Shown here: positions 1-64,000 of the stretch, in pieces | Position numbering within the stretch: position 1 is the first letter of the stretch | Layout of the letters: each line of letters starts with the position of its first letter | Made by a program: the position numbers and the translations under genes | The notes under the pieces: model-generated | What the model was told of the DNA's origin: nothing | What the model saw: the letters and a program-made list of their open reading frames with translations, nothing else | Database searches by the model: none | NCBI GenBank assembly: GCA_035275405.1 | Contig: DATEMU010000003.1 | Span: 1,054,001 to 1,118,000 of the forward strand | Reading direction: 5' to 3' | DNA: 64,000 nucleotides | DNA from: Phycisphaerae bacterium | Lineage (GTDB): Bacteria; Planctomycetota; Phycisphaerae; UBA1845; UTPLA1

Positions 1-489
1 CGCGTGCAGCGGCCGGTCCGCCTCCAGCGTCTCTTTGATGAAGTCCACGCCGGGCGAGCGGTGAAGCTGCGACACGATGACGCGCTCGGCCCCGTTAATG
101 ATGAACTCCCCGCCGCCGATCATGATCGGGATATCGCCGAGGTAAATCCGGTCTTCGAAGATCTCGTCCTTATCCTTGCGGTGCAGCTTGCAGCGGATGC
201 GCAGCGGCATCCCGTAGGTCAGGCGAAGCTGCCGGCACTCGTCCGGCGTGTAGCGCGGCTTGCCCAGCGAATAGTCGAGGTACTCCAGGACGATGTTCTC
301 GTCATAACTGGAGATCGGGAAAACTTCCCGCAACAGGCCCTCAAGACCGGTCGGAGTCCGGTGCTCGGTCAGCGTGCCCTCCTGAAGGAAGCGCTTGTAG
401 GAGCCAACCTGAATCTCGATCAGATTCGGCATGGCCATCGCGTCGCCGAGTTTGCTGAAAGAACGAATCTCTTTGGTGACGATCATCAT
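1..489 (-). CDS. rpoB: DNA-directed RNA polymerase subunit beta, N-terminal part
   Basis: Only the first 163 codons lie in the window; the rest continues past position 1. The reading frame runs from ATG at 489 without a stop. It contains the strongly conserved beta N-terminal block FIINGAERVIVSQLHRSPGV (about residues 133-152), preceded by IPIMIGGGE, as in the beta protrusion. The start begins MMIVTKEIRSF with no strong Shine-Dalgarno sequence, so the second Met (486) is equally possible. The product is the catalytic beta subunit of RNA polymerase. rplJ/rplL, which usually sit just upstream, are absent here: the next gene upstream is a cytochrome on the same strand, more than 400 bases away. 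Confidence 0.95.
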   Translation of the reverse strand, partial: MMIVTKEIRSFSKLGDAMAMPNLIEIQVGSYKRFLQEGTLTEHRTPTGLEGLLREVFPISSYDENIVLEYLDYSLGKPRYTPDECRQLRLTYGMPLRIRCKLHRKDKDEIFEDRIYLGDIPIMIGGGEFIINGAERVIVSQLHRSPGVDFIKETLEADRPLHA

Positions 490-925
490 GCACCCTTTGA
501 ACAGACCAGCGTGTGTGGTGTTGAAGCGGCTTCGATGTGCCGCGCTGCGGCGCGGACCGACCCGTTCGCGCGCGCGGAGCGGGCGTGGGGGAGGCCACTC
601 TGTCGAAAAGAGGACCCGGAACGATTCGCCAACGGCGAGTACGTCATCGAGGAGCGCGCGGTCGAGCCGACGTTAAGTACCCAGGGACTGTCCTCCGCGG
701 AGGCCATCTGGCGTCCAGCCGACCAGTCCCACACCCGATCAGCCAATTCCCGCCTCCGCGGCGGAGAAGTCAGTCAGTATAAGCGAGTTACGGGAAGGTG
801 CCAGTGGAAAAATATTAGGCGCCGAAAACCTACATAAATATAGTGGCAAAAATAAGATATGATTCGGCCCTTGTTTTTCCTTTGGTCCTATTCGACCCTT
901 ATGGCCCTGGCGTCCTTTTTCATTT
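490..925. other. rpoB upstream leader, no gene
   Basis: No convincing gene in this 436-base gap. Open frames here lack family motifs and overlap each other on both strands. It holds a candidate rpoB promoter (776-804, minus) and, near 863-912, a run of CCTT/TCCT words resembling the dispersed simple-sequence islands found elsewhere in the window. If the promoter is right, rpoB mRNA has a leader of roughly 280 bases. Confidence 0.5.
776..804 (-). promoter_or_regulatory. Candidate sigma70-type promoter for rpoB
   Basis: On the minus strand CTGGCA (799-804) is followed after 17 bases by TATACT (776-781). The -10 matches consensus at five of six positions and the -35 at four. It points toward rpoB. 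There is no supporting data beyond the match and its spacing. Confidence 0.35.
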
Positions 926-1750
926 CTACTCCAACCCCTCCCCATCCAGCAAAAAACCATCGTTCCGGTGCGCCTTGCAATCCAGTCCGCGCTTCGGCGT
1001 CTTTTTCTTTTCGCGTTTGATCGCCGCTATCTCCTTCTTCAATTTCTTCACTTCTTCCGGTGTCACCTTGTCTATCGCATCCGCCGGCGCATGAAGTAGC
1101 CGCAGCCTCTGCCAAAACGTCGCCGCCGACCCTTTCGGCTTCTTCGTACGTACTTGCAATAGCCGCGCGAGGATCGACACTCGCTCTGCCGACTTACGCG
1201 CCTCCCGATCGTCTTTCGCCTTTGGCGCGCCCTTCGCCCCGCGGCCGGTCTTGGCCAGCAACTCGCCAAATTCGTTGTGCGGTTTGCGACCCCGACCTTC
1301 GCCCGGCCCTCCGTCCTTGTGACAAATGTTGCAGCTCACGACCGACTGAATCCGTTCGGCCGTCTCGGCGTCCGGTTTGTCTTTCGCATTGGCCGGGCTC
1401 TTCCGCGCCAGGATCTCCACCCAGTTCGGCACGCCGTCGCCATCCACATCTCGATCGTCCGCCGCGGTCTCATCCCCGTTTTGCTTCCGCCCGCCCTTCG
1501 CGTCGCGCTCCAGCCGCGCAATCCGGTCGGCCAGCGGCATCGACTTGGGCTGCGCCGCAATCCGCTCGCCATAGGTGTTTAGCTTGTTCCCCGCAGCCGT
1601 CGTATGACACGACACACACGACGCCATCCGGCTGATCAGTAGCACCCGCACCTGCTCATAGTGCCGCTCCTTCGCCGACGCCGGCATGACTTGAACCAGG
1701 AAACTCAGCCCAAATCCGATGACAAAAAGCAGGTAATTCCGCCCCGACAT
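926..1750 (-). CDS. Exported diheme-type cytochrome protein with calcium-binding-like motif
   Basis: 274 residues. An N-terminal signal peptide (hydrophobic residues about 6-22, ending ASA) directs export. Two c-type haem attachment motifs are visible, CVSCH at about 45-49 and CNICH at about 140-144, so the protein should carry two covalent haems in the periplasm. Between them lies DRDVDGDGVPNWVE, a thrombospondin-type-3/EF-hand-like Asp-rich calcium motif common in planctomycete exported proteins. The C-terminal third is rich in Lys/Arg/Glu. The family is not recognised; an electron-transfer or redox-sensing role is inferred from the haem motifs only. It is followed in the same direction by the distant rpoB; atpC starts divergently on the other side. 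Confidence 0.75.
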   Translation of the reverse strand: MSGRNYLLFVIGFGLSFLVQVMPASAKERHYEQVRVLLISRMASCVSCHTTAAGNKLNTYGERIAAQPKSMPLADRIARLERDAKGGRKQNGDETAADDRDVDGDGVPNWVEILARKSPANAKDKPDAETAERIQSVVSCNICHKDGGPGEGRGRKPHNEFGELLAKTGRGAKGAPKAKDDREARKSAERVSILARLLQVRTKKPKGSAATFWQRLRLLHAPADAIDKVTPEEVKKLKKEIAAIKREKKKTPKRGLDCKAHRNDGFLLDGEGLE

Positions 1751-1867
1751 GCCTCCATATTAGAGCCAGTAGCTTCAATCTCAAAGAGCAGGTAGCGAGA
1801 TCGAGGAGGGCGGGAGTCTTTGCTTACCGGCCTCCGGATTTCTTGCCTTCCTCCGACCCCTGCCTCC

Positions 1868-1945
1868 GCCAATCCTGTAAATCTCGTAAATCCAGTCATT
1901 TCCCTCTGCCCATTCCGCATTCCGCATTCCAACTTCCGCATTCGC
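1868..1945. repeat. Dispersed simple-sequence island
   Basis: The gap between the cytochrome gene and atpC contains CCTGTAAATCTCGTAAATCC and a tandem ATTCCGC word. The second is the complement of the GCGGAAT tandem repeats at 39.4-40 kb, so this belongs to the same repeat families as the large mosaic region there. Confidence 0.55.
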
Positions 1946-1980
1946 TTGACCCCTCGTCCATTCCCCCTTAATAAATCCCC

Positions 1981-2379
1981 ATGGCCACCGACCCCATCAC
2001 CTGCTCCGTCATCACCCCCGAACGCCAGGTCCTCCAGACCACCGCCAATTCCGTCGTCTTCCCCGCCCACGACGGTCTCGTCGGCATCCTCAAGGACCGC
2101 GCCCCGTTGCTCTGCGAACTCGGCGCCGGCCCGCTCCGCGTCGAAGGCGGCGGCGGCACCAGGGAGTTGTTCGTGGATGGCGGTTTCGCCCAGGTCCTCG
2201 ACAACCAGGTCACGATCCTCACCGAGCGGGCCATCCCCGTAGAAGACCTCACCCGCGAAAAGGCCCAGGCCGCGCTCTCCGACGCCGAAAAAATGCCCGC
2301 CTCCGACGAAGCAGCCGTCACCGCCCGCCAAAAAGCCATCGACCGCGCCAAGGCCCAGATCCACCTCGCCAAGAAATAG
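1981..2379 (+). CDS. atpC: ATP synthase F1 subunit epsilon
   Basis: 132 residues, the usual size for the bacterial epsilon subunit, which couples the gamma stalk to the c-ring and inhibits wasteful ATPase activity. The N-terminal beta-sandwich is recognisable: ITCSVITPERQVLQTTANSVVF then PAHDGLVGILKDRAPLL, the conserved 'G.hG.l..h.pl' block. A C-terminal helical hairpin rich in Ala/Lys follows (EKAQAALSDAEK, then ARQKAIDRAKAQIHL). Start ATG at 1981; only a weak ribosome-binding sequence precedes it. No other atp gene is next to it; the upstream gene is divergent and the downstream gene is a methyltransferase, so it is detached from the operon it normally closes. Confidence 0.92.
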   Translation: MATDPITCSVITPERQVLQTTANSVVFPAHDGLVGILKDRAPLLCELGAGPLRVEGGGGTRELFVDGGFAQVLDNQVTILTERAIPVEDLTREKAQAALSDAEKMPASDEAAVTARQKAIDRAKAQIHLAKK

Positions 2380-2645
2380 CGTCTGCCCCGAACCTTCCCG
2401 GTATACCCGCCTGGGCGGGCCGTGGCCGGTGGCGGTCGGATTCCCGCACGTCGCGAGGGCGTGCTGGTGGGTTTGATCGCTAGGTGGACCGGCGAAACAG
2501 GCTTGGAAACCTGCCACGCGGCTTGTGCCGGAGTGAAGTCGTGGACAAAAAGTCTCCGATGCCACCACGTCTTTCCGTGTCCCGATTTGCACGAGGGCGG
2601 GTTATGTTAGACTTTTGGTGACGCGCTTGGCCGTGTTTGTAAGCC

Positions 2646-3482
2646 ATGACGACAAGTGACTCGACGGAACGTACCCCGCCCGCCTCAAAGGTCGACTTCT
2701 ATGACTCGACCTACGGCCGGTTTGACGATTCACTCTACCGGGAGATCCGCCAGGAGACGTGGCAGGACGACTTTGGCCAGAATGGCTGGATCACCGCGAG
2801 GGAGCAGGATGAATTCATCGAATGGCTCTCACTCCGCCCGGGACAGCACGTGCTGGACATCGCTTGCGGCTCGGGTGGGCCGTCGCTCAGGATCGTCGCG
2901 CAAACGCGCGCCACTGTCGTTGGGGTCGATATCCATCCCGACGGAGTCCGCACGGGTCGGCAAGAGGCCGCCCGCCGCGGTCTGTCCGACCTGGCTTCAT
3001 TCGAGGTGATCGATGCGCAAGGGCACCTCCCGTTCGCAGACGGTTCATTCGATGTTGTCATCTGCATTGACGCGATCAACCACCTTGCCGATCGGACCAA
3101 AGTGCTCACCGAATGGGCCCGGGTGCTCCAACCGGGTGGGCGTCTGTTGTTTACCGATCCGGTGGTCGTTACGGGTCCGCTCACAAGCGAGGAGATCGCC
3201 GCGCGCAGTTCAATCGGCTTCTTCCTCTTCGTCGCACCGGATACCAACGAGCGCATGCTTATCGACACAGGATTCCGGTTGACGAAGAAAGCCGACTTGT
3301 CAGGTGCGATCGCTCAAGTCGCGACGAACTGGCACGCGGCTCGTCAGAAGCGGGCCGACAAGCTGAGAATCATTGAGGGCGTTGAGACGTTCGAGGGTCA
3401 GCAGCGATTCCTGAGTGTTGCGGCCCGGCTCCCGCTCGAGCGACGCCTCTCACGATTTGCATACCTGGCGTGCACGCTCTGA
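2646..3482 (+). CDS. Class I SAM-dependent methyltransferase
   Basis: 278 residues. Motif I LDIACGSGGPSLR (about residues 70-82) binds S-adenosylmethionine; VVGVDIHPDG is the acidic loop after beta-2; DVVICIDAINHL and VLQPGGRLLFTDP are the motifs after beta-4 and beta-5. The layout resembles small-molecule methyltransferases of the UbiE/sarcosine-methyltransferase type, including a C-terminal helical region. The substrate cannot be told. It stands alone between atpC and the cysteine synthase; no operon is evident. Confidence 0.85.
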   Translation: MTTSDSTERTPPASKVDFYDSTYGRFDDSLYREIRQETWQDDFGQNGWITAREQDEFIEWLSLRPGQHVLDIACGSGGPSLRIVAQTRATVVGVDIHPDGVRTGRQEAARRGLSDLASFEVIDAQGHLPFADGSFDVVICIDAINHLADRTKVLTEWARVLQPGGRLLFTDPVVVTGPLTSEEIAARSSIGFFLFVAPDTNERMLIDTGFRLTKKADLSGAIAQVATNWHAARQKRADKLRIIEGVETFEGQQRFLSVAARLPLERRLSRFAYLACTL

Positions 3483-3601
3483 GCATCGTCGTGCTCGCTC
3501 GTCGGCTCGCCCCGGGTTCGACTTAGGGGATGGAGGCGTGGGTCTGTCAGTAGGGGGCTTTGGCCACGGTCGAAATACTCGATTAAACTCATCTCCGACG
3601 C

Positions 3602-4630
3602 ATGAGCACCCTCCTGCAATCCGTCTCGACCCCCACCGTTGTCGACACCCTCACCGCCCTGATCGGCCGCACGCCGCTCCTGGAGATCCGCTACCGCCTT
3701 AAGGGCTCCCCGCGCCGCCTGTACGCCAAGTACGAAGTCATGAACATGACGGGGAGTGTGAAAGACCGCATGGCCGCCCACATCATCCGGCGGGCCTACG
3801 AATCCGGCGAGTTGCAGCCCAATAACACGATCGTCGAAGCTTCGAGTGGGAATACCGGCATCTCCTTCGCAGCGATCGGCCGCGCCCTGAGCCACCCTGT
3901 ACGCATTTACATGCCCAACTGGATGAGCCAGGAGCGCGTGCACCTGATGCAGAACTTCGGCGCGGAGGTCGTGCCGGTCTCTCGCGAGCAGGGCGGCTTC
4001 CTCGGCTCGATCAAGATGGCCGAGGAATTTGCCCAGGCGACGCCCCGTGCCTTCCTGCCGAGGCAATTCGACAATCCCGCCAACATCGAAGCCCACGAAT
4101 TCACTACCGGCCCGGAGATCGAAGAACAACTCCTCGAGTTCGGCATGCAGGCCGACGCCTTCGTGGCCGGTGTGGGTACGGGTGGCACCGTCATGGGCGT
4201 CGGCCGTTACCTTCGACGAAACGGTCGAAATGTTCGCGTGCATCCGCTGGAGCCGGCCAACTCACCCACGCTTCGCACCGGTTGCAAGGCCGGCAAACAT
4301 CGCATCCAGGGAATCTCCGACGAGTTTATTCCATCCATCGTGAATCTCAAGGAATTGGACGACATTGTGGACGTGTGGGACGGCGACGCCATCCTCATGG
4401 CCCAGTTGATCTGTCGATCTCTGGGCCTTGGCGTAGGCATCTCGGCCGGCGCGAACCTGGTCGGTGCAATAGGGTTGGTGGAGGCTCTCGGTTCCGACGC
4501 CACCGTCGTGACCGTCCTGAGCGACTCGAATAAGAAGTATCTTTCGACCGATCTGTGCCGCGAGGAGCCCGTCCGCGACGACTACTGGACGCCCAGGGTG
4601 CAATTCGAATGCCTCCGCGCCGTTCGATAA
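3602..4630 (+). CDS. PLP-dependent cysteine synthase family protein
   Basis: 342 residues of the fold-type II PLP family that makes cysteine from O-acetylserine and sulfide. Lys54 in GSVKDR is the predicted Schiff-base lysine; ASSGNTG (80-86) binds the substrate carboxylate; GTGGT (192-196) holds the PLP phosphate; SAGAN (281-285) replaces the usual SSGAA near the pyridine nitrogen. The MSQER segment after the Asn loop is more like CysM than CysK, so I do not fix a symbol. A cystathionine beta-synthase-like role is less likely because no CBS domain follows. Its 3' end overlaps the next lipoprotein gene by 22 bases. Confidence 0.88.
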   Translation: MSTLLQSVSTPTVVDTLTALIGRTPLLEIRYRLKGSPRRLYAKYEVMNMTGSVKDRMAAHIIRRAYESGELQPNNTIVEASSGNTGISFAAIGRALSHPVRIYMPNWMSQERVHLMQNFGAEVVPVSREQGGFLGSIKMAEEFAQATPRAFLPRQFDNPANIEAHEFTTGPEIEEQLLEFGMQADAFVAGVGTGGTVMGVGRYLRRNGRNVRVHPLEPANSPTLRTGCKAGKHRIQGISDEFIPSIVNLKELDDIVDVWDGDAILMAQLICRSLGLGVGISAGANLVGAIGLVEALGSDATVVTVLSDSNKKYLSTDLCREEPVRDDYWTPRVQFECLRAVR

Positions 4631-5145
4631 CTCCCGTTTGCCTCGCGACTCTTGGATTGGCTCTTGGCCTCTGTGGCTGTGACGCGGGATTCTACCCGGA
4701 CCAGAATCTGTTTGTGCCGCTGGAGGTGCTGGCCCGTTCGGACGAGGCCGTCGTCAGGCTCTACACCGCCCCGGTCCCGCTCATTGGGCTGGTCGATGTC
4801 CACACGTGGTTCGTCGTGAAACGGGCGGAGGCTCGTCAATTCGATCGCTGGGAATCGTGGGCCGTGGTCATCCCGCCGGAGGGATTCATCATCAAAAACC
4901 GTGAGGAGCCGGAGGGCGATCTGGCGGGCTTCGGCGGAGTCCGGGTGCTGGCGGAGCTGCGCGGGCCGGCGGCGACGCCGATCATCGACTTCCTCGAGAC
5001 GCGGGCCGAGGAGTACCCGTGCGTCAGCGTGTATGTCGTCTTGGGCCCCAACAGCAACACCTGGACGCAGTGGGTGCTGGATCAGGTGGGCTGGCCGGTC
5101 GAACTGCCGCCCACGGCGATCGGGAAAGACGCGGCGTGTCCTTGA
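4609..5145 (+). CDS. Exported lipoprotein, DUF3750-like
   Basis: 178 residues from the ATG at 4609, chosen because it gives a proper signal sequence (MPPRRS, hydrophobic core, then LCGC lipobox; Cys at about 22). An upstream in-frame start at 4555 lies deeper inside the cysteine synthase gene and would spoil the signal. The mature part contains WESWAVVIPPEG and, near the C-terminus, VVLGPNSNTWTQWVLDQVGW, which reminds me of the GPNSNTF motif of DUF3750 proteins; this is from memory. Function unknown; probably translationally linked to the cysteine synthase through the 22-base overlap. Confidence 0.7.
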   Translation: MPPRRSITPVCLATLGLALGLCGCDAGFYPDQNLFVPLEVLARSDEAVVRLYTAPVPLIGLVDVHTWFVVKRAEARQFDRWESWAVVIPPEGFIIKNREEPEGDLAGFGGVRVLAELRGPAATPIIDFLETRAEEYPCVSVYVVLGPNSNTWTQWVLDQVGWPVELPPTAIGKDAACP

Positions 5146-5272
5146 GGCGAAAGGACAAATCGAAGACGCAAGAAAGGCTGGTCGACGAAGGGCTGGAGGT
5201 CGGTTGTAGCCGGTTACCTGAGTCCCAGCACATTGCCGCCGGCAAGGAGACGAATGGCCTCCTTGAGGAAAT

Positions 5273-5695
5273 TCAGGACTCGCGCGCCATACTCGCGACT
5301 TTCTTCAATCGTACAAGCCTGCCCTTGCGCTTCACGATGTTCTTGTAGTCCCACTGAATCTCGATCGACTTCTCGAGCCACCTTTTGAGGTCCTTGGCGA
5401 CAATCTGATCGACAGACGTGTACCTCGCTTCGGCGGCCTTGAAACTGCCCTCGGTCTCCAGACCACGCTCATCGAAGGATTGGCCGCTCCAGAACAGGAG
5501 GCGGATGCAGTCCTTGAGCTTGCTGTAGCCGACAATCGGGTTCCCGTCGAGGAACCAGACCGGGTGCCGGTGCCAGATCTTGTTCTCCGCGTCGGGCAGG
5601 TGTCGATCGATGGCCTTGGCGAGGGCGTCACAGATGCGCTTGTCGCCGGTCGATTGGGCCGCGTTGTACGCGAGAATGTCTTTGTGAATCGGCAT
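5273..5695 (-). CDS. DUF1801 / YdhG-like domain protein
   Basis: 140 residues. The start ATG (5695, MPIHKDILAYN) is chosen because sequence upstream of it shows no coding signal. Typical features of DUF1801 proteins are present: AKAIDRHLPDAENKIWHRHPVWFLDGNPIVGYSK and LLFWSGQSF, the block that forms the YdhG/Fra-like fold, then a basic C-terminus. Members are small cytosolic proteins without established activity. The gene follows the membrane protein at 5782 in the same direction, 86 bases downstream. Confidence 0.75.
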   Translation of the reverse strand: MPIHKDILAYNAAQSTGDKRICDALAKAIDRHLPDAENKIWHRHPVWFLDGNPIVGYSKLKDCIRLLFWSGQSFDERGLETEGSFKAAEARYTSVDQIVAKDLKRWLEKSIEIQWDYKNIVKRKGRLVRLKKVASMARES

Positions 5696-5781
5696 GGGGG
5701 TGTTCCTTCGATCGCGGTGGCGGCGCATCATCGCGCCGGCCGCCCCCGGCTGCAAGCGAGGGTTAGGCCGCTCACTTGTCA

Positions 5782-6609
5782 TTATTGCGCATCTCCTGCC
5801 CGCCGGAGCAGCACGGCGCCCAGTAAGCAGGGCATGATCCATGGAATGGCCGGGATACCGGCGATCACACCTGGCCGCGTGTACAACGGTGCGGTGTTGG
5901 CGGAGATTTCCGGGAACTGGAGACCCCTCAACACCAGGAGCAGCACGAAAATCCCGCACGCTATCACGTAAGCACGGGTAGCGCCGCGGCCAAGAAGGCG
6001 CGCCTGCCCCAGCGCGACGGCGAATATCCCGGTCGTAACGTAGGTCATCAGGCATGCGAAGAATTCGAGCGCGCTGTAGAGCGTCCCCAGAATCGCGGGC
6101 GGAGGGGTCTTGTCCCCGCCCATGGCCACGGCAACGTGCGCGAGGGACATGTTAAGGCAAACGAGATAGGCCCCACCGGCGGTTACGTTCGCGGCGAAGC
6201 CGATGGTCGCGTAGAAGCGCTCGCCGCCTTCGTACAGAGCCTCTTTCAGGACAACGAATGCGCTGGTCACAAGGATCGAATTCGAAACAAGGACCAGATA
6301 ACGCATGTAGTTCTCTCGTACGGTGGCCTGAAACGGTGGACCAATTCCCACCCACAACAGCGAAATGATTGCCCAGGGCAGGATGAAGAGGACGCCAGCC
6401 AGCGCCAATTTTCGCGCCCCGGCCTCCTTGAGGCCGATCACACGGGCGCCGACGGACCACGCGGCGATCACGACTGCTGTGAACAGGAGGCCTCCGATTC
6501 CTTGATATACACCCACACTCCGCAGAGGACGTGCGCTAACAGCTGCAACAGCGAGAAAGGGGAGCACGCAAAGGAAGATGTACGCGATACGGCGAAAACC
6601 TTGGTTCAT
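5782..6609 (-). CDS. Polytopic membrane protein, unknown function
   Basis: 275 residues from ATG 6609, which has AGGAGA six to eight bases upstream; an in-frame codon at 6636 lacks this. Seven or eight hydrophobic spans are visible (for example IAYIFLCVLPFLAVAAV, GGLLFTAVVIAAW, LALAGVLFILPWAIISLLWV, AYVIACGIFVLLLVL). No enzymatic motif or transporter signature is recognised. It lies ahead of the DUF1801 gene and behind a likely terminator hairpin at 6781-6829. Confidence 0.7.
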   Translation of the reverse strand: MNQGFRRIAYIFLCVLPFLAVAAVSARPLRSVGVYQGIGGLLFTAVVIAAWSVGARVIGLKEAGARKLALAGVLFILPWAIISLLWVGIGPPFQATVRENYMRYLVLVSNSILVTSAFVVLKEALYEGGERFYATIGFAANVTAGGAYLVCLNMSLAHVAVAMGGDKTPPPAILGTLYSALEFFACLMTYVTTGIFAVALGQARLLGRGATRAYVIACGIFVLLLVLRGLQFPEISANTAPLYTRPGVIAGIPAIPWIMPCLLGAVLLRRAGDAQ

Positions 6610-6947
6610 CGAGGTCTCCTCAGTAACCCGTTTCACGGGCGGCCCAACCGGCCGCTTTCATGCGATGATCATACACGGGGCCACCATCGCCTGATTCGGT
6701 CGCAGTAAGCTTCTTACTCCTGACCGAAGGTTCGTCGCAGTGCGGGCTCCTCGTACTCTACCACGAAGGGTTAAGAAAAGGTGTCAGGATGAATTATGGA
6801 GATCACAAAAATCTTCCTGACACTTTTTTCGCGCGAGCATATTTGCAAGAAATCAGCCAGGCCTCCGACTCCGAGGCATGGTGCTAGTTGAGCCGGTCGC
6901 GCCACTGGTCGAGTGTCCGTACAAGCAAGGTCTTCATGCAAGGGTTA
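6610..6947. other. Intergenic region with hairpin
   Basis: No gene seen in this 338-base gap between two minus-strand genes. It carries the Shine-Dalgarno sequence of the 5782-6609 gene and the inverted repeat at 6781-6829. Confidence 0.5.
6781..6829. repeat. REP-like inverted repeat / possible bidirectional terminator
   Basis: GTGTCAGGATGA (6781-6792) pairs with TCTTCCTGACAC (6812-6823), 11 of 12 positions, across a 19-base A/T-rich loop. Six T follow on the plus strand, and the minus-strand reading is followed by CTTTTCTT. It can therefore end transcription of the FKBP gene (minus). GTGTCAGGA palindromes are also typical of REP-like repeats spread in many genomes, and this may be one of those. 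Confidence 0.55.
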
Positions 6948-7268
6948 TCACGCTTCGATCTTTACCGACTTGATGGTCACGATCAAGGCAGCGTTCTTAG
7001 GAATGCGATCAAGTTCTTTGTCGCCGTAGCAAAGATGAGGCGACGCCTTGAATTTCCGCATACCACCTTCACGCATTCCCTCTATGCCATACCTGAGGCC
7101 GGCGATGATGTTGCGATCGTCGAGAGCAATCGTGTCCCACTGCTCTTGAACCAGGAAGTCTCCGTGACTCAGTTGCATGTCGTACAGAATGCGCACTCGA
7201 TCCGTCGATCGGAGAACTGCGCCTGAACCAGTCGAATCCTCGATGATCTTTATGCCAGACTTGGACAT
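6948..7268 (-). CDS. FKBP-type peptidyl-prolyl cis-trans isomerase
   Basis: 106 residues from ATG 7268 (MSKSGIKII), preceded by GAAGG; an in-frame extension to 7364 overlaps the next gene and is not favoured. The FKBP core is clear: VRILYDMQL, then IAGLRYGIEGMREGGMRKF, SPHLCYGDK, and the closing strand IPKNAALIVTIKSVKI. The usual 'G..FD' segment is replaced by EQWDTIALDD, so the active-site Asp context is altered and proline isomerase activity may be weak. Single domain, no signal peptide, so cytosolic. Confidence 0.82.
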   Translation of the reverse strand: MSKSGIKIIEDSTGSGAVLRSTDRVRILYDMQLSHGDFLVQEQWDTIALDDRNIIAGLRYGIEGMREGGMRKFKASPHLCYGDKELDRIPKNAALIVTIKSVKIEA

Positions 7269-7341
7269 GGATTCGCCTTCAGGATCCACCGGTCTCAATC
7301 GGAACGAGAGCCAGCTTCTTGTTCCATGTCGCAGCAGCTTC

Positions 7342-7977
7342 TCATCGAGCACTTGCCTCGTCATCGGCGACAGGGCAGCTCAGGCTGTTGCTATACATCC
7401 CCGACCGATCGAAGCAGCAGGGGCGTCGCTTCCCCTTGGCGAGCATGTCGCAGGCCGTCGCGATGCGTTTCACGCGAGTCTCCGCCTTTTTGCCCGAATT
7501 GATCCAGTGAATGAAGTCCCGTCGCGCGGCCGGCGTGATGTCCGACCACGCCTCCCGCGCCTTCGGCGGGGCGGCCGCGAGCGCCTTCCGCAGATCAGTC
7601 GGCACTTTCGGTTCCGGTTCCTCCGCCACCGGCGCGATTTCCAGCGTGACGACGTCTCCCGCCTCCGCGCCCGCGGTTTCGCGCATTTTGCGGTCCACTT
7701 TGAGCCAGTGGCCGCCTTGGCCGTCCGGCTCGAGCGTGGCTCGAAGGGGGCGGCCATTGAGCGTGCCTTCCACGGTCACCTGTCCCCGCGACGGAAGTTT
7801 CGCACTGGCTTCTTTAGGCAGGGTCAGAAAGGTCCACGCGACGGTATTCCCGGTCGCCTTCGGTTTGAGGAGTGTCGCACGGAAATGGATCGTGGAATTG
7901 GTCTTGGAATCGCCGCCGTTGCTTGTTGTAAGGGGGCGACCGACCTTCGTTGACTTGATGGACGTGTTGTTGGCCAT
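7342..7977 (-). CDS. DUF1905 / YdeI-like protein
   Basis: 211 residues from ATG 7977 (MANNTSIKSTKVG). N-terminal half matches DUF1905, a small beta-barrel (IHFRATLLK, TLPKEASAKLPSRGQVTVEGTLNG). The C-terminal half is the YdeI/OmpD-associated helical domain (VPTDLRKAL, AREAWSDITPAARRDFIHWI, KAETRVKRIATACDMLAKGKR). After the usual end at GKRRPCC there is a further tail of about 20 residues. Such proteins are linked to bacteriocin tolerance in a few species, but the role here is unknown. Confidence 0.82.
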   Translation of the reverse strand: MANNTSIKSTKVGRPLTTSNGGDSKTNSTIHFRATLLKPKATGNTVAWTFLTLPKEASAKLPSRGQVTVEGTLNGRPLRATLEPDGQGGHWLKVDRKMRETAGAEAGDVVTLEIAPVAEEPEPKVPTDLRKALAAAPPKAREAWSDITPAARRDFIHWINSGKKAETRVKRIATACDMLAKGKRRPCCFDRSGMYSNSLSCPVADDEASAR

Positions 7978-8009
7978 TGCGTTCACTCCAACGATGGACT
8001 CTGCGACAT

Positions 8010-8387
8010 TCACCGACGGCCGCGAAAGCTCCTCAGGAGACGATGAAGGAATCTCGGCTTCAGCAGTGGTTGCGAGCCTAGCCGTTCGTTCCACTCGCCG
8101 GACGCGTTGCGCACCAGATGTCGGTTTCCGATGCGCAACTCGGTCCCGGCGGCGTGGTCAACAAACTCAACGAACTGCGGCGCAAACCACAGTTGCTCGT
8201 TCCTGGCGTCGATCATCACGTTGATGGCGAAGTCCTCCGTCATCTCGCCGATGACTTCGACACCGGTGACAGAAGGCGTGGTCTCGCCGTAGACTCTGCC
8301 GGTCAATCCCGCGAGACCGAGACTTTCCGTAAGCGACGTCGCCCGAATGCGAACATGATCGCCAAAACTGGGAGTGATGTCGCCCAT
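8010..8387 (-). CDS. Hypothetical cytosolic protein
   Basis: 125 residues from ATG 8387 (MGDITPSFGDHVRIR); a longer frame from a TTG at 8447 is possible. It is rich in beta-strand-like segments (DHVRIRATSL, GLTGRVYGETTPS, GVEVIGEMTEDFAINVMID, LWFAPQFVEFVDH), suggesting a small SH3- or KOW-like barrel. There is no signal peptide or catalytic motif. It sits just upstream of the YdeI-like gene, 32 bases away, and may be cotranscribed. Confidence 0.6.
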   Translation of the reverse strand: MGDITPSFGDHVRIRATSLTESLGLAGLTGRVYGETTPSVTGVEVIGEMTEDFAINVMIDARNEQLWFAPQFVEFVDHAAGTELRIGNRHLVRNASGEWNERLGSQPLLKPRFLHRLLRSFRGRR

Positions 8388-8510
8388 GTCGAATAACGTA
8401 TGGCCGTTGAGCAACCGGGGCGGCGCACGCGCGACGCTCGACCGCAAGTAGATTATACCGTCGCGGCGGTTCGCTCCAGCGGCGGGCTATGCCACTAAGC
8501 AACTGCCCGG

Positions 8511-8972
8511 TCAGGTCGGCGAACCAGCGGGGACAACGGCTGTGACTGGGGCAGCCGCCGTGCTCGGTGTGTGACGCGGGTCCCTGTAGACCAGCCCAAT
8601 GACCAGACCGCTCATTAGGTTCTCGACGAATCCAATCCCGATCCAGCAACCCGCCAAGGCATCGGACATGCGCATGAACGACCAGAAGCCCACCGTCATC
8701 GGTACGGAATAGAACAGCCACACGATCAGCCCGTAGCGAAGTCCAGCCCGTACTCCGCGACGCGGATACCAGCCGGCAAAGATGAACACGAACAGGCTGA
8801 CAAACAGCACACGGCTGAGCATGTAAATCGCCACATGTTCCTGCTCTTCCGGCCGGGTGATTGACGAATCGATAGCCAGGCGGCCCATTATCAGTCCGAA
8901 GATCACGCCGTTTGCCACGGCCTGCGTGATGAAGACCGCTGCGATGGCTATCGCGATGCGCCTCTTGTTCAT
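8511..8972 (-). CDS. Four-span membrane protein of the ArsR-controlled operon
   Basis: 153 residues. Hydrophobic segments at about 5-28, 47-67, 75-97 and 105-128 give four predicted membrane spans; the tail is Ala/Pro/Thr-rich. It begins with ATG 8972, which overlaps the stop of the preceding gene by four bases, so translation is coupled. It is the last gene of the run starting at 10106. No family recognised. Confidence 0.7.
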   Translation of the reverse strand: MNKRRIAIAIAAVFITQAVANGVIFGLIMGRLAIDSSITRPEEQEHVAIYMLSRVLFVSLFVFIFAGWYPRRGVRAGLRYGLIVWLFYSVPMTVGFWSFMRMSDALAGCWIGIGFVENLMSGLVIGLVYRDPRHTPSTAAAPVTAVVPAGSPT

Positions 8973-9286
8973 GCGAGCACCTGCTTTTGACTGTGATGGG
9001 CACGTCCCGTGCGGCGCAGGCGCTGGGGAGTCTGTCCGGGCACGCGAACGAGTTGACCTCTCGATTCCAAGTCAAGTTGAACGACCTTGGTGTACCACGA
9101 CACCGAGCCGGCTTTGGGAAACAGATCGGCCGACACTTGTGCCGCGACACGTGCAACCAGCTCCTTGAAGGTGAGGCCCGGCCCGCCGCGCGGGACGGAC
9201 GCAAGAATGGCGGTGCGGATTGGTTCGTACTTCTCGATCGTCACCGCGAAACCGCCGCAGCTTCTGTTCACGTTTTCGGTCTTCAT
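8969..9286 (-). CDS. Small winged-helix-like protein of the ArsR-controlled operon
   Basis: 105 residues from ATG 9286, with GGGAGGTG directly upstream; that strong ribosome-binding site decides the start over longer frames. The sequence GLTFKELVARVAAQV followed by VSWYTKVVQLDLESRGQLVRVP looks like a small winged helix (helix, helix, beta wing), but no exact family is recognised. It lies 38 bases after the SRPBCC gene and overlaps the membrane protein gene by ATGA. Confidence 0.65.
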   Translation of the reverse strand: MKTENVNRSCGGFAVTIEKYEPIRTAILASVPRGGPGLTFKELVARVAAQVSADLFPKAGSVSWYTKVVQLDLESRGQLVRVPGQTPQRLRRTGRAHHSQKQVLA

Positions 9287-9324
9287 GTTCACCTCCCGGT
9301 TGGGGGTTTTGTCGCGGGCAGACG

Positions 9325-9780
9325 CTACGCGCGTGCCCCGTCCAAAACTTCGCACAGCTTCTTTTCGACCATCTTCTTCCATCCCTGGCTGAGCATCGCG
9401 TGCAGCTCGCCGCCCCACGGTTCCTGGAAGTTCGTGTGCTCAAGCATCAGCCGGGTGCCGGCGCCGGCCGGTTCCAGCGTCCAGCGCACGACGGTCGGTT
9501 CCTTCCAATCGACGTCGCCGAGCCACGTGTACGCGAGCTTGCGGGGCGGGTCGAGTTCGATGACTTCGCATTCGACGAATCCGCGCCAACCCGGCATCGG
9601 CTTGGACTGAAACCGGAAGCGGTGGCCGACGAGAGGCTCAAAGTCGTTGGGCATGAGCCACTCCGCGAGCAGCACGGGGTCGGTGAGGGCGCGCCACACC
9701 TTCTCCGGCGAATGAGGCAAATCGAATGCGAGCGAAATGGATTCAGATTGCGATCGTGCGGTCTTGTCGGAGGGAGTCAT
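9325..9780 (-). CDS. SRPBCC / AHSA1-type ligand-binding protein
   Basis: 151 residues. The Bet v1-like START fold of the AHSA1 group is evident: ISLAFDLPHSPEKVWRALTD at the start, LLAEWLMPNDFEPLVGHRF, LAYTWLGD, then VVRWTLEPAGAGTRLMLEH and a long C-terminal helix (AMLSQGWKKMVEKKLCEVL). These cytosolic proteins bind a hydrophobic ligand in a central cavity. The gene overlaps the ArsR gene by four bases (ATGA), the classical ArsR-SRPBCC pair. Confidence 0.88.
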   Translation of the reverse strand: MTPSDKTARSQSESISLAFDLPHSPEKVWRALTDPVLLAEWLMPNDFEPLVGHRFRFQSKPMPGWRGFVECEVIELDPPRKLAYTWLGDVDWKEPTVVRWTLEPAGAGTRLMLEHTNFQEPWGGELHAMLSQGWKKMVEKKLCEVLDGARA

Positions 9781-10106
9781 TTGTCCATTCTCTCCAGCAG
9801 TTGTTCAAGGCGATCGACGTGTTCCGTCCAGAAGGCGCGGTAGTGCGCGATCCAGTCGATAAGCGGCTTCATCCCGCGCGGTTCCACCCGGTAGTAGGCA
9901 CAGCGCCCCGCGCGCCGGTCTTTGACCAGGCCGGCGTCTTTCAAAGCGGCGAGGTGCTGCGAGACCGCCGGTTGCGAGATATCGAAGCGCGCCGTGAGGT
10001 CCTTCACCGCCGCTTCGCCGCGCATGAGTACAACGAAGATCGCCCGGCGGCTGGGGTCGGCCAGCGCCTTGAAAACCCTATCTTCGACTACGGCCGCGCT
10101 GTGCAT
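9777..10106 (-). CDS. ArsR-family transcriptional repressor
   Basis: 109 residues from ATG 10106. It has a winged helix-turn-helix: VFKALADPSRRAIFVVL, then VKDLTARFDISQPAVSQHLAALKDAGLV (recognition helix) and wing RRAGRCAYYRVE. No Cys-rich metal site is present, so it is probably of the non-metal (SdpR/AHSA1-linked) group. The start fits a promoter whose -10 ends only seven bases upstream, so the mRNA is probably leaderless; a TTG at 10112 is an alternative start. It should repress its own operon through the inverted repeat at 10116-10131. Confidence 0.88.
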   Translation of the reverse strand: MHSAAVVEDRVFKALADPSRRAIFVVLMRGEAAVKDLTARFDISQPAVSQHLAALKDAGLVKDRRAGRCAYYRVEPRGMKPLIDWIAHYRAFWTEHVDRLEQLLERMDK

Positions 10107-10112
10107 CTTCAA

Positions 10113-10141
10113 ATCATAAGCAAATACTTATTGATTGTCAA
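10113..10141 (-). promoter_or_regulatory. Promoter of the arsR-SRPBCC operon
   Basis: On the minus strand a perfect TTGACA (10136-10141) stands 17 bases ahead of TATGAT (10113-10118), a near-consensus sigma70 promoter. Expected transcription start is about 10106-10107, which is the ATG of the ArsR gene. Confidence 0.85.
10116..10131. promoter_or_regulatory. Probable ArsR operator
   Basis: ATAAGCAAATACTTAT is an inverted repeat (ATAAG / CTTAT arms, six-base centre) that overlaps the -10 element and the spacer of the promoter. Its position would let a bound dimer block RNA polymerase; A/T-rich ATAAG-type palindromes are typical ArsR-family targets. Confidence 0.65.
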
Positions 10142-10952
10142 GCAGGAAAAATGGGTAGATTTCGGCGGATGAAGCCACGAAACGGGCGAATCCCCGAAAT
10201 CGTCTGTTTAAACTGCCGTCTGCTTGGCGTCGCTCTTATTACCACAATCAAAAAGCACATCGACGCGCTCGTCGAAGGGTTCAATCTCTCAAAAGTCGGT
10301 GCGACTGGATTCGAACTCTTCGTCCTGCCATCGTCGGTTTCATGCTTGCCGTATTTATTCCTTATCCCCTCTCCATACACCACTTGCGTGTTATCCACCC
10401 CAAAGCCTGATTTTAGAGGGAGCGCCGAGCAAGGTTGGTGTTCAGGACAAAAACGAAGGCTGACCGCGTGCCTCGGCCAAAACCCCGTCGCTCGCGGCCC
10501 GGGAGATTCCCCGCGCCGCCACCGACGACTCGTGGTCGATCGCACGCAACGAAGTTGTTCTGGGAATTTCAGTATTTTTTAGGTTGCGACGCCCTGTTCA
10601 GCCGAAATGCAGGACCGCAGGTGTGAAGATGGGTAACTTCAGCAACGCTTCAAATGCTGCAGGTGCTCGCGACAATGGAAGGCCTGGATCGGTGTCCATC
10701 ATAGAACCTGTTTATGCCTCTTTGCGGCTCAATGAGGCTCCTTGTAGGGGGGGCACGATATTGCGCACCGACCCGGCCCACCGGCGGATGTGGCCGCTCT
10801 TGCCAATCGGCAAACCGAGATCATGTTCATCTGTCAATCATGTCCACTCTTCCGTTCGATTCCGCTCGTTTGCACAAAAAAAAATTGGTCGCGCAGCGAC
10901 CCGGCCATCCATCCCTTCGTGCCTATGTGCCTCAGTGCCTTTGTGCCTCTCT
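10142..10952. other. 811-base region without a recognisable gene
   Basis: Between the ArsR promoter and the DUF309 gene I find no frame with family motifs or a ribosome-binding site. A long plus-strand frame that runs into the HD-GYP gene is an artefact of GC-rich sequence. Around 10908-10955 the text repeats TGCCT words (GTGCCTATGTGCCTCAGTGC), the complement of the CACAGAGGCACAGAG islands at 39.5 kb. A run of nine A occurs near 10878. Confidence 0.5.
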
Positions 10953-11387
10953 TCACAATCTCGTCCCTTCCCCGTTCTCCGCCCTCACAAACGGATCGTA
11001 CGCCAACTCAATCCGAAACAACCGCGACGGATCAATCGGCACGTGCCGCGCGTCCAGGTCCTCCAGCGTCGGCTCAATCGCATGCCGCAGCCGATCGAGG
11101 AAATCAGGGATGTCGAGGCCCATGAAGACGGGCGGGAGGCCCTCGAACAATTGCCCGCACGACACAAAAACCTGCCGCACCCCGACCGCCCGGCCGCGGC
11201 GGAGCAGCTCCAGTGTGACCGCCCCCTGGATCAGGGCGCGATAAAACCGTTCGCGCCGCGAGTCGCGGACCTGCGACCAGGCCTCCTCCCAGGTCTCGTG
11301 GGCCTCGAAATAGTCGCCCTCGTTGAACAGCCGAAGGCCCTCCAGGTAGATGCGATGCTCGGTGTCGAGATTGAAATCATCGTTCAT
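10953..11387 (-). CDS. DUF309 domain protein
   Basis: 144 residues. The signature of DUF309, LFNEGDYFEAHETWEEAW followed by FYRALIQGAVTL, is present at about residues 20-55. These are small all-helical cytosolic proteins with a conserved His/Glu pair (here H30/E31) of unknown activity. Start ATG 11387. The gene is divergent from the GAF/HD-GYP gene at 11529, leaving a 141-base shared upstream region. Confidence 0.85.
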   Translation of the reverse strand: MNDDFNLDTEHRIYLEGLRLFNEGDYFEAHETWEEAWSQVRDSRRERFYRALIQGAVTLELLRRGRAVGVRQVFVSCGQLFEGLPPVFMGLDIPDFLDRLRHAIEPTLEDLDARHVPIDPSRLFRIELAYDPFVRAENGEGTRL

Positions 11388-11528
11388 AGCGTTGCGGCCT
11401 GCGACCGAGAATTGTACCGCCCGCTGCGACCGGGCCGTCGTCGTCCGCCCACACCTGTGAATGGCCCGTTTTTCTCACGTCCGCCGCGGTTATCCGCCGA
11501 ACTCCAATCGTATGGTTGGACAGTATCT

Positions 11529-12671
11529 ATGAAGAATTCCTCCGTCATCACGCCGCCGCGCCGCGCGCGGACTGAACCAAACCGCCACGACCGTGAACTG
11601 GCTTCGCTCATGGAGGCCGGCCGCGCGATCGGCGCCGCCCGCGACCTCCCCGCGCTGATGGCCGTCGTGTGCGAGCACGTGGCCTCCGCCTTCGCCGCCG
11701 ATCGCGCGACGCTCTATCTCCACGACGCCGAACGGTGCGAACTCTGGACGAGCCATGCTGCCGACCCGAACGAGTGGCCTCGCGATACTCGCATCCCCGA
11801 CGACCACGGCCCCTGCGGCCGCGTGTTTCAAACCCACCAGCCGCATTGCATCGTCGACGCGACCCGCGAGTCCGGCCTCGCCCGCCGACCCTGCGAGCAC
11901 GACGGTTTCCTCATGCACTCCCTGCTCTTCGCCCCGGTCATGCAGACCCCGCGGCGTTGCGTCGGCGTCCTGGAGGTGATGGATCGGCGCGAGGGCTATT
12001 TCAGCCAGGACGATGCCCGTCTACTCGAAGCCATCGCCGTTCAGGTCGCGTTGTGTCTCGACACGATCCGGCTCGTCCGGGCGCAGCAGCGGCAGTTCGA
12101 GACCTTCGTCTCCGCGATCAGCGCGGCGCTCGATGCCCGCGATCCGCTGACGACGATCCATTCGATCAACGTGGCCAACTACGCGATGGGCATCGGCGAG
12201 ATCCTCGGCCTGCCGTCCGACGAGATCGCCTGGCTGCGGATGGCCGGTCTGCTGCACGACATCGGGAAGATCGGCGTCTCTGACGCGGTCCTGACCAAGG
12301 CCGGCCGCCTCAGCCCGGAAGAGTTCGACGAGATGAAGCGGCACGCCGCGTATTCTCGCAATATTCTGTCCAGGATCGCTTTCACGGACGAACTGGAGGA
12401 ACTGGATGTCCTCGCCCCCGCGCACCACGAGCGGCTCGACGGCAGCGGCTATCCCGAGGCCCTGCGCCACGACCAGTTGCCGCGCAAAGCGCGAATCCTC
12501 GCCGTCGCCGACGTCTACGACGCCCTGACGCAGACACGGCACTATCGCCGGGGGATGACCATGCACGAGGCCTTCAAGGAACTCGACGCGATGACGCCGC
12601 ATCAACTCGACCGCCACTGCGTCGCCGCGCTCAAGGCCTTCCTCGGCTGCGGCCCCTGGCCGATCAAGTAG
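11529..12671 (+). CDS. GAF domain / HD-GYP cyclic-di-GMP phosphodiesterase-like protein
   Basis: 380 residues from ATG 11529 (MKNSSVITPP). Residues about 20-180 form a GAF sensor domain (LPALMAVVCEHVASAF, DHGPCGRVFQTHQPHCIVD, SLLFAPVM, GVLEVMDRREGYFSQDDARLLEAIA). Residues about 195-375 are HD-GYP: LLHDIGKIGVSD holds the HD metal ligands, then HHERLDGSGYP. Such proteins hydrolyse cyclic di-GMP in response to a bound ligand. The 3' end overlaps the convergent ABC ATPase gene by eight bases. Confidence 0.9.
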   Translation: MKNSSVITPPRRARTEPNRHDRELASLMEAGRAIGAARDLPALMAVVCEHVASAFAADRATLYLHDAERCELWTSHAADPNEWPRDTRIPDDHGPCGRVFQTHQPHCIVDATRESGLARRPCEHDGFLMHSLLFAPVMQTPRRCVGVLEVMDRREGYFSQDDARLLEAIAVQVALCLDTIRLVRAQQRQFETFVSAISAALDARDPLTTIHSINVANYAMGIGEILGLPSDEIAWLRMAGLLHDIGKIGVSDAVLTKAGRLSPEEFDEMKRHAAYSRNILSRIAFTDELEELDVLAPAHHERLDGSGYPEALRHDQLPRKARILAVADVYDALTQTRHYRRGMTMHEAFKELDAMTPHQLDRHCVAALKAFLGCGPWPIK

Positions 12672-13968
12672 CAAATGCCCCCGGTAGCGTGGCACGGTCT
12701 CGCAGCAGCGAGGCCGTGGCTTCGTCGACTCGAGTTGGCCGCTCACTTTCGAAATCGTCAATATCTTCCAGCGCCTCAACGACGACGTGCGGATCAATAT
12801 GCGCGACGCCGCCTATCGTGCGCTCGCCCACCACCATCACCCGCGCCGCCCGGGGCTGGTCAATCGCGTACGTCAGGGCGTCCCGCTCGCGAACGTGCAG
12901 GCCGATCGCGTACTCGCCCGGAAGCAGGTTCATGCGAAAGTCGTACCGCACCTGCCGACGATCACCGGATTTGGCCGGCGGCGCAATGACACTCAGTCGG
13001 GTGCTGCTTGTCTCGAAGACGGTCAGATGATCTTCGAGCCGGATAATCGAAAGCCCGAACGACGGTCGCTCCATCGTCCCGTGAAATTCGAGGTCCATGC
13101 CTACGCGCACCGGTGCACCGGGCACGAGCGTCACCGCCGGCCGCCCCGGCGGGCTTTCCACCCGAACCTCTTTGATAGAGACGATGGGCTGTCCCGCAAG
13201 TTGCTTGTCCAGCACCGGCTCGCGGCAGGCGTCGTAATAGCGGCAGATCGCCTCATGCGCCGGCCCGCAGAACAGTTCGCGCCCGCCGGACAGGACGAGC
13301 ACGCGCTGGCAGAACCGCCCGACCGCGCCGAGATCGTGCGACACGAAGATGACCGCCACGCCGTCCTGAAGAAAGCGGTTCATCCGGTCCATGCACTTCG
13401 CGCGGAAGACGCGGTCGCCGACGGAAAGTACCTCGTCCACTAGGAGGACGCGAGGCTCGACATGCGCGGCGATGGCGAACCCCAGACGGGCGTGCATCCC
13501 ACTGCTGTAGCGCTTGACGGGCGTGTCGAGGAATTCACCGATTCCCGCGAAGTCGGCGATCGCGTCGAACTTCCGGCGGATTTCCTCGCGCGACATGCCG
13601 AGGATCGTCGCGTTGAGGTGAATGTTCTCGCGGCCCGTCAGGTCGTTGTGGAAGCCCGCGCCCAGCTCGATCAGCGCCGAGATCCTTCCGCAAACGTCGA
13701 TCGTGCCTTCCGTGGGACGCATGATCCCGGCCAGCAGCTTGAGCATGGTGCTCTTGCCTGCCCCGTTGGGGCCAATGATGCCCAGTGCCTCGCCCGGCCG
13801 GACGTCAAAGCTGATGTCGTGGAGTGCCCAGAAATCCGCCTGGGCCGCCGGTCGCTGAATGCGCCGCCGCAGGAGCCGCGCTGCCAGGAGATCGCGCAGC
13901 GAATCGAAGTGATCGCCCCGGCGAAACCGCTTCGAGACGCCGACGGCGCGTATTAGGGGTGAGTCCAT
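12664..13968 (-). CDS. Wzt-like ABC transporter ATPase for surface polysaccharide export
   Basis: 434 residues. The N-terminal ATPase has Walker A GPNGAGKST (66-74), signature YSSGMHARLGF (154-164), Walker B RVLLVDEV (173-180) and switch His211. The start MDSPLIRAVGVSKRF and GRISALIELGAGFHNDLTGREN are typical of the polysaccharide/teichoic-acid exporter group. Residues about 265-400 form a beta-rich C-terminal domain like the Wzt cargo-binding domain that recognises the glycan end. The partner permease (Wzm) is not in the window, nor are glycan-synthesis genes. The 3' ends of this gene and of the HD-GYP gene overlap by eight bases. Confidence 0.88.
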   Translation of the reverse strand: MDSPLIRAVGVSKRFRRGDHFDSLRDLLAARLLRRRIQRPAAQADFWALHDISFDVRPGEALGIIGPNGAGKSTMLKLLAGIMRPTEGTIDVCGRISALIELGAGFHNDLTGRENIHLNATILGMSREEIRRKFDAIADFAGIGEFLDTPVKRYSSGMHARLGFAIAAHVEPRVLLVDEVLSVGDRVFRAKCMDRMNRFLQDGVAVIFVSHDLGAVGRFCQRVLVLSGGRELFCGPAHEAICRYYDACREPVLDKQLAGQPIVSIKEVRVESPPGRPAVTLVPGAPVRVGMDLEFHGTMERPSFGLSIIRLEDHLTVFETSSTRLSVIAPPAKSGDRRQVRYDFRMNLLPGEYAIGLHVRERDALTYAIDQPRAARVMVVGERTIGGVAHIDPHVVVEALEDIDDFESERPTRVDEATASLLRDRATLPGAFAT

Positions 13969-14074
13969 GGGGCTGATCCGATCTTCCTTTATCGGCGGCG
14001 GGAAGGGCGCCCCTCATGTAGCGTAGAAGTAGCGAGGCGCAGGACTTGCCGGTCACCACCGTGGCTCGTATCAA

Positions 14075-15892
14075 CTATTGCGGATTGAGCATGTGCAGCC
14101 CGAGGTCCTTGAGCTGCGCCTGCGTGACCGGGGAGGGGGCGTTGGTCAGCGGGCAGACGGCCTTGGCGTTCTTGGGGAAGGCGATGACGTCGCGGATGGA
14201 GTCGAAACCGCCGAAGAGCATGACGATGCGGTCGAGTCCGAGGGCGATGCCGCCATGCGGCGGCGCGCCGTATTGCAGGGCCTCGAGCAGGAACGCGAAC
14301 TTCGCCTTCGCCTCTTCCTGTGTGAGGCCGAGAATCTGAAAGACCTTGGACTGCACGTCGCTGCGGTGGATACGGATCGAGCCGCCGCCCAGCTCGATGC
14401 CGTTCAGTACGACGTCGTAGGCCTTGGCGCGGATTTTGAGCAGGTCTTCCGCCGGCGCGACGCCGGGGCTTTCCAGCCCGAGAAGCGCGAGGTCCTCGTC
14501 CTTGGGGCTGGTGAACGGGTGGTGCATCGGAAAGACGGCCTTCGTCTCCGCGTCGTATCCAAACATGGGGAAATCGACGACCCAGCAGAAGGCCCACTTG
14601 TCTTTGGGAATCAATCCGCGCCGCTCGGCGACGGTCGAGCGCAGCCATCCCAGGTACTTTGACACGTTGGCCTCCGTGTCCGCCGCGAAAAAGATCAGAT
14701 CGCCCGGCTTCGCCCCGCTGGCCTGAAGCAGCTCCTGCACCAGGGCCTCGCTATCGAAGAACTTGGCAACGCCGGTTTGCAGGACCGTCTTGCCGCCTTC
14801 GGCGGCGACCTTGACGAGCGGCAGACCGCCCGCGCCGATGCCTTTGATTTCCTCAACAAGGCCGTCCGATTCCTTCCGCGTCATCTCCGCGCCGCCGGTC
14901 AGGACAATGCAGCGGACCGCGCCGCCGGTGTCGGCGGGTTGGCGAAAGACATTGAAGCTCATCTTCTTCGCCAGCGGCGTAAGGTCTTTGATGGTCATCT
15001 CGTAGCGAAGGTCCGGCGCGTCGCGGCCGTACAAGCGCATCGCGTCGGCGTATCCAATTCGTGGCAGGGGCAGCGGCACGTCCAAACCGATCGCGACCTT
15101 GGCGATCTCGGCCAGGCACTCCTCGACGTGCTGCATGATGTTCTCGGGCTGGATGAACGCCATCTCCACGTCCACCTGGGTAAACTCGGGCTGGCGATCG
15201 GCGCGCAGGTCCTCGTCGCGGAAACAGCGGGCGATCTGCATGTAGCGATCCAGCCCGCCGATCATCAAAAGCTGCTTGAAGAGCTGCGGCGACTGCGGCA
15301 GGGCGAAGAACGAGCCATGCTGCAATCGCGACGGGACGAGGTAGTCCCGCGCGCCCTCCGGCGTCGACTTGGTCAGGATCGGCGTTTCGATATCCAGAAA
15401 GCCGTTGCGATCGAAGTAGTCGCGGATAGTCTTAGTAATTCGATGCCGGAGCATCAAGGCCTTCTTCATCGGCGCGCGGCGAATATCGAGGACGCGGTTC
15501 TCCAGCCGCAGGTCCTCGTTCGTCTCGATTTCGTCGGCGATCAGGAACGGCGGCGTCTTGGACTTGCTCAGGAGGTCGATCTCGTGGACGGCAATCTCGA
15601 TCTCTCCGGTCGGCAGGTTCGGGTTGACGCTGCCGCCGCGATGGACCACCTCGCCGCGGATGGCGATGACGTACTCGCTTCGCAGGCCCCGGGCCACGTC
15701 GTGCGCCTTGGGGTCCGTCTCGGGATTGAAGCGAAGCTGCGTGATCCCGCCGCGATCGCGGAGATCGATAAAAACCATTCCGCCCAGATCGCGGAAATTG
15801 TCCACCCAACCGGCCAGCAGGACGGTCTTCCCGGCATCCGCCGCGCGGAGCGCGCCGCAATCGTGGGTTCGTTGGTGATAGGGGAGGGGCAT
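14075..15892 (-). CDS. aspS: Aspartate--tRNA ligase
   Basis: 605 residues, normal for the bacterial enzyme. An N-terminal OB-fold anticodon-binding domain (VLLAGWVDNFRDLGGMVFIDLRDR) is followed by class II motif 1 (about 164-184), motif 2 CFRDEDLRADRQPEFTQ (about 223-239), an inserted GAD domain (about 290-420), and motif 3 GGIALGLDRIVMLFGG (547-562). The protein charges tRNA-Asp in the cytosol. The GAD insertion marks the bacterial type; whether it also charges tRNA-Asn is not decidable here. It precedes the Wzt-like gene in the same direction with a 106-base gap. Confidence 0.97.
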   Translation of the reverse strand: MPLPYHQRTHDCGALRAADAGKTVLLAGWVDNFRDLGGMVFIDLRDRGGITQLRFNPETDPKAHDVARGLRSEYVIAIRGEVVHRGGSVNPNLPTGEIEIAVHEIDLLSKSKTPPFLIADEIETNEDLRLENRVLDIRRAPMKKALMLRHRITKTIRDYFDRNGFLDIETPILTKSTPEGARDYLVPSRLQHGSFFALPQSPQLFKQLLMIGGLDRYMQIARCFRDEDLRADRQPEFTQVDVEMAFIQPENIMQHVEECLAEIAKVAIGLDVPLPLPRIGYADAMRLYGRDAPDLRYEMTIKDLTPLAKKMSFNVFRQPADTGGAVRCIVLTGGAEMTRKESDGLVEEIKGIGAGGLPLVKVAAEGGKTVLQTGVAKFFDSEALVQELLQASGAKPGDLIFFAADTEANVSKYLGWLRSTVAERRGLIPKDKWAFCWVVDFPMFGYDAETKAVFPMHHPFTSPKDEDLALLGLESPGVAPAEDLLKIRAKAYDVVLNGIELGGGSIRIHRSDVQSKVFQILGLTQEEAKAKFAFLLEALQYGAPPHGGIALGLDRIVMLFGGFDSIRDVIAFPKNAKAVCPLTNAPSPVTQAQLKDLGLHMLNPQ

Positions 15893-15980
15893 TCCAAACT
15901 CCTGGTGCGAATCTTAGTCGCTAACAATGTCTCGGGTAAACAAGTCGGTGCGTCATCCAGCCGAGCCGATATGTGACCGT

Positions 15981-17186
15981 TCATCCACCGGCCCGGGCCG
16001 CGCCGTTAGGTTTATCGGCGACTTGCAGGGCCTTCTTTTCCGCAAACCACTGCCGCAAGATCTGCTCCGCCGGTTTGCCGCGGGGGGTGTAGTTGTAGTC
16101 GTTCTTGCCGCCTTGCGAGGTGTCCCATTCCCACCAGATGAAGCCTCCGATGCCGGGCTCATCGGACCAGGCCTTGATGAACGATTCGTACAGCATCGCC
16201 TGCTCGCGATGCCCCGCTTCGGTCGCCTTCTCGCTGGCGTAGTAGTTCCAGCCCTCGTGGGCGGCGCCCTCTTGGCTGCACCAGCCGATCTCAGTGAAGA
16301 GGATGGGTTTGTTCACTTCGCGCTGAAACGCGCGGATCTCGTCCTTGATCTTCACCCAATTCGAATCCACCTCGGCGATGTTCGGGTTCGGGCCAGCCGC
16401 CAGCTCGTAATAGGTCGTCATGCCCACGAAATCGAGCTTCGGCCAGAACCCGATCTTCGACGTTTGGTAGTGATCCCAGTTCGCCGAGTAGCCCAGTGCC
16501 CCGCGATAGTTTTGGCGGACCTCTTCAATCACCCGCTCCCATCGCTCCACGTAGCCCTCGGTCTTGATCAGTTCTGAACCGACCATGAGCATTGCGACCT
16601 TGTGCTTCTCCGCGATGCGGGCGAAGTGGACGATGAAGCGCGTGTAGCGTTTGAACCAGGTGTCCCAATCGTGTCCCTCGGGGATGATCTTGCCTCGCCA
16701 TTCGCTGTTGCGCGCACGCTCGAGGAGGACGATCGGCATCAGGATCGTGCGGAGGCCGTGCTTCGTGGCCAGGTCGCACAGCCGCCCGAGCGCCTCGGCG
16801 CCAGCCGTCCGTCGCGCGTCGATATGCAGATCGAGACTTCCGCCATGCTCCTGCCAACCGTGTACGACAAAGAGAACCGTGTCCGCCCCCAACGCCGCGA
16901 CTTCAGGAATAAGGTGATGATAATGATCGTAGACGTCCGCGCCGCCATGCAGTTGAATCGCCATCCCGCGATATTGGCCGGTCGGGAGGGCCGGTGGAGG
17001 CGTACGCGAGGGGGAGCCGCTGTCGGCTGAAGCCCTCCGCGCGGGAGGATCGACCTGCCCGACCTGCCAGGCCAGCACCAAGGCCGCCACCGCTGACGCG
17101 ATTTTCAACGTTGTTTGCACGGCTCTCCATGATAGTCGAGGGCCCGCGCCGGTGTCGATGAGGGTCTCCCTTGGAATCTTCACCAT
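15981..17186 (-). CDS. Exported glycoside hydrolase, GH113-like
   Basis: 401 residues from ATG 17186; an ATG at 17222 is also in frame but would overlap the divergent lipoprotein start. An N-terminal hydrophobic segment (TTLKIASAVAALVLAW) suggests a signal peptide or anchor. The catalytic part is a TIM barrel of the GH113 beta-mannanase type: YRGMAIQLHGG, DTVLFVVHGWQEHGG, MLMVGSELIKTE (likely acid/base Glu), LDFVGMTTYYEL, PILFTEIGWCSQEG (likely nucleophile Glu), GGFIWWEWD. The substrate is not proven. It lies upstream of aspS in the same direction. Confidence 0.8.
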   Translation of the reverse strand: MVKIPRETLIDTGAGPRLSWRAVQTTLKIASAVAALVLAWQVGQVDPPARRASADSGSPSRTPPPALPTGQYRGMAIQLHGGADVYDHYHHLIPEVAALGADTVLFVVHGWQEHGGSLDLHIDARRTAGAEALGRLCDLATKHGLRTILMPIVLLERARNSEWRGKIIPEGHDWDTWFKRYTRFIVHFARIAEKHKVAMLMVGSELIKTEGYVERWERVIEEVRQNYRGALGYSANWDHYQTSKIGFWPKLDFVGMTTYYELAAGPNPNIAEVDSNWVKIKDEIRAFQREVNKPILFTEIGWCSQEGAAHEGWNYYASEKATEAGHREQAMLYESFIKAWSDEPGIGGFIWWEWDTSQGGKNDYNYTPRGKPAEQILRQWFAEKKALQVADKPNGAARAGG

Positions 17187-17204
17187 GCCGCGCCGGGATA
17201 CCCG

Positions 17205-17218
17205 ATATTGGACAATAT
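17205..17218. promoter_or_regulatory. Short perfect palindrome between divergent starts
   Basis: ATATTGGACAATAT, six-base arms with a two-base centre, sits at the shared start region of the GH113-like gene (minus) and the lipoprotein gene (plus); it overlaps the ATG at 17217. It could be an operator, but no regulator is adjacent. Confidence 0.3.
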
Positions 17219-17921
17219 GCATGGCAGTCAGATTTTGTCGGTTCGTTTTGCAGTCGCGATGCTCTGCATCAGCTCCTTTTCAGCTTGTCGCCGAACCGCG
17301 CCCGCATCAGCGACGCATTCGTCCGCCTGGGCGGCGGTGGCATCCTCCGGCGCGTCACCGCTGGAGACGGCCAGGCTGCTGCACGCGCTCCACGAACAGC
17401 GAGAATATGGCAAGATGGCCCAATGGATCGTGGAGGAGGACCGGGCCCGGTTGATGCGGCTCGTGATCGCCCTCGACGAGGCCATCGCCGCCAATGCCGC
17501 CCTTCGCCGCACGGCCGAATTGACCTATTTCGGTCCGCAGGAGGAATGCTGGGATCTTGCGTCGATGGAAAACAACCTCGGCATCTTTTCCAGGAGGGTG
17601 TCGTTTATCAACATGACCTATCGGGGAGAAGTCGGCGAAGTCACGGTGCAACAGGGCGATGCGGTGCCGCTCATTCATGTCGAATTCGTCCAGCGCGACG
17701 GTCGTTGGCTTCTTCAGCCGGAGCCGACGCCCGAGGCGGTGGCCGCGGCGCTCGACGATTTGACTCGCATCCTCCGCGAAGTAGAAGTCGAAGTGGCCCG
17801 CGGGGCGTCGCTCAACGCCTACGCGGACGCCTTTTTTTATCGCGTCGTTCCCCAGATGCACCGCGTCGTCACAGCCGGCGAAACGCCCAGGCCGGCGATG
17901 GCCCGCTCGTCCGAGGAGTAG
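17217..17921 (+). CDS. Lipoprotein of unknown function
   Basis: 234 residues from ATG 17217. The signal sequence ends in FSAC (Cys at about 24), a lipobox. The mature part contains LETARLLHALHEQREYGKM and ALDEAIAANAALRR helices, followed by a beta-rich stretch (VGEVTVQQGDAVPLIHVEFVQRDGRWLLQP) that resembles the NTF2/SnoaL-like stress modules often seen in planctomycete lipoproteins, then helices. Function unknown. It is divergent from the GH113-like gene. Confidence 0.7.
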   Translation: MHGSQILSVRFAVAMLCISSFSACRRTAPASATHSSAWAAVASSGASPLETARLLHALHEQREYGKMAQWIVEEDRARLMRLVIALDEAIAANAALRRTAELTYFGPQEECWDLASMENNLGIFSRRVSFINMTYRGEVGEVTVQQGDAVPLIHVEFVQRDGRWLLQPEPTPEAVAAALDDLTRILREVEVEVARGASLNAYADAFFYRVVPQMHRVVTAGETPRPAMARSSEE

Positions 17922-17945
17922 CGCGCGGAGCAACCCCATCGGCAA

Positions 17946-18575
17946 TTACCCAGTCCTCTCGGTCCTTCTTCGGCGAGAATCTTCCAGAATCGTGATCATC
18001 CGCTCGCGAACCGTCTGCTGTATCCGTTCGATCGGCCAGTCGCGGACCTCCTCCTGCGAGATCGGCTCGGCGTAGGTCACGTGAATCGCACGGGGGCTCG
18101 GCAGCACCTGGGTTCTTGGCCAGGCCTCGAACGCGCCGTCGATCACCGTCGGCACGATGGCGGCGTCCGCCCGCTTGGCGATCAAGAGGCTGTTGGCATT
18201 GATCTCGCCGATCGTTCCATCGCGCGTCCGCGTCGCTTCGGGAAAGACGGTCACCAGCTTGCCATCCTTGAGCCGGCGGAGGATTTCCTTGACCGCACCG
18301 ACGTCCGCGGCCCCTCGGCGAACGGGAAAGGCATTCAGCGCGGTGATCAATCTTCTAAACAGTGGCTGCAGAAAAAGCGTGTCGCGGGCCATGAACTGGC
18401 ACTCGCGAGGGATGGCCAGACCGACGGCCACGGGGTCAAAAAAGCTCTGGTGGTTGCTCGCGAGTAGCGCGCCGCCGGTGGCGGGAACATTTTGCGTTCC
18501 AAACGCACGGCCGCGGAAATACAGGACAAAGACGACTTGCGACCAGAAACGCATGAACCGGTAGAACAGCCTCAT
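17946..18575 (-). CDS. 1-acyl-sn-glycerol-3-phosphate acyltransferase family protein (PlsC-like)
   Basis: 209 residues. The family's catalytic HX4D is NHQSFFDP (about 41-48); FPEATRTRDG (about 114-123) is the phosphate-binding block III; IVPTVIDG is block IV. A hydrophobic N-terminus (FWSQVVFVLYF) anchors it to the membrane. It transfers acyl groups to lysophosphatidic acid in phospholipid synthesis. It follows cmk by 13 bases on the same strand, an arrangement also seen in other bacteria, so the two are very likely cotranscribed. Confidence 0.9.
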   Translation of the reverse strand: MRLFYRFMRFWSQVVFVLYFRGRAFGTQNVPATGGALLASNHQSFFDPVAVGLAIPRECQFMARDTLFLQPLFRRLITALNAFPVRRGAADVGAVKEILRRLKDGKLVTVFPEATRTRDGTIGEINANSLLIAKRADAAIVPTVIDGAFEAWPRTQVLPSPRAIHVTYAEPISQEEVRDWPIERIQQTVRERMITILEDSRRRRTERTG

Positions 18576-18588
18576 GCTTCGCCGGCGG

Positions 18589-19257
18589 CTATTTCCCGAG
18601 GTTTTGTCGGCGGACTTCTTCGAGAAGGCGCTCGACGACCTCGTGGATGGTCATGTGGGTGGTGTCGATGTGGATCGCCGTCGCAGGCTCGAGGAGCGGC
18701 GCCCATTGATGTTGATCGTTGCCGTCGCGATCGCGCAGGTTCTCCATGATCATCTCATAGGAGGCCTCCTCGCCGTCGGCAATCAGTTCCTGGAACCGGC
18801 GCATGGCCCGTTTTTCCAACCCTGCGTCGAGGAAGAACTTCAGATCGGCGTTGGGAAACACGACACTGCCCTGGTCCCGGCCCTCGGTCACCAGGGAGCC
18901 CAGCCGGGACCCGATGGTGCGTTGTTTCTCCACCAACATCTCGCGGATGCGCGGGATCCGGGCGACGAAGCTCGTAGCTTGATTGACCGCCATGGACCGG
19001 ACGGCCTCGCTGACATCGATGCCGTTCAGAAAGACGCGCGTGTGGGTCGGGCCGCAATCGACGTGGACATCGGCCTTCCTGGCGACCTCGACGAGGGCGT
19101 CATCGTCCTTGAGCCGGGCGCCTTCCTGCAGCGCGGCCAGGGCGATCGCGCGGTACATCGCACCGGTGTCGAGATAGGCGATGGCCAGTTTGGCGGCGAG
19201 TTTTCGGGCGGCCGTGCTCTTGCCGGAGCCCGCGGGGCCGTCGATCGTGATGATCAT
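18589..19257 (-). CDS. cmk: Cytidylate kinase
   Basis: 222 residues from ATG 19257, preceded by GAGGA. P-loop GPAGSGKST (7-15), then LDTGAMYRAIAL, the CMP-binding region (about 30-40), GRDQGSVVFPNADLKFFLDA and a LID region with Arg-rich helix (EKRAMRRFQEL). The match is full length. Usual GRDIGTVVFP has Ile replaced by Gln (GRDQGSVVFP). It phosphorylates CMP/dCMP with ATP. It is the first gene of a pair with plsC-like 18575. Confidence 0.95.
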   Translation of the reverse strand: MIITIDGPAGSGKSTAARKLAAKLAIAYLDTGAMYRAIALAALQEGARLKDDDALVEVARKADVHVDCGPTHTRVFLNGIDVSEAVRSMAVNQATSFVARIPRIREMLVEKQRTIGSRLGSLVTEGRDQGSVVFPNADLKFFLDAGLEKRAMRRFQELIADGEEASYEMIMENLRDRDGNDQHQWAPLLEPATAIHIDTTHMTIHEVVERLLEEVRRQNLGK

Positions 19258-19427
19258 GGGAAGTCCTCGAGCCTCCGTCACTAAAGTTCGACGCGTACGT
19301 TTGGATTCTAAACATCGGTCCCGCCCGCGTCAAAACTTCGATTGCTCGCGGCGAAGCGGTCGATACAATCCCCGGCGGATGGCGAAGGGATTCGCCGCAC
19401 ATTGAGCCGCCCGAAAGGAGGTTCAGG

Positions 19428-20495
19428 ATGTCACGAAGACACCGTCTTTCATTCTTCCTTGGCCTCAGCGCGATCGTTTCTTTCGTTGGCGCGGGAGGTT
19501 GCCGCGAAAAGCCCGAATCGCCCGCTCCCGGATCACCGCCCGGTGGGGCCGCGCCGCGCCTCCCCGCGGCGCCGACGGGGACGCCCAAATCACAGGCTGC
19601 GCCCAGCGCCGGAGTCGATGCGCAGGATGCGCCCCATTCGCCCGCCAGCCTGCCGAAGAGCCAGCCGGAGGCCGGTTGGGTCAAGCGGGAACCGGTTCGC
19701 GTTTTTCCCGCCGCCAACCTGGCGGGCGCGCTGGCCAGGGACGAGGCGATTCGTCTGAGTTTTTTCCGAATCCGCTCGGCGGCGACCTGTGCCTATGACC
19801 TCATACACAGCGACGCGAAGCCCCGGCTGGCCCGGGTTCTCCTCATCGACACGGAATCGGCGGAGGACGCCTACGGCTGGCTGTCCTGCCAGGCGCCGGC
19901 GACCGAGACGTTCAAGATTGGCGGCGAAACGCGCGTGGTTCGCGAGGGCGGGCTCCACCTGCATTGCTGGCAGGGCCGTTCCTATGTTCGCGTCAGCATT
20001 TCAGAAGCCGATGCCGAGACGACGGAAAAAGTCATCCGGTTGCTGCTCAATATCACCGGTCAAATCGGTCGTGCGGATCGCCCGGTCTTGCTCGATGCCG
20101 TTCCCTCGGACTCCGCGGGGCTGCAGCGCAAATGGCTGGTTCGGCACCTGGGCAGCCTGCCCGCCAAGTCGTTTAATCTCGCGTTTCCACTCGACGTGCT
20201 GAAGACGTCCGGGCTGCTGGGTTTGGACAAATCGACACAGATGTGCATCGCCCAATACGAAGTTCCGCAGGGCATGCGCTCCAATGTCGTGTGGGTCGTT
20301 CGCTATTCCAGTACCAAGGCGGCCTACGATGCCCATGCCAATTACACTCGGTTTATCACTGAAAAGAAGGAACCTGCAGCGCAATCCACCAATCTTTTTC
20401 CGCCGCATGGTCCATTCCTGATCGGCACATGGACGGCCGAGGAGGAATCTCTCCAATACATGATGCCTCGAATCGGCAAGCTCCTGCCGCAGTAG
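19428..20495 (+). CDS. Lipoprotein of unknown function
   Basis: 355 residues; AAAGGAGG lies just before ATG 19428, a strong ribosome-binding site. The signal sequence ends GAGGC (Cys at about 25). A Pro/Ala/Gly-rich linker (about 28-80) follows. The core has two similar halves: ALARDEAIRLSFFRIR..ARVLLIDTESAEDAYGWLSC and VLLDAVPSDSAG..VVWVVRYSSTKAAYDAHANY, which suggests an internal duplication like the DUF6599-type proteins (from memory, unconfirmed). A bidirectional terminator follows at 20533. Confidence 0.7.
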   Translation: MSRRHRLSFFLGLSAIVSFVGAGGCREKPESPAPGSPPGGAAPRLPAAPTGTPKSQAAPSAGVDAQDAPHSPASLPKSQPEAGWVKREPVRVFPAANLAGALARDEAIRLSFFRIRSAATCAYDLIHSDAKPRLARVLLIDTESAEDAYGWLSCQAPATETFKIGGETRVVREGGLHLHCWQGRSYVRVSISEADAETTEKVIRLLLNITGQIGRADRPVLLDAVPSDSAGLQRKWLVRHLGSLPAKSFNLAFPLDVLKTSGLLGLDKSTQMCIAQYEVPQGMRSNVVWVVRYSSTKAAYDAHANYTRFITEKKEPAAQSTNLFPPHGPFLIGTWTAEEESLQYMMPRIGKLLPQ

Positions 20496-20532
20496 ATCAC
20501 CGACGGACGGTCCTATCGCGCACCGGCGCAAA

Positions 20533-20567
20533 ACAAAGCCCCGAGCGATCTTCGCCCGGGGCTTTGT
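20533..20567. terminator. Bidirectional rho-independent terminator
   Basis: ACAAAGCCCCG pairs perfectly with CGGGGCTTTGT (11 bp) around a 13-base loop. It lies between two converging genes (lipoprotein ending 20495, minus gene ending 20621), with TGGTTTT after it on the plus strand. Confidence 0.85.
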
Positions 20568-20620
20568 GGTTTTCATCAACTTCGCGCGACCGTAGATCAC
20601 TGCCGCGGAAGTTCGTTGTC

Positions 20621-23600
20621 TTAGGGAACGATACGTACCTCCATCACGACCGGGAGGTGATCCGACGCCGAATGCAATTGATCGGCGATGAACGTACCCT
20701 CCGGAATGGTCGGCGGGTCGTTGATGTCCAAGTTCAAGTGATTGCCGTCCTGGCCATATGCCTTGTAGGTGCCAGTGAGGTACTTCAGACCGGAACCGCC
20801 GCCGAGCATATTGTCGGAGACGAGCATGAAGTCGAATCGGTCGTCCATGCCGCCACCCGTCGCGTTGCCGGGGGCGCCGGGGTTGTCATTGTGCGGCGAC
20901 TGCGTGTGGTAGGAATCGAACGCGCCGTTGGCGTGCCAGATGCCGATCTGGCTGATCGGGTCATTGCCGCGCCCGGCGCCGACAGCCGTCAAGTTACCCC
21001 ATGCCGTTTCGGCCGGATTGTCCGGCAGGTCGGCGATGTTGCCGTTGTAGAGGTTGAAGTCGCCGGCGTAGATGAATCGCGAACCGCCGGGCAGGGCATT
21101 GGCGTCGGCCCGCATGATGGCCGCCTCGGCGGCACGGGCGTCGACGTTGGTCTGACCCTGACCTGCGCGAAGGTGCGCGGAATAGACGTAGAACTGGCCG
21201 GCGGCGCCCTGGCCGTCATGTGACAGGAACCAGCGATCGACGTTTCGCAGTGCCGTCGCCAGGACGACGTGATTACCGTTGGTGTAATCCAGCTTGATCG
21301 TCCGGTAGTAGAGCGCGTTGTCGGTGTCCGGACCGTCGGTGAATTCGGCCATGGCGTAGCCGCCGGGGCCATCGGCCGCGTTCAGAACGTTGGTCAGGAA
21401 GCCACTGGCGCCCCCCGAACCATTGACTTCCTGGGCGATGATAACGTCGGCCTGCATCGCGTTGGTCAGCTTCTTGAACGCCGCGTTCCTCGCCGAAGAG
21501 CCGCTGTAGTTCAGCAGATTGTAGGTGACGATGCGAGTGCCGGTGGGGGCGCCCAGGCCGCCGCACACGCTGCCGGAGAGGACGAGATTGGCAAACGGGC
21601 CGACGTCTGCATAGGTCAGCGCCGAGTCGAGCGTGATGTCGGCACAACCGTCCACGGGGCCGAACAACAGGGCGTCGGTGAAGGGCTTGATATCCTTGCC
21701 GTTGACCAAGCCGTCGTTGTTGATATCGCCGGCGCAACTGCCGCACGCACAACCGGCGGGATTCGCTGTGCCGGGCGTATCGGAACCCACCAGCGGGTCC
21801 TCCGGAAGAATCTGCCACTGATTAAGCAGCGGACAGATCGCCACGTGGCTCGGCGACGTAGTGCCCTCGGGGCCGACCGTCGTCGCGCTGTAGTAGTACT
21901 CGTTTCCGTCAACATTGGGGACGGGGTTGAGCTGTTTCACGACCGCCACGCTATCGACGATGCGCAGCCAGGGCGTGGTATTGAGCACGCCGTCATCAGG
22001 CGTGTCGAGGTCCTGACCGGTCGCGCCGGTAAAGTTCTCGACGATCATGTGGGTCGTGTTGTCGTCGTTCTCAAAGTTGAGGAAGGTGCTCTGATCGTCG
22101 GGTGAACCGCCCAGCGTGTAAGTGGTGCTGGTCGCCAGATAGTGCCCGTCGGCGGGGATCTTCTCGCTCGTCAGCCGGCGGAACGCCTCGATGACGCCGC
22201 TGCTGCCGGTGCCGTCGCCGATGACCACATAGGTCAAAGAGCCGAGCGGCGTATTCGGCGTTCCCTTGAGTTCGAAGTACTCGTCGAGATCCGTGCTGGG
22301 CTGATCCATGCGGATTTCGTTGATCCGTACATCATCCACGGTCAGGCACGGCGTCGCCGGAGGACAAGTGGCATCGCCGGGATTGAAATAGCCGCCCGAT
22401 CCATTGCACAACGACTCGTTCAGGTCGTTGCGGCAGGTTCCGCCGGCCCCGCAGCAGGCCGCCGTGGGCCCGCAGTTTGCCGGAGAATTATTGAAATCTG
22501 TGAGCTTCCGCGGTGCAAGCTGGTAGTTGCTGTCTTGCGGAACCGTACTATCAAACTGGCCGAGGATGCCGGTAATCGTGGTCATTCCGGTCGGGATCGG
22601 CGAATTGATATAGTCCAGCGCGTTCGTCGAGACGCGCAGCGCGAGGTTGTTCGGTCCGGTGTTGATCGTGTAGTTGGTCGAGCCGGCGAAGTTGGGTCCG
22701 GGCGGACTGACAAACGCGACGCACTCTATCGTCACCAGCTCGCTCTCGCGTTGCTCGGCAAGGGGATTGCCGGTGGTGAAGTCCGAACCGGGGACGACGA
22801 TGGGTACGACCGGCTGGTTGTCACCGTAATTGTGGACGAGCGCCAGCGCCCGGAGGTTGTTGTTGGACAACTCCATGAGGCCGTTGAAGTCGATCAGCGT
22901 GCCTTGAACGTCGATACGGTCGCCTTCATTCACGGATCCGAATTGCGCCGAAAGGAGTGCGGCGGTGCCAAAGATGGTCAGCCCGCTTTGGCCGTCTGCG
23001 CCACTGAGATCCTGAATCGCGTAGGACGCGTTGGGATTGTTAACCAGGCTCGTCTTGGAAGAAAGCCGCACATTGCATATACGTACCGGAACGGGAATCC
23101 GCGGAGTCGGCGGGTTGGCGGGGGGATTGAATAGCTCGAACCGCGCGCGGGCGTCCGCGATGGTCAGACATTCGGAACAGTCGATCGAACCGGCGTCCGG
23201 AGGGCAGGGAATTTGATTGCCCTGGAAAACGCCCGTGCCTCCGCCCAGCCCGGCGCAGGTATCCGGATCCGTAACCGTACAGGCATAGGCCTCGCAGTAC
23301 GCGGGATCGGCGTCCGCACAATAGCAACAGGCGCCTTCGCAGGCTTCGTTGATCATGTCGTTGTCAGCGTCACAAGGGACGTCGCGCCCCTTCCAGATGC
23401 CCCCAAATCCGTCCACGCATTGGGTGCGAGTCTGGGCACTGCAGAACGAGCCGGCCTCGCAACACGCGCCGGTCGCCAGCGCGTTGCTCGCCCCGGGTGT
23501 GTCGTTGGCCAGGGCGGGATCGAATTCGGCCAGGAACACCCACGCATTGGCGGCCGTGCTGCCGTTGGGGATGCGTGAGCAATGCGCCGGGACGAAGGAA

Positions 23601-25006
23601 CCATCCGGCCCGATGGTGTTGGGCGGAACGCCGTTGAGGCCATAGTGGCACTCCGTTGTCGTCGGCGGATTGGATTGCTGGATCAGGGCGACGCGGTCCA
23701 CAATGGCCGCCCACGGTTGCGGCGCATCCAGCACGCAATCGCTCGGCGTGTCGAGGTCCTGTCCATTGGTGCCATAAAAGCCACTGACCAACAGGTGCGT
23801 CAGGTTATCGCTGTCCTCGAAGTTAATGCCCGTAATCTTGTTGGCCACCGCGCCGAAGGTGTCGGCGTCCTCGGCGACGAGGAAAAAACCGCCGGCTGGA
23901 ATGGAATGGCCGGACAACTCGATGACCTCTTCAATGAAGCCCGAATTGCTCGGCTGCGGGGCGTCCAGGTCATCGCCAATGACGACATAGGAGAGGCCGT
24001 TGAGGCTACGAGTGCTGGCGCTGCTGTTGTAGATTTCGAAAAAGTGCTCCGTGTCGGCGCCCGGTTGTTGCGTTCGAATCTCGTTGATGAACAGGCCCGA
24101 ATAATTGGGCGGACAGGCGCCGGTGCAGGAAACCCCTTCGCCGAGGAAGATCAGGCCGGCCGCCTGGCAATTCTCACGAAGTTGCTGAGAGCAGGAGGCG
24201 CCGCTGCAGCAGGCCCCGGTAATTCCGTCGCAGGTCGTCTCTCCGCAAAAGACCCCCGCCCCCTGGAATATTCCGCTGGCCGTCGCGCAATCCGTCGAGG
24301 TCATCAGCACGCAACCGCCACCGATGAGACAGCAAGCGCCGAGATTCGGATCAGGGCAATTGACATTGTTCGAGGCCCCGGGCGACGGTGTCTGTGCCAG
24401 GTAGCGATCGGTGTTCCGTGCGCCGCCGCTGTTGTCCGGGCATCGGCCGATCGAATCGTTCGTGACGTCGCCGCCGCTGGCTTCGTCGACCTGCGGCTGA
24501 CTGGCGTTCAGCAAGATGAGGAGGCCGGCGTCGTCGGGGTCGGCGGTGTCGTACACGAGGGCGTCGACGAGGTCGGCCGTCGTCGGCGCGGTGCCATTGG
24601 GAAAAGGGGTATCCACGGCGTAGAGCGCAACGGCGTCAGCGCCGTTTTGGAGGACGTTTGTTAGTCCGATGTCCAGGTTATTATTGCCTGGCGTCCCGAT
24701 TACGCCGGTATTGCCCAAGAGGAAGAATCCGTTGGCGTCGGTCGACTTGCCATCGAGGTCGAAAGAGGCGTAAGAAAGGTCGTCGCTGCCGTTGAAGAAG
24801 ACGACGATATAACCATCAAGCGCGGTATTTCCGACGCCGCCATCGTAAAGCTCGACGAATTCAGCAACGTCGTCGCTGGGAGTGTCGGAGTCTATTTCAT
24901 TGATCAGCAAGACCGGGACCCCGGCCCGTGCCGATGTCGGAGTCAGCAGGGTGACGAAAGCCAACCCGAACGCGATAAGAATTAACAATGACCGTGACGT
25001 CTTCAT
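20621..25006 (-). CDS. Large exported protein with three lamin-tail domains, Cys-rich segments, dockerin-like repeats and C-terminal nuclease-like domain
   Basis: 1461 residues; signal peptide MKTSRSLLILIAFGLAFV..ARA. Three lamin-tail (LTD) domains start with LLINEIDSDTP (about 33), LFINEIRTQQPG (about 305) and VRINEIRMDQPSTD (about 890). Between them are Cys-rich modules GACCLIGGGC, GACCSGASC, GACCEAGSFC and ACCGAGGTC. At about 640-790 an OB-fold-like stretch (VPVRICNVRLSSKTS..DRIDVQGTLIDFNGLMEL) occurs. Dockerin-like repeats AGDINNDGLVNGKD and ADITLDSALTYAD occupy about 1090-1135. Residues about 1155-1461 are an endonuclease/exonuclease/phosphatase domain: RIVTYNLLNY, DVIIAQEV, IYAGDFNLY, SDHLPVVMEV. 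The whole resembles extracellular DNase architecture. Confidence 0.82.
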   Translation of the reverse strand: MKTSRSLLILIAFGLAFVTLLTPTSARAGVPVLLINEIDSDTPSDDVAEFVELYDGGVGNTALDGYIVVFFNGSDDLSYASFDLDGKSTDANGFFLLGNTGVIGTPGNNNLDIGLTNVLQNGADAVALYAVDTPFPNGTAPTTADLVDALVYDTADPDDAGLLILLNASQPQVDEASGGDVTNDSIGRCPDNSGGARNTDRYLAQTPSPGASNNVNCPDPNLGACCLIGGGCVLMTSTDCATASGIFQGAGVFCGETTCDGITGACCSGASCSQQLRENCQAAGLIFLGEGVSCTGACPPNYSGLFINEIRTQQPGADTEHFFEIYNSSASTRSLNGLSYVVIGDDLDAPQPSNSGFIEEVIELSGHSIPAGGFFLVAEDADTFGAVANKITGINFEDSDNLTHLLVSGFYGTNGQDLDTPSDCVLDAPQPWAAIVDRVALIQQSNPPTTTECHYGLNGVPPNTIGPDGSFVPAHCSRIPNGSTAANAWVFLAEFDPALANDTPGASNALATGACCEAGSFCSAQTRTQCVDGFGGIWKGRDVPCDADNDMINEACEGACCYCADADPAYCEAYACTVTDPDTCAGLGGGTGVFQGNQIPCPPDAGSIDCSECLTIADARARFELFNPPANPPTPRIPVPVRICNVRLSSKTSLVNNPNASYAIQDLSGADGQSGLTIFGTAALLSAQFGSVNEGDRIDVQGTLIDFNGLMELSNNNLRALALVHNYGDNQPVVPIVVPGSDFTTGNPLAEQRESELVTIECVAFVSPPGPNFAGSTNYTINTGPNNLALRVSTNALDYINSPIPTGMTTITGILGQFDSTVPQDSNYQLAPRKLTDFNNSPANCGPTAACCGAGGTCRNDLNESLCNGSGGYFNPGDATCPPATPCLTVDDVRINEIRMDQPSTDLDEYFELKGTPNTPLGSLTYVVIGDGTGSSGVIEAFRRLTSEKIPADGHYLATSTTYTLGGSPDDQSTFLNFENDDNTTHMIVENFTGATGQDLDTPDDGVLNTTPWLRIVDSVAVVKQLNPVPNVDGNEYYYSATTVGPEGTTSPSHVAICPLLNQWQILPEDPLVGSDTPGTANPAGCACGSCAGDINNDGLVNGKDIKPFTDALLFGPVDGCADITLDSALTYADVGPFANLVLSGSVCGGLGAPTGTRIVTYNLLNYSGSSARNAAFKKLTNAMQADVIIAQEVNGSGGASGFLTNVLNAADGPGGYAMAEFTDGPDTDNALYYRTIKLDYTNGNHVVLATALRNVDRWFLSHDGQGAAGQFYVYSAHLRAGQGQTNVDARAAEAAIMRADANALPGGSRFIYAGDFNLYNGNIADLPDNPAETAWGNLTAVGAGRGNDPISQIGIWHANGAFDSYHTQSPHNDNPGAPGNATGGGMDDRFDFMLVSDNMLGGGSGLKYLTGTYKAYGQDGNHLNLDINDPPTIPEGTFIADQLHSASDHLPVVMEVRIVP

Positions 25007-25459
25007 TTACCTGATCTCCTGTGGGTCGCCCGGTTCATCCAGGACGCCCTGCTAATTCCAAAATCACCGCGACCACTCCATGATCGTGGCTGTAGAAGTT
25101 ACCGTCAGACTATGAATCGTTGTTGAGCGCTGCGCGTTGGTCGCGCTAAATTTCCGGGACGGCCGTCGTGACCGTCGGAACCGGGACGCTCGTGTTGTCA
25201 TTCCCCTTTTGCGTTGCTCAATCTCGTGGGCCTTCCCTGGGCCCGTCCTCTGGAGAAGGTGGGTGGGGTACTTACTCCGCATCCTATTGTACCGCCCTCG
25301 CCCCCCGGAATGAAGCCCCAACCTCAACTTTTCGGACCCAACTTTCCGACTCTCTAATACCCTGCAAATGTGCACGATGACACAACATCGACCTGCCGCC
25401 CCGGCGATCTGAGTTGGCTTGTCGCTTTCCCAGCCTCCGGCTAGCATCCCCCATCCCCA
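25007..25459. other. Intergenic region before tRNA-Leu
   Basis: No gene found in this 453-base stretch; it must contain the promoter of the large minus-strand gene and that of the tRNA, but no near-consensus site stands out. Confidence 0.5.
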
Positions 25460-25543
25460 GCCGAAGTGGCGGAATTGGCAGACGCGCCGGATTCAAAATC
25501 CGGTCCCCGCAAGGGGGTGTGGGTTCAAGTCCCTCCTTCGGCA
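25460..25543 (+). tRNA. tRNA-Leu (anticodon CAA)
   Basis: 84-base class II tRNA. The acceptor stem GCCGAAG / CTTCGGC pairs completely, discriminator A. D arm contains GGCGGAATTGGCAGACGC. The anticodon stem CCGGA/TCCGG encloses loop TTCAAAA, giving anticodon CAA, which reads UUG. A long variable arm TCCCCGCAAGGGGG and T arm GTGGGTTCAAGTCCC follow. CCA is not encoded. Confidence 0.96.
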
Positions 25544-25760
25544 ATCCTTAGCCAAGCTCTGCTCCATCGGGAGCCTCCCTTCCGGACCGGGCGAGCCCGT
25601 CGTCCCCCGGTTCATCAGACCCTGACACATCTTCAACCAAACTTTCACCACGTGCTAATCAGACCTTAGCAATTCGGGTCTACCGTTCATTTTCAGACCG
25701 GAGCGTGGGCGGTCCACATCTCCTCGATTCCACGGCCAATTCTTGAAAGGAGTCCTCGCC

Positions 25761-26846
25761 GTGAAACACTGCCGCACCCCCTCGAAAGCGTTCACTTTGG
25801 TCGAGCTGCTGGTCACGATTTCCATCATTGCCCTCCTGGCAAGCATCCTGCTGCCGGCCCTGGGCAAGGCCCGCGAAGCCGGACGGGCCTCCGCGTGCGC
25901 GGGAAACCTGCGCTCGTTCGGAAGCGCCTTTCAGATTTACGCCAGCCAGGACAGCATGGGGGCGATGACCTCCGGTGCGTTTGACCATCTTCGGGACGGC
26001 GACGTCCGCAAGTACGGCTGGGTGGCGGATGTCATCAATCTGAAAGTAGGCTCGCCCGGTAAGATGCTCTGCCCGAGCAATCGCTGGACGATTAACGAAA
26101 AGGTCGCTGACTACACGGGAGCGGGCGCATCGGGGGCCAGCAACCCGCTGCGCGAGCATGACGTGCCGATCGTTCCCGTGGGGCCGAAGTCCGCCGATTT
26201 CTGGGCGGCGGGCTACAACACGAATTACGCCACGACGTGGCACCTGGTGCGCGGCGACCCCACGGCGGCCGATGGCTACGGGATCAACGGCAATACCGAC
26301 GATCCCTCGAAATCACCGCTGGATGGCGACGGCCCGCTGAACCAGAAGCACTTTTCCAATTTGCTGACCACGCCGGACCAGGTGGCATTGATCGGCGACT
26401 CTCGCGCGGGCGACGGCGCGGAAGCGTCCGTCACCGCTCCGATGGCCCAGACCATTAATACATTTGCCGATAGTTCGGTCGTGAATTCCGGCGACTACAC
26501 GGTCGAGTCGTTTACCGACGGGATGGCCGTCGATTTCAGCGTCGTCAGCGGCAACGCGGGTGAGAAAGTGCACGAAATCAACGACATCGCCCCGGTCCAC
26601 AATCCCAAGAAGGGAGATTACCTCGGCGGATTCACCAACGTCCTGTTCTCAGATGGCCATGTCGCCGCGGTCAACGATAATGGTGGAGAGAATGACGCCC
26701 CCGATGGATGGATCGGTCCCTATAAGGCGAACGGCTCCGGAAACTTTGAGATCAACAACAGCGCGTACAAAGAAGTTCGCGGAAAGATCTGGCTCCAGCG
26801 GCTGCGGTCGAAGGCCTCGTCCGGCGGAGGCAGCAGCGAAGGCTAA
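25761..26846 (+). CDS. Type II secretion-like pseudopilin with planctomycete C-terminus
   Basis: 361 residues from GTG 25761; GAAAGGAG eight bases before it decides the start. The type IV pilin N-terminus KAFTLVELLVTISIIALL is present, with cleavage expected before Phe in AFTLVE (Ala instead of the usual Gly). A transmembrane helix ends in LPALGKAREAGR. Near the C-terminus NVLFSDGHVAAV is the 'H-x-DG-like' motif typical of planctomycete pilin-like proteins. It is exported and anchored by the helix. No pilus-assembly genes are nearby. Confidence 0.88.
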   Translation: MKHCRTPSKAFTLVELLVTISIIALLASILLPALGKAREAGRASACAGNLRSFGSAFQIYASQDSMGAMTSGAFDHLRDGDVRKYGWVADVINLKVGSPGKMLCPSNRWTINEKVADYTGAGASGASNPLREHDVPIVPVGPKSADFWAAGYNTNYATTWHLVRGDPTAADGYGINGNTDDPSKSPLDGDGPLNQKHFSNLLTTPDQVALIGDSRAGDGAEASVTAPMAQTINTFADSSVVNSGDYTVESFTDGMAVDFSVVSGNAGEKVHEINDIAPVHNPKKGDYLGGFTNVLFSDGHVAAVNDNGGENDAPDGWIGPYKANGSGNFEINNSAYKEVRGKIWLQRLRSKASSGGGSSEG

Positions 26847-26886
26847 CTTCAGGGCCGATCGCATTACATCAAACTGAGCGCGGCGG

Positions 26887-27333
26887 CTACTTCGCGGGAG
26901 GGATGCAGAAGAATAGTGCCGCCATGGCCAGAAGGGCCGCCGCGCTCAGGACGATCGCCGCGACAATCTGCCGCTTCCGTTGTAAGGACCGCCATTCCGA
27001 GTAGCTCTTGTAGATGTTTGCTGCTAATGGCCGCCATTGCATTCCGCCCTCCGGCGGCGCGGCCAGTTCGATCTCCACTCCTGCCGAACGCCATTTTTCG
27101 AGGTCGGCCTGTTCCTTCCAGATCATTTCCAAGAGGGAATTGAGGTCTGCAAAGACCACGCGGACAAACCGACCGGCGCAGAGCCAGGCATTCAATTCGT
27201 CGTCGTCCTTTGGCAGGAACCTCGTTGCCGTCTCCCACGCCACCGGCCCGACGAATACCGCGATCGCCTGATGTTCGGATTCTTGCGCGGGCAGGCGAAT
27301 CGCCACGCCGCTTGTTGAGGCCTTCTCGCTCAT
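26887..27333 (-). CDS. Small membrane-anchored protein, last gene of acyltransferase-protease operon
   Basis: 148 residues. ATG 27333 overlaps the stop of the CPBP gene by four bases, so translation is coupled. A C-terminal hydrophobic helix (about 123-145, IVAAIVLSAAALLAMAALFF) anchors it, leaving an N-terminal cytosolic domain of alternating helices and strands: IAVFVGPVAWE, RVVFADLNSLLEMIWKEQADLEKW, GVEIELA. The family is not recognised. Confidence 0.65.
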   Translation of the reverse strand: MSEKASTSGVAIRLPAQESEHQAIAVFVGPVAWETATRFLPKDDDELNAWLCAGRFVRVVFADLNSLLEMIWKEQADLEKWRSAGVEIELAAPPEGGMQWRPLAANIYKSYSEWRSLQRKRQIVAAIVLSAAALLAMAALFFCIPPAK

Positions 27334-28127
27334 GGCGGCCCATAGTAGCGATGGACAAAGCCCGTCAACAGGGCGAGCCCGGCGATGCCGACAACGCCGG
27401 CGAAGGGGAAGATGCTCGCGCCCGTTATCCATGCCGGGCCGCGATAGCGCACGAACGGCCGGAGGCCCATGATGGCCAAGATTCCGCCTGCGTGCAGGCC
27501 GGCGGGCAGCCAGAGAGTACGTGTTTGCACGAACGCGACGCAAAGGAGCAGGCCGAGCATGACGTGACCGGGAAAGGTCCAGCGCCGCTTGACCGCGCGG
27601 ACGTAATGGGCGGCGGCAAAGATTACCGCGCCGGCGGCGATCGCGATCGGCCTTGGAATCCACGACGTCAGTAGAAGGTCGTTCAGCAGCACGCCGCGAA
27701 AGAGCAGTTCTTCCACAAATGCGCCGAACAGGGCGGTCGGAATGAGAAGGACGAGTCGGCGGATCCACTTCTTGCGGGAGTGGTGGATGTCGATCTCCAG
27801 CCTCCCGGTCGCCAGCCAGACTCCGAACAGGAAACAGAGAAATAGCACCGAGACCGCCGCCCCGTGAATGAATTGAAGCATCAGCGGCCCGGGCGGAAGC
27901 AGCGATTGATAGTAGGCAAGGACGCCCTGGCCGCAGATCAGCGGATAGGCAACGATAACGGCAAAGAGCGAAATCTGCGTGGCGATCCGCCCGCCGGCCC
28001 GCACGCTCTTCGGCGCGCCATCGGCGTCAATTCGCCAGCGAATGGGAAAACCTGCCCGACGGAACTGCGCCGTCTGCACGGCCCACATCACAACCGGTAC
28101 CGCGGCCAAAAGAAGCAGGGCAATCAT
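27330..28127 (-). CDS. CPBP-family intramembrane glutamic protease
   Basis: 265 residues with about eight hydrophobic spans. The family's catalytic signature is complete: VEELLFRG (Glu139-Glu140 and Arg144), FAAAHY (His174) and PAGLHAGG (His212). These membrane-embedded proteases of the Rce1/Abi type cut prenylated or other membrane substrates; the substrate is not known. Its start overlaps the acyltransferase stop (28124-28127) and its stop overlaps the next gene. Confidence 0.85.
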   Translation of the reverse strand: MIALLLLAAVPVVMWAVQTAQFRRAGFPIRWRIDADGAPKSVRAGGRIATQISLFAVIVAYPLICGQGVLAYYQSLLPPGPLMLQFIHGAAVSVLFLCFLFGVWLATGRLEIDIHHSRKKWIRRLVLLIPTALFGAFVEELLFRGVLLNDLLLTSWIPRPIAIAAGAVIFAAAHYVRAVKRRWTFPGHVMLGLLLCVAFVQTRTLWLPAGLHAGGILAIMGLRPFVRYRGPAWITGASIFPFAGVVGIAGLALLTGFVHRYYGPP

Positions 28128-29119
28128 GCGACGCCTTCCGCCTCTTGTTTTGACTTTTTGGGGATTTGACTTTTTGGCGTTTCTGGCACGGCGTACCTCG
28201 GATCACCGCGAAACACCCGCGTCCAGCGGCTGTCCCCCCACAGAAACCAGGCCTGAGGACACGCCCTGACGAAAGCGGTGAACTGCTCGGCCCATTGTTG
28301 CATGACCACGCGCAGCGCCTCGTTACGCCCGCCTTCTGCACGTGTGCGCGGCGAGACATAAAGCGGGGCGCTCGCGTAAATCACGTGCGTCTTGCCCGAT
28401 AGGCGGCCGAACACCGGGACGATCGGCGCCTCGGCGAGCATGGCGATCGACGCGGGGCCCACGGGAAGGCATGCCGAATGCCCCAGGATTTGCACGCCGA
28501 CGCCCTTGTCGCGGTCTTTTTGGGCGATGTCCGGCGTCATGACCAGCGCGCGACCGGACCGCAAGGCGTCCACACACGCGGCGGCCCGGCTCGTCGGATT
28601 GGACTGATCCGGTGGCTCGAGAATGACCGGCAATCCCACGGCCTCACACCATCGGCGCTTCATATCCAGCTTGTGCTGGTTGGGCGACCAGCGGAGGTAC
28701 ACCGTCAGGGGCACCTCTCGGTTCAGGCGCGCCAGGGTGAAAACGTAGTTGCAGACATGCGGGGCGGCGACGACCGCGCCCTTGCCCGCGTTTAGCGCGT
28801 CGCGCAGTTGGCCCACGGAAGGATCGATTTGGACCTGGTCGTCAATCAGCCGCGCCAGGGCCTCCTGCTTGTCGGCCCACTTGAAGATCCGCGCCGAATT
28901 GCCCAGGTGCAGCGCGACCTGTTCGAAATAGGCGCGGAAGACCGGCTCGCTCCAAACGCCGGCGGCCCGCATGTTGGAGCGAACATGCGCGGACAGCCGG
29001 GGGAGATGCCGCGCCAGGCGGGCCACGACCCATTCCACGACGGGAAGCGGACCGGCGGGCATGATCGTGGCCCAGGCGCGCGCGGCCGCGAGCGACTTCT
29101 CGGTGAGTAAACGACGCAT
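28124..29119 (-). CDS. LpxL/HtrB-like lipid A acyltransferase family protein
   Basis: 331 residues from ATG 29119 (MRRLLTEKSLAA); GTG 29137 and a TTG at 29248 are alternatives. The core resembles lauroyl/myristoyl acyltransferases of lipid A synthesis: GAVVAAPHVCNYVF is the HX4D-like region with His but without the Asp at the usual position (His-Val-Cys-Asn-Tyr), and DIAQKDRDKGVGVQILG and FGRLSGKTHVIY follow the family pattern. C-terminal residues from about PETPKSQIPKKSKQ derive from a dispersed DNA repeat (28142-28183). The gene overlaps the next by ATGA. Confidence 0.78.
   Translation of the reverse strand: MRRLLTEKSLAAARAWATIMPAGPLPVVEWVVARLARHLPRLSAHVRSNMRAAGVWSEPVFRAYFEQVALHLGNSARIFKWADKQEALARLIDDQVQIDPSVGQLRDALNAGKGAVVAAPHVCNYVFTLARLNREVPLTVYLRWSPNQHKLDMKRRWCEAVGLPVILEPPDQSNPTSRAAACVDALRSGRALVMTPDIAQKDRDKGVGVQILGHSACLPVGPASIAMLAEAPIVPVFGRLSGKTHVIYASAPLYVSPRTRAEGGRNEALRVVMQQWAEQFTAFVRACPQAWFLWGDSRWTRVFRGDPRYAVPETPKSQIPKKSKQEAEGVA
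28142..28183. repeat. Dispersed repeat copy overlapping the acyltransferase 3' end
   Basis: On the plus strand this begins CTCTTGTTTTGAC and ends TTTGACTTTTTGGCGTTTC. The same two blocks occur, inverted, at 50032-50073. The copy encodes the basic C-terminal tail of the LpxL-like protein. Confidence 0.8.
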
Positions 29120-29267
29120 ACGGCGCAACGACTTCACGTGGGGTAATGATAACCGCTCCCAAGCGGCACGCCGCCGGCGGTCGCGCGCTGGCCCCGGCAA
29201 GAGCGTGGCGTACAATGCCGTCGCCCGGATGCGGAAACGCGATTTCAATTTTCAACAGGAGCTTTCG

Positions 29268-31313
29268 ATGATTCGATCAGTGGTGTGCGTCGTTGTCACG
29301 CTTTCGATGGGAACGTGGGCCGCATCGTCGGCCGTCGCCGCCGAGCCGCATCCCTTCAGCATCCACGACATGCTGGCCATGGAGCGAATCAGCGACCATC
29401 ACGTCTCACCGGACGGTAAGCGGATCGTCTTCGTACTTCGCACCACCGATCTGGAGGCCAACAAGGGCCGCACCGATCTCTGGCTGGTGGACGCGGACGG
29501 CTCGAATTTGCGCCGGCTTACGACGCATCCCGACGCCGACAATAACCCCCGCTGGTCGCCGGACGGACAGTCGATCCTTTTCCTCTCTACCCGCTCAGGC
29601 TCGTCACAGGTCTGGCGCATTGCGGTTGAGGGAGGAGAGGCTCAACGACTGACCACCGAGCCACTGGATGTCTCCAACCTCGTTGTCTCACCCGACGGAA
29701 AGCAGATCGCCTACAGCATGGATGTCTTCCCCGACGCCTCGCCCGCCGAGACGAAAGAGCGACTCGACAAGATAGAGAAAAGCAAGGAGACCGGCCGCGT
29801 ATATGACAAGCTCTTCATCCGCCACTGGGACACATGGAAGGATGGCCGGCGTTCGCACGTCTTCGTCCGTTCGCTCGACGGGAAAGAGTCTGTCGATGTC
29901 CTGAAGGGGCAGGATACGGATTCGCCGAGCAAGCCCTTCGGTGGTCCCGAGGAAATCGCGTTTACCCCGGACTCCAAATCCATCGTCTATGTCACGCGCG
30001 ACGGCGGCCGCGAGGAGGCCTGGTCCACCGACCTGAATCTGTATGTCATCGCCATTGACGGCTCCGGCAAGGCCCGATGCCTAACCTGCGCCAACGACGC
30101 CCTCGACACTTCGCCGGTCTTTTCGCCCGACGGCAAGACGCTGGCGTATCTGGCAATGTCGCGCGCCGGCTACGAGGCGGACAAGCAGACGATCATGCTC
30201 ATGTCCTGGCCGGAGGGAACGACGAAGCCGTTGACGGACAAGTGGGACCGCTCCGCCGACGGAATCACCTGGTCGTCCAATGGCACGATCTTCACGACCG
30301 CACAGAATGTCGGTCAAAAGTCGCTGTTCGCCATCGACGCGAAAGGCGGCGACGCGAAGAGCACTGTCTGGGAGGGTTCGATCGGCGGCCCCGAGATTGC
30401 GGGCGACCGAATCGTGTATGCCATGAACAGCCTGCGCGGTCCGGCGGAACTGTACAGCGTCAAGTTCGACGGCTCGGACATCCAACCCATCACGAAGATC
30501 AACGCCGAGCGGCTCGCCGCCGCCAAAATGGGCGCTCCTGAGCAATTTTCCTTCACCGGCTGGAACGGCGAAAAAGTGTACGGGTATGTCGTCATGCCCA
30601 TCGACCTGGATGTGACCAAAAAATACCCTGTGGCTTTTCTCATCCACGGCGGCCCGCAGGGTTCGTTCGGCAACGACTTTCATTATCGCTGGAACCCGCA
30701 AGCCTACGCCGGGGCCGGTTACGCCGCCGTCATGATCGATTTTCACGGTTCGACGGGCTACGGTCAGGCGTTTTGCGACGCGATCCGGGGCGACTGGGGC
30801 GGCAAGCCGCTGGAGGACCTGCAAAAGGGCCTCGACGCCGCGCTGCAGAAATACCCGTGGATGGATCGGGATCGGATTGGCGCCTTGGGGGCGTCGTACG
30901 GTGGCTATATGATCAACTGGATCGCGGGGAATTGGCCGGATCGCTTCCGATGTCTGGTCAGTCACGACGGGAATCTCTGCGAGCGTCTAGCCTACTTCGA
31001 TACGGAAGAGCTGTGGTTCCCCGAGTGGGAGCATGGCGGCACGCCTTGGGAAAATCCCGAAGGCTACGAGAAGCACAACCCGCTCAACCACGTGAAGAAT
31101 TGGAAGACGCCGATGCTCATCATCCACGGCGGCTTGGATTTCCGCGTCGTCGAGACGCAGGGGATGTCGGTCTTTGCGGCCGCCCAGCGCCGGGGCATCC
31201 CCAGCAAATTCCTCTATTTCCCCGATGAAAACCACTGGGTCCTCAAGCCCGCCAACAGCATCCTGTGGCACGAGACGGTTTTGGGGTGGCTGGATCAGTG
31301 GACAAAAAAGTGA
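29268..31313 (+). CDS. Exported S9 family prolyl oligopeptidase-type peptidase
   Basis: 681 residues from ATG 29268; AGGAG seven bases before it decides the start over an earlier in-frame ATG. A signal peptide (ending AVAA) is followed by a WD40-like beta-propeller of TolB type (repeats SPDGKRIVF, SPDGQSILFL, SPDGKQIAYS, TPDSKSIVYV, SPDGKTLAYL). The C-terminal alpha/beta hydrolase has Ser543 in GASYGGY, Asp624 in GGLDFRV and His656 in ENHW, a complete triad. It should cut oligopeptides outside the cytoplasm. It is divergent from the acyltransferase operon. Confidence 0.93.
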   Translation: MIRSVVCVVVTLSMGTWAASSAVAAEPHPFSIHDMLAMERISDHHVSPDGKRIVFVLRTTDLEANKGRTDLWLVDADGSNLRRLTTHPDADNNPRWSPDGQSILFLSTRSGSSQVWRIAVEGGEAQRLTTEPLDVSNLVVSPDGKQIAYSMDVFPDASPAETKERLDKIEKSKETGRVYDKLFIRHWDTWKDGRRSHVFVRSLDGKESVDVLKGQDTDSPSKPFGGPEEIAFTPDSKSIVYVTRDGGREEAWSTDLNLYVIAIDGSGKARCLTCANDALDTSPVFSPDGKTLAYLAMSRAGYEADKQTIMLMSWPEGTTKPLTDKWDRSADGITWSSNGTIFTTAQNVGQKSLFAIDAKGGDAKSTVWEGSIGGPEIAGDRIVYAMNSLRGPAELYSVKFDGSDIQPITKINAERLAAAKMGAPEQFSFTGWNGEKVYGYVVMPIDLDVTKKYPVAFLIHGGPQGSFGNDFHYRWNPQAYAGAGYAAVMIDFHGSTGYGQAFCDAIRGDWGGKPLEDLQKGLDAALQKYPWMDRDRIGALGASYGGYMINWIAGNWPDRFRCLVSHDGNLCERLAYFDTEELWFPEWEHGGTPWENPEGYEKHNPLNHVKNWKTPMLIIHGGLDFRVVETQGMSVFAAAQRRGIPSKFLYFPDENHWVLKPANSILWHETVLGWLDQWTKK

Positions 31314-31338
31314 CTTCCGGCATCGTACCGGGCGTCGT

Positions 31339-32067
31339 TTACGTTTTCGTTTTCTCCAGGACGTAAATGACCCACGGCGCGATCCGGGTTTCGTTGACCC
31401 AATCGTAGGGTTCATCAACCCTGCCCAGCGGCCGGCGAACTTCGACCATCTGCAGGCCACCCGCGCGATACACGTCAAGGTAATCGTCGTGCGGCCAGAG
31501 GATGTCGACGGTAGGTCGCGAATCCCCTATTGCGGTATTGATGATCCGCACCGGATCGCCGCACTTTGCCCGGCGGTTTTCGGGGAACTGCTTCGTGCTG
31601 AAAGAAGCCCACTCGTGCCAGTAAATCTCCGGCGAGGACACGAGATTTACGATTCGGCCGTCCAGCTTCAACATCCGTGCCATTTCGCGGAAGAGGCGCA
31701 CCTTTCCGGCCCAAGTGGGGATGTTGTCGAACGGAAATGCTGACAATACCAAGTCAAACGTACCGGCGGGCACGGTGCTCAAATCGCCATCCGCGATCTG
31801 CCGGTAATCGCCGGCTGGATCGGTGGCCCGCGCCTGGCGAATCATCTCCTCGGCAATATCGACTCCGACCGTGTCGAATCCCAATTGGCGGAGGAAGCGG
31901 GTCGAGCGCCCCGCTCCGCATCCGAAGTCCAGTGCGGTTCGGCCTGCTACATGCCGGGCCAGGATTCCCGGAAGGTCGCGAAAGGCCAGGTAATACGTGC
32001 CCGGAAACTCCAGCTTGGCGTAGGCGGCGGCGAAGTCGGTATCTTGATAGGTGTTCCTGAAGTTCAT
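31339..32067 (-). CDS. Class I SAM-dependent methyltransferase
   Basis: 242 residues. LDFGCGAGRSTRFL (motif I, about 46-59), TVGVDIAEEMIRQAR, FDLVLSAFPFDNIP and MLKLDGRIVNLVSS are the Rossmann-like methyltransferase motifs. The substrate is unknown. It is convergent with the S9 peptidase and divergent from aconitase. Confidence 0.82.
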   Translation of the reverse strand: MNFRNTYQDTDFAAAYAKLEFPGTYYLAFRDLPGILARHVAGRTALDFGCGAGRSTRFLRQLGFDTVGVDIAEEMIRQARATDPAGDYRQIADGDLSTVPAGTFDLVLSAFPFDNIPTWAGKVRLFREMARMLKLDGRIVNLVSSPEIYWHEWASFSTKQFPENRRAKCGDPVRIINTAIGDSRPTVDILWPHDDYLDVYRAGGLQMVEVRRPLGRVDEPYDWVNETRIAPWVIYVLEKTKT

Positions 32068-32214
32068 GCTGACCTTGGGCCCTCAAGATAGCACCAATTC
32101 TGCGTGACCGCGATGATTCCCGGGTTTAGGATCATCGGCAGGCAGCCCCTTCCAGTCAGCCGACGATATAATGGCTCCGGAACAACAAGACAGCCAATCG
32201 GAGTCAACGCCGCA

Positions 32215-34926
<2,712 letters not shown>

Positions 34927-34984
34927 AGATGACTTTCCGCAGATCGACGCAGTTTGGGGTGAAAAAGGCGCCAATTGGGAAAAA

Positions 34985-35040
34985 AGGGCAATCTCACTTA
35001 TCATCTGCATCTATCTGTGTTCATCTGTGGATAATCTCCA
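34985..35040. repeat. Dispersed simple-sequence island
   Basis: ATCTGTGTTCATCTGTGGAT and neighbouring CATCTGCATCTATCTG words lie in the gap between acnA and the MlaF-like gene. It belongs to the same class of TCTGTG islands as the CACAGAG copies at 39.5 kb, in the other orientation. Confidence 0.55.
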
Positions 35041-35042
35041 TC

Positions 35043-35918
35043 ATGCCGCACCCCGACGCCGTCATCTCCATCCAGAACCTCCGCAAGACGTTTCAGAACG
35101 CCGGCGGGGAGCCGGTGACCGTGCTGCACGATGTGACGTTTGACGTGCATCGCGGGGAGACGATCGTGATCATGGGCGGCAGCGGATGCGGGAAGAGCAC
35201 GCTGCTGAACTGCCTGATCGGCGAACTACCGGTGAATCACGGCCACATCCGCTTTAAGACCAAGGACATGCGGGAGGCGGTCGATATCGTTGGCCTTGAC
35301 GATCGGCGGATGAACGAGATCCGCAAACGTTTCGGCATCCTCTTTCAAAGCGGGGCGCTCTTTAACAGCATGACCCTTGCGGACAATATCGCGTTGCCGC
35401 TCATCGAACACAGCCAGGTCGATCCTTCCGTCGTCGATATCGTCGTTACGCTCAAGCTCCAGACCGTCCACATGCTCCCGCACCGCGACAAAATGCCGTC
35501 GCAGCTCTCCGGGGGCCAGAAGAAGCGCGCCGGTCTGGCCCGGGCGACCGTGCTCGATCCGGAGATCCTCTTCTATGACGAGCCGTCGGCGGGGCTCGAC
35601 CCCGTGACCAGCGCGGCGATCGACGAACTCATCATGGACCTATCGAAAAAACTGAACGTGACCAGCGTCGTCGTGACGCACGAGATGGACTCGGCCTTCC
35701 GCATCGCCGATCGCATGGTCATGCTCGACCGGGGGAAGGTCCTGAAGATCGGCTCGCGCAGCGAGTTTGAGGAGCTGCGCACCGCCCCGGCGGATCGGCT
35801 CACCACGCGCGAAGACCGCCTGATGAACCAGTTCCTGAATGGTCATACCAACGGCCCCTTGACGGACTCCGAGGGCCTCAGCGAATATGAGAAGCTTCTG
35901 GTTGCCGGCGAAGAGTGA
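35043..35918 (+). CDS. ABC transporter ATPase, MlaF-like (phospholipid transport)
   Basis: 291 residues from ATG 35043. Walker A GGSGCGKST (45-53), signature LSGGQKKRAG (155-164) and Walker B EILFYDEP (174-181) are intact. FGILFQSGALFNSMTLADNIALPL is the typical MlaF/Ttg2A Q-loop region, which places it in lipid import/export complexes of the Mce type rather than drug export. It is followed eight bases later by an MCE-domain protein, so the two are one operon. The inner-membrane permease gene is missing. Confidence 0.88.
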   Translation: MPHPDAVISIQNLRKTFQNAGGEPVTVLHDVTFDVHRGETIVIMGGSGCGKSTLLNCLIGELPVNHGHIRFKTKDMREAVDIVGLDDRRMNEIRKRFGILFQSGALFNSMTLADNIALPLIEHSQVDPSVVDIVVTLKLQTVHMLPHRDKMPSQLSGGQKKRAGLARATVLDPEILFYDEPSAGLDPVTSAAIDELIMDLSKKLNVTSVVVTHEMDSAFRIADRMVMLDRGKVLKIGSRSEFEELRTAPADRLTTREDRLMNQFLNGHTNGPLTDSEGLSEYEKLLVAGEE

Positions 35919-35926
35919 GGTCATTG

Positions 35927-37258
35927 ATGCCCGCAGAGAGAAACGCCTTCAAGGTCGGGTTGGTGACGATCGTCACCGGCGTGGCCTTTTTCGTGATCTT
36001 GATTTGGATCAGCCAGACTGTCGGCGGCGACCTGCAGCGGATCGCAGTGCGCTTTAAATCCGCGCCCAGCATGCCGTCGCTCATGGAGGGCTCGGGCGTC
36101 CTCGTCGGGGGTCAGAAAGTCGGAAATGTCGTTTCGGCGGAGCTGCGCAGCGAAGAAGTGGCTGACGCCGATAAGGGCTCGACGCACACGCAGTACTATG
36201 TGTACGTCGAGGCCGATCTTCGCGCCGACTTGAAGCTCAAGTCCGACGTAAAGGCCATCGCCGAGGGGCCGCCGCTGGGCGGCGACGGTATCCTCAAGAT
36301 TGATCTGGGCACGGCCGCGACGGCGTGGGATACCGCACGCGTGATCGAAGGCGCCGAGCCGGCGGGTTTTGCCGCGATACTTGCTTCCCTTCAAGGCGAG
36401 TTCAACGCCGGCGATCCAAAAAGTCTCCTCGGACAAATCAAGGGCCAGCTCGATCCCAACTCGGAACTCTCGTTGATGGCCAAGCTGCTCAAGTCTGTCA
36501 GCGATGTCAACGCGATGACCGCGGCGCTCAACCGTCAGCTTACCTCCGAAGAAAAGGCCACGCTCATGGCCAAGCTGCAGGGCATCATGGACAACGTCAA
36601 TGGCGCGACCGGCGCGCTTCGCGCCGAGATGGAATCCCAGAAGCCCGACGTCCTGCTGGGTAAGATCCACCAGGCCATGGACTCGATGAACGGCGGTCTC
36701 ACCACAATCGCCCGCGTGCTCACGACGAACGAAGGGGCCATCAACCAGTCCATGGAGAACGTGCAGCAGACGACGGCCAATATCGCGCGGGAGACCGACG
36801 CCACCAAGCCCGAGAGCCTGATGGCGGACTTCAAGCAGGCCGGGGACAAGCTCAATCAGACGCTGGCGGACCTCAACACCGTGACGGGCACGACGCGCGA
36901 GGTGATGGTCCTGAACCGCGAGAACATCAGCCGCATGCTCCTGAACTTCAAGGAGTCGTCGGACCATCTCAAGAACGGGATGAAGTACGTCCTGCACCAT
37001 CCGTGGCTGCTGCTGAATGAGCCCAAGGTCCAGAACCTGCGGCAACAGGCGATCGCTGACGCAGCGCGCAGTTTCACGGACGCAGCCGCGCGGATCGACG
37101 ACGCCGCCTCGCAGCTTCGCGTACTCTCCGATCTGCACGGTGGGAAGATTCCCGGCGACAGCCCGGAGTTGGCGAAGATTGAGGCCGACCTGCGGAGCAC
37201 CCAGGCCAAATACCAGCAGGCCGAAGCGCAACTCTGGAAAGAACTCAATGTGAAGTAG
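35927..37258 (+). CDS. MlaD/MCE-domain lipid transport protein
   Basis: 443 residues from ATG 35927, with GAGG just upstream. A single N-terminal helix (about 8-30) anchors it in the inner membrane. The MCE domain follows (about 34-125, VRFKSAPSMPSLMEGSGVLVGGQKVGNV; LKSDVKAIAEGPPLGGDGILKIDLG). The rest is a long helical, coiled-coil-like stalk (Ala/Gln/Asn rich, about 150-430) that would span the periplasm. It should form a hexameric channel that works with the ATPase at 35043. Confidence 0.85.
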   Translation: MPAERNAFKVGLVTIVTGVAFFVILIWISQTVGGDLQRIAVRFKSAPSMPSLMEGSGVLVGGQKVGNVVSAELRSEEVADADKGSTHTQYYVYVEADLRADLKLKSDVKAIAEGPPLGGDGILKIDLGTAATAWDTARVIEGAEPAGFAAILASLQGEFNAGDPKSLLGQIKGQLDPNSELSLMAKLLKSVSDVNAMTAALNRQLTSEEKATLMAKLQGIMDNVNGATGALRAEMESQKPDVLLGKIHQAMDSMNGGLTTIARVLTTNEGAINQSMENVQQTTANIARETDATKPESLMADFKQAGDKLNQTLADLNTVTGTTREVMVLNRENISRMLLNFKESSDHLKNGMKYVLHHPWLLLNEPKVQNLRQQAIADAARSFTDAAARIDDAASQLRVLSDLHGGKIPGDSPELAKIEADLRSTQAKYQQAEAQLWKELNVK

Positions 37259-37302
37259 CGTGGGCTCTGCCCGCCGTTGAGATGCGTCGTGCGACGCACG
37301 CC

Positions 37303-37920
37303 CTACTTGCCGGGTTGCGACGCCGTCGCGCCGGATGACGTTGCGACCGGCTCGTGATCGCCTTCGACGAGCGGCCGGCCGAATTCCTGCACCCAATAAA
37401 CGCCGCTCGGGCCGCCGGCCTTGATCGCCACGCCGATCTCCGTGAACTCCGGATCGAGCAGGATCGCCCGATGCGTGGGCGAAGCCAGCCACGCGGCCAG
37501 CGCCTCGTCGACGGACTCCTGACCGGCGGCGAGGTTCTCGCCGAGCTTGTCGAACGCATAACCAAAATCGGCCGCGCGGCTGCCGACGGTCGACCCGCCG
37601 AACGGGTCTTCGTGCGCGAAGAAGCCGCCCTCGACGAGTCGGCAGGCGTAGAAATCGGCGATCTGCATCAGCGTCTCTTCACCGTGGACCGGGCCGGCCT
37701 TGTGTTTGGCGCGCTCGGTGTTGACGGCGTCAATCATCCGGCGGATCAGAATCTGTTCGCCGGCCGGGTCGATGCAGGCGCCGGGACGGATGCGATCGGT
37801 CGCGGCGGCAGGGCCGAGCAGGCTGGATGCGGAAAGCGGGGAGGCGTCCTGGCTGTCGCATCCGCTCGCGGTCAGCAGCGCGCCGGCTACGAGCGTGGCG
37901 GCGCGACGAAGGCGGAGCAT
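37303..37920 (-). CDS. CAP/SCP-domain lipoprotein
   Basis: 205 residues from ATG 37920. Lipoprotein signal ending TASGC (Cys at about 20). The CAP (YkwD-type) domain has RRMIDAVNTERAKHKAG, FYACRLVEGGFFAHEDPFG, YAFDKLGENLAAGQ, AAWLASPTHRAILLDPEFTEIGVA and VYWVQEFG, including the two His (HED, THR) and Glu (GEN) of the family. Role outside the cell; substrate unknown. Convergent with the MlaD gene. Confidence 0.87.
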   Translation of the reverse strand: MLRLRRAATLVAGALLTASGCDSQDASPLSASSLLGPAAATDRIRPGACIDPAGEQILIRRMIDAVNTERAKHKAGPVHGEETLMQIADFYACRLVEGGFFAHEDPFGGSTVGSRAADFGYAFDKLGENLAAGQESVDEALAAWLASPTHRAILLDPEFTEIGVAIKAGGPSGVYWVQEFGRPLVEGDHEPVATSSGATASQPGK

Positions 37921-38142
37921 TCTGGAACTCGACGGAGATGCAGACGGGGCGGTGTTATGCGGGGGGAACTTCGCTTGCGATGATGCCATTCGGGAACCCT
38001 GGTACCTAACCATTCTATCGGGTGCGGAGGGAGGAAACTCACGCGCCGACCTCCCCGACCATAACCAACCGCCGATAAAGGAGCTACGGATTTCCAGCCG
38101 TCGGGGTTCGCGCCAGGTTATCCACCCTCGGCTATCGTCTGC

Positions 38143-38796
38143 ATGATGGGCAGCGACGATTTTGCGGCGGCGCGGCGGGCGATGGTCGAGCAGCAGCTCG
38201 CGGCCCGGGGCATCGCCGATCCGCGCGTCCTGGCCGTGATGGGGGCGGTCCCGCGCGAGGCCTTCATCCCGGCGGACCTGGCGGGCAGTGCCTACGAGGA
38301 TCGCGCCCTGCCGATCGACGCGGCCCAGACCATCTCGCAGCCCTACATCGTCGCGCTCATGAGCGAGTCGCTCCAGGTCGAGCCGCACCATCGCGTCCTC
38401 GAGATCGGGACGGGCACGGGCTATCAGACGGCCGTGCTGGCGCGATTGGCGGCGCAGGTTTATTCCATCGAACGGATCGAATCGCTCTCGGCCGCCGCGC
38501 AGCGCGTCCTTGCGCGGCTAGGGGTCGCCAATGTCTCGTTCCGCGTCGGCGACGGGACGCTCGGCTGGCCGGAGGCCGCGCCGTTTGATCGGATCATGGT
38601 GACCGCCGCGGCGCCGAAGCTGGTGGACCCGCTGGTGGCGCAGCTCGCGGAGGGCGGTCGGATGGTGATCCCGCTGGGGGAGGACGCGGCGCAGCAACTG
38701 GTAACGATCGAACGGGCCGGGGTGACGACGATCGAACGGCCGCTGATCCCGGTGCGGTTCGTGCGGTTGATCGGGGCGTCGGGGCATCCGGAGTAG
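38143..38796 (+). CDS. pcm: Protein-L-isoaspartate O-methyltransferase
   Basis: 217 residues, the usual length. VPREAFIPADLAGSAYEDRALPI and QTISQPYIVALM are the hallmark N-terminal motifs; VLEIGTGTGYQTAVLARLA binds S-adenosylmethionine; FDRIMVTAAAP and GGRMVIPLG follow. It repairs isoaspartyl residues in aged proteins. Start ATG 38143 (second ATG 38146 also possible). A repeat hairpin (38863-38883) lies between it and the convergent VOC gene. Confidence 0.94.
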   Translation: MMGSDDFAAARRAMVEQQLAARGIADPRVLAVMGAVPREAFIPADLAGSAYEDRALPIDAAQTISQPYIVALMSESLQVEPHHRVLEIGTGTGYQTAVLARLAAQVYSIERIESLSAAAQRVLARLGVANVSFRVGDGTLGWPEAAPFDRIMVTAAAPKLVDPLVAQLAEGGRMVIPLGEDAAQQLVTIERAGVTTIERPLIPVRFVRLIGASGHPE

Positions 38797-38862
38797 TCGG
38801 CGAAAAGACTTGAGGCTTGAGACCTGAGGCTTGAGGGCGTGAGCGGAAGACGATTACCCCGG

Positions 38863-38883
38863 CCCTCTCCCCAAGGGAGAGGG
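38863..38883. repeat. CCCTCTCCC hairpin repeat, copy 1
   Basis: CCCTCTCCC (38863-38871) pairs perfectly with GGGAGAGGG (38875-38883). ACCCCGGCCCTCTCCC is shared with the second copy at 55795. It is four bases from the stop codon of the VOC-protein gene, so it may also end that transcript. Confidence 0.7.
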
Positions 38884-38887
38884 GGCT

Positions 38888-39400
38888 TTATTTCGCCGGC
38901 TTGGGGACGTGCTGGTCGATGAGGATCGGGTTTCCGTCGGGGTCGGTCAGGGTGATATAGGCGGGGCCGGTCGAGGATTCGTCGGCTTCGTTTTTCAGCG
39001 TGAAGCCCCGCTTCTTCAGTTCCTTCTGGATCTCGCGGACGTCGGTGAAGTCGGCGAGCGTCTTCTTGTCGCGATCCCAGCCGGGGTTGTAGGTCAGCGA
39101 GATCCTGTCGACCATCCCCTGGAAGAGACCGATCGTGCTGGTCTCGTTCTGCATGACGAGCCACTTCTGCGATTGCTTGCCGCCCCGGACATGGAAGCCG
39201 AGCTTCTCGTAGAAGGCGCGGGAGGCGGCGAGGTCCTTGACGGGGAGGCTGACGGAGAAATTGCCGAGTTCCATGGGGGCCTCTCCTTTTTGTTTTGGGG
39301 CGCTCTTCTTCGAGGGGGACTTGGGGGCCGACTTCGGGGCGTACATCGAGGTGTAGCCGCCGAGGAAGAATACGAGGACGCAGACGATGGTTCGGGTCAT
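38888..39400 (-). CDS. VOC (glyoxalase-fold) family protein with N-terminal anchor
   Basis: 170 residues from ATG 39400, preceded by GGAG. MTRTIVCVLVFFLGGYTSMY is a hydrophobic N-terminus (signal or anchor), followed by a Lys/Pro-rich linker (about 22-42). The VOC domain starts at MELGNFSVSLPVKDLAASRAFYEKLGFHVRGG and ends with ITLTDPDGNPILIDQH. The metal-binding positions typical of glyoxalase I cannot be assigned surely. A second possible start is MELGN. Confidence 0.8.
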   Translation of the reverse strand: MTRTIVCVLVFFLGGYTSMYAPKSAPKSPSKKSAPKQKGEAPMELGNFSVSLPVKDLAASRAFYEKLGFHVRGGKQSQKWLVMQNETSTIGLFQGMVDRISLTYNPGWDRDKKTLADFTDVREIQKELKKRGFTLKNEADESSTGPAYITLTDPDGNPILIDQHVPKPAK

Positions 39401-40571
39401 GGGGGGCTCCTGACTCGACCGCTCGAAGGCCGAGGGCTCTATGGTAGTTGAGGGGGAGGGAACGGGGAACTGGGGCAATGCGGAATGCGGAACGCGGAAT
39501 GAAGAACGCGCACCACAGAGGCACAGAGAACACAGAGTGATACTTTTTGGGGGGTAGAACTGGGGAGGGATTGAGGGATTGAGGGAATGAGGGATTGAGG
39601 GGCGGGCGGGGCCATGTCGGATGGCGGATTGAAGAATGCGCACCACAGAGAGGCACAGAGGGCACCGAGACGAGGATCTTTTGGGGCGGGAAATAGTGGA
39701 AAATAGGGGAACGACCTGGGGGGACGGTGGCCCCCTTTTTTTTGTTGGTGGAACAAGGCGGAACGGGCCGGAACAGCGCCAACGGGGAATGGACCGGATC
39801 GACAAGAAGAACACGATTTCGGAATGCGGAATGCGGAATGCGGAATCGGGGAAGGGAACAGGGAACGGGGAACAGGGAACAGGGGAGGACCGGAGCAGGT
39901 GAGCAGGTGAGCAGGAGAACAGTGGGCGGGAAGGCACGGAGGCACGAGGGGTGGCGGTTCGGTCCAATTTTTTTTTTACACGGAAAAAGCCGGAAAAAAA
40001 CGGAACGGGGTATGAGCGATTCATGGCGGGGAAACTCCGAGGCCACGAGCCGCCGGCGATGCGCGGACAGCCGTGAGCCGAGCGATATTTCTTCCAGCTA
40101 ACCACCACTCGTGCTCAGCGCTCCCTCTAAAAAAGGCTTGAGGCCTGAGGCCTGAGACTTGAGGGGGAATCAGAGTAGGGGAGCAGGAGAGCAGGTGACG
40201 GGCGGAGCGGGGGAACAGGGAACAGGGAACAGGGAACAGGGGTCAGGGGCTAGGGGCTAGATGCGAAGTCGGATGTTGGAAGTTGGAGGTCGGATGGGGG
40301 ATGGGTCCCGCAGTCGCCTTGGCGACCAGGCTCCGGCACGAATGCTTGGCGGTACGGAATGGCAGGGTTGGTCGGGCCGGGTGAGAAGGGCGTGAAGGAC
40401 TGGCCTGATTGCCCGCCTTTGGCGGGTAAGCCCCGTGAACGGGGCTGTACGTAATTGGAGCAATTCGTCGACGATTCAATCCGGCGGCGGCGCTCGCTCA
40501 AAGTGGCAGAGTCGGGCAGAATATTCGCGGCATCGTTGTGATGGAGCACTTTTGATGAGGGAGCATTTCTT
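39401..40571. repeat. 1.2-kb intergenic mosaic of dispersed simple repeats
   Basis: No gene is supported here, though several overlapping frames exist. The sequence is built from short words repeated with small changes: GCGGAAT tandems (39478-39500, 39823-39845), CCACAGAGGCACAGAG blocks (39511-39545 and 39644-39670), GATTGAGG tandems (39569-39602), GGGAACAGG tandems (39856-39890, 40210-40245), GAGCAGGT tandems (39893-39915), CTTGAGGCCTGAGG (40137-40162) and GGAAAAAGCCGGAAAAA (39980-39999). Confidence 0.85.
40428..40490. repeat. Direct repeat, left copy, with hairpin
   Basis: AAGCCCCGTGAACGGGGCT (hairpin) then GTACGT and, after a variable 20 bases, GATTCAATCCGGCGGCGG. A diverged copy lies at 41442-41504; the two flank the methyltransferase gene. 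Immediately before it CCCGCCTTTGGCGGG is a second small hairpin. Confidence 0.7.
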
Positions 40572-41303
40572 ATGAGCGAGCGTGTGACCGCTCGACGGCG
40601 CGGTTCGTATGGGATTGACGCGCCCTTTGCGCCGGCCTTCATGGCCGCCATGGCCGCTTTGGAGTTCTCCCTCGCCGCCACTAATCGCCGCGTGTTGCCC
40701 GTGCTGGCCGGCGTATTCATCCTGGCCATTCTCGGCATCTACCTCCACGCCACGCTTCGAGGCAAGTTCGTGGTCTGGGCCGAATTGCTCGACGAATTGA
40801 ACCTTCGCGGTGACGAGCGAATCCTGGACATGGGGTGCGGTCGGGGGGCGGTTCTGCTCATGGCCGCTCAACATTTGACCACGGGCCGGGCGGTGGGCGT
40901 GGACCTGTGGCGCAGCGCGGATCAGTCCGGCAATTCCGCCGAGGCCACCCGGCGCAACGCCGAAGCGGAGGGCGTCGGGGATCGCGTTGAATTGCATGAC
41001 GGGGACATGACGACGCTGCCCTTTGGAGACAACAGCTTTGACCTGGTCCTTTCCAGTCTGGCGGTCCACAACATCAGGGGAAGGGCCGGTCGGGAGAAAG
41101 CCGTCCGCGAAGCGGTGCGGGTGCTGCGTCCCGGTGGTCGGCTGCTGATCGCCGACGTTCGGGCCACTCGGCAATACCAGGCCGAGCTTGCCAGGATCGG
41201 GATGAACGATGTAGCCCGCCGGCGACTGTGGCGGTTCTGGTGGGGCGGCCCCTGGGCTGCCACGCGTCTCGTGACCGCCACGAAGCCGGAGCGTCAGATT
41301 TGA
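40572..41303 (+). CDS. Membrane-anchored class I methyltransferase
   Basis: 243 residues. A hydrophobic segment at about 41-60 (VLPVLAGVFILAILGIYL) anchors it. The catalytic part has LDMGCGRGAVLLMAA (motif I), AVGVDLWRSADQSGNSAEATRRNAEAEG, GDMTTLPFGDNSFDLVLSSLAVHNI and VLRPGGRLLIADV. The WRSADQSGNS stretch is typical of an uncharacterised methyltransferase group. Its gene lies between two homologous segments (40428 and 41442), suggesting a small mobile or duplicated cassette. Confidence 0.8.
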   Translation: MSERVTARRRGSYGIDAPFAPAFMAAMAALEFSLAATNRRVLPVLAGVFILAILGIYLHATLRGKFVVWAELLDELNLRGDERILDMGCGRGAVLLMAAQHLTTGRAVGVDLWRSADQSGNSAEATRRNAEAEGVGDRVELHDGDMTTLPFGDNSFDLVLSSLAVHNIRGRAGREKAVREAVRVLRPGGRLLIADVRATRQYQAELARIGMNDVARRRLWRFWWGGPWAATRLVTATKPERQI

Positions 41304-41441
41304 CGGCAAAAATAACGAGGTCCTGCGGACACGGCGGGGTCCACCACCCACTGCGGCGGGTAGACTCTGGATCTTCGACCCGCCCAGGTCGCCCAGGCGG
41401 CTCGACCAGGCGAGCGGATCTGCGACTTCGACGTGGCGGGG

Positions 41442-41504
41442 AAGCCGCGTGAACTGGGCTGGACGTCGGGGTGCCGTTTCGGAGGCGGTTCATTCCGGCG
41501 GCGG
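41442..41504. repeat. Direct repeat, right copy
   Basis: AAGCCGCGTGAACTGGGCTG then GACGT matches the left copy (40428) at 22 of 25 positions; GGTTCATTCCGGCGGCGG matches at 16 of 18. Substitutions break the hairpin, so this is an older or decayed copy. Confidence 0.65.
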
Positions 41505-41547
41505 GGCTGGATATCATATTTCTGAACACGGAGCCAAAGGACGATTC

Positions 41548-42048
41548 ATGCCCACGAGCCAGCGTACATTGAGGGAACTGTCGGGAATGCGCTGGCTCGT
41601 CGAGGCCCGGAACAAAACCCAGAGCTTGATGGCCGATTTATACGAGGCGTTTCCGTGCGAGCATGTTAGTGTCGACGAGACGCTCCGAGACCGACTTCAT
41701 CTAATGCTCGGCGCAGCCTTTTCACTGTGGCGCGCAGTCTTTCTCATCAGCCCCGAAGACAGCGAACGATCGTTCGCCGACTTAGAAGGAGACGCCAGGG
41801 AGTTTCTGAAACGAGTGATCGATACTAACGCGATCACGTTCAATGACGAACTCAGGTGGCGCGCTTGGTCGGGCGGCTATTACCTAAACAACGCCAGACA
41901 GCGCGTCTTTGACCTCGGAAAAAAAAGGGGGTTTGAGGGGTCTGTCCCATCGAATGTGGTGTTGAGGAAGGCGTGGAACAAGATTTATGAAGAACTAGAC
42001 AAGATCATCAAGAAACACCAACAAATGGGTGAGAGTCAACGCTCATGA
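41548..42048 (+). CDS. Hypothetical protein at edge of lower-GC island
   Basis: 166 residues from ATG 41548 with AAAGGA just upstream. Mostly helical: LRELSGMRWLVEARNKTQSLMADLYEAF, LRDRLHLMLGAAFSLWRAVFL, SFADLEGDAREFLKRVIDTN, and a Lys-rich C-terminus. ITFNDELRWRAWSGGYYLNNARQRV is a distinctive stretch. No family recognised. Its composition is more A/T-rich than the housekeeping genes nearby. It is convergent with the kinase cluster. Confidence 0.65.
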   Translation: MPTSQRTLRELSGMRWLVEARNKTQSLMADLYEAFPCEHVSVDETLRDRLHLMLGAAFSLWRAVFLISPEDSERSFADLEGDAREFLKRVIDTNAITFNDELRWRAWSGGYYLNNARQRVFDLGKKRGFEGSVPSNVVLRKAWNKIYEELDKIIKKHQQMGESQRS

Positions 42049-42217
42049 AAACGTGCGGCCAAACGCGCGGTAGAGTAGAGCAAGTAGCGCGGCACCATAG
42101 CGGCGGGGTGTATCTTGTTGCTGGTCGCGGGGCAGGAGGAGCAGGTTCGAGAGGTTTGGCGGCGCTTGAGTAGCGCGGATGCAACCAGGAACTGCTGAGG
42201 TTGCGAGGATTTCGGTC

Positions 42218-42511
42218 TTAGGTGGAGAGTTTTTCGAGGGCGTTCGCTATCGCTTTTTGTCCAATTGTTTTGAACGCATCGTCGGGCATGTCTTTGTATC
42301 GTGAGTGAATCTGGCGGCTTTGAATCGACGGGTGATCCAATCCGGGCTGCCCTGCAAGAAACTTGTAATTTGCAATCTTCTGATTCATGCTGGCCCAGCC
42401 CATGCCGAGGCGGTCGGCTAACTCCTGCTTCGAAGTGCCCAGCCCCGCGTCCCCAAAGCGGAAGAGGTAGTAGCCGATGAGGTCGTCATCTTCTGACCAT
42501 TTGTGATTCAT
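42218..42511 (-). CDS. Small HTH-like protein linked to the kinase gene
   Basis: 97 residues. ATG 42511 overlaps the kinase stop (42508-42511), so translation is coupled. DLIGYYLFRFGDAGLGTSKQELADRLGMGWASMNQKIANYKFL looks like a helix-turn-helix in which ELADRLGMGWASMNQKI would be helices 2-3. No close family is recognised; similar N-termini occur in restriction-system-linked small proteins, but this is only an impression. Confidence 0.6.
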   Translation of the reverse strand: MNHKWSEDDDLIGYYLFRFGDAGLGTSKQELADRLGMGWASMNQKIANYKFLAGQPGLDHPSIQSRQIHSRYKDMPDDAFKTIGQKAIANALEKLST

Positions 42512-44148
42512 AACGGGTGGCTGTCCGAGTTTCCGGGGGAGCGGAGTTTAGCGAGTTGGGCGATTGCAAAGTTGTCGTTTGGAACCAAATCGAGGACTCT
42601 GACGAAACATTGGATCGCCTGATCAATATCTCCCTTGCTGAGGGCAATTAGACCGAAATTGTGCCACGCATTCGCATCTGATGGTCGAGCTTTGGTCCAA
42701 GAAGATAGCAATGTTTCGGCGGCTGCAAAGTTCTTTTCATTAAGAACCTCCCTGAGCAGCGCTTCCGCTTTTTCCAGGACAAGCGGCTTGGAGGGGCGAA
42801 GCCTGATTGCCTTAGCCGTGAGGGCCGCTGCTTCCGTAAACTGCTTTCCCAGGACGAGAGGTCCAACAAGATTCATCATGGCGGCCGTATTCTCAGGATC
42901 AAGGACTAGCGCAGTCGCGTAAGCTTTTCGGATTTCATCAATAGGCGCACTCATCCTGTTGAGCAATATCCCGAGGTTGTTCCAAGAATGAGTATTGTAT
43001 GGGTTTAACTCCAACGACTTTCGTGTCGCTATAATGGCATCTTGGTATTCACCGCGTTCAATGTGTAGTCGGCCTTTCTCGGTCCATCCGCAAGCGTTCT
43101 CCGGATATTGCGACACGTACTTACAGATTGCATCTAGTGCGCGGTCCTTATTCCCAAGAGCCACGTAGCTCTGTGCCTGAGCATAGAGTTCCTCGTCTTC
43201 CTTGGCGACTTGTGTTTGTTTCACGAGCTTTGTTTTCAACTTTTTCGCGACGGTGCTCAAGTTATCGAGCAACTCGTTGTAGCTTGCGTATCTTCGGTTT
43301 GGGTCCTTCGCCAGGCACCGTGCAACGATCGGCATTAGGGGCGACTCAAGTGGCACGGGCTTCTGTTGGCTGTGCGCCCGGAAAAACTCAGCGGTAACAT
43401 CAGCAGCTTGCTGATTGATTCGATACGGATACCGATTCCCGGAGGCCATCTGATAAAGGACAATGCCAAAACTATAGATATCGGCTCGATGATCAACATT
43501 TCGAGCATTCGTGAATTGCTCCGGCGCCATGAAGGGAGTGGTGCCCATCGCGACCCCCTTGATCGTTCTCGCAAGTGGGCTTGCCTCACGCTTTTTTGCG
43601 AAGATCCACCAGCGGCGCTTGTCACTAACGGCGTTGGTGTTAATCGATTTAGCCAGCCCAAAGTCGGTAACTTTGAGCGTCATGGCCTTGTCGATCATCA
43701 GATTGTCCGGCTTGATGTCGCGATGGGCAACGACCCCTTTCGATTTCGCATAATCCATGCCGTAACAGAACTGCGTCGCCCAAAGAAGGACAACCTCTGG
43801 GCACAATTGGGAAGCCGTCAGAAAGTGTGACAGGTTGTTTCGACCGTCCTCGTCGGGTTCTATGTATTCGGCGGCGATGAAAAGCTGTCCGCCGATTTCA
43901 CGAACCCAATACGCTTGGACAAGATTTGCATGTGCCCCAGCACTTATCCAAGCATTTGCCTCTGAAATAAATCGGCACCTTGTGCCTTCGTCGCCCGCAC
44001 CTTGGAAGGTCTTGAGCACGATGGGTCTTGGAATCTCCCAGTCTTGGACGAGATAGACGACGCCCATGCCGGACTGGTTTGCCCCACCGAATACATTCAG
44101 GACGGTGTACTCGCCACCTATCTCGTCACCGGTTTTATATTGCTGCAT
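42508..44148 (-). CDS. Serine/threonine protein kinase with TPR repeats
   Basis: 546 residues from ATG 44148 (MQQYKTGDEIGGEYTV); an in-frame start at 44223 overlaps the previous gene. The N-terminal kinase is complete: Gly-loop FGGANQSGMGVVYLV, Lys46 in IVLKTF, HRDIKPDN (142-149), DFG (162-164) and APE (208-210). From about 320 to the end there are tandem TPR-like helices, e.g. ALGNKDRALDAICKYVSQYP, AWHNFGLIALSKGDIDQAIQCFVRVLDLVP. No membrane span. It lies 26 bases after the pseudo-protease gene and is coupled to the small HTH-like gene. Confidence 0.92.
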   Translation of the reverse strand: MQQYKTGDEIGGEYTVLNVFGGANQSGMGVVYLVQDWEIPRPIVLKTFQGAGDEGTRCRFISEANAWISAGAHANLVQAYWVREIGGQLFIAAEYIEPDEDGRNNLSHFLTASQLCPEVVLLWATQFCYGMDYAKSKGVVAHRDIKPDNLMIDKAMTLKVTDFGLAKSINTNAVSDKRRWWIFAKKREASPLARTIKGVAMGTTPFMAPEQFTNARNVDHRADIYSFGIVLYQMASGNRYPYRINQQAADVTAEFFRAHSQQKPVPLESPLMPIVARCLAKDPNRRYASYNELLDNLSTVAKKLKTKLVKQTQVAKEDEELYAQAQSYVALGNKDRALDAICKYVSQYPENACGWTEKGRLHIERGEYQDAIIATRKSLELNPYNTHSWNNLGILLNRMSAPIDEIRKAYATALVLDPENTAAMMNLVGPLVLGKQFTEAAALTAKAIRLRPSKPLVLEKAEALLREVLNEKNFAAAETLLSSWTKARPSDANAWHNFGLIALSKGDIDQAIQCFVRVLDLVPNDNFAIAQLAKLRSPGNSDSHPL

Positions 44149-44174
44149 CAGCCTGCTCTTGCTGGTCCTTTTGT

Positions 44175-44891
44175 TCAGAAGCCAAGCTGACGAATTACAA
44201 AGGTCCCTATCGCTAACGCCCATCCTACAAGAAAAGCTGAGAGAACGACTACGCCAATAAGCGACACGCCTACCTGCTGCTTGACGTACTTTTCATAGTC
44301 AGTCCGTTTCCACTGGATCAAGGTAAAGAGCGCCTGGCCGCCAGCGAAAAGTGGGATGGGAATGCTGTTAATCGCTGCGAATTTTGCAGCGACCGTGCTT
44401 AGGCCAATGGCAACCGTACTATCTCCGATGAATTTCAAAGCTCGTCCTATTAACTCAGGCCCGACGACGAAGGGATGGCGTGCGCCTTCCCAGAATTGGC
44501 CGAAAGTCTCTACGGCTTCCGCTGCAACATTTCGGGGGGGTGACAATGTGCAGGCGAGAACGAGCAAAGAGATTGGGCCGCTCAAAATGATAAATGCCCT
44601 TGCGATCGGATGGACGTCATCAAAAGTGTCGGTTGGGATGCTCGACCGTGGCATAAGCTCATCGGCCGACGATGCTCGGGTTCGAAACTTAGCGAAACTA
44701 CCGGTCGGGATCCAACCAACAGACACCTTTACCTGATGGACGACAACCGTTACCAATCGGCGTCCATAGAAGAGCTGGATTTCTTCGAGACGGACGCCGC
44801 ATATGATCGCGAAAAGGGCTTGCGATCCGGTGAAACACGCGGTACAGAGCGCTGCGTACGCGCAGAACTGCAGGAAGGCAATCACGTCCAT
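44175..44891 (-). CDS. Site-2 protease (M50/RseP)-like membrane protein lacking zinc ligands
   Basis: 238 residues, four or so membrane spans. It aligns with the M50 intramembrane protease layout: CGVRLEEIQLFYGRRL (30-45) follows the first helix as in RseP CGVR..., GWIPTGSFAKF (59-69), RAFIILSGPISLLVLA (98-113) and NSIPIPLFAGGQALF (175-189). The zinc-binding HExxH is replaced by FTGSQ (20-24), and the third-ligand Asp of 'NxxPxxxxDGG' by Ala183. It should therefore be inactive as a protease, with a sensing, scaffold or chaperone role. It is directly upstream of the kinase gene. Confidence 0.75.
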   Translation of the reverse strand: MDVIAFLQFCAYAALCTACFTGSQALFAIICGVRLEEIQLFYGRRLVTVVVHQVKVSVGWIPTGSFAKFRTRASSADELMPRSSIPTDTFDDVHPIARAFIILSGPISLLVLACTLSPPRNVAAEAVETFGQFWEGARHPFVVGPELIGRALKFIGDSTVAIGLSTVAAKFAAINSIPIPLFAGGQALFTLIQWKRTDYEKYVKQQVGVSLIGVVVLSAFLVGWALAIGTFVIRQLGF

Positions 44892-45238
44892 TCGTAACCG
44901 TTCAGAATCAGAATTCGCTGAATAATAATGCCTTGGCGCTCAGCAAAAAAAATTGAGTGATGCGCATTAGGCCTTTGTCGTGACTCCGTTGTACACCACG
45001 GAAATATCATCATCCCGAGCACAGGGCCTGTCGAGGGACGGAGGACCGCTCGATGAAGTCGCCGTCAGGCTGGGACGAGTTCGCGGGGTTGCGCTTGGAC
45101 GATCGGCGCGCGGCGGATGGGCGGCGTGGGCGATTCTTCCGGCAAATGCTGGATCGCCCAGTTCAACTGCTTGCCGGTCGCCGGGGTGATCATGGATGGG
45201 GGCGGGGCGGGGGGAGGTTTCGCCGCGCACGGCCACGG
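44892..45238. other. Gap with a pseudogene remnant
   Basis: About 350 bases hold the upstream region of the pseudo-protease gene, an eight-A run near 44946, and the remnant at 45065-45193. No intact gene is seen. Confidence 0.5.
45065..45193 (-). pseudogene. Remnant of a paralogue of the radical SAM gene
   Basis: On the minus strand the 42 codons ending at 45065 read MITPATGKQLNWAIQHLPEE.., closely matching the last 42 residues of the radical SAM protein at 46061 (MIAPATGEQLNWAIQHLPDE..), including the terminal RELVPA and stop. Upstream of Met the similarity stops. It is what is left of a second, diverged copy whose body is lost. Confidence 0.8.
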
Positions 45239-45583
45239 TTATGGTACGGCGATACCGAATGACCGCATCAGGGCTTTTTCGATTTCCTGAAGCAGGGCGG
45301 GGCTTATTTTTCCGGCAAAACCGCCCCGGCGCAGGCGGGATCGCATGATGTAGCTGACGTTCTCACATCGGGCCATCGACGGCTGTGATATCCCGCCTTG
45401 TCCCTTGGGCAGCGGGACATGCGTCGGGGCCGGGCGGAGGTTGGTGGTCAAAGGAACAGCCAACACGCTGTTGCTGAATTGATTGCGCGCATCCAGCGAT
45501 ACGATCAGCGCCGGCCGCGACTTGGCCTCGTCGGGAAATTCAACCAGCCACACTTCGCCGCGCTCCGGGAATTGACGTTCCAC
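45239..45583 (-). CDS. MazF/PemK-type mRNA interferase toxin
   Basis: 114 residues from GTG 45583. The MazF fold is clear: RGEVWLVEFPDEAKSRPALIVS, SVLAVPLTTNLR, THVPLPKGQGGISQPSMARCENVSYI. It should cleave RNA at short motifs and be blocked by the product of the gene before it, whose stop is nine bases upstream. The arrangement with the antitoxin first is typical for this type II system. Confidence 0.88.
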   Translation of the reverse strand: MERQFPERGEVWLVEFPDEAKSRPALIVSLDARNQFSNSVLAVPLTTNLRPAPTHVPLPKGQGGISQPSMARCENVSYIMRSRLRRGGFAGKISPALLQEIEKALMRSFGIAVP

Positions 45584-45592
45584 GGCCAGGGC

Positions 45593-45829
45593 CTATTTTC
45601 CTTCCCATGCCTCGCGGCTGTCTCGGGCCACGGCCTCGCCCCACGAATCGTCGTCGGCGTCGGGTGGCGCCTGCTTCTCGTAATACTCGCGCGTCGCGAC
45701 CTCGAGTTCGCTCGCCGAGTTGCCGTTGGACGATTCGAGCAGCACAACGACCTGCGTCTGCGGCGACGCCTCCAGCGGCTCGTCGGGGACGACGACCGAT
45801 CCGTCGAAATGTGCCCTAATTCCGATCAT
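45593..45829 (-). CDS. Antitoxin partner of MazF
   Basis: 78 residues, N-terminal IRAHFDGSVVVPDEPLE resembling the small beta-strand domain of antitoxins of the DUF2281/AF2212-like kind, then an acidic disordered C-terminus (REYYEKQAPPDADDDSWGEAV), as expected for a toxin-binding tail. It precedes the toxin by nine bases and would be its antitoxin; a DNA-binding role is not clear. Confidence 0.72.
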   Translation of the reverse strand: MIGIRAHFDGSVVVPDEPLEASPQTQVVVLLESSNGNSASELEVATREYYEKQAPPDADDDSWGEAVARDSREAWEGK

Positions 45830-46060
45830 GCCTCCATCTTAGCGGCGAGGGGGGCCGTAAACAAGAAAGGAGGGGCAAACGAGAGCCGATAAAGACCATC
45901 GCGGCGGACAGGCTGCGCACCAGCGAACCGTACGAAATTGGAGTCTCGCCCTCCCAGGCGTATGCGGCAAGGCGGAGCCTCGCCGTCCCCGCAGCGAAGA
46001 AGGTCCCTCGCTGGCGGTTGGCCCCCCGGTGACTCACCGGGGGCTAAGGTGATTTGATGA

Positions 46061-47974
46061 TTACGCGGGGACGAGTTCGCGTGATTTTGCATGAACGACA
46101 GGCGCGAGGCGGATCGGGGGTGTCAACGTCTCATCGGGCAAATGCTGGATCGCCCAGTTCAACTGCTCCCCCGTCGCCGGGGCGATCATGGGGATGCGGG
46201 CGGGTTGGAGACCGTCCCACATTTCGATGGGGCCGCGCTTCAGTTTGCGGGACCAGGCGAGCATGGGGGGGAAGGTCATGGCGATGCCGATCTGACCGAC
46301 GATCTGGAAGAGCAGGCGGCGCGCGGAGAGCTTGTCGTTTCGCCAGTTGGCGAGGATGCGCAGCGTGTTGATGGGGTTGTAGAAGGTCGCGTAGCCGCGG
46401 AGGACGTTCATCTGCCGCTCCCACGGGCGCGGGTGCTTGCTGGCGGCGACGTGGTTGCCGTCCTGATAGGCCTGGGGGATGGGCTGGCCGCCGACGCTCT
46501 TGAAGATGATCTTCGACTTGGCGGCGGGCTCGAAGTCGAGCGTGCCGACGGCGGGGCCGAGATACGTGCATTGATAGGAGACGGCGCCCTTGTCGAACAT
46601 GTAGCGGGCCTGGTTGACGAGACCGCGGAGACTGTCCTTGGGCGTGCGGAGCGGCTGGTCGTCGTTGTGGATCATCATGGCCATCGGCTCGATGCCGAGC
46701 TTGCGGAGGGCCTCGTAGACGATCGTCGTCTTGCCGGGGGTCTGGCCCTTGTTGACCAGTTCGGCGGTGATGTCCTCGATGCCGAACCAGATCGCGCGCA
46801 TGCCGGCCTTGCGACAGAGGGGGAGGATGTCCAGGTTCTTGTGGACGTCGAACTCGGTCGCCTCGGTGAAGAAGCTGATCACGTCGCCCATGGGCTTGCC
46901 GCGGATCTTCGTATTGGCCATCTCGGTCATCAGGTCGATGACGGTCTGGCGGGTGTTGAAGAAGTTGTCGTCGGTGCCGAAAAACTGCTTGATGCCGAAG
47001 TTTTCGTAAATGTGCTTGATCTCGGCGGCGAGGCGCTTGGGACTCTTGAAGCGCCAGGTGCGCTGATTGACCGCGGGGATGGGGCAGTAGGTGCAGGCGA
47101 ACTTGCAGCCCTGGGTGCTGATGAGCGAGGAGACGATGGAGAGCTTGCCGACCTTGTGGGCGGGGTAGGGCTTTTCGGCGAGGGTCTTGCGGCGGTGGGG
47201 CGGCTCGATGAGGCGGTAGCCGGCGTCGGGCATGGGCATTTCGTCCAAGTCGCGGAGGAGGCGCTGGACGCCGGTGTTAATCGCGTAGTAGCTGACTTTG
47301 GAGAGCGGCCGCCCTCGGCTCGATTCTTCTTCGTCCAGCACTTCGCGCGGCAAGTACACGAGGCCGGGGATGTCGTTGAGTTGCCCATCGTCGCGGGTGC
47401 GCTGGTAGGCGCGGAGCATCGACTCGCCCGCGGCGCGGTTGTCGAGCAGGCGTTCGAGCAATTCGAGGAAGACGTAGCCCTCGCCGGTCGAGACGCAGTC
47501 GGCGTGCATGCCGGGTTCGGGGCCGAGGTCGAAGTAGTCGACGGGTTCGTAGATGGCCTTGGGGCCGCCGGCGAGGATGAGCGGGCGATTCGCGCCCATG
47601 CGGAGGGCGTCGCGGACCATGTCGTAGGCGGGCTCGGCGTGGACCTGCATGGCGGAGACCATGAGGATGTCGAGGGGGCGACCGTTTATGAGCGCGCGGC
47701 TGGGCGTGAAGTTGGGGGTCCACTGCTGGAGGACGACGCGGACGTGGCGGAAGCCGGCGGCGTCGAGGCAGTCGGCGAGGGTGCGCACGGAGCAGGGGGC
47801 CATCCGCTTGTCGGCGTACCAGTAGGGGAGCATCCGCGTGCGGAAGTCGAAGGCGTAGGGGATGCAGATTCGCAGGTCGTGCGCTTCCGTGCGCTTTCGC
47901 AGTCGGCCGAGGATGGCGGTGAATTCGCCGTCGGGGAGGTAGACGTCATTCGGTTTGCGGCGAGGTAGTTCCAC
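46061..47974 (-). CDS. Radical SAM enzyme with B12-binding-like N-terminus
   Basis: 637 residues from GTG 47974 (VELPRRKPNDVYLP), with GGAGA upstream; a GTG at 48025 is an alternative. The N-terminal part (about 30-230) has a Rossmann-like layout typical of B12-binding radical SAM proteins: PSRALINGRPLDILMVSAMQVH, LILAGGPKAIYEPVDYFDLG, CVSTGEGYVFLELL. The radical SAM core has the [4Fe-4S] motif CKFACTYC at about 300-307 and GTDDNFFN, MRAIWFGIEDIT. Substrate unknown. A decayed partial copy exists at 45065. Confidence 0.85.
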   Translation of the reverse strand: MELPRRKPNDVYLPDGEFTAILGRLRKRTEAHDLRICIPYAFDFRTRMLPYWYADKRMAPCSVRTLADCLDAAGFRHVRVVLQQWTPNFTPSRALINGRPLDILMVSAMQVHAEPAYDMVRDALRMGANRPLILAGGPKAIYEPVDYFDLGPEPGMHADCVSTGEGYVFLELLERLLDNRAAGESMLRAYQRTRDDGQLNDIPGLVYLPREVLDEEESSRGRPLSKVSYYAINTGVQRLLRDLDEMPMPDAGYRLIEPPHRRKTLAEKPYPAHKVGKLSIVSSLISTQGCKFACTYCPIPAVNQRTWRFKSPKRLAAEIKHIYENFGIKQFFGTDDNFFNTRQTVIDLMTEMANTKIRGKPMGDVISFFTEATEFDVHKNLDILPLCRKAGMRAIWFGIEDITAELVNKGQTPGKTTIVYEALRKLGIEPMAMMIHNDDQPLRTPKDSLRGLVNQARYMFDKGAVSYQCTYLGPAVGTLDFEPAAKSKIIFKSVGGQPIPQAYQDGNHVAASKHPRPWERQMNVLRGYATFYNPINTLRILANWRNDKLSARRLLFQIVGQIGIAMTFPPMLAWSRKLKRGPIEMWDGLQPARIPMIAPATGEQLNWAIQHLPDETLTPPIRLAPVVHAKSRELVPA

Positions 47975-48194
47975 TCGGTTCTCCGGGGGGTTGGCGGTCG
48001 CTGCAGGGCGGGTTCCACCCGCCACGATGGGGCGCTGGATGCACGGGGGGCTCAGCCCGCCTTACGTGTCGATTCGACCCCGCCGCGCGAGGGGTCAGTG
48101 CGCCGAACGATCAGAATCATACGGGTAAAGGAGGATGGTCGCTACAGAGAAATCCGTACGCGGGTTTCACCCGTGGCGAAGGGGTTTTTGCGAT

Positions 48195-48216
48195 GAGCGG
48201 GCAGGGACGCCCGCTC
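48195..48216. repeat. Hairpin repeat after the RNA-binding protein gene
   Basis: GAGCGGGC and GCCCGCTC (8 bp, perfect) flank AGGGAC. It sits just 3' of the RRM gene (ends 48219). No T-tract follows on the minus strand, so it is either a weak terminator or a REP-like repeat. Another hairpin, GGCGGG TTCCA CCCGCC, lies near 48008. Confidence 0.5.
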
Positions 48217-48218
48217 CA

Positions 48219-48674
48219 CTACCAGCCGCCCTGATCGCGGCCGCCGCCGCCGCGGTCACCGCGGTCACCGCCACGACCACCACCGCCGCCGCCGTAACCA
48301 CCGCGCCCGCCGCCGCCGCCACCACCGTAGCCGCCGCGACCTCCACCACCGCCGCCACCGCCGTAGCCACCGCGACCACCACCACCGCCGCCGTAGCCAC
48401 CACGACCACCGCCACCGCCGGAGCGCGGGGGCTTGGGCTGGGCTTCGTTGACCTTGAGGCTGCGGCCGTCCAGATCGGCGCCGTTCATGGCGGTGATGGC
48501 CGCCTGGGCCTCGGCGTCATTGTCCATCTCGACGAAGGCGAAGCCGCGCGATTCGCCGCTGTCGCGATCGCGGACGAGCGAGACCTTGGAAACCGAGCCG
48601 TGCGCGGCGAAGGCCTCGCGAAGTGCGTCTTCGGTGGTCGAGAACGAGAGATTGCCAACATAGATATTCTTCAA
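48219..48674 (-). CDS. RNA-binding protein with RRM and RGG/Gly-rich tail
   Basis: 151 residues. An RRM occupies about 1-80: RNP2 IYVGNLSF at 4-11 and RNP1 RGFAFVEM at 43-50. The rest (about 83-151) is a Gly/Arg/Tyr-rich tail made of GGRGGYGG-type repeats, encoded by tandem DNA repeats. Cold-shock-induced small RRM proteins of cyanobacteria and planctomycetes have this layout; it likely binds RNA and may phase-separate. Confidence 0.93.
   Translation of the reverse strand: MKNIYVGNLSFSTTEDALREAFAAHGSVSKVSLVRDRDSGESRGFAFVEMDNDAEAQAAITAMNGADLDGRSLKVNEAQPKPPRSGGGGGRGGYGGGGGGRGGYGGGGGGGGRGGYGGGGGGGRGGYGGGGGGRGGDRGDRGGGGRDQGGW
48240..48420. repeat. Tandem repeat encoding the Gly-rich tail
   Basis: Repeats with GCCGCC/CCACCACC and TAGCC units encode the RGG/GYGG tail of the RRM protein. 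Codon-length repeats of this type often vary in number between strains. Confidence 0.75.
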
Positions 48675-48942
48675 GCGACTACTCCAATCAAAATCGGCCC
48701 TTGCGCCCCCATCCGACCCCGCGGCCCATTACCGCTGGCGGTCCGACCGGATAGGGAGGCAACTGTTCCTTGCGTCGACGAGTTTAGCATCTGGCCGGTG
48801 CGAAAATCAGGTCGCCGCAAGGGTTAATTTTGTACCGGGGAGGGCCGAAAGCGTCAAGCGGGGGGTAGCGCGGTCGAGGCCGGGGGACACCGGCCAAGAA
48901 AGCGGCCGAGGGCGGCTGCCCTCCAACCGTATCGGGCGCGGG

Positions 48943-49311
48943 TCATTGCGGCGCTTTGAATTCCACAAGGTAGAGTTCGTTGCCATCGGGGTCGCCGAAA
49001 AAAGCGAGCTGGACCGGCGGGTCGTTCACGACGGGCCCACGGAAGGCGACGCCGCGCTTGGTGAGTTCGGCGACGGCCTGGTCGAGGGGCCGGTCGGGCG
49101 CGAGACCGATGCTGATCGAGCCGCGCGTGCCGGGCTTGGGGGCCTGGGGAGAGGCCGGGTGCAGGCCGAGGACGAGCCCGCCGCCGGCCGCAATTTGGGC
49201 ATAGTGACCGCCGGCATTCATGATCAGCTTCATGCCGAGGACATCAGTGTAGAACTTGATGGCACGGTCCATGTCGGAGACGTAGACGTTGACGCTGCCG
49301 CTCTTAATCAT
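48943..49311 (-). CDS. VOC (glyoxalase-fold) family protein
   Basis: 122 residues from ATG 49311 (MIKSGSVNVYVSDM), with AGGAGA six bases upstream; this site decides the start over a GTG at 49332. One VOC domain: MDRAIKFYTDVLGMKLIM, VLGLHPASPQ, VAELTKRGVAFRGPVV, AFFGDPDGNELYLVEFK. The C-terminal DPDGN-x-x-x-L-x-E is the usual dioxygenase/bleomycin-resistance ending. Cytosolic; substrate unknown. Confidence 0.85.
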   Translation of the reverse strand: MIKSGSVNVYVSDMDRAIKFYTDVLGMKLIMNAGGHYAQIAAGGGLVLGLHPASPQAPKPGTRGSISIGLAPDRPLDQAVAELTKRGVAFRGPVVNDPPVQLAFFGDPDGNELYLVEFKAPQ

Positions 49312-49355
49312 GACTTTCTCCTTGTTAGGCACCGCGGCGGCCGGGATGGCGGTCG

Positions 49356-50021
49356 CTACAGTGTCTGACGAATCTCGCGGAGGCTCTCTTCGGGCTTGGC
49401 GTTTTGAAAGATGCCGGAGGAGACGACGAGGATGTCGGCACCGGCGTCCACGAGGCGGCGGGCGTTGTCCTTTTTTACGCCGCCGTCCACGGTGATCGAG
49501 GCAGGGGATTTGGTCGTTTCAATGAGGCGGCGGATTTCGGTGATGCGGGGGAATGTCGTGTCGAGCATGGCCTGACCGGCGAAGCCGGGGGCGATGCCCA
49601 TGATGCAGACGTTTTTGACGTAGGGCAGGACGGGCTCGATGGCGGCGGGGGCGGTCTCGGGGTTGAGGGCGATGCCGGGTTCCCAGCCGGCTTTGGCGAT
49701 GGCCTGGATGGTGCCCATCGCGCGGCGGCTCGCTTCGATGTGGAAGATCATGCGGAACTGACCGCAGCCGGCCATGCGGGTGAGCCAGTCTTCGGGGCGG
49801 CTGACCATGAGATGCACTTCGACGGGGAGCTTGGCGACTTGGCAGGTGCGTCGGACGACTTCCTCGCCGAAGCTGATCGTGGGGACGAAGTGACCGTCGC
49901 AGATGTCGAGCTGGAGGAGGTCGGCGCCGGCCTTCTGGCAGACGTCGATCGCGCCAGCGAGATGGAGGAGGTCACCGGCGAGGATGGAGCCGGCGAAGAG
50001 GGTTTTGCGGGCGGGGGGCAT
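49356..50021 (-). CDS. rpe: Ribulose-phosphate 3-epimerase homologue
   Basis: 221 residues, TIM barrel: ADLLQLDICDGHFVPTISFG (about 33-52), VEVHLMV (67-73), NVCIMGIAPGFAGQ (137-150), ITVDGGV (176-182). Asp39, His70 and Asp179 correspond to metal-binding residues of Rpe, but the first metal His of the usual H-x-D-x-M-D motif is Gln37 here (QLDICD). The enzyme would interconvert ribulose-5-P and xylulose-5-P; the changed ligand could mean altered metal use or another substrate. Confidence 0.82.
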   Translation of the reverse strand: MPPARKTLFAGSILAGDLLHLAGAIDVCQKAGADLLQLDICDGHFVPTISFGEEVVRRTCQVAKLPVEVHLMVSRPEDWLTRMAGCGQFRMIFHIEASRRAMGTIQAIAKAGWEPGIALNPETAPAAIEPVLPYVKNVCIMGIAPGFAGQAMLDTTFPRITEIRRLIETTKSPASITVDGGVKKDNARRLVDAGADILVVSSGIFQNAKPEESLREIRQTL

Positions 50022-50031
50022 CGGGAGGATG

Positions 50032-50073
50032 GAAACGCCAAAAAGTCAAAAAGTCAAAACGTCAAAACAAGAG
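50032..50073. repeat. Dispersed repeat, inverted copy of 28142-28183
   Basis: Reads GAAACGCCAAAAAGTCAAA then AAAGTCAAAACGTCAAAACAAGAG, matching the complement of the 28142 copy over both ends. It lies in the gap between rpe and the divergent small gene at 50098. Confidence 0.8.
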
Positions 50074-50097
50074 TGGCGGACGGTCGATAGGGCCATT

Positions 50098-50340
50098 ATG
50101 GCGGAGGCATCGGACTATCGGTTGGATGTTGTGTCGTCCGCGGAAGAAGCGTCGGTCGAGTCTGACGCGCGGCCGTGGATAGGAATTCACTTCGAGTGCT
50201 GCGGGGTTTATGCGCGGGTGTATCGGCGGAGGGAGGAGCGGCAGTATCTGGGGCGGTGTCCGTCTTGCGGGCGGGCACTGCGGGTGCTGGTTCGGGCGGA
50301 TGGGGTGAAGGCGAAGGTTTTTCGGGCGCGGCCTGCGTAG
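50098..50340 (+). CDS. Small protein with Cys pairs, likely zinc-binding
   Basis: 80 residues from ATG 50098. IGIHFECCGVYARVYRR followed by YLGRCPSCGRALRVLV; the four Cys (ECC..C..CPSC) could form a zinc ribbon. Very similar small proteins occur in planctomycetes in my recollection, without known function. Divergent from rpe. Confidence 0.7.
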   Translation: MAEASDYRLDVVSSAEEASVESDARPWIGIHFECCGVYARVYRRREERQYLGRCPSCGRALRVLVRADGVKAKVFRARPA

Positions 50341-50457
50341 CCGGGGTTTGCCCTTGGGCCTTTCCATCCACCGGCGGTAGAATCGTGACGGTCGCGCGTG
50401 TGGGATGGGGCGTCCGCACGCGACGGCGCGCTACTTCCAGGCATAAGGAGAGTCACC

Positions 50458-51411
50458 ATGAACCCCCTGACACATTGGCGGAACTCGTTTTGGCTGCACC
50501 TTGGTACGGGCGCACTTGCGGCCGTGCTCGCCGCGCCGGTCTCGGCGCAGGAACGCAAGACAATCATCGAACCCGGCAAGCTGCCTGCAAATATCCGCGC
50601 GGCCGTGGAGAAGGCCGTGCCCGACGGGGTGATCTGGAAGGTGGAACGCGAGCTGGAGGGCGAGGACCCGGGGCAGTACGACGTTTATGTGCGGCTCGGC
50701 GGACGGGAATACGAGGTGGAAGTCTCGCCCACCGGGGAGATCATCGAGATCGATGAGAAGACGTTTGGGGGCGCGCCTCCGCGCGATCAAAAAGACAAGA
50801 AGTGGACCGACTCGTTCCATCAGGAGCATTGCACGTTCGCGACGGTCGGGCGGAACCGCTATTTCGTCCTGGAGCCGGGTCATCAGCTGGTGCTCCAGAG
50901 CGCCCGTGAGAAGGTGGCGATCACGGTGCAGGAGGAGACGCGGAAGATCGGCGACGTAGAGACGCGCGTCGTGGAGGAGCGGGAGGAGGAGAACGGGAAA
51001 CTGAAGGAGGTGTCGCGGAACTTCTTCGCGATCTGCAAGGAGCACGGGGACGTGTTCTACTTCGGCGAGGAGGTGGATATCTATCGCAACGACAAGATCG
51101 TCAAGCACGAGGGGGCGTGGCGGGCCGATGAGAAAGACTCGAAGGCCGGGATCCTCATGCCGGGCACGACGTTAATAGGCGCGCGGCATTACCAGGAGAT
51201 CGCCCCGAACGCGATGGACCGGGCGGAGATCCTGCGCGACGACGTCACGCTGAAAACGCCCGCGGGCGAGTTCAAGGATTGCCTAAAGGTAGAGGAGACG
51301 TCGGGCCTGAATCCGAGTGAGCGGGATTACAAGATTTATGCGCCGGGGATCGGGCTGGTGCAGGATGAAGACCTGTTGTTGACAAGCTATCGAGCGGGGA
51401 AGGGGAAGTAA
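50458..51411 (+). CDS. Exported PepSY-like domain protein
   Basis: 317 residues from ATG 50458 with AAGGAGAG upstream. A signal peptide (ending VSAQ) precedes a beta-alpha-beta module (about 40-90: LPANIRAAVEKAVPDGVIWKVE, YDVYVRLGGREYEVEVSPTGEIIEIDEK), a PepSY-like fold. The rest has strands such as KVAITVQEETRKIGDVETRVVEEREEENGKLKEVSRNFFAICKEHGDVFYFGEEVDIY and ends with DYKIYAPGIGLVQDEDLLLTSY, like the conserved C-terminal module of many planctomycete exported proteins. Function unknown. Confidence 0.72.
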   Translation: MNPLTHWRNSFWLHLGTGALAAVLAAPVSAQERKTIIEPGKLPANIRAAVEKAVPDGVIWKVERELEGEDPGQYDVYVRLGGREYEVEVSPTGEIIEIDEKTFGGAPPRDQKDKKWTDSFHQEHCTFATVGRNRYFVLEPGHQLVLQSAREKVAITVQEETRKIGDVETRVVEEREEENGKLKEVSRNFFAICKEHGDVFYFGEEVDIYRNDKIVKHEGAWRADEKDSKAGILMPGTTLIGARHYQEIAPNAMDRAEILRDDVTLKTPAGEFKDCLKVEETSGLNPSERDYKIYAPGIGLVQDEDLLLTSYRAGKGK

Positions 51412-51504
51412 CTGACTTCTTTGGTCTTGCGGATGGAGTGAAGGCGAAGGTCCTTCGGGCGCGGCTGGAGTGACTACCGTCGCGGGTTCGCGGATTGACG
51501 GCTA

Positions 51505-52527
51505 TTAGTTGATATCGATCGTATCGAATATCCCAAAGAACTGGCGCGTATCCGGGAAAATAGTCGAAGGGCCGAGCCTGCTGCCCGTGGGAAGCCACTG
51601 GTGCGGGTTCGAGGACGTTAGATCGCCCTGGGTTTCCACGTGGCCGTCGTGGAAGGCGAGGTTGAGCTTGAAGGCGTCGCCGGGTGCGCCGACGGGGGGA
51701 TCGTTGTCGGCGTGGCGAAAGGCGTAGCGCCGCGGCTCCCGTGAACCAAGATACCCATTCCCAGGTGCGCGACTTCGATCCCAGGAACGCGTCATTGTTG
51801 AATAGGAAGAAATATCCGCGAAGGAGCCTCCCCAACGAGGACGCACGCTAAGATCGTAGTCCGGAGGCGTGTATACATCTGAATAACGAGCGCCGTCTGC
51901 TATCCAGACTTTTTGTGAAAGATCGCCCATTCGATCAACGCGTGGCACAAAAGAATCCGGCAGCCGCTCTTCAGCATTATTAGGGTAAGTCGTGACTCCG
52001 TCGTCATACGGCGAGTGACCTTCCATATAGAGTTGGTATCTCGCCGTGTTGTAGCTGATCATCGGGCCGGTTCCCGCATTGGGTCCGTAAAAGTGATTGG
52101 CGACGAAACCATTTGCGGGACATTGAAATACAAGTGAGTTGCGAATCTGATTAAACCGTTCGATGAGCGCCGCGTTGTTTGCGGGTTGATCAGGCGGAAG
52201 GGTGAAACCGAGTCCAAAGAATTCCGCCAATGGGCCCATGAAGTCCCACACTTGAACGGCGTGTCCGTAGGCGTATAGGGTATCCGGCGTCAGATAAGCC
52301 CCCGACGTATTCGGCGAGCCGAGGATCCAGCTGTCGTTGGTCTGGCTGTAGTAGGTCGCCGCCTGGGCCAATACCTTAAGTCGATAGGTGCATTGGTGCC
52401 GCTGTCGGGCGCGGTCGGCGCTGAGGACCTCGGGGACGCCGACGGCGACCAGCAGGGAAAGCGTGGACAACAGAAATAGCAATTCAACGACGGTCGTTCC
52501 ACGCCGTGATACAGGAGACGAGGTCAT
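51505..52527 (-). CDS. Pilin-like exported protein with DGH motif
   Basis: 340 residues from ATG 52527, with AGGAGG upstream. The type IV pilin-like N-terminus is RRGTTVVELLFLLSTLSLLV, with Gly-Thr rather than Gly-Phe at the cleavage site and the conserved Glu at +5. A hydrophobic helix leads into QCTYRLKVLAQAATYYSQTND. The C-terminal LAFHDGHVETQG is the planctomycete 'HDGH' motif, as in the pilin-like protein at 25761. Both are relatives, about half shared in N-terminal pattern. Confidence 0.82.
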   Translation of the reverse strand: MTSSPVSRRGTTVVELLFLLSTLSLLVAVGVPEVLSADRARQRHQCTYRLKVLAQAATYYSQTNDSWILGSPNTSGAYLTPDTLYAYGHAVQVWDFMGPLAEFFGLGFTLPPDQPANNAALIERFNQIRNSLVFQCPANGFVANHFYGPNAGTGPMISYNTARYQLYMEGHSPYDDGVTTYPNNAEERLPDSFVPRVDRMGDLSQKVWIADGARYSDVYTPPDYDLSVRPRWGGSFADISSYSTMTRSWDRSRAPGNGYLGSREPRRYAFRHADNDPPVGAPGDAFKLNLAFHDGHVETQGDLTSSNPHQWLPTGSRLGPSTIFPDTRQFFGIFDTIDIN

Positions 52528-52678
52528 TGTGTTCCTCCTAGGCGGGCAGTGGGGGCGAGCAATAGAGATCATAGACTCGCGGTCGGTGGTGTCAAAAGGG
52601 GACCACGCAGCCGGTGCCGCGGATTAATTCGAGTGGGTGTTTTGACCGGATGCTGGTGCGACCGACGTCTCTAAGTTC

Positions 52679-53383
52679 ATGATGCGCTTCGAAATCACGC
52701 TGAGACTAGTGCCGGCCCGTCTTATGCTGCATTCCTGGATGGGGATGGCGTTCGTTCTATTGTGCGCGGGCTGTCAACATAAGGAGGCAGAGTCAGCCAC
52801 CCCAAGTCAGAATGTGCCATCGTCGGCACAGGAATCTGACGAGATGGCGGGTGGAGGCGAGAATTCGCGTACCGCCGGAGATTCGGCGCCGAGACCGAGC
52901 GTAGGGTGGGAGGCGGGCTCGGCGCCGGCGAGCGAACGAAAGTCGAAGGACACGAAGCCGCCTGAGCCTCCTGCGCTGACGAAGGCAGAGCAGGCGCGGT
53001 ATGACGCCGTGGCGAGGAAACTGGTCGCGGCGATCAATGACCGCGACAAAAAGGCGTACCGGGCGCTGCACACGGACGAGGCGTGGGCGAATGCAATCGA
53101 TTGGTGGCGGGACATGTTTACGGCGCAGGTGCTGCGGTTCGGGCCGATTCAGCGGGCGTATCCGCCGCAGCGCGGGATGATCCGATTCGGGAAGATGGGC
53201 ATGGGCGGGGATGCGCGGAACGGGGCGAGCTTTGTGGTGATCTTTGAGAAAAAGGTCGGGGGCTTGTTTTCAATCGAGTTGAACGACGAGGACAAGATCG
53301 TACACACGTCGGTGTTTATCAAGGAGGAGCTGGGGCAGTATGAGGGGCTGGGGGCGAAGCCAGTTTATGAAAAGAACGGATGA
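52679..53383 (+). CDS. Lipoprotein of unknown function
   Basis: 234 residues. The signal sequence ends LLCAGC (Cys at about 32). A disordered Ser/Glu/Pro-rich linker (about 34-100) follows. The C-terminal part contains ARKLVAAINDRDKKAYRALHTDEAWANAIDWWRDMF and GASFVVIFEKKVGGLFSIELNDEDKIVHTSVFI, an NTF2/SnoaL-like pattern. A hairpin (53396-53432) follows the gene. Confidence 0.68.
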   Translation: MMRFEITLRLVPARLMLHSWMGMAFVLLCAGCQHKEAESATPSQNVPSSAQESDEMAGGGENSRTAGDSAPRPSVGWEAGSAPASERKSKDTKPPEPPALTKAEQARYDAVARKLVAAINDRDKKAYRALHTDEAWANAIDWWRDMFTAQVLRFGPIQRAYPPQRGMIRFGKMGMGGDARNGASFVVIFEKKVGGLFSIELNDEDKIVHTSVFIKEELGQYEGLGAKPVYEKNG

Positions 53384-53395
53384 GCCGGGGTGAAG

Positions 53396-53432
53396 TTAAA
53401 TCCTCGGGCACTTTTCCGTCCCGAGGATTCAA
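53396..53432. terminator. Strong hairpin after the lipoprotein gene
   Basis: AATCCTCGGG (53399-53408) pairs perfectly with CCCGAGGATT (53420-53429), loop CACTTTTCCGT; GTT/AAC can add three pairs after a mismatch. It lies 15 bases after the stop. No T-tract, so terminator function is likely but not certain. Confidence 0.55.
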
Positions 53433-53546
53433 CTAGCGGCTACTCCTGATCTTTGACAGCCAAGGACATCATGGATGTTGCATGCGAGCGGCGGCAATCG
53501 ATAGCGTCACCTCGAACCACGAGAGGACCCCGCTACAATACGCACG

Positions 53547-54842
53547 ATGCCAACGAAACGACTCCCCTGGCAGGATGAATTGGCCATCATCGACCGCACG
53601 ATGAAGGCCATCTCCGGCGTGACCGATCCCGAGACACTGGTCAACATCTATTGGGACGGCATCGGCGACTTGCTGCCAAGCGGGGACGACTACATGGCCG
53701 TCTCGCGGCGAGGGGTCGAGCCGCCGTACTTCCTGGTCACGCGCTCGTCCCGCTTCACTGAACATTTCAACCCGTGGACGCAGCGCGACCGCCTTCCGAA
53801 ACTTTCGGGAGGATTGGTGGGAGAAATTGCCTACGCCAATAAGCCCGTCATTATTGATGATCTTCCGAGCCGGCTGAAGCGCGACGATCCGGCGTGGTTT
53901 TATCTCGAGGGGTTTCAATCGCTGGTCGCGCTGCCGCAATATGACGGCGGCGAGGCCCTGAACGTCTCCATCAACTTGGCCCCGGCTGGCGCCGAGATCG
54001 ACCGCTCGTTTATCCCGATGATGCACTGGCAGGCCGGTCTGTTCGGCCGGGGGACGCAGAACCTCGTCCTGCGCAATCAACTCAGCGCGGCCATGACCGA
54101 GTTGGACCGGGAGTTGGAAGTGGTCGGCGCCATTCAGCGATCGCTTCTCCCTGCCCGGCTGCCCGAGATCGCGGGATTCGAACTCTCCGCCCACTATGTC
54201 ACCAGCGCCCGAGCCGGCGGCGACTACTACGATTTTTTCCCGCTCCCGAATGGCCGATGGGGACTGTTCATCGCCGACGTTTCCGGCCACGGGACACCGG
54301 CCGCGGTGTTGATGGCGATCACCCACGCGCTGGCGCACGCGCAGCCGGGTACGCATACCCCGCCGTCCGCGTTGCTTTCGTACCTCAACGATCATCTGGC
54401 CAGAGCCTATACGCGCAATGGGACGTTTGTCACCGCGTTTTACGCCGTGCTCGATCCGGCTGCGCGGACGCTGACGTATTCCGCCGGCGGGCATAATCCA
54501 CCGCGGCTGGCGCACGACAGGCGGGTCCTGTCGCTCGACGATGCCGGGTCGCTTCCCCTGGGAATCGTGGAAGGGCAAACGTTCACTCAGGCGGTCGTCA
54601 CCATGGGATCGGAGGATGTGCTGCTGCTCTATACTGACGGCATCTCGGAGGCGATGGCCCCGGGGAACAACATGCGACCGCATGAGATGTTTGGCGTTGA
54701 TCGGCTGGACGGGCTGCTCCTGGCGTCTGTCGGAAGACCGGCGGAGGAATGCATCGCTCGGATTCGAGCGGAGGTGGCTTCATTCTGCGGGAATGCGCCG
54801 GCGACGGACGATCAGACGCTGGTCGCGATTCGCTGCCTGTAG
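53547..54842 (+). CDS. GAF-like sensor with SpoIIE-type PP2C phosphatase
   Basis: 431 residues. Residues about 15-165 form a GAF-like sensor (VNIYWDGIGDLLPSGDDY, LVGEIAYANKPVIIDDLPS, FQSLVALPQYDGGEALNVS). A helix linker with TELDRELEVVGAIQRSLLP, typical before SpoIIE phosphatases, leads to the PP2C-like domain: ARAGGDYYDFF, LFIADVSGHGTPAAVLMAI (metal Asp), TLTYSAGGHNPP, LLLYTDGISEAM. It should remove phosphate from a Ser/Thr-phosphorylated anti-sigma antagonist. No STAS or anti-sigma gene is adjacent. Confidence 0.92.
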   Translation: MPTKRLPWQDELAIIDRTMKAISGVTDPETLVNIYWDGIGDLLPSGDDYMAVSRRGVEPPYFLVTRSSRFTEHFNPWTQRDRLPKLSGGLVGEIAYANKPVIIDDLPSRLKRDDPAWFYLEGFQSLVALPQYDGGEALNVSINLAPAGAEIDRSFIPMMHWQAGLFGRGTQNLVLRNQLSAAMTELDRELEVVGAIQRSLLPARLPEIAGFELSAHYVTSARAGGDYYDFFPLPNGRWGLFIADVSGHGTPAAVLMAITHALAHAQPGTHTPPSALLSYLNDHLARAYTRNGTFVTAFYAVLDPAARTLTYSAGGHNPPRLAHDRRVLSLDDAGSLPLGIVEGQTFTQAVVTMGSEDVLLLYTDGISEAMAPGNNMRPHEMFGVDRLDGLLLASVGRPAEECIARIRAEVASFCGNAPATDDQTLVAIRCL

Positions 54843-54883
54843 GTTAGCCATGATTCGCTGTTGGCGGATTCGATAAGCAGGAT

Positions 54884-55642
54884 CTAAGGACGCAGTGACC
54901 CGCGAAGAATGTGCCCGCAGGGTTCGAAGCCGGCCTTCTGCAGGGTCCTGCGAGAGGCAAAGTTGTCCGTATTGCATCGCGCGGCAGGGACATGGCCCCC
55001 TTCGTAGCAGACCTTCTTTAGTTCCTGAACGAGGTAGGCGCCGAGACCGCGGCGGCGGAAAGGCTCCGCGACTTTCATGAAGATGTCGCCGTAGGGCGGG
55101 TTGTAGTGAAAGAGGATTCCGCCGGCGGCGGCGAGCGAGCCATCGAGCGTGACCACCCAATTTGCGTGAGGGTCCATTTCGTGCGCAGACAACTGCGCGG
55201 CATCGTCGGGGACGGCGGGGCGAAAGACCGCGTTGGGGATGGCCAAGGCTGTCGTCGCCTTGTCGTGAAAGAGAATTTTTTCGCTGGTCACGTCGTTGGC
55301 GTATGTGTGCAGCATGACGGTCAGTAGGACGTCGTTGGTCTGCGTTTCGATGGCGACGGCCTCCGACGCCGCCAAGTATGCCTCGAAGATTTCGAAGATG
55401 CGCGAGCGATGTTCCGGAAGGATGTAGAACTCGAAGATGGTGGGCTTGCCTTGCCACGGTCCGCCGATGGCGACGGCGCCATACCCGACCGTCTCGCCGC
55501 CCGCCGACAAGAGGTAGGGCTGCGTCCATCCCGCGCGGGAATGAAGCGAGTCGTGGATGATCTGGCAGTTCATCTCGCGACGGTAGGATTCTCGCAGCGG
55601 CGATATGTCGTCAACAGAGATCGCCTCTACAGTGATGTCCAT
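54884..55642 (-). CDS. GNAT-family acetyltransferase
   Basis: 252 residues. The C-terminal half has the acetyl-CoA loop RRRGLGAYLVQELKK (about 194-208), followed by NTDNFASRRTLQKAGFEPCG, the usual GNAT closing element. The N-terminal half (SPLRESYRREMNCQIIHDSLHSR, YGAVAIGGPWQGKPTIFEFYILPEHRS) is another GNAT-like fold, so the protein may be a pseudo-dimer. Substrate unknown; convergent with the SpoIIE gene. Confidence 0.85.
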   Translation of the reverse strand: MDITVEAISVDDISPLRESYRREMNCQIIHDSLHSRAGWTQPYLLSAGGETVGYGAVAIGGPWQGKPTIFEFYILPEHRSRIFEIFEAYLAASEAVAIETQTNDVLLTVMLHTYANDVTSEKILFHDKATTALAIPNAVFRPAVPDDAAQLSAHEMDPHANWVVTLDGSLAAAGGILFHYNPPYGDIFMKVAEPFRRRGLGAYLVQELKKVCYEGGHVPAARCNTDNFASRRTLQKAGFEPCGHILRGSLRP

Positions 55643-55794
55643 GACGTACAGTAGTTAGGCTTGTTAGATTCCGATCGACGAGTTTGGACACACGCACGCT
55701 GAAGCTACGCGCGGCGCTCCCTTACGGTCGCGGCTCTGATTTGACGGCATTCTGTCGACAGGGGCGCCGGCTGGTACTCGAACCCTCACCCCGG

Positions 55795-55817
55795 CCCTCT
55801 CCCTAAGAGGGAGAGGG
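55795..55817. repeat. CCCTCTCCC hairpin repeat, copy 2
   Basis: CCCTCTCCC (55795-55803) and GGGAGAGGG (55809-55817) pair perfectly. It begins two bases after the stop of the FlgT-like gene, in the same position and orientation relative to the gene as copy 1 at 38863. Confidence 0.7.
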
Positions 55818-55819
55818 AG

Positions 55820-56983
55820 CTACTTGATCTTGCACACGATCGTCTTGGCCTTCTGATCCTCGATGTCCAGCTCGAAGCCTTCGAACTTGGCCTCGGCCAG
55901 GTGCTCGGTGAAGGTCTCGGCGGTCATGTTGGTCTGGACGGTGAACTTCACGACGCCCTTGACGCCGTCCTTGACGATTTCCTCGACGCCGGGGATTTCC
56001 TGGAGCGCCTTTTTGATGGCGATGCCCTGCTTGATGTCCGCGACGTTGCCGATTTCGATGATGATGTCGCCGACGCCGCCGGCCGTGCCGCGGGTCCAGG
56101 ACTCGAGCAGGTCATAGACGCTGGCATCGGCGAGTTTTTGACCTGTCTTTTCCAGTGTCTGGCGACCGCCGGCCGGGCCGGGGACGCGTGAGCCGCCGCG
56201 GACGCCGGTCATGGTGTTGGTGAAGATCGCATCGGCCGTCTCGGTCCAGAAGCCCTGAATCGTGACGTCGGTCTCCCACATATTGAGGTTGATGCCCGCG
56301 GCCGTCGTCTGCTCGGGGCCGGAGGCGCGGGAGACGCCCTTGATATAGACCTGCGCGCCGTAGTTCATGGCGAGGGCCTTGAGCGCGGACATGTCGCCTT
56401 CCGCGGTCGCGACTTCGGCCTTCTTGCGGTCGATCTCTTTCATCTGACCGGAGTTGACGACCTTGAAGCCGAGTTTGAGTAGCTTGCGCTCGATGGCGGC
56501 GCCGAGGATGCTGTCCAATTGAATGATCTCGCGGTTTTCCTCGACGCGCGTCACGTCGTGGATGATCTCGGTGAAGATGATCATGATCTTGGGGCGGCCG
56601 AGCTGTTTGAGGAGGATGGCAACTTCGCCCCATGTGGCGTCCAGGAGCTTCTTGCTGACCTTTGCTTCGATCTGAACGGTGGTGACGCCTTGGGCGGTGT
56701 TCTTGCTGAGGATCTTATGGTCCGTAACGATCCCGTTGGCGCGGGAGAGGACGACGTCGTATTCCAAAGCGTAATCTTTGGACTGCGACTTGCTGAAGAT
56801 CTCGTTCTTGCCCCCTGTCTCGATGGCGCGGCGGAGGGCGTCTTTGACGGCGCTGTCTTCGTCGATGCCCTGGCCCTGGACCTTGACGACGACGATGTCG
56901 TCATCCGCGCGCGCGGCCGGTGCGGCGAAAAGAATCAGCGCAAAGGCGGGCACAATGAACGCAATTGGGAATCGAAGTGTCAT
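55820..56983 (-). CDS. Exported FlgT-N-like protein
   Basis: 387 residues from ATG 56983, preceded by GGAGG. A signal peptide (ending ARA) precedes DDIVVVKVQGQGIDEDSAVKDALRRAIETGGKNEI, the N-terminal module found in FlgT-like and LPP20-like exported proteins. Then AILLKQLGRPKIMIIFTEIIHD and LGAAIERKLLKLGFKVVNSGQMKEIDRKK form a segment like the CsgG-fold middle part, and a C-terminal module repeats VGDIIIEIGNVADIKQGI and IVKDGVKGVVKFTVQTNM. Function unclear; probably envelope-associated. Confidence 0.75.
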   Translation of the reverse strand: MTLRFPIAFIVPAFALILFAAPAARADDDIVVVKVQGQGIDEDSAVKDALRRAIETGGKNEIFSKSQSKDYALEYDVVLSRANGIVTDHKILSKNTAQGVTTVQIEAKVSKKLLDATWGEVAILLKQLGRPKIMIIFTEIIHDVTRVEENREIIQLDSILGAAIERKLLKLGFKVVNSGQMKEIDRKKAEVATAEGDMSALKALAMNYGAQVYIKGVSRASGPEQTTAAGINLNMWETDVTIQGFWTETADAIFTNTMTGVRGGSRVPGPAGGRQTLEKTGQKLADASVYDLLESWTRGTAGGVGDIIIEIGNVADIKQGIAIKKALQEIPGVEEIVKDGVKGVVKFTVQTNMTAETFTEHLAEAKFEGFELDIEDQKAKTIVCKIK

Positions 56984-57156
56984 GGGTATCCTCCGTTGAT
57001 GATTCGCTGGAGACATCGCCCGCGCGATGTCTACGGAGGATTCTGGGAGTGGGAATGGCCGAGGTCAAGCGGCGGAAACCCTGGGAAGGGGGCCCCGCAA
57101 CGAATCAGCGGCTGTGTGGCCGCGCTCCCACCAAGGACAAAAAGGCGTTGCTAAAG

Positions 57157-57411
57157 CTAATCGTCGTGATCGTCGCCATCCCAGTCATGGTCGTCGTGGC
57201 CATCCCAATCGTCATCGTGATCGTCATGATGATTATCTCCATCAGTGACGAAGATGATGTTCACGTTGTCGACGATGCCGCTGAGTTGATCAAGCGTCGC
57301 CTGGTCGAGGGTGACGGAACAGGTACTGGTCTGAAAGACACTGGCGGCAAACGCGACCGCCATGCCCGAGGAAATCAACCGCCGCTTACCTGCTAACTTG
57401 AGAATCGTCAT
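57157..57411 (-). CDS. Tiny exported protein with His/Asp-rich tail, paralogue A
   Basis: 84 residues. Signal sequence ends about FQTSTC, and the mature start CSVTLDQATLDQL resembles the paralogue at 57713 (CTVNVDENLLQSL). The C-terminal 24 residues consist almost only of His, Asp, Trp and Gly, a likely metal-binding or disordered tail. An ATCGTCATCG-type repeat encodes it. Its upstream sequence shares CTCGCAATGGAG with the paralogue. Confidence 0.65.
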   Translation of the reverse strand: MTILKLAGKRRLISSGMAVAFAASVFQTSTCSVTLDQATLDQLSGIVDNVNIIFVTDGDNHHDDHDDDWDGHDDHDWDGDDHDD

Positions 57412-57623
57412 GGGCCATCACTCCATTGCGAGGAAGGACTCAAAAATACGCAGCATGCCCCGGATCCACCTGACACTTTGCCTAAGAACGTCAGATGCAC
57501 TACGTCACGCTCATCGTAGCGGCGCGCCGTTTCACTGACAAACAGATTGACGACGATTTGAATCCGATTGGCTTCCGCCAGAGGAGAGGCATCGCACCCG
57601 CGAGCGCGGCTGATCCAAGGCAT

Positions 57624-57650
57624 GTAGAAAGGAAGGGGCCGTGCGGCCCC
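57624..57650 (-). terminator. Terminator of the 57713 gene
   Basis: GGGGCC and GGCCCC (57635-57650) form a hairpin with loop GTGC; on the minus strand it is followed by TTCCTTTCT. It lies just after the stop of the gene at 57713-57970. Confidence 0.75.
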
Positions 57651-57712
57651 GGCACACTGGGCGCCGAAGCGGCACGGCCGGGGAGGAAGCCGTGGGTCCA
57701 AGGCGGCTTGTG

Positions 57713-57970
57713 TCAAACCGGATCGTCGGGGCTGTCGTCGGTGTCGCCGGCATCGGGTTCGTCGGCGACGTCGTCCTGGTCAGGACCGTGGTTATTGAAG
57801 TGAAAATTTCCCTGCACACTTCCATTTTCCAGTAGGGAAGTGAGCGATTGGAGAAGATTCTCATCCACATTCACCGTACAACCGCCACCCTGGGCGACGC
57901 CCGTAAAGAGGGTTGCCGACAGGGCCACCGCCATCGCCTTGCGGGCGCGCGCGAACTTCTTGGTAACCAT
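57713..57970 (-). CDS. Tiny exported acidic protein, paralogue B
   Basis: 85 residues. A basic N-terminus and hydrophobic core end in VAQGGGC; the mature start CTVNVDENLLQSLTSLLEN is like paralogue A. The C-terminus is Asp-rich (NNHGPDQDDVADEPDAGDTDDSPDD). Both paralogues lie in tandem on the same strand; a duplication is inferred from the Cys-Val-Asp-x-x-Leu pattern and shared upstream block. Confidence 0.62.
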   Translation of the reverse strand: MVTKKFARARKAMAVALSATLFTGVAQGGGCTVNVDENLLQSLTSLLENGSVQGNFHFNNHGPDQDDVADEPDAGDTDDSPDDPV

Positions 57971-58186
57971 ACTCGATGCTCCATTGCGAGGATGTTTGGA
58001 AAAGGCGCGAGCCGCTCCGCCTGGCGTGCTCGTTTACGTGAGTAAAACGTAAGATTGGCCGGCGATCCGGGCAAATCAGGTAGATTGGTTATTGACCGGC
58101 CGCGCGGTTAGCGGTCGGGGTGTCGCTGGTGTCGACGGCGGCAAGGGATAAGATATCGGCCGATACCTTTCCCGGAGGTCCTGATT

Positions 58187-58756
58187 ATGCCGTATGACGA
58201 GATTGAGTTTGAGGCCGAGGATGCCATGGACAAGGCGGTGAAGTTCCTGAAGAACGAGTACCGCGGGGTACGCACGGGCCGCGCGTCACCGGGGCTTGTC
58301 GAGCATGTGAAGGTCAAGGTGTCGGCGTACGGCGACACGGCGATGGAACTCAAGGCGCTGGCGACGATCACGACGCCGGATGCCAGCCTGATCCTCGTCA
58401 AGCCGTTCGACCCGACGACGTTAAAGGACATTGAGCGCGGAATCCAGGAGGCGGACGTCGGCATCAATCCGCAGTCGGACGGAAAGGTGATCCGGCTGCC
58501 CGTGCCGGCGCTGTCGGGCGAGCGTCGGCAGCAGATCGCCGGGCAGGTCAAGAAGATGGCCGAGGCGCAGAAGGTCGCGCTGCGCAATGCCCGGCGGGAC
58601 GCGATTCAAAAGATCGACGCGGAAAAAAAGGCGGGCGATATGCCGGAAGATGCCGCCAAGAAGGGCCACGAGGACATCGACAAGCTGACCAAGAAATATG
58701 AGGCGATGCTCGACGAGCTGATGAACGCGAAGACGAAGGAAGTGACGGCCGTTTAA
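58187..58756 (+). CDS. frr: Ribosome recycling factor
   Basis: 189 residues. The three-helix/beta-sandwich layout of RRF: VKFLKNEYRGVRTGRASPGLVEHV, LATITTPDASLILVKPFD, IERGIQEADVGINPQSDGKVIRLPVPALSGERRQQI, and the closing helix RRDAIQKIDAEKKAG..KKYEAMLDELMNAKTKEV. It splits post-termination ribosomes with EF-G. tsf, pyrH and rpsB, usually next to it, are absent. Confidence 0.97.
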   Translation: MPYDEIEFEAEDAMDKAVKFLKNEYRGVRTGRASPGLVEHVKVKVSAYGDTAMELKALATITTPDASLILVKPFDPTTLKDIERGIQEADVGINPQSDGKVIRLPVPALSGERRQQIAGQVKKMAEAQKVALRNARRDAIQKIDAEKKAGDMPEDAAKKGHEDIDKLTKKYEAMLDELMNAKTKEVTAV

Positions 58757-58856
58757 GTTCGGCCGCGATTACAAAAATCGCCTATTCTTCTACGGCCCAT
58801 TTCAGTCGCTACGACTATCATTCCACCATACGACGGTGGTCGGTCTGGAGATAACC

Positions 58857-59549
58857 ATGTTCTTTTTTGATCCGATGTATTTGTTATTCCTGGCGCCGGG
58901 CCTTTTGCTGGCCTTGTGGGCACAGGCCAAAGTCAAGTCCGCCTATCACCAGGCCGGGCAATATCGAGCACGGAGCGGGCTTTCGGGGGCCGAATGTGCC
59001 GAGCAGATTCTGGATTCGCACGGGATTCGGGATGTGATCGTTGAGCAGACGCCGTCCATGTTGGGGGACCATTACGATCCACGAAATCGCGTGCTGCGGC
59101 TCAGCCCCGATGTCTATGAAGGTCGCACCCTGGCGTCTCTGGGAATTGCGGCGCACGAAGTCGGTCATGCGATTCAACACGCTACCCACTACACGCCGCT
59201 TGCTCTACGATCGGGCCTGGTTCCTGTCGCGGCTTACGGCCCACAACTTGCGTATCTGCTGATCATCGCGGGTATAGTCGTTTCCTCTTTTCGACCGCTG
59301 GCGTTCGTCGGTTTAGCCATTTTTGGCGTGTCGGTCCTTTGCACGCTGGTGACGCTGCCTGTCGAGTTCAATGCCTCGCGTCGGGCCCGGGCGATTCTGA
59401 CAACGCAGGGGATGGTGACGCACGAGGAAGATGCCATCGTCGGCAAAGTGCTGAACGCCGCCGCACTGACTTATGTCGCCGCGGCGATCACAGCGCTACT
59501 CACTTTTCTTTATTACGCTTCGTTGGTCATGGGGCGGCGGAACAATTAG
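58857..59549 (+). CDS. Zinc metallopeptidase, YugP-like
   Basis: 230 residues from ATG 58857, with GGAG seven bases upstream. The family pattern is complete: N-terminal membrane helix (FDPMYLLFLAPGLLLALWAQ), then TPSMLGDHYDPRNRVLRLSPDVYEGRTLASLGIAAHEVGHAIQHA, with HEVGH as the zinc motif, further hydrophobic helices, and VTLPVEFNASRRARAIL with the Glu usually found there. It is an integral membrane protease; substrate unknown. Confidence 0.9.
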   Translation: MFFFDPMYLLFLAPGLLLALWAQAKVKSAYHQAGQYRARSGLSGAECAEQILDSHGIRDVIVEQTPSMLGDHYDPRNRVLRLSPDVYEGRTLASLGIAAHEVGHAIQHATHYTPLALRSGLVPVAAYGPQLAYLLIIAGIVVSSFRPLAFVGLAIFGVSVLCTLVTLPVEFNASRRARAILTTQGMVTHEEDAIVGKVLNAAALTYVAAAITALLTFLYYASLVMGRRNN

Positions 59550-59669
59550 GGTCGAACAGTGCCCTTTGACCGCCTACGGGGCCGTTTTCTTCCTAACTAT
59601 CTATAATCAAAGTGTTTAGGCATAATCTCGGGCGTCGTTCGTCCGTGCCAATATGACCAAGTGAAAGTA

Positions 59670-59699
59670 TTGACTTACGACGGCGATTTCGGTTATTAT
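59670..59699 (+). promoter_or_regulatory. Candidate promoter of the PEP-CTERM gene
   Basis: TTGACT (59670-59675) and TATTAT (59694-59699) with an 18-base spacer, each one mismatch from consensus, pointing toward the gene at 59803. The leader would be about 95 bases. Confidence 0.5.
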
Positions 59700-59802
59700 C
59701 ACTCGATAATGGTTGCGCGAGGTCTTATCCCGCGCAGCGAGTGGCAATAGGAAAGAAGCGGCCCGGCTGTCCTCAGTGCGGCTTGGCATGGGAAGGGAAT
59801 GC

Positions 59803-60501
59803 ATGAAGCTCTCAAGATACTTAAGCCTTATCGCAGGCGTTTCGTTGAGTTGGTCCAGCGCCGTTCAGGCGTTTCCGACCATCACTCAGACGATCCCGTT
59901 TGGTCCGGAAATTCCGGACTACGATGCGACACTGACGTTTAACCAGTTCAACGGCAACCTTGTTGATCTCGTTTCGGTCGAGGTCTCGCTCGAATTGAAC
60001 GTGGATGGCGGCATTTTGATTATCGATAACGACTCGCCGAATCCCGCCCACGTGGACGCCCACATCGGCGCGGAAGGCGCCATTTCCTCGGTGGATGTCG
60101 GCCTGCTGGCGTGTCCGTTTATCCCGGTCGTCGGAATGGTCACCGCGGAGACGATTGCTTCCTTCGACTTGGATCCCAATATCGGCGACGGCGCTAACGA
60201 CTTTGATCCCACCCCTCCGGACGGCGCCCAGCTCAACGGCGGTGCCGCGACGGATAGCGACAGCGGATTTGTATGTAGCACGTTTTGGGCCGGCTACGTT
60301 GGCGCGGGGACCTTTGACGTCCTCGCCAATATTGATCAGTTCTTCGACTATGGCGCGGTCAGCGGCGTTGAAATCGGCTATACGCCGGTGGTTGCCGATG
60401 GATCGGTCACGGTCGTTTACGAGTTTGTTCCCGAGCCATCGACCCTGGCGCTCCTCGCACTGAGCGGACTCGGCCTGATTCGAAGGCGTAGGACCGCTTA
60501 A
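59803..60501 (+). CDS. PEP-CTERM sorted exported protein
   Basis: 232 residues from ATG 59803 with GGAAGG just before it. Signal peptide (ending VQA), a beta-sandwich-like middle (choice-of-anchor type, DYDATLTFNQFNGNLVDLVSVEVSLEL, IDNDSPNPAHVDAHIGAEG), and the C-terminal sorting signal VPEPSTLALLALSGLGLIRRRR. The PEP motif, hydrophobic stretch and Arg cluster are recognised by exosortase, which links the protein to the surface. An exosortase gene is not in the window. Terminator at 60539. Confidence 0.9.
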   Translation: MKLSRYLSLIAGVSLSWSSAVQAFPTITQTIPFGPEIPDYDATLTFNQFNGNLVDLVSVEVSLELNVDGGILIIDNDSPNPAHVDAHIGAEGAISSVDVGLLACPFIPVVGMVTAETIASFDLDPNIGDGANDFDPTPPDGAQLNGGAATDSDSGFVCSTFWAGYVGAGTFDVLANIDQFFDYGAVSGVEIGYTPVVADGSVTVVYEFVPEPSTLALLALSGLGLIRRRRTA

Positions 60502-60538
60502 CGAAGTGCTGGTCGCCCCGGCTGTTGTTTGCAATCCA

Positions 60539-60577
60539 AGCCTCCGATCGCAAAACGATCGGGGGCTTTTCTGTTTC
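60539..60577 (+). terminator. Rho-independent terminator
   Basis: AGCCTCCGATCG (60539-60550) pairs with CGATCGGGGGCT (60556-60567) with one G:U pair, followed by TTTTCTGTTTC. It ends the PEP-CTERM gene's transcript. Confidence 0.88.
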
Positions 60578-60806
60578 TGACGTACAAAATCCAAATCTGC
60601 TCGTCAAATCTTTGTCGCCTGCAGGCTCCCAATCCTCCATTTTCTTGGCGTTACGAAAACCAATGTGTTATGATAAGCGGCGGATCGGGAAACGCCGTTG
60701 GTCGGCACTTGTTTGAGGGGAAAGCCAGCGGAAGCCTCAAACAACCAAATTAAATCCCCTGTAGTGACTCCGCGACGTCTGCGCCCCTGCCCACGAGGGT
60801 TGCAAC
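60578..60806. other. Gap between the terminator and the Kelch gene
   Basis: Together with the terminator, the gap after the PEP-CTERM gene is about 305 bases. No gene is seen; the promoter of the Kelch-protein gene is expected here but not evident. Confidence 0.45.
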
Positions 60807-62162
60807 TTGTTTGATTCGACGTCAATTCAGGTCCAGCCGGGCCGCCCGGCCAGGCCGCGCGCGGCGATATTCGCACTCTGCACCATCCTCGCAATGACGG
60901 GCAATACGCGGGCGTCGGCGCAATGCACCGGCGTCTGGACCGGTTCGCCGGGACCGGCGCCTTCCGCACGCAACTATCACGCCATGGCCTATGACGCGGC
61001 CCGCGGACGGACGGTCTTGTTCGGTGGCCAGAACGCCGGAGGTAATCTTGCGGACACATGGGAATGGGATGGGTCCGCGTGGGCCTTGGTCGCGACGACC
61101 GGCCCGGCGGCGCGCTCGCTGCACGCGATGACCTACGACAGCGTCCGAGGAAAGGTGGTGCTGTTCGGCGGTTTTGGATTCAGCTTCCGCCGCGATACCT
61201 GGGAATGGGACGGTGTCGCGTGGGTGCAGAAATCCAATACGGGTCCGACCGCCCGATTCCTGCCCGGCCTGGCATTTGACGCGGTTCGGGGCAAAGTCGT
61301 GCTCTTTGGCGGTTTTGACGGCCTTTCCAAGGCCGACACGTGGGAATGGAACGGTACGACGTGGACGCAGGTGATCGCCCCGGGCCCCAGCGCCCGGTAT
61401 GCGCTTCCGTTGGCGTTCGACGAGGCCCGCTCACGGATCGTTCTCTTCGGAGGATTGGAGGCCGGCACCACGCCGCGCGGGGACACGTGGGAGTTCAACG
61501 GGACTTCGTGGGTCCTGGTCTGCGGATCGGGGCCGAGCCCGCGCTACGGACACATGATGTGCTTTGATTCACTACGCGGCCGAATGATGGTGTTCGGCGG
61601 AACGGACGGGGTCCCAAAGAACGACACATGGGAAGCGAATGGCGCGATCTGGAACTGGGTCACGAGTTCCGGACCGACGGCGAGATATTCCGGGGCGGTG
61701 GCGTTCGACATTGATCGACAAGAGGCGTTCTTGTTTGGCGGCACTCCCGGCACCGGGTTTTTGGGAGATGCCTGGCGCTACAAAGGCCCGGGACCGCCGA
61801 CGATCATCAACAGTCCGCTGGGCGTGGCCGTCAACGTGGGCCAGATGGCATCATTCACGGCATCCGCGACCGGCAACGGGCCATTCTCGTGGCAATGGCG
61901 GGCAAACGGCGTCAATTTGGCAAACGTCGGACCCTATTCCGGCGTCAATACACATACGCTGACCATCAATCCGATCACCATGGCAGAGGTCGCGGCGTAT
62001 GATTGCGTAGTCGCGAATTCGTGCGGTAGCGTGCGCAGCAACCCGGCGGCCCCACAGGTAATACCATGCGTGGGCGATCTCAACGGCGATCTGCTGATCG
62101 ACGGGCAGGACACGCAGATTCTGGTTGATATGATGCTGCTGACCAACGGGGTTTGTCCGTAG
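60807..62162 (+). CDS. Exported Kelch-type propeller protein with Ig-like and dockerin-like ends
   Basis: 451 residues if it starts at TTG 60807 (GAGGG upstream); ATG 60894 would cut the signal peptide. Six Kelch blades of about 54 residues, each carrying x-DTWEW-[DN]-G and VLFGG (for example ADTWEWDGSAW, RRDTWEWDGVAW, KADTWEWNGTTW), form a propeller at about 45-325. Then an Ig-like part (SPLGVAVNVGQMASFTASATGNG, SWQWRANGVNL). The end GDLNGDLLIDGQDTQILVDMML is a single dockerin-like calcium motif. Extracellular; ligand unknown. Confidence 0.82.
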   Translation: MFDSTSIQVQPGRPARPRAAIFALCTILAMTGNTRASAQCTGVWTGSPGPAPSARNYHAMAYDAARGRTVLFGGQNAGGNLADTWEWDGSAWALVATTGPAARSLHAMTYDSVRGKVVLFGGFGFSFRRDTWEWDGVAWVQKSNTGPTARFLPGLAFDAVRGKVVLFGGFDGLSKADTWEWNGTTWTQVIAPGPSARYALPLAFDEARSRIVLFGGLEAGTTPRGDTWEFNGTSWVLVCGSGPSPRYGHMMCFDSLRGRMMVFGGTDGVPKNDTWEANGAIWNWVTSSGPTARYSGAVAFDIDRQEAFLFGGTPGTGFLGDAWRYKGPGPPTIINSPLGVAVNVGQMASFTASATGNGPFSWQWRANGVNLANVGPYSGVNTHTLTINPITMAEVAAYDCVVANSCGSVRSNPAAPQVIPCVGDLNGDLLIDGQDTQILVDMMLLTNGVCP

Positions 62163-62234
62163 TATCGCAGTGACATGCCGCAGCTTCCATCCGCCGCGCG
62201 GGCGGGAAAGAACCATTCCAGAAGGGAGCAAATA

Positions 62235-63896
62235 ATGTCCGCGAAAAAATCAATCATCGCCGTCATCGTCCTCTTTAGCACGACCCACGCCGCGGCGGTC
62301 GACCTGCAAGTCGTCTCGGTCTCTCCCTCGCGGCACGCGCTGACCGCCCCGCTGAACACGCCGATCAGCATTACCTTCGATCGGGCGGTCTCGCCGCCTT
62401 CCATCACTCCAAACAGCTTTCGCGTCGCGGGCCGATGGAGCGGGCCGATGTCCGGCACATTCAGTTTTTCCAACGGAGATCAGACCGTGACCTTTACGCC
62501 GCAGGCGGGGGGTTCGTACTCTGCCGGCGAGATCGTCTACGTTAATCTCTCGACGGGCATCCTGGCCGCGGACACCGCGCCGCTCCGGCCCGGCGGATAC
62601 GCCTATCAGTTCTGGACGGTCGCTGCGCCGGCAGCCCGGGAGTTCAATTCGATCGCCGTCATGTCCAACCGAACTCCTCCGGGCACCTCGAACACAAGAA
62701 TCTACGGCGCGATGGGCGCCGACCTGAACAACGACGGCTACCTCGATCTCACCACCGTGAATGAAGACAGCCACGACCTCCGCGTCTTCATGAACAAGGC
62801 CGACGGAACCGGCCTATACGACCCCTTCCTCACGCCGCCCCTGCCGATCGGCGTGGAGGCCAGCCCGAACGAGCCCGGCGATTTCAACAACGACGGGTTC
62901 GTGGACATCGCGGCGGCGGCTTCTTCCTCCCACAGTGCGTGGATCGCCCTGAGTGACGGCGACGGCACCTTCTCGCCCGCCCAGGAAGTCGCCGTCGGTA
63001 ACACTCCGCACGGTCTCGCCGTGCTCGACGTGGACGGCGACGCCGATCTGGACATCGCCGTCACCAACACCGGGTCGGGCAACGTCGCGCTGATGATCAA
63101 CAACGGAAGCGGTGTGTTCGGTCCGGCCACCTTTTTCGAGGGCGGGGGCTCCAACGAATACGGCCTGATTTCCGCGGACATGAACAACGACGGTCTCTAC
63201 GATCTTGTCGTCGGGGCGCAAGGCTCCCACACGTTGATTGTCCACCTCGGCAATGGCAACGGCACGTTCACGCCGCAGCCCCCGACGTCGGCGGGCGGGG
63301 CCGTCTGGATGCTGGCCGGCGGCGACGTGAACGCCGATGGCAACATGGACGTCACCGCGGCCAACAGCTACAGCCAGAACGGCGCGATCGCCCTTGGCAA
63401 TGGCGCCGGCGGGCTGGGCGCGCCGATCATTGCAGCAATATCCATCCATTGCATCGCCACCGATCTGGGCGACCTCGACGGAGACGGCGATCTAGATTGG
63501 GTGCTGTCGAGCTTCTCCGGAGGCTTCTGGCGTCTCTATACGAATAATGGGGCGGGCGCCTTTACGTCCGATCAGGACTTCGACGCAGTGTCTAATCCGT
63601 CTTGTGCCATCATGCTCGATATCGACAACGACCGCGATCTGGACTTGGTCTTGACCGATGAGATTGCCGATCTCGTCAACGTATGGAAGAACCGCGGGCC
63701 GGCGGTCAAGGGTGACATGAACTGCGACGGACGAAACGATGGGATGGACGTTGGCGCGTTTACTCTGGCGCTGCTGAATCCCGCCGCCTACAACGTGGCC
63801 TATCCTCACTGCCTGATTGAAAACGCGGACGCGGACCTGAATACGATTATCAATACGGGCGACATCTTGCCGTTTGTGCAGTTGCTGGTCGAGTGA
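62235..63896 (+). CDS. Exported FG-GAP/VCBS repeat protein with dockerin-like C-terminus
   Basis: 553 residues from ATG 62235 with AAGGGAG upstream. Signal peptide (ending AAA), then an SbsA-type Ig-like domain (about 25-120, SPSRHALTAPLNTPISITFDRAV). Seven FG-GAP-like blades follow with calcium sites DLNNDGYLD, DFNNDGFVD, DVDGDADLD, DMNNDGLYD, DVNADGNMD, DLDGDGDLD and DIDNDRDLD. The C-terminus has GDMNCDGRNDGMDVGAF and ENADADLNTIINTGDI, a two-repeat dockerin-like module. Likely surface- or matrix-associated. Confidence 0.86.
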   Translation: MSAKKSIIAVIVLFSTTHAAAVDLQVVSVSPSRHALTAPLNTPISITFDRAVSPPSITPNSFRVAGRWSGPMSGTFSFSNGDQTVTFTPQAGGSYSAGEIVYVNLSTGILAADTAPLRPGGYAYQFWTVAAPAAREFNSIAVMSNRTPPGTSNTRIYGAMGADLNNDGYLDLTTVNEDSHDLRVFMNKADGTGLYDPFLTPPLPIGVEASPNEPGDFNNDGFVDIAAAASSSHSAWIALSDGDGTFSPAQEVAVGNTPHGLAVLDVDGDADLDIAVTNTGSGNVALMINNGSGVFGPATFFEGGGSNEYGLISADMNNDGLYDLVVGAQGSHTLIVHLGNGNGTFTPQPPTSAGGAVWMLAGGDVNADGNMDVTAANSYSQNGAIALGNGAGGLGAPIIAAISIHCIATDLGDLDGDGDLDWVLSSFSGGFWRLYTNNGAGAFTSDQDFDAVSNPSCAIMLDIDNDRDLDLVLTDEIADLVNVWKNRGPAVKGDMNCDGRNDGMDVGAFTLALLNPAAYNVAYPHCLIENADADLNTIINTGDILPFVQLLVE

Positions 63897-63938
63897 CCCG
63901 GGGGATGCGGCCGGGCGCGGTTGTGATTTTTTTGTCGC

Positions 63939-63958
63939 GGCCCCGCTCCGTCGGGGCC
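63939..63958. repeat. GC-rich hairpin after the FG-GAP gene
   Basis: GGCCCCG (63939-63945) pairs with CGGGGCC (63952-63958), loop CTCCGT. A T7 tract precedes it on the plus strand but none follows, so it is not a classical terminator. Confidence 0.45.
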
Positions 63959-64000
63959 GACGGAAAGACCGCGAATTGCGAGATGTCTCGTCGTCCGCCA

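Follow-up and report, generated by a model that had tools for sequence, protein, structure and literature searches.

A compact, probably foreign trio of genes for a pseudo-site-2 protease, a soluble kinase with TPR repeats and a probable helix-turn-helix protein in a Phycisphaerae bacterium

The 64,000-nucleotide stretch of Phycisphaerae DNA analysed here (the window) carries three uninterrupted open reading frames on the minus strand between positions 42218 and 44891. The first in reading order (44175..44891) encodes a short pseudo-site-2 protease of the M50 fold with 238 amino acids, recognised by a PF02163 match, a structure model and the loss of its metal ligands. It is followed by the gene for a soluble Hanks-type Ser/Thr kinase of 546 amino acids with a C-terminal TPR array (42508..44148), assigned by Pfam, sequence motifs and a tree. 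The last gene (42218..42511) encodes a probable helix-turn-helix (HTH) protein of 97 amino acids, assigned from two homologues, a Sigma70_r4_2 match in one of them and an all-helical model. The M50-like gene and the kinase gene are 26 bp apart, and the ATG of the 97-residue gene overlaps the TGA of the kinase gene by 4 bp (ATGA). No terminator-like site was found between the genes on the minus strand, and promoter-like matches around the trio stay at chance level. All three reading frames, free of stops and frameshifts, lie where the original prediction had placed a tightly linked cluster on one strand. The trio is a real operon-like unit, and it is probably foreign.

The composition of the region is distinct. 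The 1-kb intervals between 42 and 45 kb have a GC content of 52.2-52.9% and are the three lowest of all 64; the next one has a GC fraction of 0.549 and most are near 0.62. The contrast in GC that was originally described is therefore present, but the hand-counted value of 47-48% underestimates the GC content of the full region. GC at third codon positions (GC3) is 0.57-0.65 in the trio and 0.78-0.90 in the flanking methyltransferase and radical SAM genes. A convergent open reading frame on the plus strand (41449..42048, 199 amino acids from an upstream GTG) has a similarly low GC of 0.543 and a GC3 of 0.615. It may be part of the same acquired stretch, for which we propose the extent 41449..45000 from GC and GC3; it has no match in Pfam, PADLOC, NCBIfam or PHROG. 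The low GC and GC3 across all three genes, together with a kinase tree that sets the kinase apart from its closest paralogues in the same genome, fit the entry of the trio as one unit. Horizontal acquisition, as first proposed, is thus likely on sequence grounds. In an empty-site comparison the neighbouring radical SAM gene is kept in relatives, and the other genes of the window neighbourhood are not near it there.

The flank upstream of the trio holds further features. A MazF/PemK-like toxin gene (45239-45829, PF02452, E 8.8e-20) lies just upstream of the trio and is preceded by a 78-residue open reading frame in the antitoxin position. Across this gene, positions 45069-45206 repeat the 3' end of the radical SAM gene (46065-46204) with 80.7% identity, which looks as if an insertion or a partial duplication had occurred at the end of that gene. 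Farther away, positions 48219-48674 encode an RRM RNA-binding protein whose tail is long and rich in glycine.

The 238-residue protein matches PF02163 with an E-value of 4.9e-11, above the Pfam cut-off. Its AlphaFold (AF2) model has a pLDDT of 75 and superimposes on RseP with Z 13.7 (3.5 A over 210 residues), on RASP with Z 14.3, on SpoIVFB with Z 8.4 and on the S2P of M. jannaschii with Z 7.0. RseP and RASP structures span Z 12.5-14.3, and the first unrelated structure follows at Z 5.6. The catalytic residues are gone. A search for HExxH found the motif nowhere in the protein, and there is no histidine in the first 40 residues. H22, E23 and H26 of RseP correspond to F20, T21 and Q24, positions that were placed by extending the gap-free RseP alignment a few residues upstream. 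The NxxPxPxxDGG region reads NSIPIPLFAGG, so the aspartate is replaced by alanine; a direct alignment to E. coli RseP pairs D402 with A183. Since the S2P fold is matched while the three metal ligands and the catalytic glutamate are all replaced, the protein is a pseudo-protease as judged from sequence and model, an S2P core that would be unable to coordinate the catalytic zinc, and the dead site-2 protease of the original prediction is borne out. It has the membrane core fold in common with RseP and SpoIVFB, but none of their metal ligands or catalytic glutamate, and 238 residues leave no room for PDZ domains. The plant chloroplast protein EGY3 likewise belongs to the S2P family of membrane proteins and is regarded as a pseudoprotease. 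EGY3 is described as plant-only and no kinase partner is described there (PMC9355673), whereas the window protein is a bacterial minimal core. The iRhom rhomboid pseudoproteases also are inactive intramembrane proteases that keep their fold to regulate a partner (PMC3149277); they have a different protease fold, are eukaryotic and have known clients.

The window protein does not stand alone in the phylum. Four short relatives without HExxH were found, at L025 (7795-8499, minus strand), L026 (7399-8115, minus strand), L027 (7954-8592, plus strand) and L081 (7867-8544, plus strand). They are 212-238 residues long and 19-27% identical to the window protein. In profile searches for this family the E-values of those members from which the profile was made are high by construction. 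Each of the four matches PF02163 alone, with E 4e-9 to 6e-6, in the case of L081 just under the curated cut-off. The aspartate position of the DGG motif is alanine in two relatives, proline in one and not aspartate in L081, while the PxP loop is largely kept among the four. The loss of the same catalytic residues in four more proteins that largely keep this loop suggests selection for a non-catalytic role. The short pseudo-S2Ps look like a sparse, old, non-catalytic family, whose genes are spread over diverse members of the phylum, with an unrelated gene context around each. A comparison of the M50 protein with plasmid records gave no relative. Four matches from a scan of genome contigs with the same protein were discarded, as they were SpoVA-like sporulation-type proteins that share only a short chance match with it.

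The kinase combines a Pkinase domain (E 1.5e-29, about residues 1-300) with TPRs at about residues 320-535. The motifs VLK (44-46), HRD (142), DFG (162) and APE (208) are all present. The glycine-rich loop reads FGGANQSGMGVVY in place of GxGxxG; the glycines are there, with their spacing changed by an insertion. Hydropathy gave no transmembrane segment. The kinase is thus intact and cytosolic, in agreement with the original prediction. Kinase-TPR proteins of Planctomycetota and myxobacteria have the same order of a Pkinase domain and a C-terminal TPR array, but they are mostly membrane-spanning with periplasmic TPRs (PMC11032199), whereas the window kinase has no membrane segment and groups apart from the closest kinases of its own genome. 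That genome encodes dozens of kinases, and even the closest of these paralogues shares only 34% identity with it across the kinase domain. In a maximum-likelihood tree the kinase falls into a group with 99/99 support, to the exclusion of the seven closest kinases of its genome. The group also contains a tandem array of kinase-TPR genes from G382, which belongs to another family of the phylum, a kinase-TPR protein from a Chloroflexota plasmid and a kinase from a Streptomyces plasmid; the end branch of the window kinase is long and its exact sister is unsure.

Relatives of the kinase are found with different partners or with no partner. The G382 array fills one short contig (L048, 1-7398) with at least four kinase-TPR genes in tandem. 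On a Chlorohelix plasmid (L043, 6724-10187) a kinase-TPR gene overlaps a TIR-domain gene by ATGA, and the pair adjoins Swt1-HEPN and DUF1156 genes. The TIR domain is annotated; the N-terminal parts of this gene product appear FHA/GAF-like in our own reading of the sequence. The two genes are a possible kinase-TIR defence pair, and their overlap means that two-gene units with a different partner exist within this kinase group.

The 97-residue protein has no direct match in Pfam and only a weak one in PHROG (E 1e-3). Two homologues were found in the order, at L085 (7573-7875) and L086 (7575-7877), with 42% and 28% identity and E-values of 4e-13 and 2.5e-10. The pattern common to the homologues is W....DL...YL.R.G...LG.........LG...........N.K...G..GL, and one of them matches Sigma70_r4_2, the HTH of sigma-70 region 4, with E 3.3e-6. 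The model of the window protein is confident (pLDDT 89.9) and all-helical. VIA-align comparison to the PDB gave weak rows that include LysR, LuxR-type and Myb DNA-binding domains with Z up to 3.3; Foldseek found no match in the PDB under E 1, and structural matches of this strength do not assign the protein to a fold family. Tblastn against phage and plasmid records returned nothing below E 1, and the L086 homologue had no match in plasmids. The HTH-like character that was originally assigned to this protein is consistent with the homologue and the helical model, but not matched by Pfam directly. DNA binding is probable.

Searches with proteins and profiles of the trio revealed no second trio and no pair in 392 genomes of the phylum or 114 genomes of the order, and a profile of the HTH protein found no second trio in 67 genomes of the class. 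When all three proteins were tested against 12-16 kb around the four pseudo-S2P and two HTH relatives, and against 7-18 kb around the kinase relatives, no second trio member was seen. The viral and phage records searched contain no relative of any of the three proteins at the sensitivity used; viral contigs were compared with two alignments as well as with each protein. These searches covered one phylum in depth and, beyond it, mainly records of plasmids, phages and viruses, plus a single pattern scan of genome contigs. Among the genomes sampled the trio is carried solely by the window's own genome. Co-occurrence elsewhere, the check that the original prediction had named, thus gave a negative answer in each of the genomes sampled; a conserved signalling system is no more than possible, as no second trio turned up among roughly 500 related genomes.

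Our preferred reading, held tentatively, is that of a horizontally acquired three-gene operon in which the pseudo-S2P anchors or gates the soluble TPR kinase. A kinase without a transmembrane segment would need a separate partner for input from the membrane, and the tight linkage of such a kinase with a polytopic protein that cannot cut suggests a receptor or anchor role for the latter. The pseudo-S2P would keep the membrane core and the beta hairpin of S2Ps without being able to cleave, and might serve the kinase as an anchor or receptor in the membrane, the role that has been proposed for GlnX with respect to PknG (PMC9769921, PMC8546545). The C-terminal TPR array would be the likely docking surface. 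The HTH protein could regulate the operon with which it is co-expressed, or serve as a substrate of the kinase. We infer the contact, the signal, the phosphorylation target and the regulation within the trio, and membrane sensing and phosphorylation of a DNA-binding protein are likewise putative as its functional links. Against an anchor or receptor stand the absence of a second trio or pair in the genomes searched, the unrelated contexts in which the relatives of each gene are found, and the different partners, or lack of partners, of the kinase relatives. The more specific proposal, that the pseudo-S2P is the membrane receptor of a soluble TPR kinase controlling a DNA-binding protein, with the fold of an intramembrane protease put to new use as in a bacterial counterpart of EGY3 and the iRhoms, we regard as rather unlikely.

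The closest comparison is the PknG-GlnX-GlnH cascade of Actinobacteria, in which a soluble Ser/Thr kinase with C-terminal TPRs needs a separate multi-span membrane protein (PMC8546545, PMC9769921). Such a kinase is present in the trio. However, GlnX is an all-helical receptor with four transmembrane segments and two periplasmic domains and does not have the S2P fold (PMC8546545, PMC9769921), while the membrane partner in the window does, and no GlnH-like gene is among the three. Unlike PknG, the kinase has no N-terminal extension; its Pkinase match starts no later than residue 30, and the alignment with the Chlorohelix relative begins at residue 3. The cascade in turn has no HTH gene. The likeness might hold as an analogy of function, one that does not reach the extension, the GlnX fold or GlnH. 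The function of TPRs in soluble TPR kinases is mostly unknown (PMC11032199). If true, the anchor or gating reading would describe a dead intramembrane protease of bacteria turned signal receptor, and a simple system for linking soluble TPR kinases to the membrane.

It is nearly as likely that a kinase-TPR gene landed in a foreign cassette together with orphan genes for a pseudo-S2P and an HTH protein, and that the three are co-transcribed while each acts by itself, because each gene is solitary elsewhere. Every relative found (four pseudo-S2Ps, two HTH proteins and the kinases at several loci) lives without the other two, and the genome samples gave no co-occurrence. The very tight spacing with its translational overlap and the uniform composition over the three genes speak against this reading.

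A module against phages or plasmids, with the kinase-TPR protein as sensor or effector, the pseudo-S2P as membrane effector and the HTH protein as regulator, seems to us quite unlikely. A foreign low-GC cassette beside a MazF-like gene would suit such a module, as would the defence-like surroundings of the Chlorohelix relative, whose partner gene combines the annotated TIR domain with FHA- and GAF-like parts (our reading) beside Swt1-HEPN and DUF1156. PADLOC models for PD-T4-6 match the kinase with E 5.6e-47, but the match covers the kinase domain only and the models are unspecific and match many kinases. They also capture a kinase of S. thermophilus labelled 'PD-T4-6', which is present in all strains studied and has a very mild phenotype only; its kinase-associated binding modules come after a 4eqm-like kinase domain (PMC11514479). 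We have set a defence reading from these matches aside for this reason. The pseudo-S2P and the 97-residue protein have no PADLOC match, and viral and phage records hold no counterpart of any trio protein at the sensitivity used. A literature search found no described defence unit of kinase-TPR, TIR and FHA parts.

A decaying remnant, in which the pseudo-S2P is a protease losing its function and the cassette is on its way out, would account for the missing catalytic residues and for sampled relatives that have no trio, but it is highly improbable, given that all reading frames are intact and that the same residues are lost in four other short pseudo-S2Ps, which points to an old and maintained non-catalytic family. 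This sparse bacterial family may be a more interesting result than the trio itself. A catalogue of it would be worthwhile, since the one S2P pseudoprotease described in the papers that we found, EGY3, is reported from plants only (PMC9355673).

Follow-up and report, generated by a model that had tools for sequence, protein, structure and literature searches.

A predicted site-2 protease homologue without catalytic residues, encoded beside a Ser/Thr kinase in a Phycisphaerae genome

In this study, we describe a small membrane protein, here called PsiS2P, encoded in a 64,000-nucleotide stretch of Phycisphaerae bacterium DNA (the window), in which a site-2 protease (S2P) fold is predicted to persist without its zinc ligands and catalytic glutamate. 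Both the fold and the loss of catalysis are strongly supported by alignments and by structure prediction, and PsiS2P is very probably a pseudoprotease. The gene opens a three-gene operon that also encodes a soluble Ser/Thr kinase. This operon is the best clue to the function of the protein, which we tentatively read as a non-catalytic membrane anchor or receptor for kinase signalling.

Fold and catalytic positions of PsiS2P

The gene lies on the minus strand, with its ATG at 44891 and a TGA whose last base is 44175, within a stop-free frame of 254 codons; when the region was shuffled by mononucleotides, the longest frame was shorter in 500 of 500 cases. The features on which its interpretation depends are these:

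44175..44891, minus strand: PsiS2P, M50/site-2 protease homologue without catalytic residues (238 aa; RseP core without PDZ domains)
44820..44834, minus strand: FTGSQ codons, residues 20-24, at the place of the zinc-binding HExxH (alignment to 12 canonical M50 proteins; profile alignment to RseP chains)
44574..44588, minus strand: ILSGP codons, residues 102-106, at the second transmembrane helix
44337..44369, minus strand: NSIPIPLFAGG codons, residues 175-185, the kept NxxPxPxxxGG framework
44337..44345, minus strand: AGG codons, residues 183-185, at the place of DGG, with the third zinc ligand changed from Asp to Ala (same two alignments)

A sequence-only reading had placed the protein in the M50/RseP framework, and this assignment stands: CGVRLE (residues 31-36), ILSGP and NSIPIPLFAGG are all found in the translation, and the only Pfam family matched is Peptidase_M50 (PF02163; E 4.9e-11; score 42.8 bits, cut-off 27.2), so that similarity to M50 is established above the family threshold. 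The match pairs residues 26-216 with positions 19-217 of the 221 in the profile, starting just past the missing motif. The NCBIfam model for RseP, TIGR00054, scores 28.9 bits, below its equivalog cut-off of 147.55. An initial AlphaFold model built with five sequences had a pLDDT of 76.8, and the model built with ten reached 89.1 (pTM 0.84), with poor prediction only at residues 79-84. The first seven Foldseek matches of the model in the PDB are all site-2 proteases. By VIA-align, the predicted fold superposes on Escherichia coli RseP (Z 20.9, 220 residues, 3.4 Å, 17% identity) and, as had been suggested as a check, on other members including SpoIVFB (RasP, Z 20.1; Aquifex RseP, 19.4; MjS2P, 10.1; SpoIVFB, 9.7). 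The nine entries with Z of at least 8 are all S2Ps, and the next entry scores 6.1. These structural Z-scores come without residue pairs, and the mapping of the zinc ligands rests on sequence alignments. As the aligned RseP range is roughly the whole chain, against 238 residues here, the portion missing from PsiS2P is presumably the PDZ part.

In a MAFFT alignment of the PsiS2P family with 12 canonical M50 proteins, FTGSQ falls on HELGH/HEFGH and AGG on DGG, and the same register is obtained when a five-member profile is aligned by HMMER to solved RseP chains. The two substitutions that had been proposed, FTGSQ at the HExxH site and Ala183 for the Asp of DGG, are therefore both borne out. The protein has three His residues (52, 94 and 139), and a scan of its sequence for another HExxH-type motif or spacing found none, which disposes of a relocated site of this type. 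Given these registers and the lack of an alternative motif, both His ligands, the Asp ligand and also the catalytic Glu (Thr21 in PsiS2P) are gone, extending the suggested loss of three zinc ligands to four key positions. That the protein is used for binding, not cutting, as previously read, is supported on the side of cutting, whereas binding is what we infer from the retained fold. With RseP and other M50 proteases, PsiS2P shares the fold, the order of transmembrane segments, the β-hairpin and the NxxPxPxxxGG framework, whereas it lacks HExxH, the catalytic Glu, the zinc-binding Asp and the PDZ domains.

Relatives within the phylum

Sampling of relatives was confined to one phylum, where eight distant full-length relatives were found, with 19-27% identity. 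A single-protein query over a phylum sample of 392 genomes gave two of them (genomes G139 and G231), profile searches added those in G180, G258 and G251, and a profile search of 298 genomes of the class gave those in G559, G486 and G545. A nine-row profile run over the 392 genomes returned no new full-length member; at E 1e-13 it matched 13 genomes, six with known full-length members and seven with partial matches in long ORFs. Among 61 genomes (that of the window and its nearest), only PsiS2P itself and partial matches in long ORFs were found. The 38 genomes of the order of G486 held just the two known members and two such partial matches, and in the 23 genomes of the class of G139 that genome stood alone. 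Profile A1 matched 175 genomes, mostly partially and in long M50 ORFs; five of the 30 loci fetched, together with L052, were read. Four candidate loci (L015-L018) were rejected as relatives, since their likeness to PsiS2P is limited to a short DYEKYVKQ-type stretch within an otherwise unrelated protein. No relative of PsiS2P was found in plasmid records, and a search of viral contigs with short exact patterns gave no confirmed relative of PsiS2P or of the 97-aa protein of its operon. From the few members in the phylum, class and order samples, we conclude that the family is rare and patchy.

At the place of HExxH the nine proteins read FTGSQ, HMGSI, TLIAQ, TMPAM, FAAAA, NAIQA, HVGSM, SVGAR and HLTAF, the register near this motif being uncertain for L052 and L039, and at the place of DGG they read AGG, AGG, AGG, NFG, PGG, YLG, NGG, NGG and NGG. 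The first His is thus kept in three of the nine, the Glu, the second His and the Asp in none, with Asn for Asp in four. A complete HExxH or the DGG Asp occurs in 0/9 members, against both in 12/12 comparison M50 proteins, which were chosen for having them. P62, P178, P180 and G185 are invariant across the nine, and the residues at the replaced catalytic positions vary. Alignment of homologues, which had been put forward as a check on whether the substituted positions are conserved, gives a divided answer: the loss of the site is common to all eight relatives, whereas the substituting residues are not conserved.

In a tree, the nine lie on one side of a branch and the 12 canonical M50 proteins on the other (support 100/100), and the split persists when the active-site columns are removed (91/90). 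Fragment L041 was dropped from this tree, and small active M50 proteins are represented in it by L069 alone, which is short but canonical (HELGH, DGG). The topology favours a single loss of the catalytic site, which, with branches this long, is suggestive only. Active proteins may still be nested within the pseudoprotease clade, because the 12 comparison rows were picked by HExxH and DGG and include L069 as the only small active M50.

A further M50 ORF, longer than the pseudoprotease gene (553-885 codons), is found in all nine genomes, so that the dead copy does not replace the protease. In the seven of these ORFs that were read (all but those of G180 and G258), HExxH is visible in five and PxPxxDGG in four, with at least one of the two in each; most of the fetched stretches cut the ORF, which bears on these counts.

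The kinase operon and its surroundings

The other features of the locus are the following:

42508..44148, minus strand: Ser/Thr protein kinase with TPRs, 546 aa (Pfam Pkinase, 1.7e-29, and TPR families; motifs, hydropathy)
42218..42511, minus strand: 97-aa protein, with a 4-nt overlap between its start and the kinase stop (third-position GC 0.65)
41500..45000, no strand: low-GC segment (0.51-0.55 in 500-base windows; the three windows closest to it on either side are at 0.63-0.67)

PsiS2P is the first of the three minus-strand genes. The kinase gene begins 26 nt after it, at an ATG at 44148; an alternative ATG at 44223, inside the PsiS2P gene, is possible. With its VLK, HRDIKPDN and DFG motifs, the kinase looks active. 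Hydropathy predicts no transmembrane or hydrophobic segment in it, and the 97-aa protein likewise has none, which leaves PsiS2P as the sole product of the operon with predicted transmembrane segments. A promoter scan gave sites at chance level (3 against 2.2). The 97-aa protein reaches no curated family (weak match to phrog_21120, E 0.001) and, among 294 genomes, was found only as itself, so that the complete three-gene operon has been seen once. Plasmid records contain no relative of it at E 1e-3, with only weak matches up to E 10, and phage records contain none.

A kinase gene lies near the family member at two of the nine loci, stretches of 10-19 kb having been read around the relatives. 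The second case is G486, where genes on one strand encode, in order, a Ser/Thr kinase (L083:3354-4463; 369 aa, HRDIKPQN), a 770-aa protein without a Pfam match, an Hsp70 (E 4.2e-74), a TPR protein of 151 aa, an FHA protein of 174 aa (E 2.6e-11) and, immediately after the FHA gene, the PsiS2P relative (L079:5010-5789). FHA domains are reported to recognise phosphorylated S/T peptides (PMC7159879), and this run (L079:5010-12334 with L083:3354-4463) could constitute a separate kinase-chaperone signalling system. The kinases of the window locus and of G486 share 29% identity over 180 residues, as ordinary kinase relatives do. In the stretches from the other seven relatives no kinase motif was found, and the neighbours differ and are unrelated. 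In G139 (L019:7955-10973), the pseudo-M50 gene is flanked on one side by a gene for a 479-aa protein, which has a single hydrophobic stretch at its N-terminus, and on the other by genes for two small proteins (160 and 114 aa) that belong to no known Pfam family.

The operon has a GC content of 0.525, that of the whole window being 0.617. At third codon positions its genes have a GC of 0.57-0.65, against 0.77-0.90 in three resident-looking genes; these low values suggest that the segment was probably acquired. Just upstream of the operon lies a gene for a 114-aa protein (45239-45583, minus strand), which we take to be MazF/PemK-like, preceded by one for a 78-aa protein (45593-45829, minus strand) that is presumably its antitoxin. 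Convergent with the operon is a gene for a 199-aa protein (41449-42048, plus strand) of lower GC (0.54), which has no match in Pfam, PADLOC or PHROGs and no relative in plasmid records. At 48219-48674 (minus strand), there is a gene for what we assume to be a short protein of the RNA-binding type, whose long tail is rich in glycine and arginine.

Proposed role and alternatives

The reading of PsiS2P as a membrane anchor or receptor follows from the presence of a substrate-binding fold without a cutting centre, made together with a soluble kinase that carries protein-binding TPRs. The S2P cavity and the membrane β-hairpin would bind a transmembrane segment or a membrane signal, PsiS2P would contact and thereby hold or regulate the kinase translated from the same mRNA, and the kinase would in turn phosphorylate a target, possibly through the 97-aa protein. 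We infer a kinase partnership for these pseudoproteases from two of the nine loci. In the window genome the adjacency could be due to chance, since more than 30 other kinase matches are present there.

Pseudoproteases of the rhomboid fold, such as iRhoms and Derlins, are important regulators. For the S2P fold, the only pseudoprotease in the literature searched is a plant one, EGY3 of Arabidopsis chloroplasts, which is reported to stabilise chloroplast proteins (PMC10978774). In the account consulted, EGY3 resembles PsiS2P in being an S2P homologue without HExxH that is kept in a non-cutting form (predicted, in the case of PsiS2P), whereas it differs in being a plant chloroplast protein; the likeness is one of working, not of descent. 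We know of no operon or kinase link for EGY3. An intramembrane-protease fold is also reported to serve as an adaptor without need of cutting in rhomboid pseudoproteases and in the bacterial rhomboid YqgP, an FtsH adaptor independently of cleavage (PMC7231995, PMC3149277), although these belong to an unrelated fold family and the partners described for them are FtsH or client proteins rather than a kinase. Among the matches listed in literature searches for inactive M50 or S2P proteins, none was a bacterial family of S2P pseudoproteases. In a review of bacterial site-2 proteases (PMC10202637), 'kinase' and 'Planctomycet' do not occur, and the best 12 of 35 places with 'inactive', 'pseudo' or 'lack' name no pseudoprotease. 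If our reading is correct, a bacterial family in small kinase/FHA operons would offer a simple system for studying an S2P fold that only binds and the possible coupling of a soluble kinase to a membrane signal.

Several other explanations have to be weighed against the anchor or receptor. PsiS2P might be a dominant-negative or substrate-holding copy that, like iRhom, binds transmembrane proteins which the resident active RseP would otherwise cleave, and so protects them. In line with this, all nine genomes have the longer M50 ORF, the seven that were read each show one or both catalytic motifs intact, and the RseP core and β-hairpin are kept; however, the PDZ domains found mid-chain in RseP are missing, the association with a kinase operon is left unexplained, and a common conserved substrate is unlikely in a family that has diverged to 19-27% identity with long branches. 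We consider this account unlikely. That the gene is a decaying pseudogene retained by chance is the least probable of all: the variable residues at the lost catalytic positions and the rare, patchy locus would agree with decay, but the intact ORF beyond 500/500 shuffles, the tight operon, the confident intact predicted fold, the full-length ORFs in nine genomes and the kept P62, P178, P180 and G185 speak against it. Scarcely more probable is a different enzymatic activity or metal site on the same fold, which the first His in 3/9 and the Asn for Asp in 4/9 might suggest, since no group of polar residues common to the nine stands in for the ligands.

A decoy or guard role in a conflict system, where a dead RseP copy would lure a phage or bacteriocin factor aimed at the real one and so trigger the kinase, is a rather improbable option, although it would suit a low-GC, patchy locus beside a gene pair that we take to be MazF-like. 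The reading draws on a 2020 survey of VMAP and related NTP-dependent conflict systems, which reports inactive enzyme copies beside active counterparts as well as kinase, FHA and Hsp70 parts (PMC7159879), and RseP is reported to be a bacteriocin receptor in other bacteria (PMC9672952). The MoxR-vWA or GTPase parts that define VMAP-type systems were not noticed beside the PsiS2P locus on a casual reading of its neighbours. The operon kinase scores best with the PADLOC PD-T4-6 kinase models (E 6.5e-47), but it is matched by many of these models and by generic kinase families alike, and the PD-T4-6 scores reflect the kinase domain in general. Moreover, no PADLOC model matches PsiS2P or the 97-aa protein, and no relative was seen in plasmid records or in the short-pattern scan of viral contigs. 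Joining this idea to the anchor or receptor, one may speculate, at somewhat longer reach than for the decoy itself, that an undescribed bacterial family of S2P pseudoproteases provides Ser/Thr kinase modules with their membrane sensor, and that in the present locus an RseP decoy would bind an invader's factor without cleaving it and convert this binding into a phosphorylation signal.

The best plasmid relative of the operon kinase (28% identity over its length) is encoded downstream of a TIR gene on a Chloroflexota plasmid, which gives at most a lead. On the Chlorohelix plasmid NZ_CP128402.1 (L054:290-7187), Swt1-HEPN, TIR and Ser/Thr kinase genes stand in tandem, the last two overlapping by 4 nt, in what is possibly a defence operon.
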